From: Laspinema palackyanum D2c | GTDB taxonomy: Bacteria; Cyanobacteriota; Cyanobacteriia; Cyanobacteriales; Laspinemataceae | Reading direction: 5' to 3' | DNA length: 64,000 bases | NCBI RefSeq assembly: GCF_025370875.1 | Contig: NZ_JAMXFD010000003.1 | Span: forward strand, 286,069-350,068 | Shown: positions 1-64,000 of the stretch, one piece after another | Position numbering within the stretch: the stretch's first letter is position 1 | Layout: the number at the start of each line of letters is the position of its first letter | The notes under the pieces: model-generated | What the model saw: only the letters and a program-made list of their open reading frames with translations | The model's database searches: none | Told to the model about the DNA's origin: nothing | Position numbers and translations under genes: made by a program

Positions 1-351
1 TTATCCCTGCTGCTGCCGTTTTTGCTGAAGTGCCTGTTTAAAATCGGCGGTATGATGACCGACTCCCATTGTAACTAAATCAGCTTGCAGGTTCTGGATT
101 TCTTCCTGTTCTTGAGCAATTTGAGCATCAATCTGGGGTTGATAGGTGTAGTAATAACTGAGGGCTGAATAAATGGCAGCAAGGGGGATTTCTGGGTGTT
201 GAAAGTGCAGTTCTTCTGGACTCCACCCGTGGGCGTGTTTTTCTTGAATCAGTTGGGCAACTGAAACGCGACTATTGACAATTGTTGCCTGATTTTGAGT
301 ATCAATTTCTAGGTATTGCCAGGTTACAGGAGTATCTGTGGTGAATGTCAT
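1..351 (-). CDS. DUF433 domain protein
   Basis: A 116-residue protein whose stop codon is exactly at the left edge of the window. Residues about 25-75 have the DUF433 pattern: a strand-like start (SRVSVAQLIQE), then a helix-turn-helix-like stretch (GWSPEELHFQHPEIPLAAIY) and SALSYYY. DUF433 proteins are common in cyanobacteria, often as putative antitoxins beside PIN or other small toxin genes. The C-terminal 40 residues are Gln/Glu rich and probably helical. The partner, if there is one, would lie left of the window. It shares its strand with the antitoxin-like gene just upstream. No clear ribosome binding site is seen before the ATG. The family call is good; the antitoxin role is inference. 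Confidence 0.75.
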   Translation of the reverse strand: MTFTTDTPVTWQYLEIDTQNQATIVNSRVSVAQLIQEKHAHGWSPEELHFQHPEIPLAAIYSALSYYYTYQPQIDAQIAQEQEEIQNLQADLVTMGVGHHTADFKQALQQKRQQQG

Positions 352-395
352 GTTGAGAACAGGGTAAGGGTTGATCCGATTATAGCCAAGTTTTC

Positions 396-410
396 AGAAA
401 CCGGGGTTCT
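396..410. repeat. Degenerate AGAAACC-type palindrome
   Basis: The sequence AGAAACCGGGGTTCT is a one-base variant of the AGAAACCGGGTTTCT arm found at 6189, 37519 and 45367. Only one arm is present. It overlaps the last codon and stop of the antitoxin-like gene that reads on the minus strand. Confidence 0.55.
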
Positions 411-666
411 ATGTATCTGGGGATGTACAAGAATGGCCGATTTGCTGGTCATAAATTTCTGTTCTGACGACTTCGACTTCTTGGGTGATTTCTTCTAAGG
501 AGATTTCATCAGTCTTGAAAATTTCTAGAAGATGAGTCAGTTTGCTATCTAGCAATTCTTTGGATAACGCTTCACTGAGTTTTAATTTGTCAGCCTCTGG
601 AAGTTGTTTGACTAGGCTCAAAACTTGTTCAAAGCTGAGGGAAAGTTGATATTGAGTTGGGTTCAT
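409..666 (-). CDS. Antitoxin-like small protein, orphan
   Basis: An 85-residue acidic, helical protein. Its N-terminal part (SLSFEQVLSLVKQLPEADK) matches a pattern I know from cyanobacterial proteins encoded just upstream of PIN-type toxins. It has no DNA-binding motif that I can name. Here no toxin follows: the gene ends inside a dispersed repeat arm (396-410), and the next gene on the strand is the DUF433 gene. The last residues (GHSCTSPDT) look like read-through into repeat-derived DNA. This is probably the remnant of a toxin-antitoxin pair that lost its toxin. The ORF is likely real; the role is inference from similarity recalled without a search. Confidence 0.55.
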   Translation of the reverse strand: MNPTQYQLSLSFEQVLSLVKQLPEADKLKLSEALSKELLDSKLTHLLEIFKTDEISLEEITQEVEVVRTEIYDQQIGHSCTSPDT

Positions 667-735
667 GGTTTTATGGGGTTGATAATCCAGTAATTTTTTG
701 ACGGCGTATTAAGAAAGGATTTTCTTCGATGCGCT

Positions 736-3117
736 TTACTCTTTCTGGATTTCCAATTTGGCGAAGTGTTCTTGCACCAGACGATGGATGAAGCGGTAGC
801 GGTTGCCGACTCTTTGCAGGATGAGGCGTTCTGTACAGTAGTCGAGGAAGCGGGTGATATTCCAGGGCATTTGACCTGTTAAGCCAAGGATCAGGCGAAA
901 TAGATAATATTTGATTAAGTCAAGCCCCCCAGCCCAAACAATTCCAACATAAAGCGAAAACATTAAGGGGGTCAAATGAGTCAAATTAGCTGGGGTCAAA
1001 TTAGCTGCTGGTGGATATATCCAGGATAAAGTAAATTTAAGTAAAAATGTATAAGCGAAGCAAAATAAACTTGTGAAAATCATATTTAAAAATACCCTTG
1101 ATACATAATAAATATTTTTTAAAAATAGAAAAATGGAGAGATAAAACCAAGATATTGGAAAGATTGAAACCCCCAGAAATAAAACCAAAAATATAATCAT
1201 GAAAAACCCATCAGTCCCCGCAGATGTGGCAAAGGAGTAACCAAAGAAAAATAGTATGAATAGGATCTTAGACAGGAAAATAGAAAATTCTAAAGAATCT
1301 TGCTCTATCCTTTGCTCTCCAGTCCAGACCCATATCTCATCTAGGTTACTGGTAATAATTAAAGGCACCAATAAAACAACATAAATAGGTACAATAACTA
1401 TGGCATAAAGAGTAATTAAAAATAGTCCTACTAATAGATGAGAAGCCACACTCAGGATACTTCTAATTATATTTAAAAATCCATAAAAATCCCAATACAA
1501 ATTGTTGCTTACATTCAGCGTTTCATAAGACAAATAAATCAATAATAACAGACACGGAATCCAACAAATACATAATAAAAAAAATTCAAAAACTTCGGTT
1601 ATTTCTTTGCCAAATATTAAATTAAAAATTTTTCTGGGAGAAAGAAAGTAAACTATAACACTTTCACTCTCATCTAAATATTTAGATAATAATGAAAGAT
1701 AACTTTGAATGTTTAAGGCAGATGAGTACCGTTGATTGGTGGCATAAAATTTGAGCATCGTAACCTGATAAACACCGAGCAAATAATCGATCGCCCTCTC
1801 TTCAGTGTTGCAATTCCGCCACTCCTCAACATCAATCTGCTGATAAGCAAGACTTGTAACCGCCAAAAACAACGGTTGACGAATGAAATCGACAATCTTC
1901 TCCGAACCCTTGATACTCTCCCAAAATTCCCCTAAATTGACCGATGTAAAATAATGCCGAATTTGCTCATTTGTCAAATCCTCCAAGCAAATCGCCCCAT
2001 TTAAGTGCAACATCTCCTCATAGACTTCATATTCCTCCTTGCGACTGCACACCACCAAATGTAACGGCGAAAACTCACTGCTTAAAAACTGATTAATTGC
2101 CTGGACACACTTCCTCTGACGTTCCGATCGCAATTCATCCAACCCATCCAACAACAGCACTAACTCCTTCTCCCGAAGCCACTGTTCCCCCATCTCCTGA
2201 CTCACCCCCTTACTCATAAGCTGAGACAGAACCCACTCCTTAATCGAAGGGTCATATTTTTTCTGTTCCCAGACTTTGGGAAACTCCCGTTTTGTCACGT
2301 CCTGCCAACTCGAAAGCTCCAAAATCACCGGAATCGGGGCATCGCTATCCCCTTCTGCCCGCTCAATCAAGGCTTCCGCTAACTCTAATAAGGTCGTGGT
2401 TTTGCCGCCCCCCGGTTTGCCCAAAATCAGGAACTTGCCGGAAATTGTGGGATTATCAAACACATCCAGAATCGTCGTTTGGGCAGGTAACTGAACGCTG
2501 CGCTGTTCCCCCACCTTCACGGACATATCCCAAGGACGTTGCACCTGCTGGGGTTGCTGTTCCTTGCCCAAATTCAGCCGCAACGCCTCTCGGTGGATAG
2601 AGTGGGTTAAACGTGCTTGGACTTGAGTAGACATATCTTTCAAGACACTTTCGCGAGCAGCACGCCGAGCAGCTTGACGAGCATCAGGATCATTTAAACT
2701 ATTACCAAATGCTGATGCAACTAGGATGGGTTGCTGAACCTTCCAGAAAGCTATTATTCCTGGTAGCAATGTTCCGGCTATAAACAAAAACAAAGACGCA
2801 TAACCGGCTGCCTTGCTGAATTCACTTGGCACATGACCATCTTTGATCAACAAGAAAAGGATAATACTACCAAGAGCAGGAAGTAACCCAAGTATCCACA
2901 TTGAAGAGACGCTAGTCGTTTCCGAACTGTTCTGAGATTCACTGGGTTGAGAACTAAAAAAAACAATTCCCAATACAGAACAGAGTGTTAGACCAATAAT
3001 TATTTCTGACGGAACCCCTAAGTCATATTTATCTGGCAGTTGGTTAATCCCCCAACACATGATGCCATTGAGTGTTGTGGTCATTAGGACAGGCAGGGAG
3101 GGTATGATTTTTCTCAT
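736..3117 (-). CDS. Membrane-anchored NACHT-type NTPase
   Basis: A 793-residue protein. The N-terminal 140 residues contain about three hydrophobic segments. A NACHT/STAND ATPase follows: Walker A LGKPGGGKTTTL with Lys239, and Walker B LLLDGLDEL near residue 320. A long block of hydrophobic segments covers about residues 500-740, and the end (RFLDYCTERLILQRVGNRYRFIHR) is typical of the helical tail of these ATPases. NACHT proteins are regulated oligomerising NTPases; several bacterial members are anti-phage sensors, but this layout with membrane segments on both sides is common in cyanobacteria and has no assigned role. DNA for the C-terminal membrane block (about 1000-1740) is much more AT-rich than the NTPase half, which suggests a composite or transferred gene. 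Start is the ATG at 3117. Confidence 0.85.
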   Translation of the reverse strand: MRKIIPSLPVLMTTTLNGIMCWGINQLPDKYDLGVPSEIIIGLTLCSVLGIVFFSSQPSESQNSSETTSVSSMWILGLLPALGSIILFLLIKDGHVPSEFSKAAGYASLFLFIAGTLLPGIIAFWKVQQPILVASAFGNSLNDPDARQAARRAARESVLKDMSTQVQARLTHSIHREALRLNLGKEQQPQQVQRPWDMSVKVGEQRSVQLPAQTTILDVFDNPTISGKFLILGKPGGGKTTTLLELAEALIERAEGDSDAPIPVILELSSWQDVTKREFPKVWEQKKYDPSIKEWVLSQLMSKGVSQEMGEQWLREKELVLLLDGLDELRSERQRKCVQAINQFLSSEFSPLHLVVCSRKEEYEVYEEMLHLNGAICLEDLTNEQIRHYFTSVNLGEFWESIKGSEKIVDFIRQPLFLAVTSLAYQQIDVEEWRNCNTEERAIDYLLGVYQVTMLKFYATNQRYSSALNIQSYLSLLSKYLDESESVIVYFLSPRKIFNLIFGKEITEVFEFFLLCICWIPCLLLLIYLSYETLNVSNNLYWDFYGFLNIIRSILSVASHLLVGLFLITLYAIVIVPIYVVLLVPLIITSNLDEIWVWTGEQRIEQDSLEFSIFLSKILFILFFFGYSFATSAGTDGFFMIIFLVLFLGVSIFPISWFYLSIFLFLKNIYYVSRVFLNMIFTSLFCFAYTFLLKFTLSWIYPPAANLTPANLTHLTPLMFSLYVGIVWAGGLDLIKYYLFRLILGLTGQMPWNITRFLDYCTERLILQRVGNRYRFIHRLVQEHFAKLEIQKE

Positions 3118-3215
3118 AACTACTTAGAGCAGCTTATAGAATTGAATTGAGTCTGGCATAACGCCCTACAGGTTAGTTTTTTACTAAATCCCTCGGTATT
3201 TATTACCTTTATAAC

Positions 3216-3659
3216 TCAGAAATCCTCTGGGGTGAGTTGGTATTCTTCCGGGGTGAGAAATTGGTCGAGTTTGGCTTCTCGCAGTTCGGGGTAACGTTGC
3301 GGGGTGAGTTCCTGTTGGGCGATGTGCAGCCAGTTATCCTTGGCTTGGGCAGCAATTTTTTCTAAATATTGGCGGGTTTTGCCGGGGTGTTGTTTGGCGG
3401 CGAGGGTGATGACGGCGGCTATGGCTTTTCCCACGGCTTTGGTTAAATCCTGATTTTCTAGGGAGACTCCCCCCTCTCTTCCATCGAGTAACGCATCAAT
3501 GACATTGGCAGTATTGCCCGCAGCCACACTCCCTAGGGCAGTTGCCAAGACTGTCCCCCAAACAATCCCTTCTCCGGCGAGTAAGGGGGGAAATGCCACG
3601 CCACCCAAGACGCAGCTACCACCGACGATTAATTTTACGAGCGATCGCCCTACATCCAT
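3216..3659 (-). CDS. Short membrane protein, possibly a truncated N-terminal module
   Basis: About 147 residues. I chose the ATG at 3659 because AGGAG (complement of 3666-3670) lies 6 nt before it; the in-frame ATG at 3665 would touch that site. The first 55 residues hold two Gly/Ala-rich hydrophobic segments (VGGSCVLGGVAFPPLLAG; VWGTVLATALGSVAAGN), followed by a soluble helical part that ends in EEYQLTPEDF. I recall similar N-termini on larger cyanobacterial STAND-type proteins, so this may be a truncated relative rather than a complete gene. It lies 98 bp upstream of the NACHT gene on the same strand and could be co-transcribed. Function unknown. Confidence 0.6.
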   Translation of the reverse strand: MDVGRSLVKLIVGGSCVLGGVAFPPLLAGEGIVWGTVLATALGSVAAGNTANVIDALLDGREGGVSLENQDLTKAVGKAIAAVITLAAKQHPGKTRQYLEKIAAQAKDNWLHIAQQELTPQRYPELREAKLDQFLTPEEYQLTPEDF

Positions 3660-3697
3660 AGTCATCTCCTCAACCCTGTGATTATTCTAAGGGAATT

Positions 3698-3947
3698 TTG
3701 GTCATTGATGATTCTGGCGCACTCGTGTTGAACGTAGCTGGAGTCAGGATAAAAATTCCAGTTGCTCAGGCCCCTTTATTCCCTCTGGAACTAGAGCAAA
3801 CCTCAACCCGTTATCGACAGTAATGATCCGGATTCCGGTCAACCTAAGCGGGTGGAAGCAACCCCTAGCGATCGCATTGCCCCTATCCTCTCCCTCACAC
3901 AACTCCGGCTGTTTTTAGCAGAGGGACGAGGTAATGCCTTATGCTGA
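3698..3947 (+). pseudogene. Possible frame-broken coding remnant
   Basis: Reading from 3698 gives a plausible protein-like stretch (LVIDDSGALVLNVAGVRIKI and onward) that hits a stop near 3823. A second frame continues with DPDSGQPKRVEATPSDRIA and ends at the TGA at 3945-3947. The two together look like one short gene broken by a single frameshift, but I do not recognise a family and chance cannot be excluded. Apart from this, the 380 bp between the minus-strand membrane gene and the antitoxin gene show nothing else that I can name. Confidence 0.2.
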
Positions 3948-4044
3948 ATCAGGTGAGGGTGGCGATCGGCCCCGAGCCATTCCTCCGGTATGCTGAGTTA
4001 AACCCTTATCTCCTTTTGACATCATTAATGGAGTGGCTTAATTG

Positions 4045-4275
4045 ATGGAAGTTATCCGCACAGTACAAACCGTGAAAAATGGTCAGATTGTATTAGACCT
4101 GCCTCCCGAACTTTCCGGGCAACAGGTCGAGATTGTTGTGTTCACGAAAAAACCTAATCCGGTTCAAAGAAAAAGCTTAAAAGGCGTCTTACAAAGTTAT
4201 GCTAAACCGGATTTAATCTCTTTAGAATCTACTGCTTGGGAAAATGCAACGGGGGAAAAGTATGCCGATCGCTGA
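4045..4275 (+). CDS. VapB-like antitoxin
   Basis: A 76-residue protein from the ATG at 4045; a TTG at 4042 is in frame but less likely. The N-terminal half (VIRTVQTVKNGQIVLDLPPEL, beta-rich with a KNGQIVLDLP core) resembles the AbrB/DUF104-like antitoxins that precede PIN toxins in cyanobacteria. The C-terminal part (SYAKPDLISLESTAWENATGEKYADR) would be the toxin-binding tail. The gene overlaps the PIN toxin gene by 14 bp, the usual layout of translationally coupled toxin-antitoxin pairs. It would neutralise the toxin and probably repress its own promoter. Confidence 0.75.
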   Translation: MEVIRTVQTVKNGQIVLDLPPELSGQQVEIVVFTKKPNPVQRKSLKGVLQSYAKPDLISLESTAWENATGEKYADR

Positions 4276-4636
4276 TGCAAATATTATTCTTCGCTACATC
4301 CTGAATGACCATGAAATATTATCAGCCAAAGCAGCGGAGATTATTGAAAATAATAGGGTAAGTTTACCGATTGAAGTGGCTTGCGAGGTGGTATTTGTTC
4401 TTCAAAAAGTTTATCAGGTTGAAAGAGAGAAAATTCAAGAAGCATTAAGTCACTTAATTGAAGAGGATTTAGTGGGGCTGGAAAAGCCTGAATTATTGCT
4501 CCAAGCTTTAGAGGTGTATAGTCAAACAAAGTTTGATTTTGTAGAGTGTCTTTTAGTGTCATATTGTAAAGTTTATCAAGAATCTATTTTTACTTTTGAT
4601 AAAAAATTAGAAAATCATCTTAACAGAGGTACTTAA
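4262..4636 (+). CDS. PIN-domain toxin, VapC-like
   Basis: A 124-residue PIN-domain protein. The start ATG at 4262 gives MPIADANIIL, placing the first acidic residue (Asp5) in the usual place; an in-frame ATG at 4244 would add six atypical residues. Other expected metal-binding acids are visible: Glu in IEVACEVVFVLQ, Asp in KFDFVECLLVSY and Asp in FTFDKKL. PIN toxins are Mg-dependent ribonucleases that cut tRNA or rRNA when free of antitoxin. The 14-bp overlap with the upstream antitoxin gene supports a type II pair. All catalytic positions seem intact. Confidence 0.85.
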   Translation: MPIADANIILRYILNDHEILSAKAAEIIENNRVSLPIEVACEVVFVLQKVYQVEREKIQEALSHLIEEDLVGLEKPELLLQALEVYSQTKFDFVECLLVSYCKVYQESIFTFDKKLENHLNRGT

Positions 4637-5389
4637 TTATAGAACTTTTGCTGCGATATGAGAATTAAAATAATCGGGACGTTGAATGTGGGAGAAAAAT
4701 TTATGAGCATTGGGACTTGGGTAAAATTTGCTAATCCCAGGGGAATTTCAACGATTTCAGGCATCACCCAGTTAGCCTCAGTTTGTGCTTGCGGTTATTC
4801 TATTCTAATTGCCAGAACAGGCACAAGCAACAACCGGCGAGGATTTTAAGGTCCCTCTAGCAGTGTCGGTTTTGGATTGATAAGTTAGACTGATAGTATT
4901 ACGGTTGACCTATTCAATGATTCAACCCTTTCCCAGTTTTTGCCCTAAATTCAATAGCCATATTACCAACGAAGTGACAAGGGTTCCAGGCATTTTTTGA
5001 TAATCTGCCAAATTATGGTAAGGTGTATTTTCAGTGGAGCAGTTTGCTTTGTTCCTAAAGTTGCTGGATTTTGCGACAATTTTTTACCGCTAACCCTGAT
5101 GATACCGTTGTCGGTGGGGCCAACTTTTAGGTCCGATCGCCTCCAACATCTCCTCATCTCTCACCAATTTTTTTCACCCCCCAAACACCGCCTCTTGACA
5201 AATAACCCAACTTGTGTAATCTTCCTGGCAGTTAGGTTAGGAGTTGCTGGGATTCTAGGGATAGGGGGAATCACCGATCGCTGCTGGGTATCTGATAAGA
5301 TTGGAAAGGCAATCCCTCTCTATATTAATGATGTGACTGCCGCTTACTAACCTTGTCAGTGGATTGTCAGGACTTTAATTTACCCAGCT
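4637..5389. other. Intergenic region before panB, no gene recognised
   Basis: About 750 bp. Open frames of 63 and 117 codons exist on the plus strand, but their translations are low in protein-like pattern and rich in Cys/Arg/Pro runs typical of non-coding frames. I see no repeat, RNA gene or clear promoter. Confidence 0.5.
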
Positions 5390-6169
5390 ATGCCCATCAC
5401 CCCTCAACAATTAATCGAAAGAAAACAACAAGGAATTGCGATCGTGGCGCTGACGGCTTATGATTATGTCTCGGCGAAATTGCTCGATCGCGCTGGGGTA
5501 GATTTGCTGTTAGTTGGCGATTCGTTAGGGATGGTGGTGTTGGGATATGAAACCACTCTGCCGTTGACGTTAGATGAGATGATTCATCATGCGAAAGCGG
5601 TGCGACGGGGTATCGAAAAAGCTTTGATGGTGGTGGATTTACCGTTTTTAACTTATCAAGAAAGTCCCCAACAGGCGATGCATTCTGCGGGAAGAATTTT
5701 GAAGGAAACGGGTGCTCAGGCGGTGAAGTTGGAGGGGGGGTATCCGGAAATTGCGGAAACGGTGCGGCGATTGGTGTTGGCAGGAATTCCGGTGTTGGGT
5801 CATGTGGGGTTAACGCCGCAATCGGTGCATCAGTTAGGCTATCGGAAGCAGGGGAAAACTCCGGAAACGGGCGATCGCATTTTGAAGGAGGCAGTCGCTT
5901 TGCAGGATGCGGGTGCATTTGCGGTGGTTTTGGAGCATATTCCGAGTCAATTAGCCGCAGACATTTCTAAAACTTTGGTGATTCCGACGATTGGCATTGG
6001 TGCCGGGGTGCATTGTGATGGACAGGTTTTGGTGACTCATGATTTGTTGGGTCTGACTGAGCGAGTACCGCCTTTTGCAAAACGCTACGCCAATTTGCAG
6101 GAGACGATTACTCATGCGGTACAGGCTTATGGGGAGGAGGTTCGCGATCGCCGTTTTCCCCCGGGTTAA
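5390..6169 (+). CDS. panB: 3-methyl-2-oxobutanoate hydroxymethyltransferase
   Basis: A 259-residue protein, the normal PanB length. It transfers a hydroxymethyl group from 5,10-methylenetetrahydrofolate to 2-oxoisovalerate, giving ketopantoate, the first step of pantothenate and CoA synthesis. Visible signatures: [11 protein letters not shown] at the N-terminus, the metal-binding VGDSLGMV (Asp44), VVDLPF (Asp83), AVKLEGG (Lys113, Glu115) and the catalytic Glu in VVLEHIP. The C-terminal [14 protein letters not shown] and [18 protein letters not shown] complete the TIM barrel. Cytoplasmic. It stands alone here, with no panC beside it, and its 3' side holds an inverted repeat before the convergent protease gene. 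Confidence 0.97.
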
Positions 6170-6183
6170 AACTTGTGACATTA

Positions 6184-6255
6184 GGACAAGAAACCGGGTT
6201 TCTGCTCCAAATTGGTTGAAAATTGGCAGAAATTTGGACAAGAAACCCGGTTTCT
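6184..6255. repeat. AGAAACC inverted-repeat element, copy 2
   Basis: Two 15-base arms, AGAAACCGGGTTTCT (6189-6203) and AGAAACCCGGTTTCT (6241-6255), each nearly self-complementary, separated by 37 bp. The spacer (CCAAATTGG, AAATTTGGACA) also resembles the copy at 37513-37584. It sits between the convergent panB and CPBP protease genes. Confidence 0.85.
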
Positions 6256-6326
6256 AAACCTTATTTTATCCACAGTTCTAATATATTACAGGTTGACAAC
6301 CGAGGATTGCCCATGAGGTTTGGTGT

Positions 6327-7907
6327 CTAACTGCCGCCACTGCCGAGAACGAACAGACTAAAGAGTGTGCCGCTATTCCAAAGGCTGTGGAGGAGGATGG
6401 AGGAGAGGAGATTGCGCGATCGCGTATAGACGAATCCCAAGACCATTCCCAAGGTTGCCAGTGGTAGGACTTCGGAGAGGTTGAGATGCGCTAAGGCAAA
6501 TAATAAACTGCTGAGGACGATCGCATTGGTAACGGAGAAATAACGAGTTAGGGAGGGTAAGAGAAATCCGCGAAACATGATTTCTTCAAAAATAGGCGCT
6601 GCCACAGAAGCGGTGATGAAAAAGATTGTTAGCGCTACGGTATCTCGGTTTTCTAAAGCGATGGATAAAATGGGGTTGCTGCCACCGCGTCCCTGCCAAA
6701 ATTGTTGGTTAATGATGGAGATGAGAATGACTAAAGGTAAGGCAACGAAATAACCGCCAAGTCCCCAAGAAATCCAGGTTCCTTGTAGGACATTAAAGCG
6801 AAACCAGTCTTTCGCCAGGGGGAAGAAGGAACGGATGGAGAAAAAGAGGACTAATAGTCCACCAATGGCGATCGCGATATAAGTTGCCAAGATATAGAAG
6901 GCACGACTGCGAACATCTAGCATGGCAGATTGGACGCCGAAGAGTTGAACAACGATGGGGACTAAAACTTGTCCGAGGAAGAAGAATCCGACAATGAAAA
7001 CTTGCCAGATGGTTTCCCAATCCCAAGGGGTTTCCCAAGTGCGATCGCCATTTTGAACCAAGAGGGAATCTTGGCGTTTCAGGACCCATTGAATCCCGAG
7101 AAAGATGAGTAAACCGACGCCGACAACAAATCCGAATGCGGGAATGCCGGTAACTGTTGCCAACTTTCCGAGGGATTCTGCTGCTATTTCTTGTTCTTCC
7201 AGATTCAGGCGAGTTAATGCTTCATTTCTCTCCTGGATTTGATAAAGTTTTTGTAAAGCTTGATAGCGAAACCATCCGTCTAAATTTTGGTTAATCAGTT
7301 CTTCGGTATTCGAGACAGAAGTGGGTGACTCTTTCCAGAGGAATAACAGAATTTGCGCTGTATTTGAGGTGGGTTGAAGATGAGGACTAGAACGTGCCGT
7401 TAAGGGAGTCCAAGTTTCTATGGCTTGGTCTATATTACCTTGATTTGCTTGTAAAATTCCCAATCTTAACAGGAGTTCATCTCTCAGGGATTCCTGAGTT
7501 GAAATTTGCTCTTTGATTTTGAGTTCCGCCAGTTCAGGGGGATTGACGCCTTCAATCAGAGGCGGATTGGAAGATTCCTCCGGTGGGAGGATGACCGTTG
7601 AGGAGAGACGACTGCGTTGGGTGGCGATCGCTTCTTCCGTGGAGGTGACTGCTTCTTGATACTGTTTCAATGCTGCCGCTAAAGGTTCTTCTCCCGCCAA
7701 AGCCTGCACAATTTGCAGTGCCGGATCATTGTCAGACTCGCCTTGGTACTCTGCCACATGAAGCAGCAGATTGGTTTGATAAAGTTCCAGACGGCTTTGA
7801 ACCTGGGGTTGATTGAAACTTTGCACCAAGGATGTTCCGACTAGGAAAACTGCTAGCAGGGTTAGTGCGGTTAAAACCACTCGTTTGATTAGCTTGATTG
7901 CATCCAT
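6327..7907 (-). CDS. CPBP-family intramembrane metalloprotease
   Basis: A 526-residue membrane protein. The start at 7907 (MDAIKLIKRVVLTALTLLAV) begins directly with a membrane anchor; the upstream extension to 8060 lies partly in a tandem-duplicated intergenic repeat and is rejected. Residues about 40-230 form a helical, soluble part with a TPR-like stretch (RLGILQANQGNIDQAIETWTP). The C-terminal half has about seven hydrophobic segments with the CPBP (CAAX protease and bacteriocin-processing) motifs: EEIMFRG (Glu441, Glu442, Arg), FALAHLNL and HSLWNSG. These residues bind the metal and cut substrates within the membrane. Substrate unknown; cyanobacterial members often have this N-terminal extension. 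Active-site residues are all present. Confidence 0.9.
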   Translation of the reverse strand: MDAIKLIKRVVLTALTLLAVFLVGTSLVQSFNQPQVQSRLELYQTNLLLHVAEYQGESDNDPALQIVQALAGEEPLAAALKQYQEAVTSTEEAIATQRSRLSSTVILPPEESSNPPLIEGVNPPELAELKIKEQISTQESLRDELLLRLGILQANQGNIDQAIETWTPLTARSSPHLQPTSNTAQILLFLWKESPTSVSNTEELINQNLDGWFRYQALQKLYQIQERNEALTRLNLEEQEIAAESLGKLATVTGIPAFGFVVGVGLLIFLGIQWVLKRQDSLLVQNGDRTWETPWDWETIWQVFIVGFFFLGQVLVPIVVQLFGVQSAMLDVRSRAFYILATYIAIAIGGLLVLFFSIRSFFPLAKDWFRFNVLQGTWISWGLGGYFVALPLVILISIINQQFWQGRGGSNPILSIALENRDTVALTIFFITASVAAPIFEEIMFRGFLLPSLTRYFSVTNAIVLSSLLFALAHLNLSEVLPLATLGMVLGFVYTRSRNLLSSILLHSLWNSGTLFSLFVLGSGGS

Positions 7908-7986
7908 TGTCTGTTTTTGCTTCCTCTGGATCCGGTAAGGTTTAATTAAGATTCGATAGTCACTCTGTTGCCAGTTTACCTTGGAT

Positions 7987-8214
7987 CGGAGTCTAAACGT
8001 CTGGCTGTCTGGGAAATGGATAAGAGGTGAACAGGAATTACGCATATTTGGAAAAATCACCTAAATCATGTAGAGGCGATTCGCGAATCGCCTCTACATT
8101 CGGAGTCTAAACGTCTGGCTGTTTGGAAAAGGGATAAGAATTGAACAGACATTACGCATATTTTGAGCATCAAATCTCAATGTAGAGGCGATTCGCGAAT
8201 CGCCTCTACATTGG
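7987..8214. repeat. Tandem duplication, 114-bp unit with terminal palindrome
   Basis: Two direct copies begin with CGGAGTCTAAACGTCTGGCT at 7987 and 8101 (period 114 bp). Each copy ends in the dispersed palindrome TGTAGAGGCGATTCGCGAATCGCC and its complement. The copies differ by scattered substitutions, so the duplication is not recent. The first copy lies just upstream of the CPBP protease start. Confidence 0.9.
8068..8099. repeat. GTAGAGGCGATTCGCGAATCGCC palindrome, copy 1
   Basis: A perfect 32-base palindrome, ATGTAGAGGCGATTCG followed by its exact complement. It contains no HIP1 site and no T-run follows. It forms the end of the first 114-bp unit. Confidence 0.9.
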
Positions 8215-8220
8215 GATTTG
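8171..8220. repeat. GTAGAGGCGATTCGCGAATCGCC palindrome, copy 2, extended
   Basis: A 50-base palindrome with one mismatched pair (CAAATCTCAATG... against ...CATTGGGATTTG). The core is identical to copy 1. The rest of the region to 8576 holds no gene that I can support. Confidence 0.9.
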
Positions 8221-8578
8221 ATATTGAATTTTGTAGAATTAAGGCTATATTAATCATTGAAATGACTGGAGTTAATTTAATTTAAAATTAGCCGTTTTGC
8301 CTGAAACATTTATTGATAAAAACTGGTATATTTAAAGATATTCAAAAAGTGAATCATCAAAGATTACGGGTCAGTTAGAGAATAAACTTTTGGCCTAATT
8401 CCGAAAGAAATGCCCCCAACAGCCTTAAATCAGGGGTCTGGTTGAGAGGGAGGGAATAGGCGTCAAGGGGAGAATAAAATTGCGATCGCCTGGTTTAACT
8501 GGATACCGATAAGCGGTAAAATGCGATCGATTCTGCCCCTGCGCTTCACTCGCCTTGGGAGTCTGCACCATTTCTGTT

Positions 8579-8583
8579 GGAGG
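8579..8583 (+). promoter_or_regulatory. Ribosome binding site supporting a CTG start
   Basis: GGAGG lies 8 nt before an in-frame CTG at 8592. It lies only 2 bases inside the alternative TTG start at 8577, so it cannot serve that codon. Confidence 0.6.
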
Positions 8584-8591
8584 ATAGAACC

Positions 8592-9950
8592 CTGACTACT
8601 CGCGTAATTATTGTCCGTCATGGTCAAAGCACGTTTAACAAAGAACGGCGAATCCAAGGTCGCCTTGATCAATCCGTCCTCACCGAAAAGGGTCGCGAGA
8701 CGGCGAGTCAAGTTGCGGCAGCCCTCAGTGGCATTTCCTTTGATGCCGTCTACTGTAGTCCCCTGAAACGGGCGAAAGAAACCGCCGAGGCGATCGTTGC
8801 TGATTTGGCGGGAGACTCCAAACCCCCCGCACCCCAACCCAACGATAAACTCATGGAAGTGGACTTGCGGTTGTGGGAAGGGATGCTCAGAGAAGAGGTC
8901 CAGCAGAAGTTTGCCGAAGATTATCGCTGTTGGCAAGAAAGACCCCATGAATTTTCGATGAATGTTCCCACAGAAACCGGAACTGTGGAACATTTTCCGG
9001 TTTTAGCACTGCATGAACAGGCGAAAGAATTCTGGGAGGAAGTCTTATCTCGCCATCCCAATCAAACGATTTTAGTCGTGGGTCATAATGGAATTAATCG
9101 CTGTTTGTTGAGTACCGCCTTGGGAATTTCTCCCGAACGGTATCATTCGATTCAACAGTCCAATTGTGGGATTAGTATCCTAAATTTTGGAACCCCAAAA
9201 CCCTCCTCAAAAGGAAAACTCCCCGTCCAACTCGAATCGATGAATTTAACGAGTCATGTTGGGGAAAAAATGCCCAAACCCAGACCTGGACATATTGGAC
9301 CCCGACTGTTATTAGTTCGACATGGGGAAACCGAGTGGAACCGGCAACAGCGTTTCCAGGGTCAAATTGATGTTCCTCTGAATGATAATGGTAGAGACCA
9401 GTCTAAATGTGCCGCTGACTATTTGCAAGATGTGCAAATCGATTTTGCTGTGAGTAGTTCCATGTTGCGTCCCAAAGAAACAGCGGAAATTATCTTGCAA
9501 AACCATCCCAACGTTGAATTAAAAGTGGATGATTTGTTGCGAGAAATCAGTCATGGACTTTGGGAAGGAAAGTTTGAATCCGAAATCGAAACCGACTTTC
9601 CCGGAATGTTAGACCAATGGAAAGATAACCCGGAATCGGTGCAGATGCCGGAAGGGGAAAATTTGGAACAGGTGTGGGAACGGAGTATTCAGGCATGGAA
9701 TGCGATCGTCAAAGCTGCTAAACCTGGAACAACGGGATTAGTCGTTGCTCATGATGCGATTAATAAAGCGCTGTTATGCCATTTCTTTGGTCTGGGTCCT
9801 GAGCATTTTTGGAACTTTAAACAAGGGAATGGTGCAATTACAGTGATTGACTACACCCTAGGACCGGATCACCCGCCAGTGTTAGAAGCGATTAATATTA
9901 CGACGCACTTTGGTGGAATTTTGGACAAGACAGCGGCAGGTGCATTGTAA
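8592..9950 (+). CDS. Two-domain histidine phosphatase (phosphoglycerate mutase-like)
   Basis: About 452 residues with two tandem histidine phosphatase domains. Domain 1 has RHGQSTFNKERRIQG (catalytic His10) and a second His in VVGHNGINR; domain 2 has RHGETEWNRQQRFQG (His244) and VVAHDAINK. Both active sites look intact. The family includes cyanobacterial metal-independent phosphoserine phosphatases as well as mutases, so a phosphatase acting on a small phosphorylated metabolite is likely, and serine biosynthesis is one candidate. The start is unusual: the only good ribosome site (GGAGG, 8579-8583) serves a CTG codon at 8592, giving LTTRVIIVRHGQ, which matches the common start of homologues. 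The alternative TTG at 8577 would add five residues and has no ribosome site. Confidence 0.92.
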   Translation: MTTRVIIVRHGQSTFNKERRIQGRLDQSVLTEKGRETASQVAAALSGISFDAVYCSPLKRAKETAEAIVADLAGDSKPPAPQPNDKLMEVDLRLWEGMLREEVQQKFAEDYRCWQERPHEFSMNVPTETGTVEHFPVLALHEQAKEFWEEVLSRHPNQTILVVGHNGINRCLLSTALGISPERYHSIQQSNCGISILNFGTPKPSSKGKLPVQLESMNLTSHVGEKMPKPRPGHIGPRLLLVRHGETEWNRQQRFQGQIDVPLNDNGRDQSKCAADYLQDVQIDFAVSSSMLRPKETAEIILQNHPNVELKVDDLLREISHGLWEGKFESEIETDFPGMLDQWKDNPESVQMPEGENLEQVWERSIQAWNAIVKAAKPGTTGLVVAHDAINKALLCHFFGLGPEHFWNFKQGNGAITVIDYTLGPDHPPVLEAINITTHFGGILDKTAAGAL

Positions 9951-10055
9951 TCCTAAAACTTGGATTAAATTTGGACCAATCTAGGGTTTTCAATCCCTCC
10001 CCAATGCACCGGGGAGGGAACAGGAGAGGAAAAGATTGATAGTGTTTGCTGTTGA

Positions 10056-11372
10056 GTGTTGACTGTGAATGAACTGCTGCAACAAGTTCGGATAATTAAC
10101 CCGGTTTCGGGAGAGGATACGATCGCCGATGTGTGGATTGCCAACGGTGCGATCGCGCAAATAGCGCCAGAAATTGCTGACTGGGGGAGTGATACTCAAG
10201 TACGGAATTGCCAGGGATTAATCTTAGGTCCCGGTTTAGTGGATCTGTATAGTCACAGTGGCGAACCCGGATTTGAGGAACGCGAAACCTTAACTTCATT
10301 GATGCAATCGGCAAGAAGTGGAGGCTTTACTCAGGTGGCAATTTTGCCAGATACTCATCCACCCGTAGACAATCCTGGGGGATTAGCATTTTTGCAACAA
10401 AAAGTCCAAGGGATTAAAACCTTGAATGACTTGTTGCCTCTCCCCACTCCTTCTCTGCCAAATCTGCATTTTTGGGGTGCATTAACCCTGGGGGTGAAGG
10501 GAGAACAAATGACAGAATTAGCCGAATTAGAGGCATCTGGCATTGTGGGATTTGCCGATGGTCAACCCATTGCTGATTTAGCACTGCTGAGGCGGATTCT
10601 GGAATATTTGCAACCCTTGGGTAAACCTGTGGCACTGTGGGCTTGTAGTCGTAAGTTAGCAGGAGATGGGGTAGTGCGGGAAGGGACTGCCTCGATTCGC
10701 TTGGGATTGCCAGGGAATCCAGCGATCGCAGAAACCTCGGCATTAGCAGCATTGCTGGAAATTGTTGCAGCAACGGGAACGCCGGTTCATATCATGCGGG
10801 TATCTACCCAACGCGGTGTGCAACTGATTGAATCTGCCAAGGCGCAAGGATTACCCATCACTGCGAGTACCTCCTGGATGCACTTGCTGGTGAATGCTGC
10901 ACAGATTAACAATCCAGAGATTTTTACTCCCTACTGTCCCAGTCTGCACTTAGAACCGCCTATTGGGAATCCCCAGGACCAACAGGCATTGATTGCCGGA
11001 GTCAAATCTGGGGTGATTGATGCGATCGCCGTTGATCATACCCCTTACAGCTACGAAGAAAAAACCGTCGCCTTTGCCGAATCCCCTCCCGGTGCGATCG
11101 GACTAGAATTGGCATTACCGTTATTGTGGCAGCATTTAGTAACCACAGAGAAGTTATCGCCGGTGGAATTATGGCGGGGGTTGAGTAGCAATCCTGCCAA
11201 ATGCCTGCAACAAACCCCAGTGGCGATCGCACCCGGTACAGCGGCAGACTTAACTTTATTTGACCCTCAACAGTCTTGGCGGGTTACGGGAGAGAGTCTG
11301 AAATCCCTGTCAAGTAACACCCCTTGGTTAGAACGAGAGATTACAGGACGGGTGGTGGAGATTTGGTGTTAG
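10056..11372 (+). CDS. pyrC: Dihydroorotase-like protein lacking most metal ligands
   Basis: A 438-residue amidohydrolase-fold protein that aligns with type I dihydroorotases (third step of pyrimidine synthesis) by the order of its motifs. The metal-binding HxH is YSH (Tyr65, His67); the usual HAED-type motif is WACS (Trp195); the usual PHH is WMH (Met275, His276); only the Asp-His pair in VDHTPY (Asp327, His328) is fully kept. By family knowledge such changes should weaken or abolish zinc chemistry, so it may be a structural partner of aspartate transcarbamoylase, as for inactive pseudo-dihydroorotases, or have another activity. The start is uncertain: GTG 10056, TTG 10059 and GTG 10065 are all in frame and none has a clear ribosome site. 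Confidence 0.85.
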   Translation: MLTVNELLQQVRIINPVSGEDTIADVWIANGAIAQIAPEIADWGSDTQVRNCQGLILGPGLVDLYSHSGEPGFEERETLTSLMQSARSGGFTQVAILPDTHPPVDNPGGLAFLQQKVQGIKTLNDLLPLPTPSLPNLHFWGALTLGVKGEQMTELAELEASGIVGFADGQPIADLALLRRILEYLQPLGKPVALWACSRKLAGDGVVREGTASIRLGLPGNPAIAETSALAALLEIVAATGTPVHIMRVSTQRGVQLIESAKAQGLPITASTSWMHLLVNAAQINNPEIFTPYCPSLHLEPPIGNPQDQQALIAGVKSGVIDAIAVDHTPYSYEEKTVAFAESPPGAIGLELALPLLWQHLVTTEKLSPVELWRGLSSNPAKCLQQTPVAIAPGTAADLTLFDPQQSWRVTGESLKSLSSNTPWLEREITGRVVEIWC

Positions 11373-11415
11373 GGGAGAGGCGGGAGATGGGGAGGAAAGC
11401 ACCATTCTCAACTCC

Positions 11416-11541
11416 GGCGGGGGTTCAAACCCCCGCCTCATAGCTAAAGTCGGTTAAAAACCGACTAAAAAACCCACGGGATAAGACTTTCAGTCGGTTT
11501 CAACCGACTTAAGTTGTTAGGCGGGGGATTTATCCCCCGCC
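11416..11541. repeat. Four-hairpin composite repeat
   Basis: Four stem-loops in a row: GGCGGGGG/CCCCCGCC at 11416-11437, AGTCGGTT/AACCGACT at 11448-11466, AGTCGGTT/AACCGACT again at 11492-11509, and GGCGGGGGAT/ATCCCCCGCC at 11520-11541. The outer pair and the inner pair match each other, so the whole element is itself nearly mirror-symmetric. It lies between pyrC and lpdA, both on the plus strand. Confidence 0.85.
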
Positions 11542-11652
11542 GGTTGGTGCCACGGGTCCAAGATGTCAGTATTACAAACTTTCCCATCTCCCCAAAATCT
11601 TGCCTCATATCCCCCCGCCATTTAACAATGAGAACAATCAACAACGCGGATC

Positions 11653-11657
11653 AGGAG
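11653..11657 (+). promoter_or_regulatory. Ribosome binding site fixing the lpdA GTG start
   Basis: AGGAG lies 8 nt before the GTG at 11666. The longer TTG start at 11600 lacks such a site. Confidence 0.7.
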
Positions 11658-11665
11658 AAATTTCG

Positions 11666-13096
11666 GTGAGTCAAGGATTTGATTACGATTTAGTGATTAT
11701 TGGCGCAGGAGTGGGGGGACATGGTGCCGCCTTACACGCCGTAAAATGTGGCCTAAAAACGGCGATCGTCGAAGCTGGGGTGATGGGAGGCACCTGCGTC
11801 AATCGTGGCTGTATTCCCTCAAAAGCCCTGCTTGCAGCCTCGGGACGAGTGCGAGAGTTGCGGGATGCTCATCACTTGAAGACCCTCGGCATCCAACTCG
11901 GTGGCATCTCCTTCGATCGCGAAACCATCGCCAATCATGCCGATAATACCGTTTCTAAATTGCGTGGCGAATTGGTCAATAGTCTCAAACGCCTGAATGT
12001 GGATGTGATTGAAGGGTGGGGAAAACTCGCCGGAAATCAAAAAGTTGTCGTCGAAACCGCTAACGGTGAAAAGACAATTACGGCTAAAGATATCATGTTA
12101 GCACCCGGTTCCGTGCCTTGGGTTCCCCCTGGGATTGAAGTCGATGGCAAAACCGTTTTTACCAGTGATCATGCGATTAAATTGGACTGGTTACCCCAAT
12201 GGATTGCCATTATTGGCAGTGGTTATATCGGGTTAGAATTTGCTGATATTTACACTGCCTTGGGTTCGGAAGTCACCATGATTGAAGCGTTGGATAGACT
12301 GATGCCAACCTTCGATCCGGATATTGCCAAACAAGCGCAACGAGTGTTAATTGCACCTCGGGACATTGAAACTCGCGTGGGAGTTTTAGCGGCAAAAGTC
12401 ACTCCCGGTGCTCCGGTGGTGATTGAATTAATGGACCCCAAAACTAAGGAAGTTGTAGAAGTCTTAGAAGTGGATGCCTGTTTAGTGGCAACGGGACGAA
12501 TTCCGGCGACTAAAAACTTAGGATTGGAATCCGTGGGTGCAGAAACCGATCGCCGAGGGTTCCTGCCGGTGAATGATGCGATGCAATTGTTAGCTGGGGG
12601 TGAACCTGTTCCTCATGTTTGGGCGATCGGCGATGCAATGGGTAAAATGATGTTGGCACACGCTGCATCTGCACAAGGGGTTGCCGTGATTGAAAATATT
12701 TGTGGACGTCCACGAACCATTGATTATCGGAGTATTCCTGCTGCTGCCTTTACCCATCCCGAAATGAGTTTTGTGGGATTAACCGAACCCGCTGCCGAAG
12801 AATTAGGCAAAGAAGAGGGATTTGAAGTTGCCGCAGTGCGGACTTATTTCAAAGGTAATTCCAAGGCGATCGCCGAGGGAGAAACCGATGGGATTGCTAA
12901 AGTCATTTATCGCAAAGATACCGGAGAAATTCTCGGCGTCCATATTTTTGGCTATCATGCCGCTGATTTAATTCAAGAAGCTGCCAATGCGATCGCCAAT
13001 CGTGAATCCGTCAATGAATTAGCCTTTAGCGTCCATACCCACCCCACTCTTTCCGAAGTCCTGGATGAAGCCTATAAACGCGCTGCCACCGTGTAA
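11666..13096 (+). CDS. lpdA: Dihydrolipoyl dehydrogenase
   Basis: A 476-residue FAD flavoprotein (E3) that re-oxidises dihydrolipoamide with NAD+, serving pyruvate dehydrogenase and the glycine cleavage system. It shows an FAD-binding [10 protein letters not shown] near residue 13, the redox disulfide [13 protein letters not shown] (Cys44, Cys49), the NAD-binding [13 protein letters not shown], the second FAD motif VWAIGDAMG, and the C-terminal active-site HTHPTLSEV supplied to the partner subunit. The GTG at 11666 gives [15 protein letters not shown], which matches cyanobacterial homologues and has a proper ribosome site; the extra 22 residues of the longer frame are low complexity. A terminator follows. 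Confidence 0.96.
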
Positions 13097-13131
13097 CCCT
13101 TCACCCTAATCGGGACAACTACTTAGGAAAA

Positions 13132-13151
13132 AGCCCGCACCAGTGCGGGCT
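13132..13151 (+). terminator. Rho-independent terminator after lpdA
   Basis: AGCCCGCAC CA GTGCGGGCT is a perfect 9-bp stem followed by TTGTGTTATTTT. It lies 36 bp after the lpdA stop. Confidence 0.85.
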
Positions 13152-13210
13152 TTGTGTTATTTTAGACATGAATAAAAATCAACAATTCATCATCAAAATA
13201 AACTGTCACC

Positions 13211-13987
13211 ATGTATGATAACATCTGTAAGTTCCTAGCGGAACATTTTAGCCTAGATTTTGCCCGATGGTTTGTGGGACAAGCCATTGAATTAACCGAA
13301 CTCAGTCTTAGGGAACTCTCCCTAGAACCGATTCGCGACGATTCCCTGATTTTACTGCAAGCGGAAAACTTTATTCTCCACCTAGAATTCCCAACCAACC
13401 CGGACCCCCAGATTCCCTTTCGGATGGCAGACTATCGTGTGAGGGTTTACGGATGCTTCCCTGAAAAAGAAATGAGACAGGTGGTGATTTACCTCAAACC
13501 CACTGACTCTCCCTTAGTCTATCAAAATCAGTTTAATTTGGATAAATTCCACCATGAATTTGAGGTGGTTCGGTTATGGGAACAACCGACAGAACTGTTC
13601 TTAAATTCACCGGGTTTACTCCCCTTTGCCGCCTTAAGTCGTACCGATAACCCCCTGGCGGTGTTAATGCAAGTGGCGCAGTCTGTGGAACAAATCGAGG
13701 ACCCAGAAGAACAGGCTAATATTGCTGCCGCTTCCTCGATTCTGGCTGAGTTAATATTGGATCAAGAATCCATTCAACGGATTTTAAGTAGGGACCTCAT
13801 GGGCGAGTCGTCCATGTATCAATCCATTTTAGACGAAGGGTTAGAAAAGGGTATCGAACAGGGTCGTCAACAAGGTTTTGAACAAGTTGCCATGAATCTG
13901 TTCCGCAGTGGAATGCCAGGGGCACAAATTATCAACGTAACGGGGTTAACTCGGGAACGAATTGAGGAACTGACAAGGGAGACTTAA
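13211..13987 (+). CDS. Rpn/PD-(D/E)XK nuclease-like protein
   Basis: A 258-residue protein of the Rpn (recombination-promoting nuclease, YhgA-like) type that is abundant in cyanobacteria. The start MYDNICKFLAEHFSLDFARW is typical. A nuclease-like core covers about residues 15-100: acidic residues in EPIRDDSLILLQ, a strand ILHLEF followed by a polar patch, and FRMADYRVRVYG. The tail ends with a Gln/Gly-rich linker (GLEKGIEQGRQQGFEQ) and a helix-turn-helix-like end (GAQIINVTGLTRERIEEL). Family members are proposed to nick DNA; no target is known here. It is flanked by its own terminator. I cannot place the catalytic Lys with certainty. Confidence 0.75.
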   Translation: MYDNICKFLAEHFSLDFARWFVGQAIELTELSLRELSLEPIRDDSLILLQAENFILHLEFPTNPDPQIPFRMADYRVRVYGCFPEKEMRQVVIYLKPTDSPLVYQNQFNLDKFHHEFEVVRLWEQPTELFLNSPGLLPFAALSRTDNPLAVLMQVAQSVEQIEDPEEQANIAAASSILAELILDQESIQRILSRDLMGESSMYQSILDEGLEKGIEQGRQQGFEQVAMNLFRSGMPGAQIINVTGLTRERIEELTRET

Positions 13988-13990
13988 AAT

Positions 13991-14018
13991 AAAAGCGGGG
14001 ATTTCAATCCCCGCTTTT
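13991..14018 (+). terminator. Rho-independent terminator after the Rpn-like gene
   Basis: AAAAGCGGGGATT TC AATCCCCGCTTTT is a perfect 13-bp inverted repeat with T-rich DNA at both ends, 3 bp after the stop codon. Confidence 0.85.
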
Positions 14019-14487
14019 TACTGAATTGGAACCTCAATAAATTGGCAAAATTTTGTCAACGATTCTATAGCGACTCTATTAGGAATTTGACGATTTGGAG
14101 AGAAAACTGACGGTTTACAACGGGATGGAGGATTAGGGGGTGGATTGAATCCCAGAGGAGAGAGGGGCATAGGGGCCAAACCTTCTCCCGCGAACAGATT
14201 CATAAACGGTGGTCCCCCTGTGTCCGGGTTATGATGCAGATGAAAGAGACAACAGCGTACCCCAGAGAAAACCCAGCCGCTAGGGAATCAGGAAATCCCA
14301 GCGATCGCAGGATTGCTCCTAAATCTAGTCATAACCCGTAGTTTTGCTCAAAAAGAGGTCCGGGGAGGAGTCATCAAGGTAGTTCAGGGAGTGGGATGAG
14401 AAAATGAGCTTGGTGAGTAGAAATAAAAGATTTTAATAGAGTCCGTTTTCCGCTACAGTGATTTATACTCTTTCTGCAAACCCACCC
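14019..14487. other. Intergenic region, no gene recognised
   Basis: About 440 bp up to the next gene. A 61-codon minus-strand frame here has no protein-like character. I see no repeats or RNA genes. Confidence 0.45.
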
Positions 14488-16245
14488 ATGCTCAATCTAA
14501 TGAAATGGTTGCGAAAGCCGATTAATTTGGTGTTAATCGGGGTCGCATCTACCCTATTTGTCATCTCTCAGATGACCGTTTCTCAAGCCTTCACCCCCGA
14601 TGAAAACCATTATGAAATCTGGGGGTCCGATCAGTCCAACTCAGTCCCTAATGTGGAAAATTTCGGCTTGCAAGGGGGATTAGTTTGGATTTGGGATAGT
14701 CAAGACCTAGAACAACAAATTGAATCAGGGGTTGCTGCTCAACCTTTAGGTTGTGATGGCCAAAATCGCCCCGGAGATGGCCCTTGTGATCTGAATGTCG
14801 TTTTTCCGCGCAACTTGGCTGAATACGACCAAAACCGCCCGACAGGGAAAACCCTAGGGGACTTACCGGGCTTTGGTCGTTTACATGGGATGTTAACTGA
14901 CCCTCAAAATAAATATCTCAATGTGAACTTATTCGCGCCAGGGGGCGGTTATGTCGGCATTATCGATGGCGAAACCAAAGAGGCGATCGCCCTATTCCGT
15001 GCCACTGCCACTAACGGCAGTGGCCCAGAACGTTCGGTGCATATGTCCTTTTGGAACTCTGACGGCAGCGCTCTATTACTAGCCAACTTAAACGGTAAAT
15101 TATTAGAACGCATTGATATCGTCCGCGATCGAGAAGGCAAAATTATTGATGCGATTTACGACAAAACCGCCTCGTTGGGTGTGGGGAAAGGAATGGAAGT
15201 CCTCGACTCCGCCAAAGTGTATCGGGGCAAAAACGCCCACAATCATGATTTACTAGGAAAAGTTGTGGGCAACTATAACCCCACAGCCCTCGCTGATTTG
15301 ACTCCCAGTGGTCAATGCAAAGAAAATGGCTGCACTGCTGAGAAAAACGCCAGCCAAGGGGGACGACCCAATAACCTCATTATTTGTCCCATTATCTCTA
15401 GCTTAGATCATGCCTACATTACCCTCGGCGCAGGGGGTCTGTTAGTCGCTAATACCAAAACCACTCCCATGAGTATTATCGGGGAATATAGCTCGGAACT
15501 CATTAACGGTGCCGGTTGTGGGGGGGTCGAAGTAGACGGCAACATCTGGTTAAATGCTGGGGTATCTGCCTCTGATGCAGGAGCAACCCAGTCCACCTTT
15601 AGTCTATACACTATCAATGATCGGGCATTTAGTAATCGTCCCAATCCGCCCAACAGTCCGGCCCCGGTTGTGGTGTATAAAGACTCCAGCAACACGGCTA
15701 CAAATGGTAACACAAGTGGAGAGGCGACGAATACCACAGGACAGTTCCCGGGGATGACGACTCGTCATGACAGTCATGGCATGGCTGCTACGGTTTCTCG
15801 AACTTATATCCACACCACGGACCGGATTCAGAACCAGATTCAGGTGTTTAACAGCCAAACCTTAGAACAGACTGACTATGACCTCACTTCAGCCGATGGG
15901 AAAGGGAATGGTGTAGGAGCTTGTGCGGCTGCTTCTATCACCGATGATTCTAACTTACCCACTAATGATCCCGCGCCTGACTTAATGGAAGCGAGTCCTG
16001 ATGGCAAGTATTTGTTTGTCGCTTTCCGGGGACCGCTTCCGGTTTCTGTGGGACACTCTTCCCAAGGGAGTTGTCCGGGGGTCGGTGTGGTTGAACTCAC
16101 GGAAAATGGGGCATCGGGTCGCTTGGTCTCGGTCCTGCGGAGTTCTAATGTAGCGGATAGTGCGATCGCCGCCCTTGCCGGATCTCATGAATATCAAGGC
16201 AAGGAACATAGTGATATGCATGGTGTCGCCATTCGTCGCAAATAA
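14488..16245 (+). CDS. Secreted protein of unknown function, propeller-like
   Basis: About 585 residues from the ATG at 14488; a GTG at 14458 and an ATG at 14500 are also in frame. A signal peptide is clear: basic MKWLRKPINLVLIGVAS, a hydrophobic core, then a cut near SQAFTPDE. The mature part is rich in Gly, Asn, Ser and His and has recurring strand patterns (GGYVGIIDGETKEAIALF; GALVWIWD-like; GKYLFVAFRGPLP) that suggest a beta-propeller. Conserved-looking His/Cys patches (KNAHNHDLL, TTRHDSHGM, EHSDMHGVAI, plus pairs of Cys) could bind metal. I do not recognise the family. It is flanked by intergenic DNA on both sides, so it is probably a single-gene unit exported to the periplasm or outside. 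Confidence 0.75.
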   Translation: MLNLMKWLRKPINLVLIGVASTLFVISQMTVSQAFTPDENHYEIWGSDQSNSVPNVENFGLQGGLVWIWDSQDLEQQIESGVAAQPLGCDGQNRPGDGPCDLNVVFPRNLAEYDQNRPTGKTLGDLPGFGRLHGMLTDPQNKYLNVNLFAPGGGYVGIIDGETKEAIALFRATATNGSGPERSVHMSFWNSDGSALLLANLNGKLLERIDIVRDREGKIIDAIYDKTASLGVGKGMEVLDSAKVYRGKNAHNHDLLGKVVGNYNPTALADLTPSGQCKENGCTAEKNASQGGRPNNLIICPIISSLDHAYITLGAGGLLVANTKTTPMSIIGEYSSELINGAGCGGVEVDGNIWLNAGVSASDAGATQSTFSLYTINDRAFSNRPNPPNSPAPVVVYKDSSNTATNGNTSGEATNTTGQFPGMTTRHDSHGMAATVSRTYIHTTDRIQNQIQVFNSQTLEQTDYDLTSADGKGNGVGACAAASITDDSNLPTNDPAPDLMEASPDGKYLFVAFRGPLPVSVGHSSQGSCPGVGVVELTENGASGRLVSVLRSSNVADSAIAALAGSHEYQGKEHSDMHGVAIRRK

Positions 16246-16334
16246 GAGCAAATTGAGGTAAACCCGCCGAGGCGGTTGGGGGACATCCCCATTTGCTCAG
16301 TGTGCCTTCATCCCTATCCTTGTCAAGGTTTATT

Positions 16335-16364
16335 TGTAGGGGCGATTCGCGAATCGCCTCTACA
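16335..16364. repeat. GTAGAGGCGATTCGCGAATCGCC palindrome, copy 3
   Basis: TGTAGGGGCGATTCG followed by CGAATCGCCTCTACA; one G-for-A change compared with copy 1. A half copy (GCGAATCGCCTCTATA) lies about 60 bp downstream. The rest of 16246-16583 shows no gene. Confidence 0.85.
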
Positions 16365-16583
16365 TTCCATCACGCTTTTGCGTCAGGAAATTTATCACCT
16401 TGACAGGGGAGAAAGCGAATCGCCTCTATATGAAATAATGTGAGAAATAAGGGCGGTATCACTTCCGGATTTCCCGTAATTTCCCCAGGCTGAAATCGGC
16501 GGCGATTTTACGGGCGATCGCTCTGAGTAGATAAACCGATTGATAGCATAAGGAATAATACTATCTTTGAGGAAGGGATAAAG

Positions 16584-17225
16584 ATGAACCCAGATAATAG
16601 CCGACCCGATCGCGAAAACGCAAACCAACCCCCATCCTGGGATTCCGAGGAAGAATACCCCGCCCGAATCCCAGAACAACCGTTAACACCCCCAAATCCG
16701 GGCATTCCCAGAGGCGATCGCCCCTATAGTCCCTCTGAACAATCCCGGAACCCGGCCATTGATGACCTGCGACGGGAACAGGAACGTCACCTTCAAAACC
16801 TTGGGGAACTACGACAAGAAGAGGCGCGATTAAGCCGACAGATTCAGGAATTACGACAACAAGAAGAACATATCCACCGCCGAATTGAAGGCATCCAATT
16901 AGAAGAAGAGGAACGGCGCATTGCTGAAGTTAGGCGCAGACTGGCTTTAAGCAAGACCAATCAAGTGATTTACTATCTGATGGGAGCATTGGGCGTCTTG
17001 TTGGTTTTGAGAGCCGTGTTGCGACTTTTAGGCGCAAATCCAGCCAACCAGTTTGCTGGATTTATTTATGCTTTATCCTCTCCCTTTGTCACGCCGTTTG
17101 AAACCCTGTTTACAACGCCAACTTTTGGAAATTCTGCTTTTGAAATCAACGCTTTGATTGCGATCGCCGTCTATGGATTACTAACTTGGCTGGTGATTCG
17201 GTTACTGGAATTAATTTGGACTTAA
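16584..17225 (+). CDS. YggT-family membrane protein with coiled coil
   Basis: A 213-residue protein. Residues 1-58 are Pro-rich and disordered. About residues 58-122 form a charged coiled coil (DLRREQERHLQNLGELRQEE; EELRRQ-type heptads). A YggT domain follows with two hydrophobic segments, about residues 130-153 and 188-210, and the signature-like ALSSPFVTPFETLF between them. YggT proteins in plants and cyanobacteria (CCB3/YLMG group) are linked to cytochrome b6 heme assembly, nucleoid or division phenotypes; a precise role here is not assignable. The start has a good ribosome site, AGGAAGGG, 7 bp upstream. It converges on ndhB. Confidence 0.85.
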   Translation: MNPDNSRPDRENANQPPSWDSEEEYPARIPEQPLTPPNPGIPRGDRPYSPSEQSRNPAIDDLRREQERHLQNLGELRQEEARLSRQIQELRQQEEHIHRRIEGIQLEEEERRIAEVRRRLALSKTNQVIYYLMGALGVLLVLRAVLRLLGANPANQFAGFIYALSSPFVTPFETLFTTPTFGNSAFEINALIAIAVYGLLTWLVIRLLELIWT

Positions 17226-17272
17226 CCCAAATTGATCCTTAATGGGGTTTGAGCAGACCCCTAAAATAGGAG

Positions 17273-17299
17273 AGAGGCAACCCCACGGGGATTGCCTCT
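17273..17299. terminator. Hairpin between convergent yggT-type gene and ndhB
   Basis: AGAGGCAA CCCCACGGGGA TTGCCTCT; the inner CCCC/GGGG extends the stem. It sits between two convergent genes and may end both transcripts, though neither side has a strong T-run. Confidence 0.5.
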
Positions 17300-17335
17300 A
17301 CAAAATATTACCGTTGATGATTGAACCGGCTTTTA

Positions 17336-18910
17336 TTAAGGGGTTTTGGAAGCGTCTAAGTCTGCTGGACTGGTTAAAGTCGCAACAGGGACAGTTTTCC
17401 CCATCGAAGCTTGCAACATAGAGGTCCGAGAAACAGAATTATTCGCTAAGGTAAACAGAGGATTAGACAGAATCCCAGCGAGGGAAGTCGCAATCACCGT
17501 CAGGATTAAACCCACTTGCAGCGATCGCATTCCGCGCAAATTCCAGCGAATTTCTGGATAATTTCTGACTGCCTCGGACATTTCCTGCGGTTCCTTGACT
17601 ACCATCATCTTGACGACGCGGATGTAGTAGTAAATGGAAACCACACTGGTTAATAAGCCCAGCAATACTAAGCCATAAAGACCCGCTTGCCAACCGGCCC
17701 AGAACAGATAAATCTTTCCAAAAAATCCAGCCAGGGGAGGAATTCCACCCAGAGAAAGCAAACAAATACTTAACCCCAAGGTTAACAACGGGTCTTTTTG
17801 ATACAGACCCGCATATTCGCTAATTTGATCCGTTCCCGTGCGCAGGGTGAAGAGAATCAAACAGGTGAATGCACCTAAGTTCATGAACAGATAAACCAGC
17901 AGATAGAAAATCATACTGGCATATCCGGCATCGGTATTGGCAATTAAACCAATCATCACAAACCCCGCTTGTCCGATGGAGGAATAGGCAAGCATCCGTT
18001 TGAGACTGGTTTGAGCTAGGGCCACCACATTACCCAGGACCATACTGAGGATGGCGAGGGCGGTAAACACAAAATGCCACTCTTCTTGGACGATGGGGAA
18101 TGCCGTCGTCAGCAGACGGATTGCTAGGGCAAACCCTGCTGCTTTAGAACCCACCGAGAGGAACGCCACCACTGGGGTGGGAGAACCTTCGTAAACGTCG
18201 GGAGTCCATTGGTGGAAGGGAACTGCGGAGATTTTGAACGAAATACCGGCAATCACAAACACCAGGGAAATCACCAGACCAATCGAGGGGCCTGTGCCCG
18301 AAGCAGTGATGCCGGAGGCGATCGCACTTAAGCGAGTTTCTCCTCCCGAAAGTCCATACAGCAACGACATTCCATAGAGAAACACTGCCGAAGAGGCAGC
18401 GCCAATCAGCAGATATTTTAAAGCCGCCTCATTGGAACGAGGATCCAGCTTCATGTAACCCGTGAGCAGATACGATGAAATACTCAGGGTTTCCAGGGAG
18501 ACAAAAATCATCACCAACTCATCTGCGCCAGAGAGGAACATTCCTCCCAGAGTGGCGGTGAGCAAAATCATCAGAAACTCGCCCATTGCGGTGCCAGAGT
18601 TTTCCACATAGCGGATCGACATCAAAACAGTCACCACCGCAGACAGGGCGATAATGCCGCGAAAGATCACACTCATGGAGTCCCCATTGAACCCACCGAG
18701 GAACGAAATCGGGTCACTGGCCCCCCATTGATAAACCAGCGCCACCAGGGACGCCAGTAGACCCGCGATCGCCATGTAGGGGGTCACCTTCAGCGACTCC
18801 CGTCCGACGATCAGGTCATAAACCAGGACCACCAGGAGGGTAATGATCACAATTCCCTCTGGCAAAATTATTCCAGCATTTAACTGGGCGGCAAGATTAG
18901 CAAAGTTCAT
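17336..18910 (-). CDS. ndhB: NAD(P)H-quinone oxidoreductase subunit 2
   Basis: A 524-residue polytopic thylakoid protein of the NDH-1 complex, which passes electrons from ferredoxin to plastoquinone in respiration and cyclic photosynthetic electron flow. About 14 hydrophobic segments are visible. Hallmarks are the antiporter-like loops: [26 protein letters not shown] (conserved Lys), and [20 protein letters not shown], which is diagnostic of NdhB/NuoN. I chose ATG 18910 ([13 protein letters not shown]), matching cyanobacterial homologues; the nine codons before it in the longer frame look non-coding. No other ndh gene is adjacent, as is usual for ndhB in cyanobacteria. Confidence 0.97.
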
Positions 18911-19628
18911 AGGAAGTTGTGGGCAGATACAATACAATCACCAGCATCAAGTTGGTGCAGGGTGTGCATTAGCAATTCTTTACATCTTGCATCTTACCTT
19001 GATATCCGCCCGAACCCCTCGAATCGCCTCGACTCCTCTAAGGGAAACTCGGTGATCCCCGGTCCCAGTTATTGATCTCAACCCACGGGTTTCCGTTCAG
19101 AGTAACGCCTAAAACCTATTGTCAACGGGGAAAAACTGGAAGTCCAATCCGAGACTTGCTCACCCCCTTCCCCATTTTTGCCTCCGGTTTCCTCTGCTTG
19201 TGTTAGGGTCAATTTAAGGAGCTTCTCCCCAATGCTATGGACCTCAGAGGGAAAAAACTCTGATCCGAGTGGGATGTTAAGTCGCCCTTGATTACCCCCA
19301 TATAGATATAAAGGAGATCGGGAACCCTGGCGATCCAGAACCGAGGCGATCGCCGCTTTTTCCTGTCCTCTGGGTAGAAGTCAGTCTCAGCGTTCAGCCT
19401 CAAGCCCCCAACACCGAACCGCCCATCCCCTGATCCCGCAACCCCGTCGGGTTAGCGAAATCAGATATAACTAGAGATTGGCACGGATCGACCAGCAGCG
19501 CTCAACTGCAAAAACGGGGCCGTTAGACTCCAGTTAGACTGATGCCCCCTTTCCCGATCGCCCTTGACATCTCCCTCAAAAAGCTCTAAAGCTGACGTTC
19601 TACAAAGCTGCTATCCCCAAAAGGTGCC
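18911..19628. other. Divergent intergenic region between ndhB and topA
   Basis: About 720 bp between two divergent genes, so it should hold both promoters, but I could not pick a convincing pair of boxes. Short open frames here are not protein-like. No repeats were seen. Confidence 0.5.
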
Positions 19629-22295
19629 ATGTCAACCCTCGTCATCGTCGAATCTCCAACCAAAGCCCGCACGATTCGGAACTTCCTGCCGAACGATTAT
19701 CGCGTAGAGGCATCGATGGGTCACGTGCGCGATCTGCCCTCCTCTGCCGATGAAATTCCCGAACAAGTCAAAGGGGAAAAATGGGCGCAGCTTGGGGTCA
19801 ATGTAGAAGCCGATTTTGAGCCCCTCTACGTCATCCCCAAAACCAAGCAAAAAGTCGTCAAAACCCTCAAAGATGCCCTCAAACAGGCCGATGAGCTGAT
19901 TCTGGCAACGGACGAAGACCGGGAAGGAGAAAGTATTAGTTGGCATCTGCAAGAAGTGCTTAAACCCAAGGTGCCCATCAAGCGCATGGTGTTTCACGAA
20001 ATCACCCGGGAGGCGATTCGTGATGCCCTCAACAATTGCCGCACGATTGATTATCAACTGGTCCATGCCCAAGAAACCAGGCGGATTTTAGACCGCTTGG
20101 TCGGTTATACCCTCTCGCCCCTATTGTGGAAAAAAATCGCTTCGGGACTCTCTGCCGGTCGGGTGCAGTCCGTGGCGGTGCGCCTGTTGGTCCAACGCGA
20201 ACGGCAGCGGCGCGCCTTCCGTCAAGGGTCTTATTGGGATTTAAAAGCCCGCTTAGTCCAGGCCAAAACCCCCTTTGAGACCAAACTGGTGACTCTGGGC
20301 GATCGCAAAGTTGCCACCGGCAGCGACTTTGATGAATCCACCGGCCAAATTATCGCCGGTCGCAACGTCGTTCTCCTCAACGAAGAACAAGCTAGGGCCT
20401 TGGTCACCCAACTCACGGGCAAACCTTGGCAAGTCGCCAAAGTTGAGGAACGTCCCACCACCCGGAAACCTTCCCCTCCCTTTACCACCTCCACCCTCCA
20501 ACAGGAGGCCAACCGCAAACTGCGGTTATCCGCCAGGGATACGATGAAAATTGCCCAAAGTCTCTACGAAAATGGGTACATCACCTACATGAGAACCGAC
20601 TCGGTGCATCTGTCAGAACAGGCCCTCACCGCAGCCCGGACCTGTGTGGCAGAAATGTACGGGAAAGAGTATCTCAGTCCCAAACCCAGGCAATATGCCA
20701 CCAAGAGCAAAGGGGCCCAGGAAGCTCACGAAGCCATTCGTCCGGCGGGAAGCAGCTTCCGCACTCCCCAACAAACCCCCCTCTCGGGACGGGAATTGCA
20801 ACTCTATGATTTGATTTGGAAACGCACGGTTGCCAGTCAAATGGCCGATGCCCGTCAAACCATCGTAGCGGTGGATTTGCAGGTGGAGAATGCTGGATTT
20901 CGGTCCAGTGGCAAGCGGATTGATTTCCCCGGATTTTTACGCGCTTATGTGGAGGGGTCGGATGATCCCGATGCGGCGTTAGAGGACCAAGAGGTGATTT
21001 TACCGGCGTTGAAAGTCGGCGATCGCCCCAACTGCCAAAACATCGAGGCAGTGGGCCATGAAACCCAACCCCCGGCCCGATATACGGAAGCCTCCCTAGT
21101 CAAAACCCTAGAAAGCGAAGGCATTGGCCGTCCGAGTACCTACGCCAGCATCATCAGTACCATTATTGATCGCGGCTATTCCATCCTCAAAGGGAATGCC
21201 CTAGTCCCCACCTTTACCGCCTTTGCCGTCACCGATTTGTTGGAAAAATACTTCCCCGAATTGGTAGACCCCGGGTTTACGGCCAAAATGGAACGCACTC
21301 TGGATGATATTTCCACCGGAGAAGCGGCCTGGTTACCCTATCTCCAGAAATTTTATCTCGGGGAAACGGGACTGGAAACCCAAGTCAAACAACAGGAAAG
21401 TGCGATCGACCCCAACCAAGCCCGTAGCGTCGAATTGGAGAACCTCGATGCCAAAGTTCGCATCGGGCGCTATGGACCCTATATCGAAGCCGACAATGGT
21501 AGCGGGGTCGTCACCGCCTCCATTCCCAAGGACCTTACCCCCTCGGACCTGGACCCGGAACAAGTCCAACTGATTCTCAAGCAAAAAACCGAAGGACCGG
21601 ACCAACTCGGTACCGACCCCAATACCGGACTGCCGATTTATATCCTGATTGGCAAATATGGCCCTTATGTCCAACTGGGAGAGGCTACGGAAGAGAATAA
21701 AAAACCGAAACGGGCTTCTTTCCCCAAAGGGGTGACAGCGGAAAACTTGACTGTAGAACAAGCAGTGGGACTGTTAGCGTTGCCGCGAACCTTGGGAGTG
21801 CATCCCGAAAACGGCGGTAAAATCCAAGCGAGTTTAGGGCGATTTGGACCTTATGTGGTCTGCGATCGGGGGAAAGAAGAGGGCAAAGAATATCGGTCCT
21901 TGAAAGCCGGAGATGATGTTCTCAGCATCACCCTCCCTCGCGCCTTAGAGTTACTCGCCGAACCGAAAAAGGGACGCAGTAGCAAAACCAGCAAAGCCAA
22001 AGAACCCCTGCGCGAACTCGGCAAACATCCAGCAGATGACGAACCCGTGAACGTTTACGACGGACCCTACGGACCCTACGTCAAACATGGGAAAACCAAT
22101 GCCTCGGTACCCGAAGGCACCACCGTAGAAGATGTCACCCTGGCACAAGCGGTTGAACTCCTGGCTGCAAAAGCATCCACCTCTAAGAGTAAGAGTAAGA
22201 CTAGCAGCAAATCCAAAACCACCAGTAGTACCAAATCTAAAACCGGGACAACCAAGAAGAAAACCACAACTTCCACCGCGAAGAAAAAGAGTTAA
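19629..22295 (+). CDS. topA: DNA topoisomerase I
   Basis: An 888-residue type IA topoisomerase that relaxes negative supercoils. The Toprim domain is at the start (VESPTKA with Glu8; ATDEDREGE with the DxDxE acids). The catalytic tyrosine is Tyr320 in YITYMRTDS. The DNA gate and arch regions are complete ([30 protein letters not shown]). Instead of zinc fingers, the C-terminus has about four glycine-rich repeats with the core IGRYGPYI / IGKYGPYV / LGRFGPYV / DGPYGPYV, from about residue 615 to 840. The last 45 residues are a Lys/Ser/Thr tail ([14 protein letters not shown]) likely to bind DNA. This matches cyanobacterial TopA. A terminator follows. Confidence 0.97.
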
Positions 22296-22306
22296 ACCAT
22301 GAGTGA

Positions 22307-22340
22307 GGGGTGCGTTGCCGATGAGATAACGCGCCCTTTT
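22307..22340 (+). terminator. Rho-independent terminator after topA
   Basis: GGGTGCGTT, an 11-base loop, AACGCGCCC (one G-T wobble), then TTTTGTTT. It begins 12 bp after the stop. Confidence 0.8.
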
Positions 22341-22410
22341 GTTTAATTCGGGTTAATTACGCCCCTATAAAATATAGAAACACCAAAAATCAATCTGACC
22401 CTTAATTAAG

Positions 22411-23076
22411 ATGATTGTCACAGCACCTCAAAATTATCGCAATTTGCTCGGGGAAAAGCGCGTCTCCCTGCGAGGCTTAACTTGGCAAGCTTATCAGCAG
22501 ATTCTTCATGCTTTACCCCAAAGTCGTTCCGCCCGTCTGACTTATGATCGCGGTATTTTAGAAATTACTATGCCTTTAGAAAGTCACGAATTTGCCCTCC
22601 GACTGATTGAACGCTTTATCATTATTCTCATCTTTGAGATGGGGCTGAAGATTAAAACAATGGGGTCTACCACGATGGATCGAGAAGAGTTAGATCGCGG
22701 TTCAGAACCCGATTGTGCCTATTATATTCAACATCAATCTCAAGTCGCAGGGCGGACCGTAGATTTTACCGCCGATCCACCCCCCGATTTGGTGGTAGAA
22801 GTCGATATAACCCATACGGATATCGACAAAAATCGGCTTTATGCTGCGATGGGAGTGCCGGAATTTTGGCGCTACAATGGCCGGGAATTGAAAATTTATC
22901 AATTGATTGAAGGCATTTATCAGGAATGCGATCGCTCTCCTACCTTTACCTGGGTTGAAAAAGAGTATTTATATGAATTCTTAGAACAAGCCCAGCAGGA
23001 TGAAATGGAGGCAGAACGAAGATTTAGAGAACGAGTTCGAGGGCACATCGCCTCCCAGAAAAAAACCGAAGGCTGA
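22411..23076 (+). CDS. Uma2-family putative endonuclease (1)
   Basis: A 221-residue DUF820/Uma2 protein with a PD-(D/E)XK-type fold. The core shows GSEPDCAYYIQ (catalytic Asp region), PPDLVVEVDITHTD (acidic Glu-x-Asp strand) and DKNRLYAAMGVPEFWRYNG (the usual Lys position and the YxxxGVPEFW motif). These proteins exist in dozens of copies per cyanobacterial genome; their substrates are unknown and most look like domesticated nuclease folds. The C-terminal 40 residues are charged and helical. It lies alone between topA and a second Uma2 gene on the same strand, but the two differ clearly in sequence, so they are not a recent duplication. Confidence 0.85.
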   Translation: MIVTAPQNYRNLLGEKRVSLRGLTWQAYQQILHALPQSRSARLTYDRGILEITMPLESHEFALRLIERFIIILIFEMGLKIKTMGSTTMDREELDRGSEPDCAYYIQHQSQVAGRTVDFTADPPPDLVVEVDITHTDIDKNRLYAAMGVPEFWRYNGRELKIYQLIEGIYQECDRSPTFTWVEKEYLYEFLEQAQQDEMEAERRFRERVRGHIASQKKTEG

Positions 23077-23195
23077 TCCTCAGATCAGGGAGGAGGAAAA
23101 CGCAAAACCTGTTACAGCTAACTCTCAATTCCTCCCCAACTCTAACCTTGAATAATTTGGGTTAGAATAAAACCAAACTTAACCTGCGAGTTGCT

Positions 23196-23810
23196 ATGAC
23201 TTCCACCCTCAGCCAACGCACCTATACGGTTGATGAATATTTAACCCAAGAAATTGCCTCCCAGGACCGTCATGAATATCGCAATGGAGAACTTGTTCTG
23301 ATGCCCGGTGGTACTCCCAATCACAATCAAATTACCTTGAATTTAGCGGGGTCCTTAAATTTTGCCTTGCGACGCCAACCCTATAGGGTCTTTATCGCGG
23401 ATCAACGCCTATGGATTCCGGACCGGCGAATTTATACTTATCCGGATGTGATGGTTGGGGGTCAGCCGGTAGAATTGCAGGAAGGGCGCAAAGATACGGT
23501 GACCAATCCGATTGTCATTGCCGAAGTTTTATCCCAGTCCACTCGCAGTTACGATAAAGATGACAAATTTGCAGCTTATCGGAGTATCCCCAGTTTTAGC
23601 GAGTATTTGTTGATTGACCAATACACCGCCCATATTGAACATTACACCAAAACTGAAGGTCAGGCTTGGTTGTTCCGCGAGTATGATGGTTTAGAAGCAA
23701 CGGTCTCATTTCAATCCTTTGACTTCTCTTTACAACTGCTTGATTTGTATGATAGAGTTGAGTTTTCATCGGAAGATGTGAAGGTTGAGTCAGATTTAGA
23801 AGAGAGTTGA
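23196..23810 (+). CDS. Uma2-family putative endonuclease (2)
   Basis: A 204-residue Uma2/DUF820 protein of the other common subtype. It begins with YTVDEYLTQEIASQDRHEYRNGEL. Catalytic-fold motifs: YTYPDVMVGG (Asp), PIVIAEVLSQSTRSYDKDDKF (Glu, then Asp and Lys) and SFSEYLLIDQ. It is closer to the copy at 30260 than to the neighbour at 22411. No known target. It converges on the giant hybrid kinase gene. Confidence 0.87.
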   Translation: MTSTLSQRTYTVDEYLTQEIASQDRHEYRNGELVLMPGGTPNHNQITLNLAGSLNFALRRQPYRVFIADQRLWIPDRRIYTYPDVMVGGQPVELQEGRKDTVTNPIVIAEVLSQSTRSYDKDDKFAAYRSIPSFSEYLLIDQYTAHIEHYTKTEGQAWLFREYDGLEATVSFQSFDFSLQLLDLYDRVEFSSEDVKVESDLEES

Positions 23811-23884
23811 TTTCAGGTTTTGTTTTGAATTCAATTGCGGTTTTTCATGGGTTTAGGAGCAGTTTGTCCTCGAATTTAACCTTA

Positions 23885-26800
23885 CTATTGCTTAGATTGA
23901 GGAGAATAGGGAAGGGAAATTGTAAATTCTGTTCCTTGGCCTAAAGTTGAATGGACCTCTAGGGAACCGGAGTGTTTTTCTACGATAATCTGGCGGGCGA
24001 TCGCCAATCCTAATCCGGTCCCTTTCCCCACCTCTTTGGTCGTAAATAGATGCTCAAAAATTTTGGCTTGCAACGTTTCACTCATTCCCACTCCATTGTC
24101 TTGAATCCGAATAATCACCTGTTGTTGGTCACGGGAGAGCTCGGTTTTGACAATAATTTGATTATTAATTTCTCCATACTCACATCCTTGATTGGATTCT
24201 TCCAAGGCATCGATCGCATTGCTCAAAAGATTCATAAAAACTTGATTGAGTTGGCCCGCATAGCATTCGATCATCGGCAAATCACTATAGTCTTTGATGA
24301 TTTTAATTTCCGGGCGATTTTCATTAGATTTAAGGCGATGTTTGAGCAGCATAATGGTACTATCGAGTCCGTGGTGAATATTGCAGGCTACGGGGCGATC
24401 GGTATCAGCACGAGAGAAGGTTCTCAGGCTATTACTAATATCGTTAATCCGCTTGACGCCTTCCTGCATAGAATCGATTAATTTTGGTAAGTCTTCTTGA
24501 ATATAATCTAGCTCAATTTCTTCTATTTTATTTTGAAGTTCTGGGTCTAAGTTGGGATATTTTTCTTGAAATAACGCGAGCAAATCGAATAAATCAGTAA
24601 TGTAATCTAAGGCTGGATTAATATTTCCGCTTAAGAAGTTAACAGGATTATTGATTTCGTGGGCGATGCCGGAAACGAGGTTTCCTAGGGCTGACATTTT
24701 TTCGCTTTGGACAATTTGGAGTTGTGCTTCTTTCAGTTCAGTTAAGGCTTGTTGGGCGGTTTGATAGAGACGGGCATTTTCTAAAGAAATAGCAGCTTGA
24801 GCACAAATTAGACTGAGGACTTCGACGCGATCGCTCGTAAATGCACCCACCGTCAGATGATTTTCCAGATATAAAACTCCAAACAACTGTCCTTGATTAA
24901 TCAGCGGACTACAAAGCACACTTTTCGGCTGGTATTTTTGAATATAACTATCCGCCATAAACCGAGGATTAATGCGGGCATCGGCCAGGACCAAAGGTTT
25001 TAAAGTCCGCTTGACCCTATTCACTAAAGTAATCGGAACATCTAAACTGCATTCCAGAGGAATTGAAGAGAGAATTTCAGGAGATTTTCCAAATTCTATC
25101 AAAGCTCTTACCTGTAAATCCAGGTCTTGTTTAAGAAGCAGAACCCCCTTATTTGCCCCCGCATTGGCAATGATAATTTCTAAGATAACGGTTAAAAGTT
25201 TATCCAGTTGCATTTCACTAGAAATGGCTTGAGAGGCTTTGACTAAGGTTGCCAAATCTAGGGCCTCCGATATCCGGCTAGAGGTATGTTGAGATAGAAT
25301 AATTTCTGCCTTAGTGGGTTCTGGCACAAAGCCAGTCTGGTGCGGTTGTTCTAAAAGCGGCGAGAGGAATTCAGGATAACGTTGTGCTAAATCAGCCACC
25401 TTGGCTGTAGCTCTCCATTGAGCATAACAATAGTAAGCTTCTTGAATATAACTTGCGGCCACTTTTTCTTTACCCCACCCTAGGTAAAATTCAGCAGCCA
25501 GTTCATTAGCTAAAGCTTCTTCTTGGAGATATTCATGTTGTTTAGCCCCAGCAATTGCCTGATCATACAGGTCTATCGCTTCGGACTTTTTCCCTAATAC
25601 TCGACATTTTTCTGCCTCGACTAAACTAAGCTTATGGCCGTAATTCATGGGGGCATAATGCGCCCATTCCTCAAGAATGGTTTGATGATTGGCTAAGAGT
25701 TTGAGCGTATTAGCTTGCTCAGTTCCGGACTGAGTATTGCTTACTGCTAAATAGATGAGCGCCGCATAAAAATGGAAAATAGGGGTGTGAATTGAGCCGA
25801 AAACCGCTTGCAAAGCTTGGTTAGCTTCGGCCATATAGGTGAGGGCATTTTGTGGCTGATGAAATAGATAATCCAGAATGAGCTTGTAGGTATAGAGATA
25901 AGCCAAGCCTGAGATTTCATTATCTTTCTGATACTGGCTAATCATCACGGTCTCATTGTAGAAGTTTCCAATTAATAGCTCTTTTTGCGGGGCGGTTCCC
26001 ATCAAATTATGAAGCATCTGTTGGGTCATCTTGAGGTAAAGTACGGGAGAATTCTGCTTGGCTTTAGTTAAAACCCCACAGTAATTCTCTATTTCTGCCT
26101 CCAAATTTTCCAGTCCGACCCCCGCGAAGAAATTATTATAAAAATAAACTGCAATATTATAACCACCCGTCAAAAAATCGCCGATTTCCATACCCGCCAA
26201 ATAACCTTCTTTCACCTTGGGGAGAGTGGCTCTTAAATTTTCATAACGATGTTGGATAAAAAATCCAAACCATAGTAAAGTCATCGGCTTGAATTCCCGC
26301 ACATTTAACCGCTCCAGTAAACTTAGTGCTAGACACCCAAATCGATAGCCTGTTTCTACCTCGCCCAAAAAAGCACAGAGCACCATGCCATAACTGGCAT
26401 AGCCAATGGTTGATGCAGGTGCATTTCCAAATTTTAGGGATAGACTCACAATGGTGGAACATAACAGCGGTTGTAACCCGGGACTGGCTTGATAAACCGG
26501 CGGAAATAATAAGGCTAACAGTTCCATTGCGGCGATCGTCTGAGGATCCTTGATCACCGGCAGATTAACCAACTCCTCAATCTGGGTATCCTGAAGTTGC
26601 ACCGCTAAGGTTTTGAGCGCTTCGTCGGTCAAGGCTTGATCCGGTTCAGAGGAGAACTCCACCCCCAATTGTTTGAGCGCCTTTTGACCGATCGCGATCG
26701 CCTCTAACATCCGATTCTGGGTAGTCCTAGCGCTGATTTGAATTTGATAAATCTTCACCTGATCGAGTAAAGTTCTCGCGCATTTTAAAACCTGTTCTCC

Positions 26801-29302
26801 AAAATAATCCAGCTCATCAAAATTCGCATTTAGATAAGCGATTTCTGCCGCATTTACATAACAGATTAGAGTTAATTCATACTGACTTTGCCAACAGTTA
26901 TCATCCAGCAAGTCTAATCCAATTTGCACAAAAGTTTTTGCGGCGGAATAGGCTGTGGAATTTCTAGCTTTTTGGGCAGCGGCCAAGTTAAGGCGGACTA
27001 ACCCTTCCCGTTCCTGGGGTAGAGTGATTAACTCTTGGCCTAAATTAAAATGCCCGACAATATCAAACAGGTTCTCCTCTTTTTCTACCTCCGACAAGTT
27101 TTGTTGCAGGAGTTTACCAATCTGATAATGGATCTGCTTTTTTTGCGGTTCAGGAATCAGGGAATAGCTGGCTTGTTGAACCCGATCATGTAAAAATCGA
27201 TAAGTGGGATTGGCTGAAGCCTGGACCACTTCCTCAGTCTCAGATTCAGTAAACAACTTATAAATTTTTGTGGTGGGAATTACCAACCCTTTCTGCAAGG
27301 CTTGCCATAAAGCCGTTGCCGTCATCCCCTGGGAGTTTTCACTGACAATGGCTAAGGTATTCAAATCAAACTCTGCTCCAATACAAGCCGCTAGTTTGAG
27401 AATTTCCTGGGTTTCTCTCGGCAACTTTTGTAATTGCAATGCCATAAACTCTACCACGTCATCCGTAATAGCTAGGGCTTTGACTTGGGCCATATCGCAC
27501 TGCCACCCCCCTTGAATTTTTCCTGAATTCAGGGGAGAGTGATGGCGCTTCAAGGTAATCAGATTATCTTCATACAAGGCATTGAGGAACCGCGTGGCAA
27601 AGAAAGGATTACCTTGAGTTTTTTGATAAATTAATTCGGTTAAAGATTCCGTTATAGATAACGGGGAATTTAAGGTTTCTGATACCAACTGATTGAGGTG
27701 ATTTTGGCTTAAGGCGGACAAGGTAATTGTATTGACCTGGTCTCCATTTTTCACCATTTCATCCACCGCTAAGATAAAAGGATGGATGGGAGACACCTCA
27801 TTATCCCGGTAAGCCCCCAAGACTAATAAATATCCACCCTCTTGCATCAAGATTTTTAGCAAATTAATCGAGGCAGAATCCGCCCATTGCAAGTCATCTA
27901 AAAATATCACGAGCGGATGGTCTTGATGGGTGAAGACTTGGACAAATTTTTGAAAGAGCAGATTAAAACGATTTTGGGCGGCAGTTCCTGATAATTCTGG
28001 GGCCGATCGCTGTTTGCCGATGATGTTTTCTAACTCCGGAATTACCTCAATTAAAACTTGGCCATTTTCCCCCACGGCTTCCAGCAGTTTTGTTTTCCAG
28101 GTTTGCAGTTGAGTATCGGATTCCGATAGCAACTGCTCAATTAAGTCTTGAAAGGCTTGCACAAAAGCCCCAAACGGAATGTTGCGGTTAAATTGCTCAT
28201 ATTTTCCCTGGATAAAATAACCCCGTTTCCGAACAATGGGTTTATGAACTTCATGAATGACTGCGGTTTTGCCTATCCCCGAAAATCCAGCGACGAGCAT
28301 CATTTCGCTGGCCCCCTGGCTGGCTCTCTCAAAGGCATTTAAAAGTTGAGTGACTTCGGCTTCTCTGCCGTAGAGTTTTTCGGGAATCATAAAGCGATCG
28401 CTGATGTCTTGCTCGCCAATTTCAAAATCCTGAATCTGACCCGTTTGTTCTAATTGCGCTAAACAAATCTCTAAATCATGCTTGATTCCTAATGCACTCT
28501 GATATCGGTCTTCTGCATTTTTCTCCATCATCTTCATGACAATTTTAGATAAAGGTAGAGGAATGCTTGGATTAATTTTATGGATGGGAATTGGGGGTTT
28601 CGCTAGATGACAATGGACCAACTCGATCGCATCTTCTGAAATAAAGGGTAATTGTCCGGTGAAGAGTTCATAACAGGTGACTCCCCAAGAATAAAAGTCA
28701 CTCCGATAGTCTATCCCTCGATTCATTCTGCCCGTTTGTTCCGGCGATAGATAGGCGAGGGTTCCTTCTAACTCATTGCTGTTTTCGATTTGCTGGATTT
28801 CTCTAGGCAACAGCGAAGAAATGCTAAAATCAATCAATTTAACTTCTTGGGTTTTTCGATTAATTAAAATATTAGCGGGTTTAATGTCTTTATGAATAAC
28901 TTGATTTTGATGTAAATTATGAATCACTTCTGTGACTTTAAGAGCAATCTTGACAATTTCTAATAAAGTTAAAGGTTGAGATAAGGTATTGTTCTCGTTG
29001 GCTCGGTGGAAATAATGAGCTAAAGACACCCCCCCAAAGTCTTCCATCACTAAAGCATAGCTATTTCGATAGACTTCTAGGGAAAGAGGTTTAATAATCC
29101 CAGGATAGTTAAGGTTTTTGGCAATAATATATTGATTCCGAAACTGAACCACTTCATAGAAATTGGGGTGTTCATTTCGTAAAACTTTGATCACAACGGG
29201 TTGTTGATCACTAAGCCTGATCCCCCGATACACTAGGGTTTTTGTACCTTTATACAAGGTTTCATAAATTTGATAGCCGGGTAAAGTGTCGAGTATCTTC
29301 AT
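23885..29302 (-). CDS. Giant hybrid: Ser/Thr kinase, AAA ATPase, GAF, histidine kinase
   Basis: A 1805-residue signalling protein. Residues 1-270 are a Ser/Thr kinase (Lys39; HKDIKPANIL with Asp139; DFS at 158-160 in place of the usual DFG). About 300-560 is an AAA-type ATPase (GFSGIGKTAV, Lys345; FLDDLQWAD Walker B). About 700-1340 is a helical TPR-like region. About 1350-1500 is a GAF domain (PLINQGQLFGVLYLEN). A histidine kinase follows: GIAHEINNPVNF with His1548, and an ATPase domain with GKGTGLGLAIARQI. The architecture is known in filamentous cyanobacteria (HstK-type proteins), where some members affect heterocysts or stress responses; the input and output of this one are unknown. No response regulator is adjacent, so it may signal to a distant partner. 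No membrane segment is evident. Confidence 0.95.
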   Translation of the reverse strand: MKILDTLPGYQIYETLYKGTKTLVYRGIRLSDQQPVVIKVLRNEHPNFYEVVQFRNQYIIAKNLNYPGIIKPLSLEVYRNSYALVMEDFGGVSLAHYFHRANENNTLSQPLTLLEIVKIALKVTEVIHNLHQNQVIHKDIKPANILINRKTQEVKLIDFSISSLLPREIQQIENSNELEGTLAYLSPEQTGRMNRGIDYRSDFYSWGVTCYELFTGQLPFISEDAIELVHCHLAKPPIPIHKINPSIPLPLSKIVMKMMEKNAEDRYQSALGIKHDLEICLAQLEQTGQIQDFEIGEQDISDRFMIPEKLYGREAEVTQLLNAFERASQGASEMMLVAGFSGIGKTAVIHEVHKPIVRKRGYFIQGKYEQFNRNIPFGAFVQAFQDLIEQLLSESDTQLQTWKTKLLEAVGENGQVLIEVIPELENIIGKQRSAPELSGTAAQNRFNLLFQKFVQVFTHQDHPLVIFLDDLQWADSASINLLKILMQEGGYLLVLGAYRDNEVSPIHPFILAVDEMVKNGDQVNTITLSALSQNHLNQLVSETLNSPLSITESLTELIYQKTQGNPFFATRFLNALYEDNLITLKRHHSPLNSGKIQGGWQCDMAQVKALAITDDVVEFMALQLQKLPRETQEILKLAACIGAEFDLNTLAIVSENSQGMTATALWQALQKGLVIPTTKIYKLFTESETEEVVQASANPTYRFLHDRVQQASYSLIPEPQKKQIHYQIGKLLQQNLSEVEKEENLFDIVGHFNLGQELITLPQEREGLVRLNLAAAQKARNSTAYSAAKTFVQIGLDLLDDNCWQSQYELTLICYVNAAEIAYLNANFDELDYFGEQVLKCARTLLDQVKIYQIQISARTTQNRMLEAIAIGQKALKQLGVEFSSEPDQALTDEALKTLAVQLQDTQIEELVNLPVIKDPQTIAAMELLALLFPPVYQASPGLQPLLCSTIVSLSLKFGNAPASTIGYASYGMVLCAFLGEVETGYRFGCLALSLLERLNVREFKPMTLLWFGFFIQHRYENLRATLPKVKEGYLAGMEIGDFLTGGYNIAVYFYNNFFAGVGLENLEAEIENYCGVLTKAKQNSPVLYLKMTQQMLHNLMGTAPQKELLIGNFYNETVMISQYQKDNEISGLAYLYTYKLILDYLFHQPQNALTYMAEANQALQAVFGSIHTPIFHFYAALIYLAVSNTQSGTEQANTLKLLANHQTILEEWAHYAPMNYGHKLSLVEAEKCRVLGKKSEAIDLYDQAIAGAKQHEYLQEEALANELAAEFYLGWGKEKVAASYIQEAYYCYAQWRATAKVADLAQRYPEFLSPLLEQPHQTGFVPEPTKAEIILSQHTSSRISEALDLATLVKASQAISSEMQLDKLLTVILEIIIANAGANKGVLLLKQDLDLQVRALIEFGKSPEILSSIPLECSLDVPITLVNRVKRTLKPLVLADARINPRFMADSYIQKYQPKSVLCSPLINQGQLFGVLYLENHLTVGAFTSDRVEVLSLICAQAAISLENARLYQTAQQALTELKEAQLQIVQSEKMSALGNLVSGIAHEINNPVNFLSGNINPALDYITDLFDLLALFQEKYPNLDPELQNKIEEIELDYIQEDLPKLIDSMQEGVKRINDISNSLRTFSRADTDRPVACNIHHGLDSTIMLLKHRLKSNENRPEIKIIKDYSDLPMIECYAGQLNQVFMNLLSNAIDALEESNQGCEYGEINNQIIVKTELSRDQQQVIIRIQDNGVGMSETLQAKIFEHLFTTKEVGKGTGLGLAIARQIIVEKHSGSLEVHSTLGQGTEFTISLPYSPQSKQ

Positions 29303-30259
29303 GATTTTAATGGTTCTTTAGTTATGAGTTTTTATAGGTATAAATTCAGGATATGAAAGCTCAATGAGAATCGGGAGGAAAATAGCAAGAACTCTATTAG
29401 ATCCGATAGGGATTTCGAGAGCGAAGTATCCTAAATGATTGGTAACACAGCCAGGGAGCAAGGCGCAAAACCTGCGGCATGGCTAACGATCTGCGGCACT
29501 ACAAAAATTTGAAAATGGATCCCTACCCGAACTGATTTAGGACTCCGATAACGTCGAACCGGGAGCCTCGCAACGCTTTCTTGACCTTCTTGAAAAGACT
29601 GTTTCCCCAGGGAAAACTCTTTAATCTTTATGGTTTCAAGATGTTTTTTGTCCATCATTTGCAAGTGTTTGGTTTAACGTATAAGCCTGGTAAACCCCCT
29701 TTTATTTGACTTAACCTTTATGCGGTTAAGGGACAAAGCCAAATTGAAATGGCCTATCTCTAATCATACAATCCAGTTCAGGCTAATTCACTGAGCTGGC
29801 CCTAAAATTACCAAAACTTAACATTTTGCGAGTCAGGAAATTTAGGCGATCGCACCGAATGGGTTAGATCAGAATTTTCGCGAGGAAACTGTTTCTGGAT
29901 TTGACTTGAATTCCGTAGGCAGTTTTCAGGAAGTTTTAATCGAGGATAACAGAAAACTCAGGGTTCAGAACAAGTCCCTCAATCCGGTCCGTTATCAAAC
30001 CCGAGGGTTTCACCACAAGCCCAGGATCACTCCTCAATGCCTCGGGATAATTGCACCAAGAGAACAAAACCAGGCATTTACCATAACTTATCCCCTCAGA
30101 AACAGGACGGATCAGTTTGATGAATCCCCTGTTTGATTACCGCCGCTCCCCTGTTATGATCCAAATAGCCGGTTAGCTGCGGATTGGACTATTGCCAGTT
30201 TTAGCGTGACTCGTTCCAAATCCGCTTCGACAATAACGTGATTTTGAGGAACCCTAAAC
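29303..30259. other. Intergenic region, no gene recognised
   Basis: About 950 bp upstream of both the giant kinase (minus strand) and a Uma2 gene (plus strand). A 77-codon minus frame (29431-29664) and a 76-codon plus frame (29906-30136) are present but neither has recognisable protein character. Promoters of the two divergent genes must lie here; I could not identify them with confidence. Confidence 0.45.
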
Positions 30260-30865
30260 ATGATAGCTCTTTCTGAATTTGCTGATTTTATCAGCCCAGA
30301 ACAATACCTAGAACGGGAAATTAAAAGCCCCATCAAACATGAATATATCGATGGAAAAGTTCTAGCAATGGCAGGCACAACAGACACCCATAATACGATC
30401 GCTGGAAATTTGTTTGCGCTCATTCGTAGCCACCTTCGAGGTACAGGTTGCCGCTTGTATATTGCGGATGTTAAAGTTTATATCGAACCACGTAATTGCT
30501 TTTATTATCCTGATTTAATGGTTACTTGTGATCCTATAGACCGAGAAACTTCTACCTATAAACGCTTTCCTAAATTGATTATCGAAGTGCTTTCTCCGAG
30601 TACCGAAGCTTTTGACCGAGGGGACAAATTCAACGATTACCAAACCATAAGCAGTCTGGAAGAGTATGTTTTGGTCAATACAAAACATCAACGAGTGGAA
30701 GTTTTCCGAAAAACTGAGGAAGGGGGATGGCTATTTCAAACTTATACTTCCACTACAGCAACATTTACGCTTAAAAGTTTAAATTTAACCGGGTCGTTTG
30801 CTGAAGTGTATGAAGAGGTCACCCTTGAACTAGACTCAAGAACTAGGGCAGAAAACTCCAGGTAA
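30260..30865 (+). CDS. Uma2-family putative endonuclease (3)
   Basis: A 201-residue Uma2/DUF820 protein: SPEQYLEREIKSPIKHEYIDG at the N-terminus, FYYPDLMVTCD (Asp), PKLIIEVLSPSTEAFDRGDKF (Glu ... Asp, Lys) and SLEEYVLVNT. All positions usual for the PD-(D/E)XK-like core are present. It is the same subtype as the gene at 23196. It lies 97 bp before a histidine kinase gene on the same strand; a functional link is not indicated. Confidence 0.87.
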   Translation: MIALSEFADFISPEQYLEREIKSPIKHEYIDGKVLAMAGTTDTHNTIAGNLFALIRSHLRGTGCRLYIADVKVYIEPRNCFYYPDLMVTCDPIDRETSTYKRFPKLIIEVLSPSTEAFDRGDKFNDYQTISSLEEYVLVNTKHQRVEVFRKTEEGGWLFQTYTSTTATFTLKSLNLTGSFAEVYEEVTLELDSRTRAENSR

Positions 30866-30962
30866 TTTCCGGCTAATTCAGACTTAGCACTATCAGAAAT
30901 GGTCAAAAGAATAGGCGTTTAGTAATGATTCTTTGATGATAAAATCCCCTACGGAGTGTCAG

Positions 30963-32900
30963 ATGAAGAGAAGTTTAGGCCAGGTTCAGTTGCGGCAAAA
31001 TGTCGGATTAATTGGTGCGATCGCCTTTGTTTACTGTGTTTTAGGCATCCTGGGACTCAAGTTAGCGGTTCTCCCCGGAGGTGTTACAGCGGTTTGGATT
31101 CCCGCAGGGGTGGGTTTGGCGGCAGTTCTGATCTGGGGAAACCGGATTTGGCCCAGTATTACTTTGGGTTCTTTTGGCATTTCAGTGGTGGTGGACCCCT
31201 CCTTAGTTAGTCTGGCAATCGCGGCAGTCACTGCGGTGGGAAATACCCTGACGCCTCTATGGGGGGCGGGTTTAATTCGCCGCTTAACTCACACCCGCTA
31301 TCCGTTTCATCGCGTCAATGAGGTGTTTATTTTTGTCGGTTGTGGGGCGATCGCCGCTCAAACCATCAGTGCCACCCTGGGCATTTTGGCCCTTTGTGTG
31401 GCGCAATGGGTAGATTGGTCGAATTTTGCACAGTCTTGGGTGACTTGGTGGGTGTCTAATCTGGCCGGTGTGCTCATTTTTACCCCGGTTTTGTTGAGTT
31501 GGCATCACTTTTTAAGTCCAATTTGGCAACAGAGAAAGGAAACTCGAATTTTTTCTCACTTGCGAAAAATTGTGGGACAGGAATTGCACTCTCTACGTCT
31601 CGAAAGTTTGAGCTGGTTTTTCCTCTTTGATGGCGTGGTTAGTTTAGCCTTTTGGTACGCATATCCCGTAGAATATTTAATGATTCCCTTGTTAGGTTGG
31701 GCGGCATTTCGCTTTTCGGAACGCTGGACCACGTTAGCGATCGCCTTGACGGGATTAATGGCGATCGCCGGAACCATTCTCAATCGCAGTTCCTTTGTCC
31801 GAGATAATCTCAACGCCTCTCTCCTCTTCTTAGAATCCTTTATTGGCGTCATCTCAGTCACCACTCTGGTTCTCATTGCCGTCCTCCAAGAACGTCGCCA
31901 CGCTTTAGAAGGCTTAAAACAAGCCAAAGCCGAACTAGAATATAGGGTCATCGAACGCACCCAGCAACTCTCCCAAGCGAACGAACAACTCATGCGCCAA
32001 GAGATTCATTTAACAGAAAAAGCCGAGTCTCTCTCCAATGCCTTACGTCAAGTCAAGCAAACCCAAGGCCAATTGATTCACAATGAAAAAATGATTAGTT
32101 TGGGGCAGTTAGTCGCAGGCATTGCCCATGAAATCAATAATCCTGTCAGTTTTATTTATAGCAATCTCTCTCCCGCTACAGACTACTTTCAAGATATCTT
32201 AGACTTATTATCCCTCTATCAGGAAAAATATCAAGAACCCGACCCTGAGATTGTAGAACTGGAAACTCAGATTGATTTACCCTTTGTTAAAAAAGATTTA
32301 TTTAAACTCCTGAATTCTATGAAATCAGGGGCCGATCGCATCCAGCGGATTGTCTTGAGTCTCCGGAATTTTTCCCGCTTAGATGAAGCTCAGTTGAAAG
32401 CGGTCGATATTCACGAAGGATTGGAAAGTACCCTGCTGATTCTCCAACATCGCATCCAGGGTTCTGAATCTTCACCACCCCGGATTGAAGTCATCAAAGA
32501 CTATAGTCAACTCCCTCCAGTAGAATGTTTGGCGGGGGAACTCAATCAAGTGTTTATGAATCTCCTCACCAATGCGATTGATGCGATCGAAGCCCATGCA
32601 CCGGCTGATTCTGGAAGGCTTCACATCCAGACCAGTGAAGTCGAAGACCAGAAAATTCGGATTGCGATTACCGATAATGGCGGGGGTATTCCTCCGGAAG
32701 TTCAAACTAAAATTTTTGACCCATTTTTTACCACAAAACCTGTAGGTCAAGGGACCGGATTAGGGCTATATATTAGTTATGAAATGATTGTCCAAAAGCA
32801 TCACGGTACTCTAAGTTGTCATTCAGAACCGGGAGTTAGCACGACCTTTGAAATTATCCTTCCCCTGCGCCATACTGCCTTGGGTATAATAATGCCTTAA
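30963..32900 (+). CDS. MASE1-domain sensor histidine kinase
   Basis: About 645 residues. I chose the ATG at 30963, which has GGAG at 30953-30956; an ATG at 30936 is in frame but poorly supported. The N-terminal 285 residues contain about eight to nine membrane segments of the MASE1 sensor type (PGGVTAVWIPAGVGLAAV; WVTWWVSNLAGVLIFTPVLL). A coiled coil covers about 295-370. The transmitter has GIAHEINNPVSF with His389 and an ATPase domain ending in GQGTGLGLYISYE. The transmitter is the same subtype as the C-terminus of the giant kinase 1.6 kb away (HEINNP, LRNFSR versus LRTFSR), suggesting a shared partner or a domain copy. Signal and response regulator unknown. Confidence 0.92.
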   Translation: MKRSLGQVQLRQNVGLIGAIAFVYCVLGILGLKLAVLPGGVTAVWIPAGVGLAAVLIWGNRIWPSITLGSFGISVVVDPSLVSLAIAAVTAVGNTLTPLWGAGLIRRLTHTRYPFHRVNEVFIFVGCGAIAAQTISATLGILALCVAQWVDWSNFAQSWVTWWVSNLAGVLIFTPVLLSWHHFLSPIWQQRKETRIFSHLRKIVGQELHSLRLESLSWFFLFDGVVSLAFWYAYPVEYLMIPLLGWAAFRFSERWTTLAIALTGLMAIAGTILNRSSFVRDNLNASLLFLESFIGVISVTTLVLIAVLQERRHALEGLKQAKAELEYRVIERTQQLSQANEQLMRQEIHLTEKAESLSNALRQVKQTQGQLIHNEKMISLGQLVAGIAHEINNPVSFIYSNLSPATDYFQDILDLLSLYQEKYQEPDPEIVELETQIDLPFVKKDLFKLLNSMKSGADRIQRIVLSLRNFSRLDEAQLKAVDIHEGLESTLLILQHRIQGSESSPPRIEVIKDYSQLPPVECLAGELNQVFMNLLTNAIDAIEAHAPADSGRLHIQTSEVEDQKIRIAITDNGGGIPPEVQTKIFDPFFTTKPVGQGTGLGLYISYEMIVQKHHGTLSCHSEPGVSTTFEIILPLRHTALGIIMP

Positions 32901-32935
32901 ATTTAGCTAAATTTGGGTTATTTTCTCAGTCAAAC

Positions 32936-33511
32936 TTAAAGGTTATCACACCCATACTTGAGAATCAGCCGTTCCTCGGGTTGTTTTAAGGCTGGTAACT
33001 GCTCAGGCTTCAAGTGATAATCACATTCAAATTGTAACCCAACTTTTTCCATGACTCGAATCGAGGCTTGATTGGCTTGTAATGCCCAAGCAATGATTCT
33101 GGTTACCCCCCACTCATTAAACCCTTTATCTCGAAGCGATCGCCCCCCTTCAGTGCCATATCCTTTCCCCCAACTTGACTGCCGCAAGCGATATCCCAGG
33201 GTAATCTCCCCCTCTCGAACGAGATTCGCCGCTACCCCAAAGGAACTGGTGATGGCAGGGTAAAAGTGAAACCAGCCAATAAATTCGCCGGTAGCTTTCT
33301 CATGAGTCGCCCAAAACCCAAAGTTTTCATAATTTTCATAATAGTCTAAAATTTTGCCTAACCCTGCTTCAATGTCCGCTAAATTACTGGGAATTCCGCC
33401 ATTAATGTAGCGCATCACCGCCGGGTCACTGTCTAATTCTAAAAGGTGATTAACATCACTATCATTAAAATAACGCAGGATTAAACGGTCAGTTTCGAGA
33501 AAAGTTTTCAT
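32936..33511 (-). CDS. GNAT-family N-acetyltransferase
   Basis: A 191-residue acetyltransferase of the RimJ/RimL-like group. It starts with ETDRLILRYFNDSDVNHLLEL, carries the acetyl-CoA-binding loop RQSSWGKGYGTEGG, and ends with the typical NQASIRVMEKVGLQFE. It moves an acetyl group from acetyl-CoA to an amine; ribosomal protein N-termini or small molecules are possible substrates, and none is indicated. It converges on the histidine kinase gene. Confidence 0.9.
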   Translation of the reverse strand: MKTFLETDRLILRYFNDSDVNHLLELDSDPAVMRYINGGIPSNLADIEAGLGKILDYYENYENFGFWATHEKATGEFIGWFHFYPAITSSFGVAANLVREGEITLGYRLRQSSWGKGYGTEGGRSLRDKGFNEWGVTRIIAWALQANQASIRVMEKVGLQFECDYHLKPEQLPALKQPEERLILKYGCDNL

Positions 33512-33616
33512 GGTTTCTACCGTATTTAAAGGTTCTCACCCTCTTTGCTAAAGGACTCCCTACAAATCATCCAGATTTTTCTGATTAAGACTTCCACAAA
33601 TTTTAAAATCTAAGCT

Positions 33617-33652
33617 AAATGTAGAGGCGATTCGCACATCGCCTCTACATTT
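33617..33652. repeat. GTAGAGGCGATTCGCGAATCGCC palindrome, copy 4
   Basis: AAATGTAGAGGCGA, loop TTCGCACA, then TCGCCTCTACATTT: a 14-bp perfect stem with a changed centre. It lies downstream of the alanine dehydrogenase gene. Confidence 0.85.
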
Positions 33653-33693
33653 AGGGTCTAATATTAAAAATGACCTCAGTCCTGGGATGATTT

Positions 33694-34782
33694 CTAAGGC
33701 ACTAAATCGGGGAAATCACGCTGAACATCAGGATGCAACAGTTGATGGTTTTTCACGTTCAGACCCTTAGATAAAGCTGCATCAAATGTTAAGGCTTTTA
33801 CGCCATTATTGGCTAATTTCACCACATAAGGTAAGGTACTATTGTTAAGGGCTTGCGTGGCAGTCCAAGGGACGGCCCCGGGCATATTGGGTACGCCATA
33901 ATGCACAACTCCGGCTTCAATATAAGTAGGATTTGTATGGGAAGTGGGACGCATGGTTTCCACACAACCGCCTTGATCCACTGCCACATCAATAATCACT
34001 GACCCGGGACGCATGGTTTCCACCAACTGACGCGGGACTAAAATCGGCGCACGACGTCCGGGAACGAGGACGGCACCAATCAGTAAGTCGGCATTGGGAA
34101 CGGCTGCCTCGATTTGTAAGGACTCACTATACAGCAGTTCGACCCGGGACCCAAACAAGGTTTCCAGATAGGCGAGGCGATCGACGTTGATATCCAAAAT
34201 TTGCACTCGCGCGCCCATTCCGACTGCCATCCTTGCTGCTTCTGTCCCGACAATACCCCCGCCTAAGATGACCACATGACCCGGTTTGACCCCAGGAACG
34301 CCTCCCAACAGCACTCCCCGTCCCCCTTGTTGCCGTTCGAGGTATCTCGCGCCAAACTGCACGGAGAGACGACCGGCGATAATGCTCATGGGGGTAAGTA
34401 GGGGGAGTCGTTTATCTGGAAGTTCGACGGTTTCATAGGCGATCGCACAGACGCCCGATTCCATCAGAGTCTCGGTTAATTGGCGATCGGCGGCTAAATG
34501 GAGGTAGGTAAACAGCAGTTGCTCTTTGTGCAAATACCCATATTCCCCCGGTAAGGGTTCTTTCACCTTCACCACCAATTCCCGACTCCATGCCTCTTTC
34601 GCCGTGGGGACAATTTTTCCCCCACTATGCAGATACTCTTGATCGCTGAATCCTGAACCGACCCCGGCATGGGTTTCGATAAACACGGAATGTCCCTGTT
34701 CCGTAAGGACTCTGACGCTACTCGGACTCAACCCCACCCGATATTCCCGATCTTTTGTTTCTTTTGGGACGCCAATTTCCAT
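33694..34782 (-). CDS. ald: Alanine dehydrogenase
   Basis: A 362-residue enzyme that converts L-alanine plus NAD+ to pyruvate, ammonia and NADH, reversibly. Family signatures: [20 protein letters not shown] at the start, substrate-binding Lys in [11 protein letters not shown], catalytic His in TYLHLAAD, the Rossmann motif [13 protein letters not shown], and [12 protein letters not shown] with the conserved Asp. Length is normal. The gene is divergent from the Hlip gene, 133 bp apart, so the promoters may share the space. It probably serves nitrogen assimilation or alanine catabolism. Confidence 0.96.
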
Positions 34783-34843
34783 GAATAACCTCTTGTGGTT
34801 CTGTTGTGATACCTTAATTTAGGAAATTTTAGAAGGATTGTTG

Positions 34844-34871
34844 TTGACGAATGAGTCCGCGTCCCTACAAT
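34844..34871 (+). promoter_or_regulatory. Sigma-70-type promoter of the Hlip gene
   Basis: TTGACG (34844-34849) and TACAAT (34866-34871), 16 bp apart. Transcription would start near 34878, giving a leader of about 38 nt. Confidence 0.7.
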
Positions 34872-34883
34872 AGAAGATGATAA

Positions 34884-34901
34884 ATCGTTAAGAATTGTAA
34901 A
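34884..34901 (-). promoter_or_regulatory. HLR1-like RpaB site
   Basis: The minus strand reads TTTACAAT-TC-TTAACGAT. The known HLR1 consensus is two (G/T)TTACA(A/T)(A/T) octamers with a 2-base gap; the first half matches fully, the second at 6 of 8 positions. It sits just downstream of the predicted transcription start, a position that fits repression by RpaB in low light. Confidence 0.5.
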
Positions 34902-34915
34902 TTAACCGACTCACC

Positions 34916-35095
34916 ATGACAGAACCCCAACCTATCGGACCTACCGTTACCCCGAAGCTGGAAGAACCAAAATTTGGCTTCAATAAGTATGCTGAACGCT
35001 TGAATGGTCGGGCGGCGATGATTGGTTTTGCCCTGACTCTGCTGATCGAATACCTCACGGGACAAGGTCTGCTGTCCTGGTTGGGCCTCAATTAG
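34916..35095 (+). CDS. High-light-inducible chlorophyll-binding protein
   Basis: A 59-residue Hlip (small CAB-like) protein. The first 24 residues are polar and Pro-rich. The single membrane helix carries the chlorophyll-binding signature AERLNGRAAMIGF (ExxNxR) followed by ALTLLIEYLTGQGLLSWLG. Hlips bind chlorophyll and carotenoid, protect photosystem II assembly intermediates and quench excess energy in the thylakoid. The ATG at 34916 has no strong ribosome site. The gene is preceded by a good promoter and an HLR1-like site. An overlapping 67-codon minus-strand frame is a shadow. Confidence 0.93.
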   Translation: MTEPQPIGPTVTPKLEEPKFGFNKYAERLNGRAAMIGFALTLLIEYLTGQGLLSWLGLN

Positions 35096-35451
35096 GTCAT
35101 CTCCTGAAAGCGGGCGGGTGGGCAATTCTCACCCGTCCCCGGGACTTCCAAGTGGGGAATCGACTGGGGTTTAAAACCTCCCAGGGGAATTGAAAGAACT
35201 CCGGAATTGGCTCCCTAGGGGCAGAAACCATCTGTAGGTAGATTGACCCCATTGGACTGACCATTCCACCCACCGATTGCTTTTAGAGGCGATCGCCTTT
35301 TTGAGCAAAACCCTCTAAACGGTAGAGTACAATGAACCCTTGAAACGTTACAATAACAAGGGGAGGGAGGATTGCCCTCGCCCTAAACTTGGGGGTCAAC
35401 TTTAAATCTTAACCATAAAGAAAAATTACCCGCGCAGAAAAAACAGTAACT
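35096..35451. other. Intergenic region after the Hlip gene
   Basis: About 355 bp. CGGGTG/CACCCG near 35114-35135 may be a weak terminator for the Hlip gene, without a T-run. TACAAT boxes at 35328 and 35349 may belong to the promoter of the next gene. No coding sequence was seen. Confidence 0.4.
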
Positions 35452-35748
35452 ATGATGAATCCTGGATTGATTAGATTTCTAAAGTCGGCCTACCGTCAAG
35501 AACCTATTACTAGCTTTATCGTGATCGTGGGTGCCGTCGATGCAGCCCTCGGAGGAATTGACCAAAGCGTTTCGCTGTTTAGTTTTGGCATCGTCCTGGT
35601 CAGCGTGGCCTTGGCTTTACGATGGTGGCAACTCCAGCGCAGTCAGCCTTTAGATCTCGAACGAGTGCCGGAACATTATCTCCCCCCGGCTTCTTCTCGT
35701 CAACCCCTCCCCTTATTGATGACTTCTAAAAAATATCCCCCGCAATAA
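35452..35748 (+). CDS. Small conserved membrane protein
   Basis: A 98-residue protein. Residues about 18-34 (SFIVIVGAVDAALGGI) and 42-58 (LFSFGIVLVSVALALRW) are hydrophobic, so it is likely a two-helix membrane protein with a short basic N-terminus and a Pro-rich cytosolic tail. I recall similar short proteins in other cyanobacteria but know of no function. It lies 40 bp before the MerR gene on the same strand and may be co-transcribed with it. Confidence 0.75.
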   Translation: MMNPGLIRFLKSAYRQEPITSFIVIVGAVDAALGGIDQSVSLFSFGIVLVSVALALRWWQLQRSQPLDLERVPEHYLPPASSRQPLPLLMTSKKYPPQ

Positions 35749-35787
35749 CCCTTCGGGGGCCGTGATCCTGTTCCCCTCAACCGCAAG

Positions 35788-36237
35788 ATGATGGAAACTT
35801 TGGTAGGTGAAAAATCCCTAAAAATTGGCGAAGTGTCTGCAACTTCGGGATTGCCAGTGAAGACGATTCGCTACTATGAAGAAATTGGTCTGTTAGAACC
35901 CACCGTAGAACGGGCAGATTCGGGTTATCGAATCTTTGATTCTACGGTTCTCAATCGGCTGGCCTTTATTAAGCGATCGCAATCTTTGGGATTAAGTCTG
36001 ACGGAAATCAAAGAGATTTTGCAGGTTCACGATCGCGGCGAGTTGCCTTGTGGAGAAGTTCGGCAGCATTTAGAGGCCAAAGTTGCGGCTATTGATGAAC
36101 AAATTCGGTCTTTAGAAACTCTGCGTTCCGAGTTGAAAGGCATCCTTAAGGGATGGCAAGAACACCCCACAGAGGACCAAGTTGCTCATACGATTTGCCC
36201 TAATCTTCAGCCAGACTGTCATCATCATCAGGACTGA
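35788..36237 (+). CDS. MerR-family regulator, metal-sensor type
   Basis: A 149-residue protein. The winged helix-turn-helix is at about residues 11-80 (LKIGEVSATSGLPVKTIRYYEEIGLL), followed by the dimerisation coiled coil (VRQHLEAKVAAIDEQIRSLE). Cysteines occur at the start of that helix (ELPCGEV) and in the tail (ICPNLQPDCHHHQD). In the ZntR/PbrR/CueR group these positions bind the metal, so it is probably a metal-responsive activator that twists its promoter. No metal transporter gene is adjacent on this side; the target may be elsewhere. The His-rich end is compatible with Zn, Co or Ni sensing. Confidence 0.85.
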   Translation: MMETLVGEKSLKIGEVSATSGLPVKTIRYYEEIGLLEPTVERADSGYRIFDSTVLNRLAFIKRSQSLGLSLTEIKEILQVHDRGELPCGEVRQHLEAKVAAIDEQIRSLETLRSELKGILKGWQEHPTEDQVAHTICPNLQPDCHHHQD

Positions 36238-36329
36238 TTTCTAGTCTAAATCTGGGATCCGATGACCGGGGTAGTGTTTTAATTAATACGGTTAAGTTAT
36301 AAGTTCTGAATCGATTATTGGTGAACTGA

Positions 36330-37535
36330 ATGGAGAGATTCAGATTAAAGAACCCGGTCCTAACCCGGGGTTTAATTGCTGGGTTACTTGCCTATCTTCC
36401 TACCCTCCCCTTGCTGCTGGGAACTGCCCTGTTTTCCCTAGGGGAAGTCACTCTGGCGACGCCTCAACCCCGGATATCTGACCTTGCTGTAGAATCCCCA
36501 TTATCCCAGGGTACAGGGTCTAATTCAGCGTTTCAAGGACAAGGCGATCGCCCCATCGCCCCGACTTGGACCAATCCAGAATTATTGTTGGCGATCGAAG
36601 GGGAATCCGCCACGATTCAATCCCTGGCCTTTAGTCCCGATGGCCGCTTTATTGCCCTAGGCGGAGGCAGAAATGATCCGAGAATTGAAATCTGGGATTT
36701 ACAACAAGAAAAACGGATTCGCCACTGGAAAACCTATCAAAATAGAGTTCTTGCCCTGACTTTTTCTCCTGATGGAAATACCCTCGTGAGTTCCGCAGAT
36801 GGCGGGGCGATCGAAGTCTGGGATGTCCAAAAAGGTGAATTATTACATCAATTTTTAGAACATAGAAGTAATGTACTCTCCTTGGCAATTTCCCCTGATG
36901 GCCGAAATTTAGTCAGTGGGGGTTTAGATGGAATTCGCTTCTGGGATTTGGAAAATCGCCAACTGATCCAGGTCTTATTAAATTTACAACCCATTTATTC
37001 CGTAGCTTTTCGCGGAGATGGACAATTAATTGCCGCAGGAACTCATCAGGGTAATATTATTTTATGGCCGGTAATTCCTGGTAAAGGAACCGCCATTGTC
37101 GGCAATCCCCTCCCGACTTCATTTCAACACGATCGCGGAATTACCACCTTAGATTTTACCCCCGATGGCAATCGTTTAATTTCCGGTAGTTTTGATGCCA
37201 CGATTAAATGTTGGGATTTAGTTGACCGAGAACTGCTTTACACCCTGGTGGATCATCCCAGTTGGATTAAGTCGCTGAAAATTAACCCGAATGGTCAACT
37301 GTTTGCCAGTGCATCTCGGGATGGAATTCGCTTCTGGAATCTGCAAACAGGAGAGGTGATGGGGTTTATTTCCTCCGACTCAGATTGGGCGCAGGCGATC
37401 GCCTGGTATCCTGATGGACTGACCCTCGCGACTGGCGGATTAGACCGGATGGTCAACTTGTGGCGGGGTGGCATGGGTCGGAATGAAGATGCGATCGCCT
37501 CAGACAGTCTAGGGGACAAGAAACCGGGTTTCTGA
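36330..37535 (+). CDS. Exported or membrane-anchored seven-bladed WD40 protein
   Basis: A 401-residue protein. Residues about 10-42 form a long hydrophobic segment (LIAGLLAYLPTLPLLLGTAL), either a signal peptide or an anchor. After a linker, seven WD40 repeats follow, each with SPDG-type turns and an xxWD or xxWN end, enough for one closed propeller. The last codons (GDKKPGF and stop) come from an inserted dispersed repeat (37513-37584), so the original C-terminus was changed or extended by it. WD40 propellers are binding platforms; the partner is unknown. Confidence 0.88.
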   Translation: MERFRLKNPVLTRGLIAGLLAYLPTLPLLLGTALFSLGEVTLATPQPRISDLAVESPLSQGTGSNSAFQGQGDRPIAPTWTNPELLLAIEGESATIQSLAFSPDGRFIALGGGRNDPRIEIWDLQQEKRIRHWKTYQNRVLALTFSPDGNTLVSSADGGAIEVWDVQKGELLHQFLEHRSNVLSLAISPDGRNLVSGGLDGIRFWDLENRQLIQVLLNLQPIYSVAFRGDGQLIAAGTHQGNIILWPVIPGKGTAIVGNPLPTSFQHDRGITTLDFTPDGNRLISGSFDATIKCWDLVDRELLYTLVDHPSWIKSLKINPNGQLFASASRDGIRFWNLQTGEVMGFISSDSDWAQAIAWYPDGLTLATGGLDRMVNLWRGGMGRNEDAIASDSLGDKKPGF

Positions 37536-37584
37536 CCCAAATGGGTGATAATTGGCAAAAATTGGGATAAGAAACCCGGTTTCT
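37513..37584. repeat. AGAAACC inverted-repeat element, copy 3
   Basis: Arms AGAAACCGGGTTTCT (37519-37533) and AGAAACCCGGTTTCT (37570-37584). The whole element is similar to 6184-6255, including GGACAAGAAACC at the left and an AATTGG-containing spacer. It supplies the stop codon of the WD40 gene. Confidence 0.88.
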
Positions 37585-37683
37585 AACCCATGAAGTCCCT
37601 GCATCCTAGACAGCAGAGAACAGATCGGTTTCAATAGAGAAACATAGCGAAAATAAACCGATACTGCTTCAACTGGGGAAAAT

Positions 37684-38622
37684 ATGTCAAGTAACGACCA
37701 CAAGTACCGATTAGTAACCCGTAGTGATTTTGATGGGTTGGTCTGTGCTGTTCTGTTAAAGGAACTGAATCTCATCGATGAGATTAAATTCGTCCATCCG
37801 AAAGATATGCAGGATGGCAAAATTGAAATCAGCGATCGGGATATTACCACCAATTTACCTTACGTCAAAACCGCTCATTTAGTCTTCGATCACCACGAAA
37901 GCGAAACCATCCGCAATCAAGACGCTCACGATAACTATATTATCGATCCCAAGGCTCCCTCTGCCGCCCGAGTCGTGTACAACTACTTTGGCGGACCGGA
38001 AAAATTTCCCACCATTTCCACCGAAATGATGGAAGCGGTGGATAAGTCAGATTCGGCTCAATTTGAGCGTTCTGAAATTTTAGACCCCCAAGGATGGGTC
38101 CTCTTAAGCTTTCTGATGGATGCGCGAACCGGCTTAGGAAGATTTAAAGAGTTCCGCATTTCTAACTATCAATTAATGATGGAATTAATTGATTACTGTA
38201 GAAATCATAGCATTGAGGAAATTTTGCAGCTTCCTGATGTCAAAGAACGGTCTGACCTGTACTTTGAACACCAAGATAAATTTAATCAGCAACTGAAAGA
38301 CTGTGCCACGGTTTATAGCAATCTAGTGGTTCTGGATTTGCGCGATGAAGAGACCATTTATGCGGGGAATCGGTTTACCATCTATGCCCTTTATCCAGAC
38401 TGCAATATCTCCATGCACGTTCTCTGGGGACTCAAACAACAAAATACGGTGTTTGCCGTGGGTAAGTCGATTTTGAACCGCACCTCGAATCTAAATATTG
38501 GTGCATTGATGTTGGAATATGGCGGTGGGGGTCATGCCAATGCAGGCACTTGTCAAGTTGAGAATGAAAATGCGGAACAGGTAAAACAAACCTTAATCGA
38601 TCGCATTACAGCCCAGGGTTAA
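37684..38622 (+). CDS. DHH-family phosphoesterase
   Basis: A 312-residue DHH/DHHA1 protein. N-terminal metal-binding motifs are TRSDFDGLVCAVLL and LVFDHHESE; the C-terminal DHHA1 domain has the glycine-rich EYGGGGHANAGTCQV. The family contains exopolyphosphatases, oligoribonucleases (NrnA) and c-di-AMP phosphodiesterases; cyanobacterial homologues are usually labelled exopolyphosphatase-like, without proof. The order and spacing of motifs fit a small-nucleotide or nanoRNA phosphodiesterase just as well. Cytoplasmic; a strong terminator follows. Confidence 0.88.
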   Translation: MSSNDHKYRLVTRSDFDGLVCAVLLKELNLIDEIKFVHPKDMQDGKIEISDRDITTNLPYVKTAHLVFDHHESETIRNQDAHDNYIIDPKAPSAARVVYNYFGGPEKFPTISTEMMEAVDKSDSAQFERSEILDPQGWVLLSFLMDARTGLGRFKEFRISNYQLMMELIDYCRNHSIEEILQLPDVKERSDLYFEHQDKFNQQLKDCATVYSNLVVLDLRDEETIYAGNRFTIYALYPDCNISMHVLWGLKQQNTVFAVGKSILNRTSNLNIGALMLEYGGGGHANAGTCQVENENAEQVKQTLIDRITAQG

Positions 38623-38638
38623 AAGCTGGGATAAAATG

Positions 38639-38675
38639 AGAAGGAGCGATCGCCTGAACAGCGATCGCTCCTTCT
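38639..38675. terminator. Bidirectional hairpin with HIP1 in the stem
   Basis: AGAAGGAGCGATCGC, loop CTGAACA, then GCGATCGCTCCTTCT: a perfect 15-bp stem. Both arms contain the HIP1 octamer. It lies between convergent genes. T-runs are short, so termination is inferred from position and stem strength. Confidence 0.7.
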
Positions 38676-38705
38676 AGGGAAAGATTCTGAATTCATGAAT
38701 TTAGC

Positions 38706-39035
38706 TTAAGCCAGGACCATTGGAGTTGTTAGAAAGCGATCGCTTTGTTGCTTCGCCTTCCCAATTTGAGTTGCCGAACTCTCTTGCGCCGGAACTAACA
38801 TGAAATCCGTGGAACGGACCACCAAATCCCCTTCATCCAGAGACTGCCGCAACTGCCGTCCCATTTTCCAGGCCCGATATTTAATCACATTCCATCGGGG
38901 GTTTGCCGGATAGCCAGCAAATCCTGATCGCAATGCGGGGAGGTTATCTTTCGGCATGAGAGAACCAACTAAAACTCCCTCAGCCAAATCAACCACCATG
39001 AAGTTTCCCTTAGAATTGTGTTGTGCATTTAACAT
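38706..39035 (-). CDS. Small conserved protein of unknown function
   Basis: A 109-residue soluble protein with no family that I can name. It has a compact beta-rich middle (MVVDLAEGVLVGSLMPKDNL; EGDLVVRSTDFMLVP) and a basic helix (YRAWKMGRQLRQSLDE). Expression signals are unusually good: AGGAGG (39044-39049) 8 nt before the ATG, and a promoter at 39083-39111. That suggests a well-expressed protein. It converges on the DHH gene. Confidence 0.75.
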   Translation of the reverse strand: MLNAQHNSKGNFMVVDLAEGVLVGSLMPKDNLPALRSGFAGYPANPRWNVIKYRAWKMGRQLRQSLDEGDLVVRSTDFMLVPAQESSATQIGKAKQQSDRFLTTPMVLA

Positions 39036-39082
39036 GGGATCAACCTCCTCGCCGCTAGACGAATAATGTTTATTGGGTTTGT

Positions 39083-39111
39083 ATTGTACAGATGATGAGC
39101 GGTCATTACAA
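39083..39111 (-). promoter_or_regulatory. Sigma-70-type promoter for the 109-residue gene
   Basis: On the minus strand TTGTAA, 17 bp, TACAAT. The start of transcription would be about 40 nt before the ATG. Confidence 0.65.
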
Positions 39112-39599
39112 TCATTCCAAAAAAATTAAATTCTTCTGGAATGAAGATATTGGAAATTGGAAACGTAAAAAAATAATTGCCCCAGCATAGAGCATTTGGA
39201 TCCCGGGTCAGCCGAAACAGTTGGCTGATGCTTTTGACTCGGTTACCCGGTGAATTTATTCTCCAATTGGTATGAGTCTAGCATGAGTCGTCGGATTATT
39301 GTATCAATGAATTCATTTTTTATAAATTTACGGACATAAAATTCCCAGGTGTCCCGGGTCAACAAGCCACGGAATCAAGACAGGGAGCAATTTGGGGGCG
39401 GCTAGAGTGCCACGGGGCGGCCAAACTCGCTCTTTTATGCCTTTGGTAAGATGCGTCGGATTGAATCGATTATGCTAAACTTGATTAGCCCCTGTTTCCC
39501 GAACAGGACTTAAGCATTTTGAGAATTCACGCCAAATGTAGGGGCGATTCGCTTTCTCGCCCCTACTCGATAGTGCTAACCTAGTTTTTCACAAACCCC
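39112..39599. other. Intergenic region with short hairpins
   Basis: No gene seen. A stem TCAGCC/GGCTGA lies at 39208-39228 and the decamer TCCCGGGTCA occurs at both 39201 and 39352. The right end holds a palindromic repeat (39538-39566). Confidence 0.4.
39538..39566. repeat. GTAGGGGCGA palindrome, copy 5
   Basis: GTAGGGGCGA, loop TTCGCTTTC, TCGCCCCTAC: a perfect 10-bp stem of the same family as 8068 and 16335, downstream of the SDR gene. Confidence 0.8.
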
Positions 39600-40448
39600 T
39601 TAACGGGATGCGGCAGCAGCTTCCCTAAGAAGGCGATCGCTGGCTTGATTCCGGCGATCATTGCGCTTGACCAAATCCCCAGATAAAGGGGAAGCCATCA
39701 ATAGCATTTTATCCAATAGCCAGGGTGCAATCCGTTGGCACAAAACCGCTAAATGACTTTGCCATCCCACTAAGATCTCCGAGGAGTCTTTGTTGAGTCC
39801 CGATACCAGTGCCTTTGCTACCTGCTGCGGTGTCATCGGCACAACCCAGCGAAACAATTCTAAGTTTTTCGCCATGTCGGTATCGGTCAAAGTGGGCAGA
39901 AGTGCGACCACTTTGATATTATGTTCCGCGAGTTCCCCCCGCAAGGCTTGGGTGAAGCCGAGGATGGCGAACTTCGTTGCCGAATAGGTGGACATCGTGG
40001 GTGCGGCCACTTTGCCCATTAAGCTGGAAACGTTGACGATTGTGCCTTCCTGCCTTGCTGCCATCCGTTTGGCAACCATGCGCGTGATTTCATACATTCC
40101 CATAATATTCAGGGAAAGTTCTTCCTGAATTTTTGGAAATTTCGATTGCAAGAATGGGGTCTGATGTGCGACCCCCGCACAATTGACCAAGAGGTGAATT
40201 GGACCCTGATGCTTCCACGCTTTGGCGATCGCGATGTCTACTTCCACAGGTCGCGTGAGATCTAAAGGGAGACTCACGACCTCTACTCCAATCGCAGCAA
40301 TCTCCGCCTCCACTTCCGCCAATTTGTCGCGATCGCGGGCCACGATTATGATCCGTTTCATGCCTTGATGTGCCAACTCCAGGGCGATCGCCCGCCCAAT
40401 TCCACGGGACGCGCCAGTAATGAGTGCCGTCTTGTCTTGAATGTTCAT
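39600..40448 (-). CDS. SDR-family NAD(P)-dependent oxidoreductase
   Basis: A 282-residue classical short-chain dehydrogenase. Cofactor-binding GASRGIGRAIAL is at the N-terminus, NCAGVA in the middle, catalytic Ser in VNVSSLMGK and YSATK with the Tyr and Lys. The C-terminal 70 residues (LLDKMLLMASPLSG) are more hydrophobic and may contact membrane or lipid. Start ATG 40448 has GGAGG 8 nt upstream. Members with this layout act on fatty acyl, keto-lipid or steroid-like substrates; none is fixed here. Confidence 0.92.
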   Translation of the reverse strand: MNIQDKTALITGASRGIGRAIALELAHQGMKRIIIVARDRDKLAEVEAEIAAIGVEVVSLPLDLTRPVEVDIAIAKAWKHQGPIHLLVNCAGVAHQTPFLQSKFPKIQEELSLNIMGMYEITRMVAKRMAARQEGTIVNVSSLMGKVAAPTMSTYSATKFAILGFTQALRGELAEHNIKVVALLPTLTDTDMAKNLELFRWVVPMTPQQVAKALVSGLNKDSSEILVGWQSHLAVLCQRIAPWLLDKMLLMASPLSGDLVKRNDRRNQASDRLLREAAAASR

Positions 40449-40456
40449 AAATGAAG

Positions 40457-40461
40457 CCTCC
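40457..40461 (-). promoter_or_regulatory. Ribosome binding site of the SDR gene
   Basis: GGAGG on the minus strand, 8 nt before the ATG at 40448. The upstream ATG at 40463 overlaps this site, which rules it out as the main start. Confidence 0.7.
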
Positions 40462-40463
40462 AT

Positions 40464-41532
40464 AGTTGAGGTCTTATCCCTCTACCCATTCCATGCCAAG
40501 TCTGTTGATATTTTTCGGCACTTCACAGAGTCACCCGTTTTGGCGATCAGAAGGATAAGTTAAATGCAGTCAGTAGCATCAGCGATTTCAATGTAGGGGG
40601 TTCAGAATGGGTATGTTATACAATTGCTGACCCCTTCCACAAAATGCCGGGTGAAAATACTTCAAAGCCTAATCAGGGTGATGGAGTCAACGCCTCAGAT
40701 GCCAATTCTGCTTGGGAAACCCAATCCACAAGGATGATTGAAATTGACAATCCGCCTTCGCGCATTTTGATGTTGAATGGTACGCGGTAGCACGGTTCCA
40801 TTTCCCCCTCGGTCCTAATTCTTAGTCCCGAACTGTATCCGTTGGGTTCTTGTACATGGTGGGCTGGCCTCCTAGATACGAGTATGGACTTAAGTCGCCC
40901 TTGAGCATACTTTAACAGTTAAATCAAGCAACTGCAATATTTCTTCATAAACTTTTGGACGGCTTCCGTAATAAATTTTTAAATGACTGTCCTCTAAGGT
41001 TTATAGCGTTTGAGTTCTGACCATAGGTGTGATACAAATCACAAGCGGACAATCTCCCCTGATAGGAATAGCGGATTAACCAACGACTCCTCCTACTCTA
41101 CCTCAATCGGCACAGATGCAGGGGACTCACCCACAAAAAGCCGAAAAAAATTCTCTCTTGGGGGGAATTTCACCGGACGAGCACAGGACAAGAATAGTTG
41201 CGAAACCCGGCCCTGATGTAGAACCCTAAAAAAGAAATTACCATCGTGATTTAACCCTGGGGATCAAGAATCGGCCTATGTAGCGCCTCAGCCGAAAATG
41301 ACTCAGAGTGAGGCGATCGCCAGGATTTCCCCTCACTTGGGATCAGCGATCCCCATAAAAAATTTGTATCGGTATCTGTAGCAATAATATCTCACACTTC
41401 TACTCAAGAGGCGATCGCTAAAGGGACGCTATTTTTTGCCCAGGGAAAAATATCTTTCCCTCTAGCGTAGCCAAAGCATCCCACTGTATGCTGATTAAAC
41501 TTCTTTCCCAAAACTCTCATGGATAAAAAATC
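40464..41532. other. Long intergenic region, no gene recognised
   Basis: About 1070 bp between the SDR gene (minus) and the symporter operon (plus). One plus-strand frame is open for 93 codons (40509-40787) but lacks an early start codon and matches nothing that I know. Short AT-rich stretches near 41360-41400 may hold the operon promoter. A long regulatory leader or a lost gene is possible. Confidence 0.4.
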
Positions 41533-41796
41533 ATGAACAACGAAGATCGTCACGCTTATTGGCGGGCCAACAAAGCTTTAATCCGCAATCTGCTGATTGT
41601 CTGGGGGGTTGTCTCCATTGGGTGCAGCATTTTATTCGTGCAACCCCTCAACCTGATTCGGATTGGAGGGTTACCTTTCGGCTTTTGGATGGCCCAGCAA
41701 GGATCCATTTATATTTTCGTGGTCCTGATTTTTATCTATGCCATTCAAATGGATAAACTCGATCGCAAATACAACGACAGCAATCGGAGAGACTAA
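41533..41796 (+). CDS. DUF4212 small subunit of a sodium/solute symporter
   Basis: An 87-residue protein with two membrane helices (LLIVWGVVSIGCSILFV; GSIYIFVVLIFIYAIQM) joined by a loop containing GGLPFGFWMAQQG, the DUF4212 signature. It is almost always encoded just upstream of an SSS-family transporter, as here, with 3 bp between the genes. It is taken to be the small subunit of the transporter. N-terminal residues are charged and cytoplasmic. Confidence 0.93.
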   Translation: MNNEDRHAYWRANKALIRNLLIVWGVVSIGCSILFVQPLNLIRIGGLPFGFWMAQQGSIYIFVVLIFIYAIQMDKLDRKYNDSNRRD

Positions 41797-41799
41797 CTG

Positions 41800-43491
41800 A
41801 TGTCAGTAGAAGCATGGACAACGATCCTGGTCATTCTCTCCTTTATTATGTACACCTATATCGGCTGGCGATCGCGGGTGCGAGATAGTAAAGGATTCTT
41901 CGTTGCCGGACAGGGGATTCCCGCAGTCGCCAATGGGGCCGCCACCGCTGCCGACTGGATGTCTGCCGCCTCCTTTATCTCAATGGCAGGACTGATCTCC
42001 GTCCTTGGGTATGACGGATCCATTTATCTGATGGGATGGACCGGAGGGTATGTTCTCCTCGCCCTGCTTTTAGCCCCCTATCTGCGGAAATTTGGAAAAT
42101 ACACCGTCCCGGATTTTGTGGGCGATCGCTACTACTCCACCACCGCCCGCCTAGTCGCCGTCGTCGCCGCCATCTTCATTTCCCTCACTTATGTTGCCGG
42201 ACAGATGCGCGGCGTCGGCATCGTCTTCAGCCGATTCCTGCAAGTCGATATCAACCAAGGCGTGATCATCGGCATGATTATTGTCGGCTTTTTTGCCGTC
42301 TTGGGAGGCATGAAAGGGATTACCTGGACCCAAGTCGCCCAATATACCGTATTAATTGTCGCCTACTTGATCCCGGCGATCGCCCTGTCCTTTCAACTCA
42401 CCGGCAACCCCATCCCCCAACTTGCCTTTACCTTCAGCGATATCGTTCCCCAACTCAACCAAATTCAGCTAGACCTCGGATTTGCCGAATATACCCAACC
42501 CTTTACCGAAAAGTCCATGCTGGATGTCCTGTTCATCACCATCGCCCTGATGGTGGGAACCGCTGGGTTGCCCCATGTCATCGTCAGATTTTATACTGTC
42601 ACCAATATTCGCGCCGCCCGTTACTCCGCAGGGTGGGCCCTATTGTTTATCGCCATTCTCTATACCACCGCCCCCGCCTTATCCACCTTTGCCCGCTATA
42701 ACTTAATTAACAACTTAAACGGGCAAACCATCGAACAGGTCCGCCAACTCGATTGGGCGACCAAATGGGAAAACACCGGACTGTTAACCTTTGAGGATAA
42801 AAACGCTGATGGAGTCTTGGAACTGACCCCAGACCCGGACACGAATGAAATTAACATTGACCGGGATATCATCGTCTTATCCACTCCCGAAGTTGCGAGT
42901 CTGGCCCCCTGGGTTGTGGGCCTCGTTGCTGCCGGAGGATTAGCCGCTGCCTTGTCTACCGCATCCGGTTTATTGTTGGTAATTTCTAGTTCCGTTGCCC
43001 ATGATATTTATTACCGCCTAATCAATCCCCGCGCCTCGGAAACCAAGCGGGTGATGGTGGGACGGATTATGGTGGGATTTGCCATTGCCATTGCCGGATA
43101 CTTCGGGATCAACCCGCCAGGATTTGTGGCCCAGGTGGTGGCGTTTGCCTTTGGGTTAGCCGCCGCCAGCTTTTTCCCCGTGATTATTTTAGGCATCTTT
43201 GATGGCCGAACCAATCGAGAAGGAGCCATTGCTGGGATGGTTGCGGGCTTGGCGTTCACGGCCTACTATATTATCGCGGTGAATTTCTACGGGATGGAAC
43301 CCTGGTTATTTGGCATTTCCGCTGAAGGCATCGGGACCATTGGCATGATCATTAATTTTGCGGTGACTTTGATTGTCTCTCGCCTGACGCCGCCCCCGCC
43401 CCTAGAAATCCAAACAATGTTGGAGAATCTCCGTTCTCCAGGGAATGAACCCCTCGCCCTAGAGGAGATGGATGAAGAACATTTAGATTAG
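41800..43491 (+). CDS. Sodium/solute symporter, SSS family
   Basis: A 563-residue transporter with about 13 membrane helices (SFIMYTYIGWRSRVRDSKGFFVAGQ, then GAATAADWMSAASFISMAG, typical of the ActP-like, VC_2705-type branch). The family moves small organic acids such as acetate, pyruvate or lactate with Na+. A long extracytoplasmic loop covers about residues 300-350, with a Ca-binding-like DKNADGVLELTPD stretch. It follows its DUF4212 partner in an operon. Substrate is inferred from the subfamily, not from residues. Confidence 0.92.
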   Translation: MSVEAWTTILVILSFIMYTYIGWRSRVRDSKGFFVAGQGIPAVANGAATAADWMSAASFISMAGLISVLGYDGSIYLMGWTGGYVLLALLLAPYLRKFGKYTVPDFVGDRYYSTTARLVAVVAAIFISLTYVAGQMRGVGIVFSRFLQVDINQGVIIGMIIVGFFAVLGGMKGITWTQVAQYTVLIVAYLIPAIALSFQLTGNPIPQLAFTFSDIVPQLNQIQLDLGFAEYTQPFTEKSMLDVLFITIALMVGTAGLPHVIVRFYTVTNIRAARYSAGWALLFIAILYTTAPALSTFARYNLINNLNGQTIEQVRQLDWATKWENTGLLTFEDKNADGVLELTPDPDTNEINIDRDIIVLSTPEVASLAPWVVGLVAAGGLAAALSTASGLLLVISSSVAHDIYYRLINPRASETKRVMVGRIMVGFAIAIAGYFGINPPGFVAQVVAFAFGLAAASFFPVIILGIFDGRTNREGAIAGMVAGLAFTAYYIIAVNFYGMEPWLFGISAEGIGTIGMIINFAVTLIVSRLTPPPPLEIQTMLENLRSPGNEPLALEEMDEEHLD

Positions 43492-43526
43492 GGACTCCCC
43501 GGAAAATTTGCGGTGTTTGATTCTAG

Positions 43527-43607
43527 GAAACACCGTTTCTCAAAATCGGGTTTCTTGACACTCATCTCGGTTAAGATCGAAGATTGGAGCCAGAAACCCG
43601 GTTTTTT
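43527..43607. repeat. AGAAACC inverted-repeat element, copy 4, diverged
   Basis: Left side GGAAACACCGTTTCT plus TCGGGTTTCT; right arm AGAAACCCGGTTTTTT (43592-43607). The remaining 43492-43793 shows no gene. Confidence 0.7.
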
Positions 43608-43793
43608 GGTATAGATTTTATAGTTTAGATTGGATGTAAGCGAGGAAGTTATCCGTTACAGATCGACTGTGGGTGATTGTGGGTTCATATTTCTAGGGTG
43701 CTTTGTTTCCGAAGCGATCGCCGATTAGGCCGTCGCCACAGGTCCACTCAGACAATCCATGTACAATCTTGGGAAGAACGATAACAGCAACCA

Positions 43794-45305
43794 ATGGACT
43801 GGACAACCCCCCTAAAATTTCAACAGGCGGATTTTATTAAACGGCTCAATCACCAGAGTGCCGAACTGCTGCATTGCCAGTCTCCGGGTTTGCATGGCGA
43901 ACAGGTGACGATCGCCGGTGAACGCTTCCGGGCAATTCTTTCCGCCTGTGAACAGAGACTGTCTTGGACTCAATCCCCGACCCCCATCTCGGAACGGTTT
44001 CGCGATCGCCTCCGCCATCAGCTAGGGGTCGAAGCTGTCGCCACCTATTTAGATCACCGGGTGACTCGAATTGACCCAGATCAGCCGCCCCAATCCCCAA
44101 GTCCGGGCGATTTTACCCTCAAAGCGAATCCCGCGATCACCCTTTCCGTTCAGGCCATTTGGGGTTCCACTTCCCCCTTAGTCTGGGATCTGGAACTCTC
44201 CCAAATTAAGCACCAATCGGCCATCATTTTTGTCCTGATTCCCGAACCGATTCCCCCGTCCCAGTCCGAATATCACCCGATTTTAGCTGGATTTTTACCC
44301 ACCCATTTAATCGCCATGAGCGAGGGTCGCGCCCGCCTCTGCCTCAATGACCTCTTTTATATGGGTGGACTGAATCTCTATCTGGAATCCCTGAGCTCTA
44401 TCCCGGTTTCTACGGAATGGTTACGCATCCTCACGGGCACCTCCAACTATGTCTATCCCGTTGCCATCAGTGCCGATGGGGGTCTCGTTGCCAGCAGCAG
44501 TTACGATGGTACGATTAAACTCTGGAAACTGCGCGATCGCGAAATTACTCAAGCCCTCTGTGGACATTCTTGGTCCTTTTATCCCATCGCTGGGGGTCAA
44601 GCGGGACAATCTCTCGCCAGTGGCAGTACAGAAAAAAAATTGAATCTGTGGCAACGGGGTCGCGGGGATTTTATTCGCACCCTAGCTGGACATACCAGCG
44701 GAGTCAGTGCCATTGCCATTAGTGAAGATAGCAAAATTTTGGTCAGTGGCGGCTACGATGGGACTATCGAGATTTGGGACCTCCTCCAAGGGCAACGGTT
44801 GCGGACCCTCAGTGGTCATTCTGGAACCGTTCGCCCGATTTCCCTCAGTCCTGATGGGACCATACTCGCCACCGGAGGCATTGATAAAAAGCTTAATCTG
44901 TGGAATCTCCAAACTGGGGCTTTAATTCGCTCCTTTAATATTGATACCGATGTGGCAATTTCTCTGGCGATTAGTCCCAACGGTCAATTGTTAATCAGTG
45001 GTTCTCAGGATGGGACCATTAAAATTTGGAATTTAGAATCCGGCTGTTTGATTCGGGCGATCGCCGCTCATTCCGGCATCGTTCGCGGCGTCACCCTCAG
45101 TCACGATGGCAAAACCCTCGCCAGTGGCAGCCTGGAAAAAACCATTAAACTCTGGAATGTGGACACCGGCGATCTGTTGCGAACCCTGACGGGTCATCCA
45201 GACCCCACCATTACCTTCGCGATCGACTCCGAGGGACCCAACCTGGATACCAGCTTATTGCGTCACTACCAACCCGGTTGGGAAGAACCCAGACAATGGC
45301 AATAA
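43794..45305 (+). CDS. WD40 protein with unknown N-terminal domain
   Basis: A 503-residue protein. Residues 1-205 form a soluble domain that I cannot name with certainty; its end (GFLPTHLIAMSEGRARLCLNDLFY) reminds me of DUF1822-type cyanobacterial proteins. From about residue 215 on there are six clear WD40 repeats (each ends in xxLW or xxIW) and a weak seventh, enough for one propeller. There is no signal peptide, so it is cytoplasmic. It is probably a scaffold; the partner is unknown. It converges on psb32. Confidence 0.85.
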   Translation: MDWTTPLKFQQADFIKRLNHQSAELLHCQSPGLHGEQVTIAGERFRAILSACEQRLSWTQSPTPISERFRDRLRHQLGVEAVATYLDHRVTRIDPDQPPQSPSPGDFTLKANPAITLSVQAIWGSTSPLVWDLELSQIKHQSAIIFVLIPEPIPPSQSEYHPILAGFLPTHLIAMSEGRARLCLNDLFYMGGLNLYLESLSSIPVSTEWLRILTGTSNYVYPVAISADGGLVASSSYDGTIKLWKLRDREITQALCGHSWSFYPIAGGQAGQSLASGSTEKKLNLWQRGRGDFIRTLAGHTSGVSAIAISEDSKILVSGGYDGTIEIWDLLQGQRLRTLSGHSGTVRPISLSPDGTILATGGIDKKLNLWNLQTGALIRSFNIDTDVAISLAISPNGQLLISGSQDGTIKIWNLESGCLIRAIAAHSGIVRGVTLSHDGKTLASGSLEKTIKLWNVDTGDLLRTLTGHPDPTITFAIDSEGPNLDTSLLRHYQPGWEEPRQWQ

Positions 45306-45366
45306 ATTACCCGACAAATCAGCCGAGTCCTTACTGATTCTAGGTTCTGGCGCTACCGTAGTGAGC

Positions 45367-45436
45367 AGAAACCGGGTGTCTTGACCCACTCTGTGCTGAG
45401 TACCAACAAAGCCAGGGGGATGAAACCCGGTTTCTT
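45367..45436. repeat. AGAAACC inverted-repeat element, copy 5
   Basis: Arms AGAAACCGGGTGTCT (45367-45381) and TGAAACCCGGTTTCTT (45421-45436), again between two convergent genes. Confidence 0.8.
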
Positions 45437-45466
45437 CTGCTGCGGATCTAAAACTCTACCCACTTC

Positions 45467-46273
45467 CTAAGTTTCAGAAGTCGAGGACCCATTGATAATC
45501 GGCGTTAAATAAGCAACCAGTGCACCGAGTAGAAACCCGAGGATATTCCGCAGTAAGGGTAAAAAATCACTGGTCCGCGAGATCACTGGTCCCAAACCAA
45601 AGGCAATAAATAAAATTCCCCATAGGGGTGAAAACATTAAGGCCCATTGCCAGGAAAACGCTTGTCGATCTTTCCTCGGATGTGCGGCAAATCCAAAGAT
45701 GACGCCTCCCAACGTTGAGGTAATCAGGGTCAGGATCCATTGCTCCCTCGGCAACCCGGGGACCACCAGGCATCCCCCTTGGCGCAGACAATTTTCCACG
45801 CTATTTAATGCGCTCAGAATTGCTTGGTCCTCTCCATTCTCCCGCACGAAAAATTGATTGCCGTACCGGGTTTGTAATTCGATCCAGAAGGTTCTCGGGA
45901 GTAAGGGGTAGAGCTCATCCCCCACATTGAATCCCAAGAGGTTGCCCCCCCGAGGGTCCGCAATCAGCAGGACGCTCTTATCGTTGAGGTCCCAATAATC
46001 CTTAACCGCCCGACCCGGGGTGCGATCGTATTGGGTCAGGACCCTCAGTTTCCAGCCGGTTTCCGCTTCAAAATTCTCTAACTCTTGGACTAAGTTCTCT
46101 TCCTGGACGCTCGTCAGGGAGTTGGCGAGGTCAATAATGGGGGTTTGGATCTCCGGCAGTAACTCAGGATTGTCATAAGCTTGAGCCGGAATCGGGGCGA
46201 TCGCCCAAACTGATACAGCGACGAAAAAGGCAGCGACAGATATTAGAAGTCTTTTCGGAAATGTTGATTGCAT
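45467..46273 (-). CDS. psb32: TPM-domain protein, Psb32 type
   Basis: A 268-residue protein. The start at 46273 gives a good signal peptide (MQSTFPKRLLISVAAFFVA, cut near AQAYDNPE); longer starts at 46297 and 46351 are possible. A TPM domain follows (about 40-170) with the conserved ETGWKLRVLTQYDRTPGRAV and SVLLIADPRGGNLL. Two to three membrane helices close the protein. In Synechocystis and plants (TLP18.3) this family aids photosystem II repair after light damage, on the lumenal side of the thylakoid. It is preceded by the DUF1823 gene on the same strand. Confidence 0.9.
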   Translation of the reverse strand: MQSTFPKRLLISVAAFFVAVSVWAIAPIPAQAYDNPELLPEIQTPIIDLANSLTSVQEENLVQELENFEAETGWKLRVLTQYDRTPGRAVKDYWDLNDKSVLLIADPRGGNLLGFNVGDELYPLLPRTFWIELQTRYGNQFFVRENGEDQAILSALNSVENCLRQGGCLVVPGLPREQWILTLITSTLGGVIFGFAAHPRKDRQAFSWQWALMFSPLWGILFIAFGLGPVISRTSDFLPLLRNILGFLLGALVAYLTPIINGSSTSET

Positions 46274-46503
46274 TGCAGTCTCTATAGGAGTTTTCATTCT
46301 TTCATCCAACCAGGGTGCCATCACAGCAGGCTCCACCCCCGAGCCATTCATAAACTTAATATTTGTTTACAGTTTTTACCTTCCCTTAATATTAAGCATC
46401 TCGACCCAATGCCGTCAATCAGAATTCCAGCAGATTTACCTCCGGTTTAATTTTATAATTAAACAGATTGACAACTTGCAATTTTTGGATTAAAATTATA
46501 AAA

Positions 46504-46525
46504 CCTCAATCCGGCTAGATTGAGG
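46504..46525 (-). terminator. Rho-independent terminator of the DUF1823 gene
   Basis: On the minus strand CCTCAAT-CTAGCCGG-ATTGAGG followed by TTTTATAATTTT, 80 bp after the stop. Confidence 0.8.
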
Positions 46526-46605
46526 GAGGAATGGCCCCTTACTAATCATCAATCCTAAATCAACGGGTTAACCAAAATAGCCAGAGAAAGACTTGACGCC
46601 CCCAA

Positions 46606-46971
46606 TCAGGGCTGAGATTCTAAATAACTTAATAACCAATTCGCCATCGTAGCGCGACGGGTTAAGCGGGGAACCAACTCACCCACCTTGTAACCCGAAA
46701 ACCCCAACTTTTCCTTCAGCAGTTGCTTATTTTCTTTAGGAATAGAACGAGTGAGTTTAACAGTTGCCGGTCGGCTGGCGATAAAATCCGGGGGTTCTGG
46801 ATACTCGTCCCGCCACAGCGGATCAACAGCATCCGTATTCCAAACTTGAGTCATTTCCTCATAACGATACCCTAAAGAATGCCAAACCAAGCGATTAACC
46901 GTTAAATCATCAATCTTATCATTGAGAATATCCCAAATCGTATCAAAATTGAGGGGAGGTAATTCAGACAT
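46606..46971 (-). CDS. DUF1823 family protein
   Basis: A 121-residue soluble protein that matches the cyanobacterial/plant DUF1823 family along its whole length: LNFDTIWDILNDKIDDLTVN, LVWHSLGYRY, EYPEPPDFIASRPATVKLTR, ENKQLLKEKLGF and TRRATMANWLLSYL. Function unknown, but its restriction to oxygenic phototrophs suggests a role linked to photosynthesis. It is a single-gene unit with its own terminator. Confidence 0.92.
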   Translation of the reverse strand: MSELPPLNFDTIWDILNDKIDDLTVNRLVWHSLGYRYEEMTQVWNTDAVDPLWRDEYPEPPDFIASRPATVKLTRSIPKENKQLLKEKLGFSGYKVGELVPRLTRRATMANWLLSYLESQP

Positions 46972-47172
46972 AAACCTTGAAAGACCGAAAATAAATAACC
47001 GGATTACTTCAAAAAAATCATATCATAATCCTCCCCAATCCCTGAAAATCCGTGTAATCAGGAGTTCATACCTAATCCGGTTGTTAAAAGTCGATTTTCT
47101 GTATTAGCCCGCGCTTCTGGGGCTTCGTCCGCGAGTGTCCCAGGCTTTAGCCTGCGGCAGCGGGGTTTTTAC

Positions 47173-50100
47173 TTATCGAGACCGGCTCAACCGTTGTACA
47201 GAGGGAAGGCTAGATTTAGGAAATCGTTGTTCCTTAATCGCTTCCTGGCAAAGCGCCCGATCGCCCTCGCTGATATTTTTGGAATACTTGAAATAATCAT
47301 GGAGCCAAGTACAAGCACGGCGAGTTAAATCATCCAAATCCAAATTCCACAAAATCACCGTATTATCATCGCCCGCCGAGGCAATAATTTCACCATCGGG
47401 ACTGAATTCCACATCTAAAACCCCGGACGTATGACCTTGCAGGGTTTTTAATAACGTCCCATCTTTGAGACTCCAAAGCTTAACCGTGCCATCCCAACTG
47501 GCGGAAACCAACAGCCGACCATCCGGGGAAAAGCGCACACTTTCCACACTATCGCTATACCCTTGCAACAGGGTTTTTTCCAAGGTTCCATCGAGATTCC
47601 AAATTTTCACGGTATTATCCCAACTGGCGGAAGCAACCCGTTGACCATCGGGAGAGAAGGTGACGCTGGTGACATAAGACTGATGAGGATAGCGACCGGC
47701 GAGGGTTTGGAGGAGTTCACCGTCCTTGGTCCAGAGTTTGACCATTTTATCATCGGAACCGGAGGCAATCAGACGACCATCGGGGGAAAAGGCGACACTA
47801 TTCACCCGTTCCGAGTGTCCTTCCAAAACTTTCAATAACGTGCCATCAATCCGCCAAATTTTGACGGTTTTATCCCGAGAACCGGAGGCAATTAATTGAC
47901 CATCGGGAGAGAAACTGACCGCATAAGCGCGATCGCTGTGACTACGAGCCACGGGACAATCGGAATGTTTGTCAGGGTCGGCGGTCAAATTCGGGTCTAC
48001 TAAAGTTTTGAGCAGGGTACCCTTGGCAGCATTCCAAATTTTGACCGTACAATCTTGAGAGACCGAGGCGATCGCCCGACCATCATGAGAAAAACTCACC
48101 CCAAACACGCGATCGCCATGTCCATCGGGAGCCTGTAACGTGGTCACCGCTTCTGTCGTCCGACCCGGTTCCAGACTCCAAATTTTCACGGTATTATCCC
48201 AACTCGCCGATGCTAACTGTTTTCCCGTAGGAGACAAGCTGATACTGGACACTCTCCCCTTATGACCCACCTCCCCAGCTAACACTTTCAAAAACGTATC
48301 TTTCAGAGTCCACAGGCGAATGGTTTTATCCCAACTGGCGGAAGCTAAAGTCATGCCATCGGGACTAAAATTCACACTGGTGACTCGGCCACTATGACCC
48401 TTAAGGGTTTTAATCGGCGTCCCATCTAATTTCCAAATTTTAATGGCATTATCATCCCCTGCGGATGCAAACCAGCGACCATCGGGACTAAAACTCAGGC
48501 TAAAGACAATATCATCATGTGCTTTCCAGGTTTGGGTGGAGTTCTGAGTCAGGTTCGTCACGGAAATGGTATGGTCCACCCCAGCGGAAACCAGATGACG
48601 ACCATCGGGACTAAACGCCAATGCCGTCACCCAATCCGTATGAACCCTAAACGTCTTTTCCAAGGTACCCTCCAGACTCCAGAGTTTAACGGTTTTGTCA
48701 TCGGAAGCGGAGGCGAGGGTTTGACCATCGGGACTGAAGGTGACCCAATTCACGGAATCGGTATGACCTGTCAAGGTTCTGACTAAACTGCCATCGGAGA
48801 CCCGCCATAATTTGAGGGTTTGATCATGACTTGCGGTGGCGACAAATTGACTATCCGGGGAAAAAGTAGCACTATAAATGCTCAGAGTATGGCCGGTGAG
48901 TGTTTTATGGAGACTGCCATCGCGCTTCCAGAGTTTAACCGTCCTGTCTTTGGAGGCGGAGGCAATTAAATTCCCATCGGGAGAAAAGGCGACGCTGGTG
49001 ACGGCATCGGCATGACTGACTCCTGTCACATCGAGGCTATAATCTACCAATTTTTTATGGAGACTGCCGTTGCGATTCCACAGCAATACCTGAGTGTCAT
49101 TGCTTCCGGAGGCCAACAATTGACCATCAGGAGAGAAGGCGACACTCCAGACTTCTGCACCATGTTCTTCTAAGCGGTTGCGTTCTCGCACTCCATAGAC
49201 TGCTTGTTGCAAGGCGGTTGCCACCCGCAGTTTCGTTTCGGAGTCTGGGTTTTTAGCCAACGAGAGTTTTCTCCATGCTCTTAAACTTTCGACTAAGGCA
49301 TCAAATTCGCGATCGGCGACATAGAGGGCTTCACTGGAGGCACTAATGGCGGTAATTTGAGCATTTTCCACGCCGATGGAGGCTTGTTCTTTTTGGGCGA
49401 GGGCGAATACACTGGCAAAGGCTAATAAACCAGCTAAGAAGCCTAAAAATCCCCGTTGACATTTGAGGGTTTTATTGCTTTTTTCCAGTTGCGCCTGGGT
49501 CATTTTTTTGGCTTCTTCGGCCTGGACTAACTGCGCCTCGGGACCAAAATCGGTTTCGTATTTTTGGCGGACGGGGTGAACGAGATAGTCATGGACGAGT
49601 TGATAGCGATCGCCGGATTCTTCTCGGTGAATAAAGACTAAACCTGCGCCTTCGAGAATTTTTAAAATTAAGTCAAGTTGTGCCGGGGTGATTTCGGCGT
49701 CTGCTTTTAATTCGTCTTGGGTACGCAGGGGTCGGGTATTGTTTTGATTGGTCAGACGGTAGAGGACGGACCAAGCCGGTTTTTCATTATCCGGTCCACA
49801 GTCGCGAATGACTTGGACGAGCGATCGGGCAATGAGGATTTCTTTGGGGCGATCGCCTAGCTTTTGATACTGCGCTAAGGTGGTGATTTTTTCTTCATCA
49901 TCTTGCAGTTGAGCGCCCACCAGTTGCAATTCAATCGGGCGCACTTGACCTGTTTCATTGGCCAAATCCCGAACTAATGCCTCAATCAGTTCCGCTTCCA
50001 AGTAAAATTGGGAGCGGGCCGTTAAGCGCTGAATCACTTCTACGGCCTGGGCTGCGGAAAAATCACTGAGTTGATAGCGGATTTCTTTACTGAGAATATC

Positions 50101-52326
50101 GTTATTAATGGCATCGAGATAGCATAATCGTTCGCAGTCTAATAAATAATGTAAGAAATCGGTTCTCAGGGATAGGATGATTTTAACAAAAGGGATATCT
50201 AGGCAGATTTGTAAAAAGCGATAGAATTCTTGTCGGCTTTCCTGGGTTTTATGAACAAAGAAAAATTCTTCAAATTGGTCAAAAACAATCACGGTTAACA
50301 GATTGCGATTGACATTGGACCGCAGCATGGATAAGGCGGCTTCTGGGGGGGTTGAGTCCGCCGACTTTTGTGCAGTCGGGCTTTTATCCGGCTGTTGGTC
50401 TCCATTGAGTTCGGCCCACTCCATAGCGGGCTCTGGGGGGATTCCCAGGGTTTGGCTGATGGTTTCATTGAGGCGTTTGGAGAGGGTGGCCATCCAGTCG
50501 GTATAGGACCGGAGGACGACGGGCAATGCTAGGCGATCGCCGATCGCCCGTCCGGCTAATGCGGGAACGAATCCGGCATTCACTAAGGAGGATTTGCCCA
50601 CCCCGGATTCTCCATAGAGAATGGTGAGTTTTTTATCGGCGCGAGTCATGCGTTCGAGCAAACATTCAATATGGCTTTGGCGGCCTGCGGCGGCGATTTC
50701 TTGGGGAAGACCGAAAAAGTCGGAATGCTTTGGATCTAAGGGGCGATCGGCCGTTGGGTTGAGGAGGGGTGTAGGATTTTTGGTGTGCGGTTGCAGCAAT
50801 CCGGCACCGACAAAAGCCCGGAATCCATAGAGGGTTTCAATGGAGCGTTGTTCTTGTTTGAGGCGAAAGGCTTCGACATATTCTTGATGCTCAAAATAGA
50901 GCGATCGCAACAGTTTTAAGATGGAAATATAAAGCTGGGGGTCTCGTTCCGGTTTGGTGACTTGTTGGGCAAAATTGAGAATTTCGATTGCGGATTGGGA
51001 CTGTTGATACCAGGAAGGGGCTCCATCATTTAAGGTCCTGGGGGCGGAGGTGGCGTCCTGAAGGCTCAATTCAGGAACTGTGGCCCGGGCGAGTAAGTAC
51101 AAATATAATCCCTGTTCTTGGCGATCGGTAACCGGATTCAAGGCGATCGCGGCGATCGCCTTTTGGGCGTACTCTTTCGACTGTTCCCACTGGAAGCGCG
51201 CCAGGGCGATTTCTGCCATAAATCCATAATCCCGAGCCAATTGCACGGGGTGGTTTTGATGGAGATCTAGGGTTTTTTCCACTTGTTCGAGCAAGCGGTC
51301 CCAGCGCTGTAACTTTGCTAGGACCTCGGATAACAGGGGGCTAAATTGGGCGACAACATCTAAGCGGGAACTGGACTCAAACAGGGTCAAGGCGCGATCG
51401 AGATAGGATTCGGCTTCTATCAGGTATTGCTGACTTTGAGCCTGGTAGAGTTCGGCCTTGCGGCAATATAACAATCCTAAATGAAACCACAACAGACCCA
51501 GGCGTTCGACATCCGCTGAGGAAATGGCCTCCGTGAGGGGGGAACCGGGACCAAGATGCTGCCATAAGGTCAAACATTCGTGATAATGGGCGATCGCTCT
51601 GTCGAGGCGATCGTGGCAAAACTCATCGCGACCGAGGACAAACTGGACGCTGGCACAGAGGTCCAGATCCAAGGTCACGCCGCGATTGAAGCAATCTTTA
51701 ATTGCCGATTCCAGTTCTTTGCGTCGGTTCGACTCTAGGGGATGGGGGATGCACCAGTCATATCCGCCTTCATTCCTTCCTCCGGCGAGGAGCTGCGGAA
51801 CCAGACTTCCGGCCTCTTGGTGCAGCAAGTCCAGCAAGCTATCGGTTTCCATCTCAAATTTAATGGAGGTAGCGGCCCAACTTTTCAAATCCGGTGCAAA
51901 CCGAATCAAAGAAGCGAGCACTTCTTCAGTCACCCACCAAATCAGGGGAAAGGGAAAACTGTTGCGAAATTCATCGCGCACCTGATTGGCCGACACCAGC
52001 AACTGTTCCAAGCCATTGGTGCAATCCAACCCAAAAATCATCACCGCCGCCAGGGGTTGCTGCTGATTCAGAGCGTCAACCAAGGTGCTGTACAGGGTGC
52101 TGACCGTTTTCGGGAGAACCAGAGACTGTACAGAATGTCCTTCCTCGAATAGGTTTTGACAGAGAGATTCGAGACGTTGGACCATCGTCTGCTGCAATGT
52201 TACATAGTTGCACCGGACTAAAATTAAGGAAAAATTTCCTTGAGATAGGGCGATCGCACGGACCAACGTCTGTAAGGAACGCTCATTATAGAGGGAACAT
52301 TCAATGGGTGGATCGAGATCAGTCAT
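47173..52326 (-). CDS. STAND ATPase with 14 WD40 repeats
   Basis: A 1717-residue protein. Residues 1-200 look like a degenerate ATPase-like domain without a Walker A Lys (FSLILVRCNYVTL), with a later FPFPLIWWVTEEV strand and APDLKSWAA. About 210-500 is helical and TPR-like. About 535-900 is an nSTAND1-type ATPase: FFGLPQEIAAAGR, YGESGVGKSSLVNAGF with Lys578, and VIVFDQFEEFF as Walker B. A hydrophobic helix (GFLGFLAGLLAFASVFAL) lies near 985. From about 1050 to 1680 I count exactly 14 WD40 repeats, two full propellers. STAND proteins wait for a ligand, then oligomerise; the WD40 end is usually the sensor. It may act with the ATPase encoded upstream on the same strand. Confidence 0.93.
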   Translation of the reverse strand: MTDLDPPIECSLYNERSLQTLVRAIALSQGNFSLILVRCNYVTLQQTMVQRLESLCQNLFEEGHSVQSLVLPKTVSTLYSTLVDALNQQQPLAAVMIFGLDCTNGLEQLLVSANQVRDEFRNSFPFPLIWWVTEEVLASLIRFAPDLKSWAATSIKFEMETDSLLDLLHQEAGSLVPQLLAGGRNEGGYDWCIPHPLESNRRKELESAIKDCFNRGVTLDLDLCASVQFVLGRDEFCHDRLDRAIAHYHECLTLWQHLGPGSPLTEAISSADVERLGLLWFHLGLLYCRKAELYQAQSQQYLIEAESYLDRALTLFESSSRLDVVAQFSPLLSEVLAKLQRWDRLLEQVEKTLDLHQNHPVQLARDYGFMAEIALARFQWEQSKEYAQKAIAAIALNPVTDRQEQGLYLYLLARATVPELSLQDATSAPRTLNDGAPSWYQQSQSAIEILNFAQQVTKPERDPQLYISILKLLRSLYFEHQEYVEAFRLKQEQRSIETLYGFRAFVGAGLLQPHTKNPTPLLNPTADRPLDPKHSDFFGLPQEIAAAGRQSHIECLLERMTRADKKLTILYGESGVGKSSLVNAGFVPALAGRAIGDRLALPVVLRSYTDWMATLSKRLNETISQTLGIPPEPAMEWAELNGDQQPDKSPTAQKSADSTPPEAALSMLRSNVNRNLLTVIVFDQFEEFFFVHKTQESRQEFYRFLQICLDIPFVKIILSLRTDFLHYLLDCERLCYLDAINNDILSKEIRYQLSDFSAAQAVEVIQRLTARSQFYLEAELIEALVRDLANETGQVRPIELQLVGAQLQDDEEKITTLAQYQKLGDRPKEILIARSLVQVIRDCGPDNEKPAWSVLYRLTNQNNTRPLRTQDELKADAEITPAQLDLILKILEGAGLVFIHREESGDRYQLVHDYLVHPVRQKYETDFGPEAQLVQAEEAKKMTQAQLEKSNKTLKCQRGFLGFLAGLLAFASVFALAQKEQASIGVENAQITAISASSEALYVADREFDALVESLRAWRKLSLAKNPDSETKLRVATALQQAVYGVRERNRLEEHGAEVWSVAFSPDGQLLASGSNDTQVLLWNRNGSLHKKLVDYSLDVTGVSHADAVTSVAFSPDGNLIASASKDRTVKLWKRDGSLHKTLTGHTLSIYSATFSPDSQFVATASHDQTLKLWRVSDGSLVRTLTGHTDSVNWVTFSPDGQTLASASDDKTVKLWSLEGTLEKTFRVHTDWVTALAFSPDGRHLVSAGVDHTISVTNLTQNSTQTWKAHDDIVFSLSFSPDGRWFASAGDDNAIKIWKLDGTPIKTLKGHSGRVTSVNFSPDGMTLASASWDKTIRLWTLKDTFLKVLAGEVGHKGRVSSISLSPTGKQLASASWDNTVKIWSLEPGRTTEAVTTLQAPDGHGDRVFGVSFSHDGRAIASVSQDCTVKIWNAAKGTLLKTLVDPNLTADPDKHSDCPVARSHSDRAYAVSFSPDGQLIASGSRDKTVKIWRIDGTLLKVLEGHSERVNSVAFSPDGRLIASGSDDKMVKLWTKDGELLQTLAGRYPHQSYVTSVTFSPDGQRVASASWDNTVKIWNLDGTLEKTLLQGYSDSVESVRFSPDGRLLVSASWDGTVKLWSLKDGTLLKTLQGHTSGVLDVEFSPDGEIIASAGDDNTVILWNLDLDDLTRRACTWLHDYFKYSKNISEGDRALCQEAIKEQRFPKSSLPSVQRLSRSR

Positions 52327-52593
52327 AACTTTTGTCGTTGTGCGCTATTCAAAAGCCAAATCAATACCATAGTGACCACCCCAAACTATCTTATGCCTAT
52401 TTTCCTATTCCCTGATTCATCGGTTTGGGTTGGACTCCTAATCCCCTTGTTACCTACTTTTTGTCCTGACGCAGTAACGCCCTATCCCTGATCCCCCAAT
52501 TTGATCCGGGGCAACTTCGCTTCACAGATTCGGTTCTTATTGTACCGATAAAAGACCCTCTCTTTTTAGGAATTCAGGAGGGTTCCAGATCAC

Positions 52594-52731
52594 CTACTCA
52601 CCTGGATTCCACCACAGGCGATCGGGGATAAACAGACCGGGAATTTTCTCGGGTTGGATAATAATCTCTCCATTTGGGCCAGGAGGAATGCCAAGGCGAG
52701 ATAACTTAATCCTAATTTTGGTTTTTAAGGA
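52594..52731 (-). pseudogene. Possible gene fragment
   Basis: The minus strand is open for about 45 codons and gives a protein-like end, KLSRLGIPPGPNGEIII then PGLFIPDRLWWNPGE and a stop. No start codon precedes it. It could be the tail of a lost gene. I cannot name the family, and chance is possible. The remaining DNA between 52327 and 53478 shows no other gene. Confidence 0.25.
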
Positions 52732-53478
52732 TTATTCCGTTCCGATTGATCTGCTCTTTCTATGATATAGTCCCTCTAAATCCTTTAGATCAAGAGGGGA
52801 GGGAGTAACCCCTTGGGGGGATAGACCCTACAGCAATGAGCGAACAGGGGTAGATTCGCTCTATCAGTTTTTTTCCGGATAAAAATCACTACAGATTCTC
52901 TCATCAAAACTACCCTTTCGCTGCGTTTCCCTCCTAGGAAGGGTTCCTGGAGTTAGCGCTCTTTGGGGAATAAGTCACTCTTTTAACAGGACTCGGGTCT
53001 TAATCATAAACGTTTCTTGGCTTCTGTCAAATTCAAAAACTCGACTAAAACCCTGGGCGGAAAAAATACAAGAAAAATATCAGAAATCGATTCCCTGTAG
53101 ATGGGATACCAGTCAAGCCGATAAAATAGAGCGCTAAACAAATGGGAAGAAAATTGGCTGGTGTTCATCCAGCTTTTTAAATTCAGTCGCCAGATGAGAG
53201 AGAGAGTGAAAGATTCACTCCTCTCTTGACAAATATCATTCCATCTGTATTGAACGGCTCACAGTAGTTTGTTGCTACAAAATTGACCTAAAATTTGGGT
53301 AAAATTCGCCCCATTTTATCGAACTCAACCCATCGGCCAACTTGGGGTGCGATAGTACGGTTGCCTTGCCTGCATGGGCCAGAAAAATTTTTCAATCCCC
53401 TGGTGAGACTTCTACCTAAGCCATCACAGTGTTCAGGGAAAGATAAAAAAGATCGGGATAAAGGGAGAGAACCCGGAT

Positions 53479-54861
53479 TTAGGCGGGATATTCTGACATC
53501 CATTCCTTAAATTTAGGGGCTTCGGCCAAAGCGGGATTAATCCAATACCACCGTCCATCGCGATCGCGATACTCAAACAGAAACATACTTCTCAACAACA
53601 GTTGATAATCCTCATCCCCTTGGACGTGCTTCTGTTCCAACGCTTGAAATAACAACTCCCACTCCTCATCGGTAATCGCCGCAATTAAATCATCGCGATA
53701 TTCTTTAATCACATTTTCCAGACAGTCGCGGGAAAACGGTGGGTCTTGTAACTGTAGACAGCTATAAAGCAGTCCCAGTAAATTCCGTACATGACCCCCA
53801 CTAACGCTGCACAAACGATTTAAGGTTTCCGAACAGTCAAACACCATCGCCATCATGTCCTCTCGTTCCGATGCCGGAATGTGGGGAAATGCCCGGGCGA
53901 GGACCATATTTCTGAGTAACTTCATCCCCTCAGCATAGACACTCCCATCCCGTTCCCGTATCGGAACCATCGGTAAAACCTTCGGTTTTACCCCAAATCG
54001 AGAACTCAAGCGGCCCAAGTCATTGGAAAAAATTAAAGACAAGGGAATGGTATAAACCACATGACAATTCAGCTTCCGCAATTGCTCACCGCGATCGACA
54101 AAGAGATATTCCGGTTGCGTCCGTCCCGAAGGCTTTCTGACGCTATCCACCCGGTCTAAATTATCCACGATCGCCACCAATCCTTTTTTCCCCCGCTGAT
54201 TGAGAATCTCCGTCGCCGGATGAAGCAATTCACTATTAATCGCTTCCAAAATATTATTAGTGCGTGGCTCTAAATATTGGCGCAACTGTTGCCGCAATCG
54301 AGGGCTATGTCGAGCTTTGGCCGTAATTGAACCAATCCCTCCAGGCAAGGAAAAGCCCAGTTCTCCCTCACTGCTGGCACTAAAGGTTCCAATCCCGGGA
54401 AGCGAGGCTTCACCGCTCAGTTCTATGGGAGTTTGCAACAGATCCGCCGCGCCTTTGAGTAAATCCCGGAACCCCCGTTTAGGTTCAACGCAGAGGTTAA
54501 TCTTCTCTAAACTTTCTGAAACTTGACGGGCAATACTCAAGAGAATTTCAGTGATATCTACGTCAGCCATATCCAAATCATGAGAAGACTCGAAATAGAC
54601 AACGTGGTATCCTTCCGCTTCCAAGTCTTTTTTTAGTCGGAATAATTCCGTGGATTTTCCACAGCCAATATGTCCAGTAAATAGCTGGCAGGTCGGTTCA
54701 TTTCCAGAGAGTAAACTAATCGTTCTACCCAGTTCTCGGATAATATTTCCGCCTCGAACTGAAGAAAAATCAATATAGTATTCTCGGTCTTCCTCATTCG
54801 CCATATCCAAGACTTTACTGGGATTACAAGCTTTATAAAATCTCGGCAAATCTAGTTTCAT
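53479..54861 (-). CDS. P-loop ATPase of a two-gene STAND module
   Basis: A 460-residue soluble ATPase. The start MKLDLPRFYKACNPSKVLDM is followed by YYIDFSSVRGGNIIRELGRT, Walker A FTGHIGCGKSTELF (Lys69) and Walker B LVAIVDNLDRVD (Asp233). A Gly-rich insert covers about residues 145-185 (GEASLPGIGTFSASSEGELG). The C-terminal half is helical with a winged-helix-like end (LLRSMFLFEYRDRDGRWYWI), as in AAA/ORC-type and KAP-like ATPases. I recall this gene type beside proteins that begin like the 1717-residue neighbour in other cyanobacteria; if so, they form a conserved pair. No membrane segment. Role unknown; defence or stress sensing is inference. Confidence 0.85.
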   Translation of the reverse strand: MKLDLPRFYKACNPSKVLDMANEEDREYYIDFSSVRGGNIIRELGRTISLLSGNEPTCQLFTGHIGCGKSTELFRLKKDLEAEGYHVVYFESSHDLDMADVDITEILLSIARQVSESLEKINLCVEPKRGFRDLLKGAADLLQTPIELSGEASLPGIGTFSASSEGELGFSLPGGIGSITAKARHSPRLRQQLRQYLEPRTNNILEAINSELLHPATEILNQRGKKGLVAIVDNLDRVDSVRKPSGRTQPEYLFVDRGEQLRKLNCHVVYTIPLSLIFSNDLGRLSSRFGVKPKVLPMVPIRERDGSVYAEGMKLLRNMVLARAFPHIPASEREDMMAMVFDCSETLNRLCSVSGGHVRNLLGLLYSCLQLQDPPFSRDCLENVIKEYRDDLIAAITDEEWELLFQALEQKHVQGDEDYQLLLRSMFLFEYRDRDGRWYWINPALAEAPKFKEWMSEYPA

Positions 54862-55662
54862 GTTAATTAACTCTCCCCAACGGCTGATCCCTTCTCCAGA
54901 TATTTCTCGGGTATAGGTTGTCGTTCCGTAACAATTTTCATGACTTAACCTTACTGATGATGATTAACCTAGGATTGCCCAAGTGATCTTTACTTACCAT
55001 CCACCGACTCAGGAGTGAAAGGATGGGGAAAAGGGGATTAATAATTGAGTGATCCATACCCCTTTGTTTAGGAATCGCCTTAGATAAGAGGGCGATCGCC
55101 TGCAAAGGTGGAGAAGTTAGGAGTCTATCACACCGCCACAAGGGTTCCAACTTGAGGACGCCGCCAGTGGGATTCCACAGAAGCGCTCCTATCACAAAGG
55201 ATTTACGCGGTTAAGCCGATGTAACCCGATCGCTGGGGGCAGTCTATGAATTGTCCCTACTCTGTAATAGAAGAGATGGATCACTCCAGCAACTCCTAAC
55301 TCCGTCGGAAGAAGCGGGGGACCGAAGTTTGCGGATTGGATTCAAAAATGAATCCTAGCCCAGGAGGTGAGTGGGGGATGGTACAAATCTGACCTGGCAT
55401 AGCCTCCATTAAAAGCCCGAATCGGGAGGTTAAAATAAGTGAACAAAAACAGGATGGAGCAGCCCTCTCCATAGGGAAACCTGCTAATGGTAGATTTTTA
55501 AGGGGAATCTGAAGTCTGGATTTCATCACAAAAGGATTCCCCAGTGGGTTTACGGCGTGGGAATCAGGAGGGTTTCCCCTGCAAAAGGATCAAGGTTATT
55601 CCTTGACAAGAGGTAAAGTTTGGGTGTATTTAGTTGTGTCCCAGTTAGCTTAAACGGTTAGG
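54862..55662. other. Divergent intergenic region before ftsQ
   Basis: About 800 bp between the ATPase gene (minus) and ftsQ (plus). Minus-strand frames of 77-85 codons exist but look non-coding. The promoters of both genes should lie here; none is clear by eye. Confidence 0.45.
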
Positions 55663-56559
55663 ATGGATACCATCGGAACGGTCTCTCAGTCCGAGTTAGT
55701 GCGTCGCCGTCGTCAACTGAGGCGATCGCGGCGTCAGAAAGTTTTCCAAGCCGGTTGGCAACTGTTAGCAGTCAGTTCCCTGGCCGGATTTTTATTGTGG
55801 ACCACCACCTCACCGGCTTTAGTGATTGACACCCCTGAACAAGTGGAAATCGACGGGAATGAATTTTTATCCGACCGGGCGATTCGCTCCCTGTTGCCGC
55901 TGTCGTACCCCCGATCTATCCTGCACGTTCGACCGCAAGAACTCGCCCGCGAGTTGGAATCCGCCGGGACGATCGCTAAAGCAACCGTTTCCCGGCAGTT
56001 GTTTCCCCCGGGACTCAAGGTGACGGTCCACGAACGCTATCCGGTGGCAATTGCCAATGAAGGAAATGCGATCGGCCCAGGGGTCCCCACCGCTACTCCC
56101 CCCGGACTCAGCCCTAATCCCGCCGTAGGCTCTCCCGGGGTGCGATCGGTGGGTTTGCTTGATGAACGGGGAACGTGGATGCCCTTGGAAAGCTACACCA
56201 CCCTAGACCCCACCGCTCAACTGCCCCAACTCCGGGTCATCGGCCCCCTGGAGCAATACCGTTCGTCGTGGCAGTCTGTCTATCAATCCATTCGTCGCAG
56301 TCCCATCAAAATTCATGAAATCAATTGGCAGGACCCGGCGAATTTGATTTTAAAAACCGAACTCGGACTCGTTCATTGTGGCCCTTACAGCCCTCGCTTT
56401 GCCGAACAAGTGACCCGCTTGGGACAGATGGGGGATTTACCCAACCAAATTGATTTAGCCCAAATTGCTTATATTGACTTGACCAATCCCGATCGCCCCT
56501 CCCTTCAACGCATAGGTGTAACTGCCCCTCAAACCGTCCCCACCCCTGAAAATCCTTGA
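55663..56559 (+). CDS. ftsQ: Cell division protein FtsQ
   Basis: A 298-residue FtsQ/DivIB-type protein. Short basic N-terminus (VRRRRQLRRSRRQKVF), one membrane helix about residues 27-46, then a POTRA domain (VEIDGNEFLSDRAIRSLL to LKVTVHERYPVAIA) and a beta domain. The insert around 125-160 is Pro/Gly-rich. FtsQ links the Z-ring to septal wall synthesis from the periplasmic side. It lies 189 bp upstream of ftsZ, the normal cyanobacterial order. Confidence 0.93.
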   Translation: MDTIGTVSQSELVRRRRQLRRSRRQKVFQAGWQLLAVSSLAGFLLWTTTSPALVIDTPEQVEIDGNEFLSDRAIRSLLPLSYPRSILHVRPQELARELESAGTIAKATVSRQLFPPGLKVTVHERYPVAIANEGNAIGPGVPTATPPGLSPNPAVGSPGVRSVGLLDERGTWMPLESYTTLDPTAQLPQLRVIGPLEQYRSSWQSVYQSIRRSPIKIHEINWQDPANLILKTELGLVHCGPYSPRFAEQVTRLGQMGDLPNQIDLAQIAYIDLTNPDRPSLQRIGVTAPQTVPTPENP

Positions 56560-56748
56560 AAAAAACCCCACTCAAAGCCATGATAAGTCCGGCTCAAGTT
56601 TGGGTTCACGCGGGGGTCAGTATGATTACCCTTGACAGATTGGCAAAACTAATCAGTGCTAAAGTTGGTAATCTTGGGCAACATAGCCTATAGTTGACTT
56701 TGATCTGCCCTCATTTCAGAAGTTGTATCTCTACCGTTCCCAATACCA

Positions 56749-58035
56749 ATGACACTTAATAGTAAACTAGGGGTTGGAAATGAAAGCCCTCATTCTGAAG
56801 AACCGACAGGTTTTCCCGTGGCAGTGGACAACTCCAATCCTTTTAACAACACAGGGTTAATATTGGGTCAAAATCGCGATAACCGGCTCCCCGGGGAAGA
56901 AACCAGGAGTAACGATATTGTGCCGAGTAGCATAGCCAAAATTAAAGTCATTGGCGTAGGCGGCGGTGGATGCAATGCTGTCAACCGCATGATTGCAAGT
57001 GAAGTCTCGGGAGTAGAATTTTGGGCGGTGAATACCGATGCCCAAGCTCTAGTCCAATCCACTGCAACCAAACGCCTACAAGTCGGACAAAAACTGACCC
57101 GAGGTCTCGGCGCAGGTGGCAATCCGGCCATCGGTCAAAAAGCCGCAGAGGAGTCTCGCGATGAGATTGCTCATGCCTTAGAACATTCTGACCTCGTTTT
57201 CATTACCGCAGGGATGGGGGGTGGAACCGGCACTGGGGCCGCCCCCATCGTCGCTGAAGCCGCCAAGGAAGTTGGGGCGCTGACTGTCGGGGTGGTCACC
57301 CGTCCGTTTATGTTCGAGGGCCGTCGGCGCACGAACCAAGCGGAAGAAGGGATCGCCGCCCTCCAAAGTCGGGTCGATACCCTCATCGTCATCCCGAACG
57401 ATAAATTGCTCTCAGTGATTTCTGAACAAACTCCAGTCCAGGAAGCCTTTCGAGTGGCTGATGATATCCTGCGCCAAGGGGTTCAGGGGATTTCAGATAT
57501 TATTACGATTCCGGGTCTAGTGAATGTGGACTTTGCCGACGTGCGCGCGGTGATGGCTGATGCTGGGTCTGCCTTAATGGGCATTGGTGTGGGTTCGGGT
57601 AAATCCCGGGCCCGAGAAGCGGCCCTGAGTGCCATTTCTTCTCCTTTACTCGAATCCTCGATTGAAGGGGCCAAGGGCGTCGTGTTGAATATTACCGGCG
57701 GCACTGATTTAACCTTGCATGAGGTGAATGCCGCAGCGGAAACGGTGTACGAAGTGGTTGATCCTAATGCCAATATTATTTTTGGTGCCGTGATTGACGA
57801 ACGCCTCCAAGGGGAAATTCGCATCACCGTGATTGCCACCGGCTTTTCCTCAGACCCCCCCCAACCTGGAACCCAGGTTGCCCGGGTGGTTCCTCAAGTG
57901 CAACCCCAACGGTTCATTCCTAAGCCTCCCGCCGCGTCTCCACCCCCGCCTCCGACTCCGGATCCTTCCCGTGGTGGTAAGCCACCTGGATTGGATATTC
58001 CTGATTTCCTGCAAAAGCGTCGCCCTCCGCGCTAA
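56749..58035 (+). CDS. ftsZ: Cell division GTPase FtsZ
   Basis: A 428-residue tubulin-like GTPase that forms the division ring. The first 60 residues are a variable, Asn-rich extension typical of cyanobacteria. The GTPase core follows: [18 protein letters not shown], the tubulin signature [10 protein letters not shown] near 157-166, and the T7 loop [12 protein letters not shown] Pro-rich linker ([15 protein letters not shown]) leads to the conserved C-terminal peptide [11 protein letters not shown] that binds membrane anchors such as SepF. All catalytic motifs are intact. Confidence 0.98.
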
Positions 58036-58131
58036 CGATTTAGGAATGATGAGTTGGAATGAATCGCTGCTGACCCTTCGACTGGGTGAGCAGTTGATTT
58101 TTTTGAGCAATATGTAAGGGTCCAGGGTGGA

Positions 58132-58992
58132 ATGATGTCTGATCTACAAGCAATTTCACAGCCGCCGATAGTCCCGATCGCCTTGACGATCGCCGGTTCC
58201 GATAGTGGTGGAGGGGCCGGGATTCAAGCGGATTTGAAAACTTTTGCGTTTCATGGGGTGCATGGCACGAGCGCCCTCACCTGCGTCACGGCTCAAAGTA
58301 CAAGAGGGGTGACGCGGGTGGATGGGTTGCCGGTGGAGGCGATCGCCGCTCAGATTGATGCGGTGGTGCAGGATATGAGGGTGCTGGCGGTCAAAACGGG
58401 GATGCTGCTGAATCAGGAGATTATTGCAGCAGTCGCGGAACGGGTGCAGTCCCTGCATCTGAAAAATTTAGTGGTGGATCCGGTGATGGTGTCCCGCACG
58501 GGAGCACAACTGATTGATGATGAAGCGGTGACATTGCTGCGGGATGTCTTGGTGCCTTTGGGGGCGATCGTCACCCCCAATCGCTATGAGGCCCAAATTC
58601 TCAGCGGGTTACAAATTAATACCTTAGATGATATGCGCGCTGCTGCTCAGAGAATCCATAAATGCGGAGTTTCTGGGGTCTTAGTCAAAGGAGGCGGCAT
58701 GGCGGGAGAATTACGCGGGGTAGATGTGTGGTTTGATGGCGACTGCCTGGAAACCTTGAGAACGGTAACGGTAGAAACGCGCAATACTCATGGCACCGGA
58801 TGCACGTTGTCAGCGGCGATCGCCGCCAATTTAGCATTAGGTCAAGATGCTCTGACAGCGGTCAAAAATGCCAAAAACTATGTCACCGAAGCCCTACACT
58901 TTGCCTTGGAGATTGGCCAAGGTCCCGGTCCAGTCGGTCACTTTTTCCCCTTATTTAAAGCAGGAAGATTAAGTGAGGGGGAGATAAGTTAG
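58132..58992 (+). CDS. thiD: Hydroxymethylpyrimidine/phosphomethylpyrimidine kinase
   Basis: A 286-residue ribokinase-like enzyme of thiamine synthesis that phosphorylates HMP and HMP-P. Motifs: TIAGSDSGGGAGIQADLKTF, GVHGTSALTCVTAQ, VVDPVMVSRTGAQL, TPNRYEAQIL and the anion hole NTHGTGCTLSAAIA with the catalytic Asp replaced by the usual Cys-type variant seen in ThiD. Two ATGs in tandem (58132, 58135) are possible starts. It converges on the DUF262 gene, with only 22 bp between the stops. Confidence 0.95.
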   Translation: MMSDLQAISQPPIVPIALTIAGSDSGGGAGIQADLKTFAFHGVHGTSALTCVTAQSTRGVTRVDGLPVEAIAAQIDAVVQDMRVLAVKTGMLLNQEIIAAVAERVQSLHLKNLVVDPVMVSRTGAQLIDDEAVTLLRDVLVPLGAIVTPNRYEAQILSGLQINTLDDMRAAAQRIHKCGVSGVLVKGGGMAGELRGVDVWFDGDCLETLRTVTVETRNTHGTGCTLSAAIAANLALGQDALTAVKNAKNYVTEALHFALEIGQGPGPVGHFFPLFKAGRLSEGEIS

Positions 58993-59014
58993 GCAGAGAT
59001 AAAGATAAATCAGA

Positions 59015-60718
59015 TTAGGCAAAATCCGCACGCCAAACTTGAACTGCCAGACGCGCTAGAGACTGCTGTCGATTGGCGATCGCATCCGGCGTCCATTCTT
59101 CCGCTTGAACCTCCTGAGTGAGCCGGTACTGACTTTCCTGATATTTTTCTACCTTTTTAACATAAGGTTGATTGCCAATTTCCCGATTCAACGCCGCTTC
59201 CAAAAGTGTCATATTTCCCAAACGATAGACCATTTCATCTTGTTGCTTTTCTGTAAAATTTTGTTGCCATGAATTAGCGGGATTTTCTGGTAGAATATGT
59301 TCTATAGAAAAACTATCTTTTATAATTTTTACTCCCGATACCTGAGTTTCCAACTTCCAAAGAATATAACGAACTAACTTGCGTTTCTGTCCTTTAGTTG
59401 AAATTTCTAATAAGGAAAAGTCTTGACGAAATTTTTCGTCCGCTCCATAAAAAGAGCTTAACCGTTCAAATACCTGCCGGGGAGTTTTAATCGTTTCTTT
59501 TTGGATATCTATAGCCAGGTTATTATAAATCGTTTCCAAGTCATTAGGATTTAAAGAACTGACAATGCTATAGCGAAATGAGACAACTGCAATTAACTTT
59601 AACAAGCGGGTAAAGTCATCAGGAGAGAACTTTTCATAAGCAGCAAACAGAGTCGGATAAACTTGCTTAACTCGAAATAAGCTCAATTCTCGAATATACT
59701 CCTGATTTTGGGGAATATCTCGCCAAAACTCATCATTGGCATTCCCCAAAGCCACAAAAAGACTACTATAATTTTCGAGTTCCTCCAGTAAATCAAACGC
59801 TTGTTGAGCCGTTTTAACAGAATTCCTAACTTGTTTAAAGAGGCGCTCGCGACGGATTCGCGTGTAGGTAAGACTCAGATAATACCGAAGAAATTCAGGA
59901 AATTTTTCGAGTTGAACCGTTGTAATAATTCTTTTCCATTGCCGTTGAGCATCCCGTAAATCATCTGGTCCTTGGAATAGAGAAAATAAATAATTTTTTA
60001 ATAAATCTGTGGCACTCAGTTCCAGTCCCCGAGCATTCAAGGTCTCAAATACCGTATAAGCATTTAGTTCATCTTCTACATTAATTTGAATGAACAATAA
60101 GCGCTGCGCCACTGTATCCGTAAGAAAGGTTGCTAAACTTTCTCCACTGCTCACCACTTCAGGGATATCTTCACTAATTTTTTCACAAAAATAATCAAAG
60201 GCTTTCCATAAGAGTTGGTTAGAATGAGTTAAAGAACGAAGATGCCTGGGTTTTCTTAAATTAATCAGATTGCTTTGATAAAAATCATTGTTGTTTTCAT
60301 TCAAAATTAACTTACTGGAATAGCGAAGAGAGCGAGGGTCTTTATCCGCTAAATAGGTGCGTTTTAGAAGCTCTTGCCGCTCCCGATTCTGTTCTGGTTC
60401 TTGTCTTGAATCGACCAGTTGAGTGAGTTTATCAATGAGTGCGATCGCCAAAATGCTGAGGGTAGCAAACCGCTGTTGACCATCAATAATCGTCCACTCT
60501 TTGTCAGAATTGGCCGAATTTTGCAGAACAATAGCTCCCATGTAGTGACTGGATTCCGGGTCCTGGTGAAGCATCAAAATGTCCTGCCAGAGGTCTTCCC
60601 AATTTTCCACTTGCCAGGAATAATCGCGTTGAAAAAGAGGGACTCTATAAATTTTACCATTGCCAATTAAATCGCGAAAATTGGTGGTTTTTGTATCAAG
60701 TAAATTAATTCGAGCCAT
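59015..60718 (-). CDS. DUF262-DUF1524 protein, GmrSD-like
   Basis: A 567-residue protein. The N-terminal DUF262 domain has YRVPLFQRDYSWQVENW and the ParB-like nucleotide motif IIDGQQRFATL (Asp79, Arg83). The C-terminal DUF1524 domain has FSIEHILPENP (His474) and YRLGNMTLLE, a His-Me (HNH-like) nuclease core. The same pair of domains builds the GmrSD type IV restriction enzymes that cut modified phage DNA, and related anti-phage nucleases. A restriction role is therefore likely but not shown. No modification enzyme or other defence gene is adjacent. Its base composition is more AT-rich than the neighbouring thiD, which hints at transfer. Confidence 0.9.
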   Translation of the reverse strand: MARINLLDTKTTNFRDLIGNGKIYRVPLFQRDYSWQVENWEDLWQDILMLHQDPESSHYMGAIVLQNSANSDKEWTIIDGQQRFATLSILAIALIDKLTQLVDSRQEPEQNRERQELLKRTYLADKDPRSLRYSSKLILNENNNDFYQSNLINLRKPRHLRSLTHSNQLLWKAFDYFCEKISEDIPEVVSSGESLATFLTDTVAQRLLFIQINVEDELNAYTVFETLNARGLELSATDLLKNYLFSLFQGPDDLRDAQRQWKRIITTVQLEKFPEFLRYYLSLTYTRIRRERLFKQVRNSVKTAQQAFDLLEELENYSSLFVALGNANDEFWRDIPQNQEYIRELSLFRVKQVYPTLFAAYEKFSPDDFTRLLKLIAVVSFRYSIVSSLNPNDLETIYNNLAIDIQKETIKTPRQVFERLSSFYGADEKFRQDFSLLEISTKGQKRKLVRYILWKLETQVSGVKIIKDSFSIEHILPENPANSWQQNFTEKQQDEMVYRLGNMTLLEAALNREIGNQPYVKKVEKYQESQYRLTQEVQAEEWTPDAIANRQQSLARLAVQVWRADFA

Positions 60719-60852
60719 AAAAGATTCAGGTAAATTATAAAAGTTTCTAGTTTCTGTCCGGTGCGTCAGATAGTCAAGTGAATGATACTTATCTCAAGTT
60801 AACATTCTGACGCACCTTACATCAAGGAAGGAAAACCCATCCCAATCCAGAA

Positions 60853-63288
60853 TTAGGGTTGAACTTGTAGTTTAATCCGGAGGGTTCCGGAGAGAGATTG
60901 GGGGGGTTGCCAACCTTGTAACGTTTGGCGAATTTGGTCGATCGCCTCTTGATCACTTAAGGTAGAAGCGCGATCGTCCAACATCACACGCACCACTTGA
61001 CCCTGCCGAACTACAATTTCCCAAACCACCTCACCAGAAAGTCCTGGGGAGAGGGTCACAAATTGGAGTAAGTTTTCTAAATCTGCAGTCGCCTCCGCAT
61101 TTAAGTCATCCCCATCTATCACTTGAATGCGATCGCTACCTTCGGGTGATGGCATAATTCCTTCTAGGGAAGATTCATCCAGGGGTTGGACTCCCCCAGC
61201 ACCCTGACGAGCACCCCCAGACAACTGCACAGGTGAGGCAGAGGGTGGCGGTGGGGGAGAGGCGCTGGTAGTCCGACTCCGATTTCCCATTGCTGCATCT
61301 GCTTCACTTTCTGCCCCAAAAATCCCTTCGTAGCTGACGCCCTCGGGTAATTCTACGGGAACCTCAACCCGGCGAGTGGTACCATCGGGATCGACTCGGA
61401 CTTCTTCGCTGACGGCGACAAAAGCAGTGTAGGCAGACAGCAAGCGATAGGCGAGGGCGGTATTAGTTACGGCAGTTACCCCGGATGTGGTTTCTCCGTC
61501 ATACATTTGACTCATTAAGTCTTTAATTCGATGGCGACCCCACAATTGCGCGATCGCCGGGTTGCCGTCTTCCTCAAATGCCATGCGAAAGAGTTCTTCA
61601 TAGCGATCGCCATTGGCAGTAATTCCCTTCACTCGTAACTGTCCCCGGGCGCGATCGCCTTTTCGTCCAAACAAGACTAAGGGTTGTTCCGCAAACAAAT
61701 CGGGCGGTAACCCTGGATAAACTTCTGCCGGTTCTCCTCCGCCTTCCCAAGTCACTTCAATATTCGTTAAAACTGGATTATTAATCTGTCGGAAAAACCG
61801 TTCCGCCACTTCTTCTGTGGGTTCATCCTGACGAATCACTTGGGAGGTTCCTCGTCCGACTTCCGCAAGGCGATCGAGGATAAACCGATTCACTGAACTC
61901 CCCACCCCAAAGCTATATAACCGATTGCCCGGTTGTAACTTTTTTTGGACCTCGGCAATGATTTCCATATCATTGCCAATATAACCATCAGTTAATAAGA
62001 CAATACTCCGTAACCGCCCATTTTCTGCCGGGGGATAATTTAAAACGGTTTGAATTCCATTTAATAACTCCGTTCCGCCATTGGCCTGCAATTGATTAAT
62101 ATAATCGATTGCCATATTTCGATTAGCCGGAGTATTGGCTAAGGGTCGCGGAGAGAGTGCTGTAGCCGTATTGGCAAAGTCAATAATGGTAAAGGTATCA
62201 TTAAGATTGAGGCCATTGATAAAGCGACGCATCAATTCTTGAGATTTAAACAGAGGGTCACCAGATTGAGACCCGCTGGTATCCATCAGAAAGATGACAT
62301 CTTTGGGGACAATTTCATTGCGGTTGTAATCTAAGGCCGGAATTAAGTAAATGGCAAAATGTCCTCCGCGATCGTCGGATTGGGTGAGGACGGTTGCTTT
62401 GGTGCGATCGCCTGACACGCGATACCGCAAAATTAAATCCTTGTTCGGGATAGAATCCGCCTTTGCTAAGTCAATCCGAACCATTTCTCCGGCTTGAGAG
62501 GTGACAATTTGATGAGAAGGGGATTGGATATTAGAAATGGGAACTCCCGCATTAATCTCCACCGCCACGCTAATATCATGACCGGACCTTGTGCCAGGAC
62601 GAAGGACCGGAGGCGTAATCCGTGAGGCATCCGGGACTTGGTTGGTGTTAGTTGTTCCTGGGTTGGTTGGAGTGCCGGGAATATAGCGCGGACCAACGAC
62701 CATAGGGAATACAAACTCATAATTTCCCCCTTCAAAGGGGAGACTGTCACTGTAGCGAATGGTGACCTCAATTTGTTCTCCGGGTTTGATATTAGCCAGG
62801 GATTGAGTGAAAATATTAGGCCGTTCTTGTTCTAATAATCCTGCGGTTCGTCCTTGTTGCCTTGCTTCTTCATAAATGCGTTGGGCTTCTTCCCGTTGTT
62901 TGATATCCCCTTTAATGATGCGATCGCCAATTTTAATCTCCATATCATAAACCGCCGCTTCATCAGGAAGGGGGAAGACATAAATGGCTTCTAACGGTTC
63001 ATTAAAGGGATTTTGAAACCGTTGAGTTACGGCAACTTGGGAGACATTGCCATCAATCCGGGCTTTAACATCGGTATGGGTGAGAGTAAAGGCTTGTTTT
63101 TCTCCTTCTGGGGATAAAACATACAAGCCCCCTACATCTTGGGAGTCCGATGAGGTCTGGGTATTATTACTTTGAGAGAGCGTTGAACTAGGGAGCGATC
63201 GCGAATTTTCGGCTAAGGTTAAATGGGCGGCTGTTCCCACTGCTGCAACCAGGACTAAACAGGCTGGAAAAATATAGAGTAATTTCAT
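60853..63288 (-). CDS. VIT and VWA domain protein, exported
   Basis: An 811-residue protein. A signal peptide covers about residues 1-27 (LLYIFPACLVLVAAVGTAAH). A VIT domain follows (about 50-180: AFTLTHTDVKARIDGNVSQV, EAIYVFPLPDEAAVYDMEI), then a von Willebrand A domain with the metal site FLMDTSGSQSG (Asp336). A Pro/Ser/Gly-rich linker near 690-720 leads to a C-terminal domain (GEVVWEIVVRQGQVVRVML) similar to TonB/energy-coupling C-termini. Such inter-alpha-trypsin-inhibitor-like proteins are widespread in cyanobacteria, with proposed roles in surface adhesion or envelope complexes. No partner gene is adjacent. Confidence 0.92.
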   Translation of the reverse strand: MKLLYIFPACLVLVAAVGTAAHLTLAENSRSLPSSTLSQSNNTQTSSDSQDVGGLYVLSPEGEKQAFTLTHTDVKARIDGNVSQVAVTQRFQNPFNEPLEAIYVFPLPDEAAVYDMEIKIGDRIIKGDIKQREEAQRIYEEARQQGRTAGLLEQERPNIFTQSLANIKPGEQIEVTIRYSDSLPFEGGNYEFVFPMVVGPRYIPGTPTNPGTTNTNQVPDASRITPPVLRPGTRSGHDISVAVEINAGVPISNIQSPSHQIVTSQAGEMVRIDLAKADSIPNKDLILRYRVSGDRTKATVLTQSDDRGGHFAIYLIPALDYNRNEIVPKDVIFLMDTSGSQSGDPLFKSQELMRRFINGLNLNDTFTIIDFANTATALSPRPLANTPANRNMAIDYINQLQANGGTELLNGIQTVLNYPPAENGRLRSIVLLTDGYIGNDMEIIAEVQKKLQPGNRLYSFGVGSSVNRFILDRLAEVGRGTSQVIRQDEPTEEVAERFFRQINNPVLTNIEVTWEGGGEPAEVYPGLPPDLFAEQPLVLFGRKGDRARGQLRVKGITANGDRYEELFRMAFEEDGNPAIAQLWGRHRIKDLMSQMYDGETTSGVTAVTNTALAYRLLSAYTAFVAVSEEVRVDPDGTTRRVEVPVELPEGVSYEGIFGAESEADAAMGNRSRTTSASPPPPPSASPVQLSGGARQGAGGVQPLDESSLEGIMPSPEGSDRIQVIDGDDLNAEATADLENLLQFVTLSPGLSGEVVWEIVVRQGQVVRVMLDDRASTLSDQEAIDQIRQTLQGWQPPQSLSGTLRIKLQVQP

Positions 63289-63401
63289 AGAAACCTCATT
63301 TTGAGGAAATTTGAAAAATGTGATGGATTCTAGGATGGCACAGACTGGGGGAAATGAGCCGGAGGTTACACTTTTTGTAACAAATCTCGTAGGGGTGGGG
63401 G

Positions 63402-63654
63402 ATAACGACTGAAGTCGTTACTACAAACGGGGGAAATTTAGCTTTTCTTAGTTTGTAGTGAAGAATTCATTCGTCTCTTTCCGATGGAAATAACGACTGA
63501 AGTCGTTACTACAAAGGGGGAAAATTAGGTTGTTTTAGTTCGTAGTGACGAATTCATTCGTCTCTTTCCGGATGGGGATAACGAATGAATTCGTTACTAC
63601 AAAGGGGGAAAATTAGGTTGTTTTAGTTCGTAGTGACGAATTCATTCGTCTCTT
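63402..63654. repeat. Tandem array, 88-bp unit, three copies
   Basis: Units start at 63402, 63490 and 63578. Each begins with a hairpin (AACGACTGAAGTCGTT in units 1-2, AACGAATGAATTCGTT in unit 3), then ACTACAAA, a G-run, and ends with a second hairpin ACGAATTCATTCGT (one base altered in unit 1) and CTCTTT. It lies upstream of both the VIT-VWA gene and ffh. Outside it, 63289-63952 shows no gene. Confidence 0.9.
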
Positions 63655-63952
63655 TAATTTATGCGAAGATTGCTTTTATTCATTCAATTAAAAATTAAAT
63701 TAATTCCAAAACAATCATCCCAATGCAAGAGATTTTCATCAAAATTATCCAACAGGTAAAGGGGAAACATCCCATCCTGCCGTGAACAGGAGGTTCAACG
63801 CCCTTGACACCCGAGAGTTTTCCCCCCGTCAATCCAGGCTCGAAAGAAGACCGCAATATGTTAAACTAGGCGGGTCTGACGCTGGACCAATCCCTTGCAG
63901 GGACACAACTACAACTGATTTCCTAGTCACATTCGAGAGTAACCATAAATTC

Positions 63953-64000
63953 ATGTTTGACGCGCTTGCTGAACGCTTAGAAGGAGCCTGGAAGAAACTT
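63953..64000 (+). CDS. ffh: Signal recognition particle protein Ffh, partial
   Basis: Only the first 16 codons are in the window: MFDALAERLEGAWKKL. This is the typical start of bacterial Ffh, the GTPase that binds 4.5S RNA and brings nascent membrane proteins to FtsY. The reading frame runs off the right edge. No strong ribosome site is visible before the ATG. Confidence 0.85.
   Translation, partial: MFDALAERLEGAWKKL

Follow-up and report, generated by a model that had tools for sequence, protein, structure and literature searches.

A GTAG-tagged REP array upstream of ffh and paired stem changes in its family in Laspinema

The tandem array between two divergent genes

The window, i.e. the whole stretch of 64,000 nucleotides that was analysed, closes with two divergent genes. 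A gene for a protein with VIT and VWA domains is located on the minus strand (60853-63288, start at 63288). The gene ffh (SRP54) starts on the plus strand (63953-64000), runs past the window end and was recognized by the Pfam families SRP54, SRP54_N and SRP_SPB. The gap between them has a length of 664 bp and contains the single tandem array found in the window by Tandem Repeats Finder (63402-63655, period 88, 2.9 copies, 92% matches). Thus, both the 88-bp repeats and their position upstream of ffh, as described in the first-pass annotation, were confirmed.

In the array three units of 87-88 bp (63404-63650) follow each other, every one made of two inverted copies of the same 21-nt element. 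This element is composed of GTAGT, an arm of six bases, a TTNA loop and the six-base complement of the arm. All six hairpins in the window are copies of it, located by pattern search, with alternating orientation. On the minus strand, REP 1 (63404-63424) and REP 3 (63492-63512) have the genus consensus GTAGTAACGACTTCAGTCGTT with an outer A-T pair. REP 5 (63580-63600, GTAGTAACGAATTCATTCGTT) carries the paired change that had been noted at first and has the outer A-T of the other minus-strand copies. On the plus strand, REP 2 (63455-63475, GTAGTGAAGAATTCATTCGTC), REP 4 (63542-63562, GTAGTGACGAATTCATTCGTC) and REP 6 (63630-63650, GTAGTGACGAATTCATTCGTC) are A-T variants with an outer G-C pair; REP 2 has one stem mismatch and in REP 4 all stem pairs are intact. 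The stem reported as AACGACT/AGTCGTT in units 1 and 2 and as AACGAAT/ATTCGTT in unit 3 is present in exactly this form. A second hairpin, given as ACGAATTCATTCGT, is exact in units 2 and 3, but unit 1 deviates from it by the one mismatch of REP 2. It had been missed that the hairpin of the array is a dispersed genome-wide repeat and the unit a REP pair.

GTAG stands next to a short palindrome in 6/6 copies. Within each unit the GTAG ends point inward, an arrangement termed TT doublet (PMC3733652), and spacers of 29-30 bp separate the two REPs. The element pattern (up to 3 mismatches) was matched six times in the window, against a mean of 0.12 and a largest number of 2 in 100 dinucleotide shuffles. 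As single-stranded DNA, units 1, 2 and 3 fold at -14.9, -11.2 and -16.6 kcal/mol, with z-scores of -5.0, -3.2 and -7.0. All three are inverted REP doublets foldable into one hairpin, as described for REPINs. The array is six copies of a GTAG-tagged REP, arranged as three tandem inverted pairs.

The REP family of the genus and its RAYT gene

The family pattern GTAGTRACGANTTCANTCGTY was searched in eight genomes of the genus and in 11 relatives outside it. It was matched 594 times in the window's genome (G000) and 3874 times across the eight genomes, and 0 matches were obtained with the 11 relatives. The reversed pattern, used as control, gave 0 matches everywhere. Hence, among the genomes searched, the family is confined to the genus. 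The six closest orthologs of a gene neighbouring the array have 90-92% identity and belong to records named Laspinema, Oscillatoria and Phormidium pseudopriestleyi. In 1.98 of the 7.03 Mb of the own genome 242 elements were detected at 88 sites, and 5 with the reversed sequence. Only four of the 242 are inside open reading frames of at least 200 amino acids, though such frames cover 70.6% of the 1.98 Mb. A set of 221 copies was selected for any of four perfect stems, with no more than 2 mismatches tolerated over head plus loop; in this set the four positions of GTAG were conserved in 219, 220, 221 and 219 copies. The loop positions were T in 221/221, T in 217/221, C in 197 (T in 18, A in 4, G in 2) and A in 221/221. 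These copies were chosen for a perfect stem, so the conservation of head and loop is not comparable in degree with that of the stem.

The same-strand series is a frequent arrangement of REPs at the 88 sites, with a spacing of mostly 31-37 bp, and same-strand neighbours (112) outnumber opposite-strand ones (42). At some sites the series on both sides aim at each other. Many head-to-head pairs enclose a core of about 120 bp with two more palindromes, which are variable and, as judged by eye, mostly paired. Examples are L099 (G000:C1:300130-300292), G000:C1:410348-410512, C1:476361-476522 and C2:175227-175391. BLAST with one such core yielded 11 matching pieces at 7 places including the seed, all within 160 nt of REPs. 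The REP-flanked core looks like a composite element with a REP series at each end. No Rfam family matched at gathering score in the loci L096 and L099. Furthermore, one orthologous locus in four genomes (L254, L261, L264, L258) holds from 2 to at least 10 A-T-variant REPs. The length of this series varies strongly among the relatives, like a variable-number tandem repeat.

A RAYT gene was identified on contig C42 of the window's genome (L003:1366-1908) with NF047646 REP_Tyr_transpos (92.9 bits, cut-off 80). Its protein matches TnpA-REP (PDB 4er8, E 1.3e-7). Seven REPs of the family, two of them with one mismatch, lie directly upstream of the gene around an assembly gap. The orthologs in G003 and G004 also adjoin REPs, so that the gene stands beside the family at all three loci (L003/L230, L231, L232). 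The array is thus made of REPs, and the genome that harbours it also carries a REP-RAYT pair. Thus, what defines GTAG REPs, i.e. GTAG with a palindrome, high copy number with extragenic location, and a RAYT flanked by the same REP, is found here. The motifs NHYH, WY and YIHYNP and a proline-rich N-terminus were recognized by eye in comparison with PMC6006769; judged by these motifs, the protein would belong to TnpA-REP subclass 2.8.

Two further genes were considered as partners of the REPs and rejected. An IS200-type gene (L001) is assigned to IS200/IS605 by NCBIfam, and its 2-kb locus is free of this REP family. The 3.3-kb locus L002 of a second RAYT gene is also free of REPs of the Laspinema family. 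This gene (G000:C7, L002:1474-2043; NF047646, 84.5 bits) adjoins a different repeat, translated several times as ETRFLG or QKPGFL, and perhaps forms a second RAYT-repeat pair.

For the Laspinema REP family no description was found in a search of the running text of open-licence papers. The main text of PMC12306157 names neither Laspinema nor Oscillatoria. The family is of a known kind, in a genus from which no description of it was found in these papers.

Relatives of the RAYT in G012, G013 and G014 (60-64% identity) adjoin GTAG palindromes as well. A first palindrome scan accepts mainly perfect stems and cannot show pairing; hence, a second, pairing-blind scan was done. It yielded 19 copies with an exact GTAGT head, after three matches with other heads were dropped. 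The inner arms are GGAC/GTCC (G012), GGGC/GCCC (G013) and GCGC/GCGC (G014), compared with CGAC/GTCG in Laspinema. All four inner pairs are intact in 17/19 copies and the T-T-N-A loop is present in 18/19. All six pairs are intact in only 8/19; the others have outer mismatches, two of them inner ones too. Four copies of G012 share T/G at the second pair, and others there have outer mismatches. Thus, 17/19 intact inner stems against 8/19 intact full stems indicate a drift of the inner stem in paired steps from genus to genus and a looser outer stem. Beside a fourth RAYT relative (G017, 55% identity) no REP copies were detected with either scan.

Paired and one-sided stem changes

The pair that had attracted attention in unit 3 is the innermost stem pair, p6. 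It was counted over the 3874 copies of the genus with p6 left free. C-G was found in 3748 copies, and the remaining 126 comprise 71 both-sided and 55 one-sided changes (28 and 27 on the two arms). Of the both-sided changes 55 are A-T, 15 T-A and one A/C, i.e. 70/71 are Watson-Crick pairs. Under independence about 0.2 doubles (28 x 27 / 3748) were expected. For p5, 167 both-sided and 61 one-sided changes were counted in 3976 copies; 150 of the 167 were listed, and all 150 are C-G. Doubles in the 1.98 Mb of the own genome, counted for elements with up to 4 stem differences from the consensus, are present at p1 (6 copies), p4 (7), p5 (20) and p6 (3), and all are paired. With distinct sequences counted per site, 29/29 doubles are Watson-Crick. 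After 2000 shuffles of the 3' arm, the mean was 3.4 and the maximum 11 Watson-Crick doubles, a result not to be read as a probability because related sequences are not independent. Paired change is a family-wide property of these stems, strongly so, and the change in unit 3 is one of several in the family, ordinary for such elements.

By site, the relation is reversed. One-sided p6 changes are distributed over 44 sites (55 copies) and the paired doubles, which stand in series, over only 13 (70 copies); sites were counted by eye from lists, places less than 1 kb apart being merged. Hence, unpaired changes do occur and are commoner by site. By flank homology the 13 sites collapse to five loci, so that their copies are not independent. 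These are locus A (G000:C9, G003:C37 and C130, G004:C92, G006:C371), locus B (G000:C4, G003:C205, G004:C33), locus C (G000:C16, G003:C250, G006:C160), one locus on G004:C11, and the window. The first-pass annotation had proposed that unpaired single changes at an equal rate would speak against selection on the hairpin. The answer is mixed: single changes occupy more sites, and doubles far exceed independence. With 70/71 paired doubles genus-wide, the proposed selection has support, and the earlier interpretation as a whole is partly supported.

All plus-strand REPs of the window have A-T at p6 and G-C as outer pair. The minus-strand REPs read C-G, C-G and, in unit 3, A-T, with A-T as outer pair throughout. 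Thus, the minus-strand REP of unit 3 has the inner pair seen in its inverted neighbour together with the outer pair typical of its own orientation. As the outer A-T was retained, a copied tract would be limited to 6-14 nt. The exact A-T variant is rare in the own genome (7 copies at 3 sites among 594) and already present in the array; a second independent double change is therefore unlikely. Judged from the sequence, local copying is a far likelier source of the pair than a second origin. The pair was probably taken over from the inverted REP next to it by a single short template switch or conversion, and a second independent mutation in unit 3 would then not be needed. Such copying would raise the complementarity of the whole unit; unit 3 has the lowest folding energy of the three (-16.6 kcal/mol, with units 1 and 2 at -14.9 and -11.2). 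Conversion by the second hairpin, as suggested before, gains from the rarity of the variant. It is not routine, since at locus B the inverted neighbours remain distinct in G003 and G004 (A-T on the minus strand, C-G on the plus strand). In G000 the types at this locus are mixed within one strand.

A RAYT was found in G000, G003 and G004 only, with 594, 1145 and 887 REPs. None was found in G001, G002, G005 and G007, with 123, 34, 113 and 40 REPs; the G005 assembly has 3 contigs and G001 is 92% complete. In G006 (938 REPs), likewise, none was found. This genome is 87% complete, so that gene loss and an assembly gap are indistinguishable. With G006 left out, one-sided changes at p6 amount to 13/310 copies in genomes for which no RAYT was found versus 33/2626 in RAYT-bearing ones (p = 0.0006), and at p5 to 11/359 versus 39/2666 (p = 0.04). 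In G006 they are few (p6 9/938, p5 11/951). C-G doubles at p5 are relatively commoner where no RAYT was found, with 51/359 versus 89/2666. Hence, paired variants need no present RAYT, and these doubles may be an older subfamily. The ratio of paired doubles to singles by site was 11:25 in RAYT-bearing genomes and 0:13 in the others (p = 0.02). It was not counted as support; partly collapsed to 8 loci the same contrast gave p = 0.08, and loci by flank homology would weaken it further.

The window locus was compared among the relatives, partly by eye. Six REPs are present in G004 and at least four in G003, both RAYT-bearing. In G006 there are at least two, at a contig end, in G001 one intact and one broken, and in G002, G005 and G007 remnants only. 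Orthologous sites thus differ in copy number, and tandem expansion and decay could account for the difference. A broader reading would be that REPs are abundant and mostly paired where a RAYT is present, and few, gathering unpaired changes, where it was lost. Paired variants would spread locally in same-strand series that reach ten or more copies, and new pairs would be written into inverted neighbours by short template switches. This reading is tentative and, taken as a whole, doubtful.

Interpretation and comparison with known systems

The array probably represents non-autonomous inverted REP pairs, for which RAYT-dependent amplification favours hairpin-competent copies and in which the A-T pair of unit 3 was copied from the neighbouring inverted REP. 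The RAYT encoded elsewhere in the genome is the probable processing enzyme. It would act on single-stranded REP hairpins. Copies with an unpaired stem would be amplified less, and paired variants would persist and spread. Changes on both arms would look coordinated because amplification by the RAYT keeps paired variants. The best reason for preferring selection by a RAYT is the agreement of the TTNA loop with independent biochemistry. Cleavage of the Marinomonas REP suffered severely from a stem mismatch but just moderately from a swap of the whole stem, and T-T-N-A is required in its loop (PMC8266576). With the Stenotrophomonas RAYT a stem mismatch also strongly reduces cleavage (PMC8266576). 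A perfect stem is not preferred by every RAYT: the E. coli enzyme requires a bulge, and restored pairing abolished its activity (PMC8266576).

Paired changes could also arise from mutation bias only, if template switching during replication copies one arm of the REP hairpin to the other without any selection. For RNA genes such switching has been published (PMC8794818). Many sites hold one-sided intermediates, and G005, a genome for which no RAYT was found, has at the site orthologous to the array a decayed REP whose stem is paired (GATGAC/GTCATC) although its head is broken, as judged by eye. Switching should, however, work equally well where no RAYT was found, and one-sided changes are commoner there. 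Moreover, it would not protect the GTAGT head or the T-T-N-A loop, yet both are strongly conserved. As the sole cause, template switching is regarded as rather unlikely, though still a serious rival; it can act together with RAYT-based selection. Two independent chance changes in unit 3 are hardly credible. One-sided intermediates of both kinds (A/G, C/T) do occur elsewhere in the genus, but chance predicts about 0.2 doubles (from 28 one-sided changes on one arm, 27 on the other and 3748 copies with C-G) and 71 were seen, 70 of them paired, and the rare A-T variant is also located 29 bp away within unit 3.

Pairing might instead be kept by selection on a cellular RNA, with the hairpins in the transcript leader of ffh or of the VIT/VWA gene. 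Each unit, folded as DNA, is much more stable than its shuffles, and the array lies upstream of two divergent genes. The element, however, exists in hundreds of copies and occupies 88 sites in the 1.98 Mb examined, and at this site the relatives range from six copies to decayed remnants. In the gap no Rfam family reached its gathering score; a scan with E up to 1 gave 11 weak matches, all below these scores, and a known structured RNA family was ruled out for the gap on this ground. A role as leader RNA is very improbable. A regulatory leader of ffh was dropped as main reading, given the dispersal of the element and its decay at the orthologous sites of relatives.

Taken by itself, the locus offers a modest practical lesson: its tandem repeat is a REP array of an ordinary kind. 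In numbers, the family is a strong case of stems evolving by paired changes in a DNA element, and among the related genomes some have the presumed enzyme and others seem to lack it. Should the RAYT contrast be confirmed in further genomes, it could be asked directly whether paired changes in bacterial hairpins are due to a selecting enzyme or to template switching, a question argued on RNA genes in PMC8794818. If the reading of these genomes as a natural experiment is true, stem drift by paired steps would be traceable locus by locus.

Cyanobacterial REPs of the families GTAG-12, -15 and -16 were described by Di Nocera et al. (2013, PMC3733652). Like the Laspinema element, they have a terminal GTAG and a short stem-loop, are multi-copy and mostly intergenic, and occur alone, as dimers (HH/TT) or in groups. 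IUPAC codes mark the complementary stem changes within families in that paper. The likeness of the Laspinema element (stem AACGAC/GTCGTT, TTNA loop) to these families is judged from their descriptions. The REPINs of Pseudomonas fluorescens SBW25 (Bertels and Rainey 2011, PMC3116915) are also inverted, hairpin-forming doublets in a genome with RAYTs. They form tandem clusters of units including flanks, and compensatory hairpin changes were reported to be common. The doublets of the window have GTAG inside (TT) and spacers of 29-30 bp. TnpA-REP subclass 2.8, restricted to cyanobacteria in the sample of PMC6006769, has RAYT motifs (NHYH, W[YH], YIHYNP) and flanking GTAG REPs like those found here. 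The REPs of this subclass are long, in contrast to the 6-bp stem of the Laspinema REPs (PMC6006769). REPtron Mb of Marinomonas sp. MWYL1 (PMC8266576) belongs to another organism and another RAYT group. It shares with the Laspinema element GTAG, a perfect stem and the TTNA loop, with the same critical loop positions.
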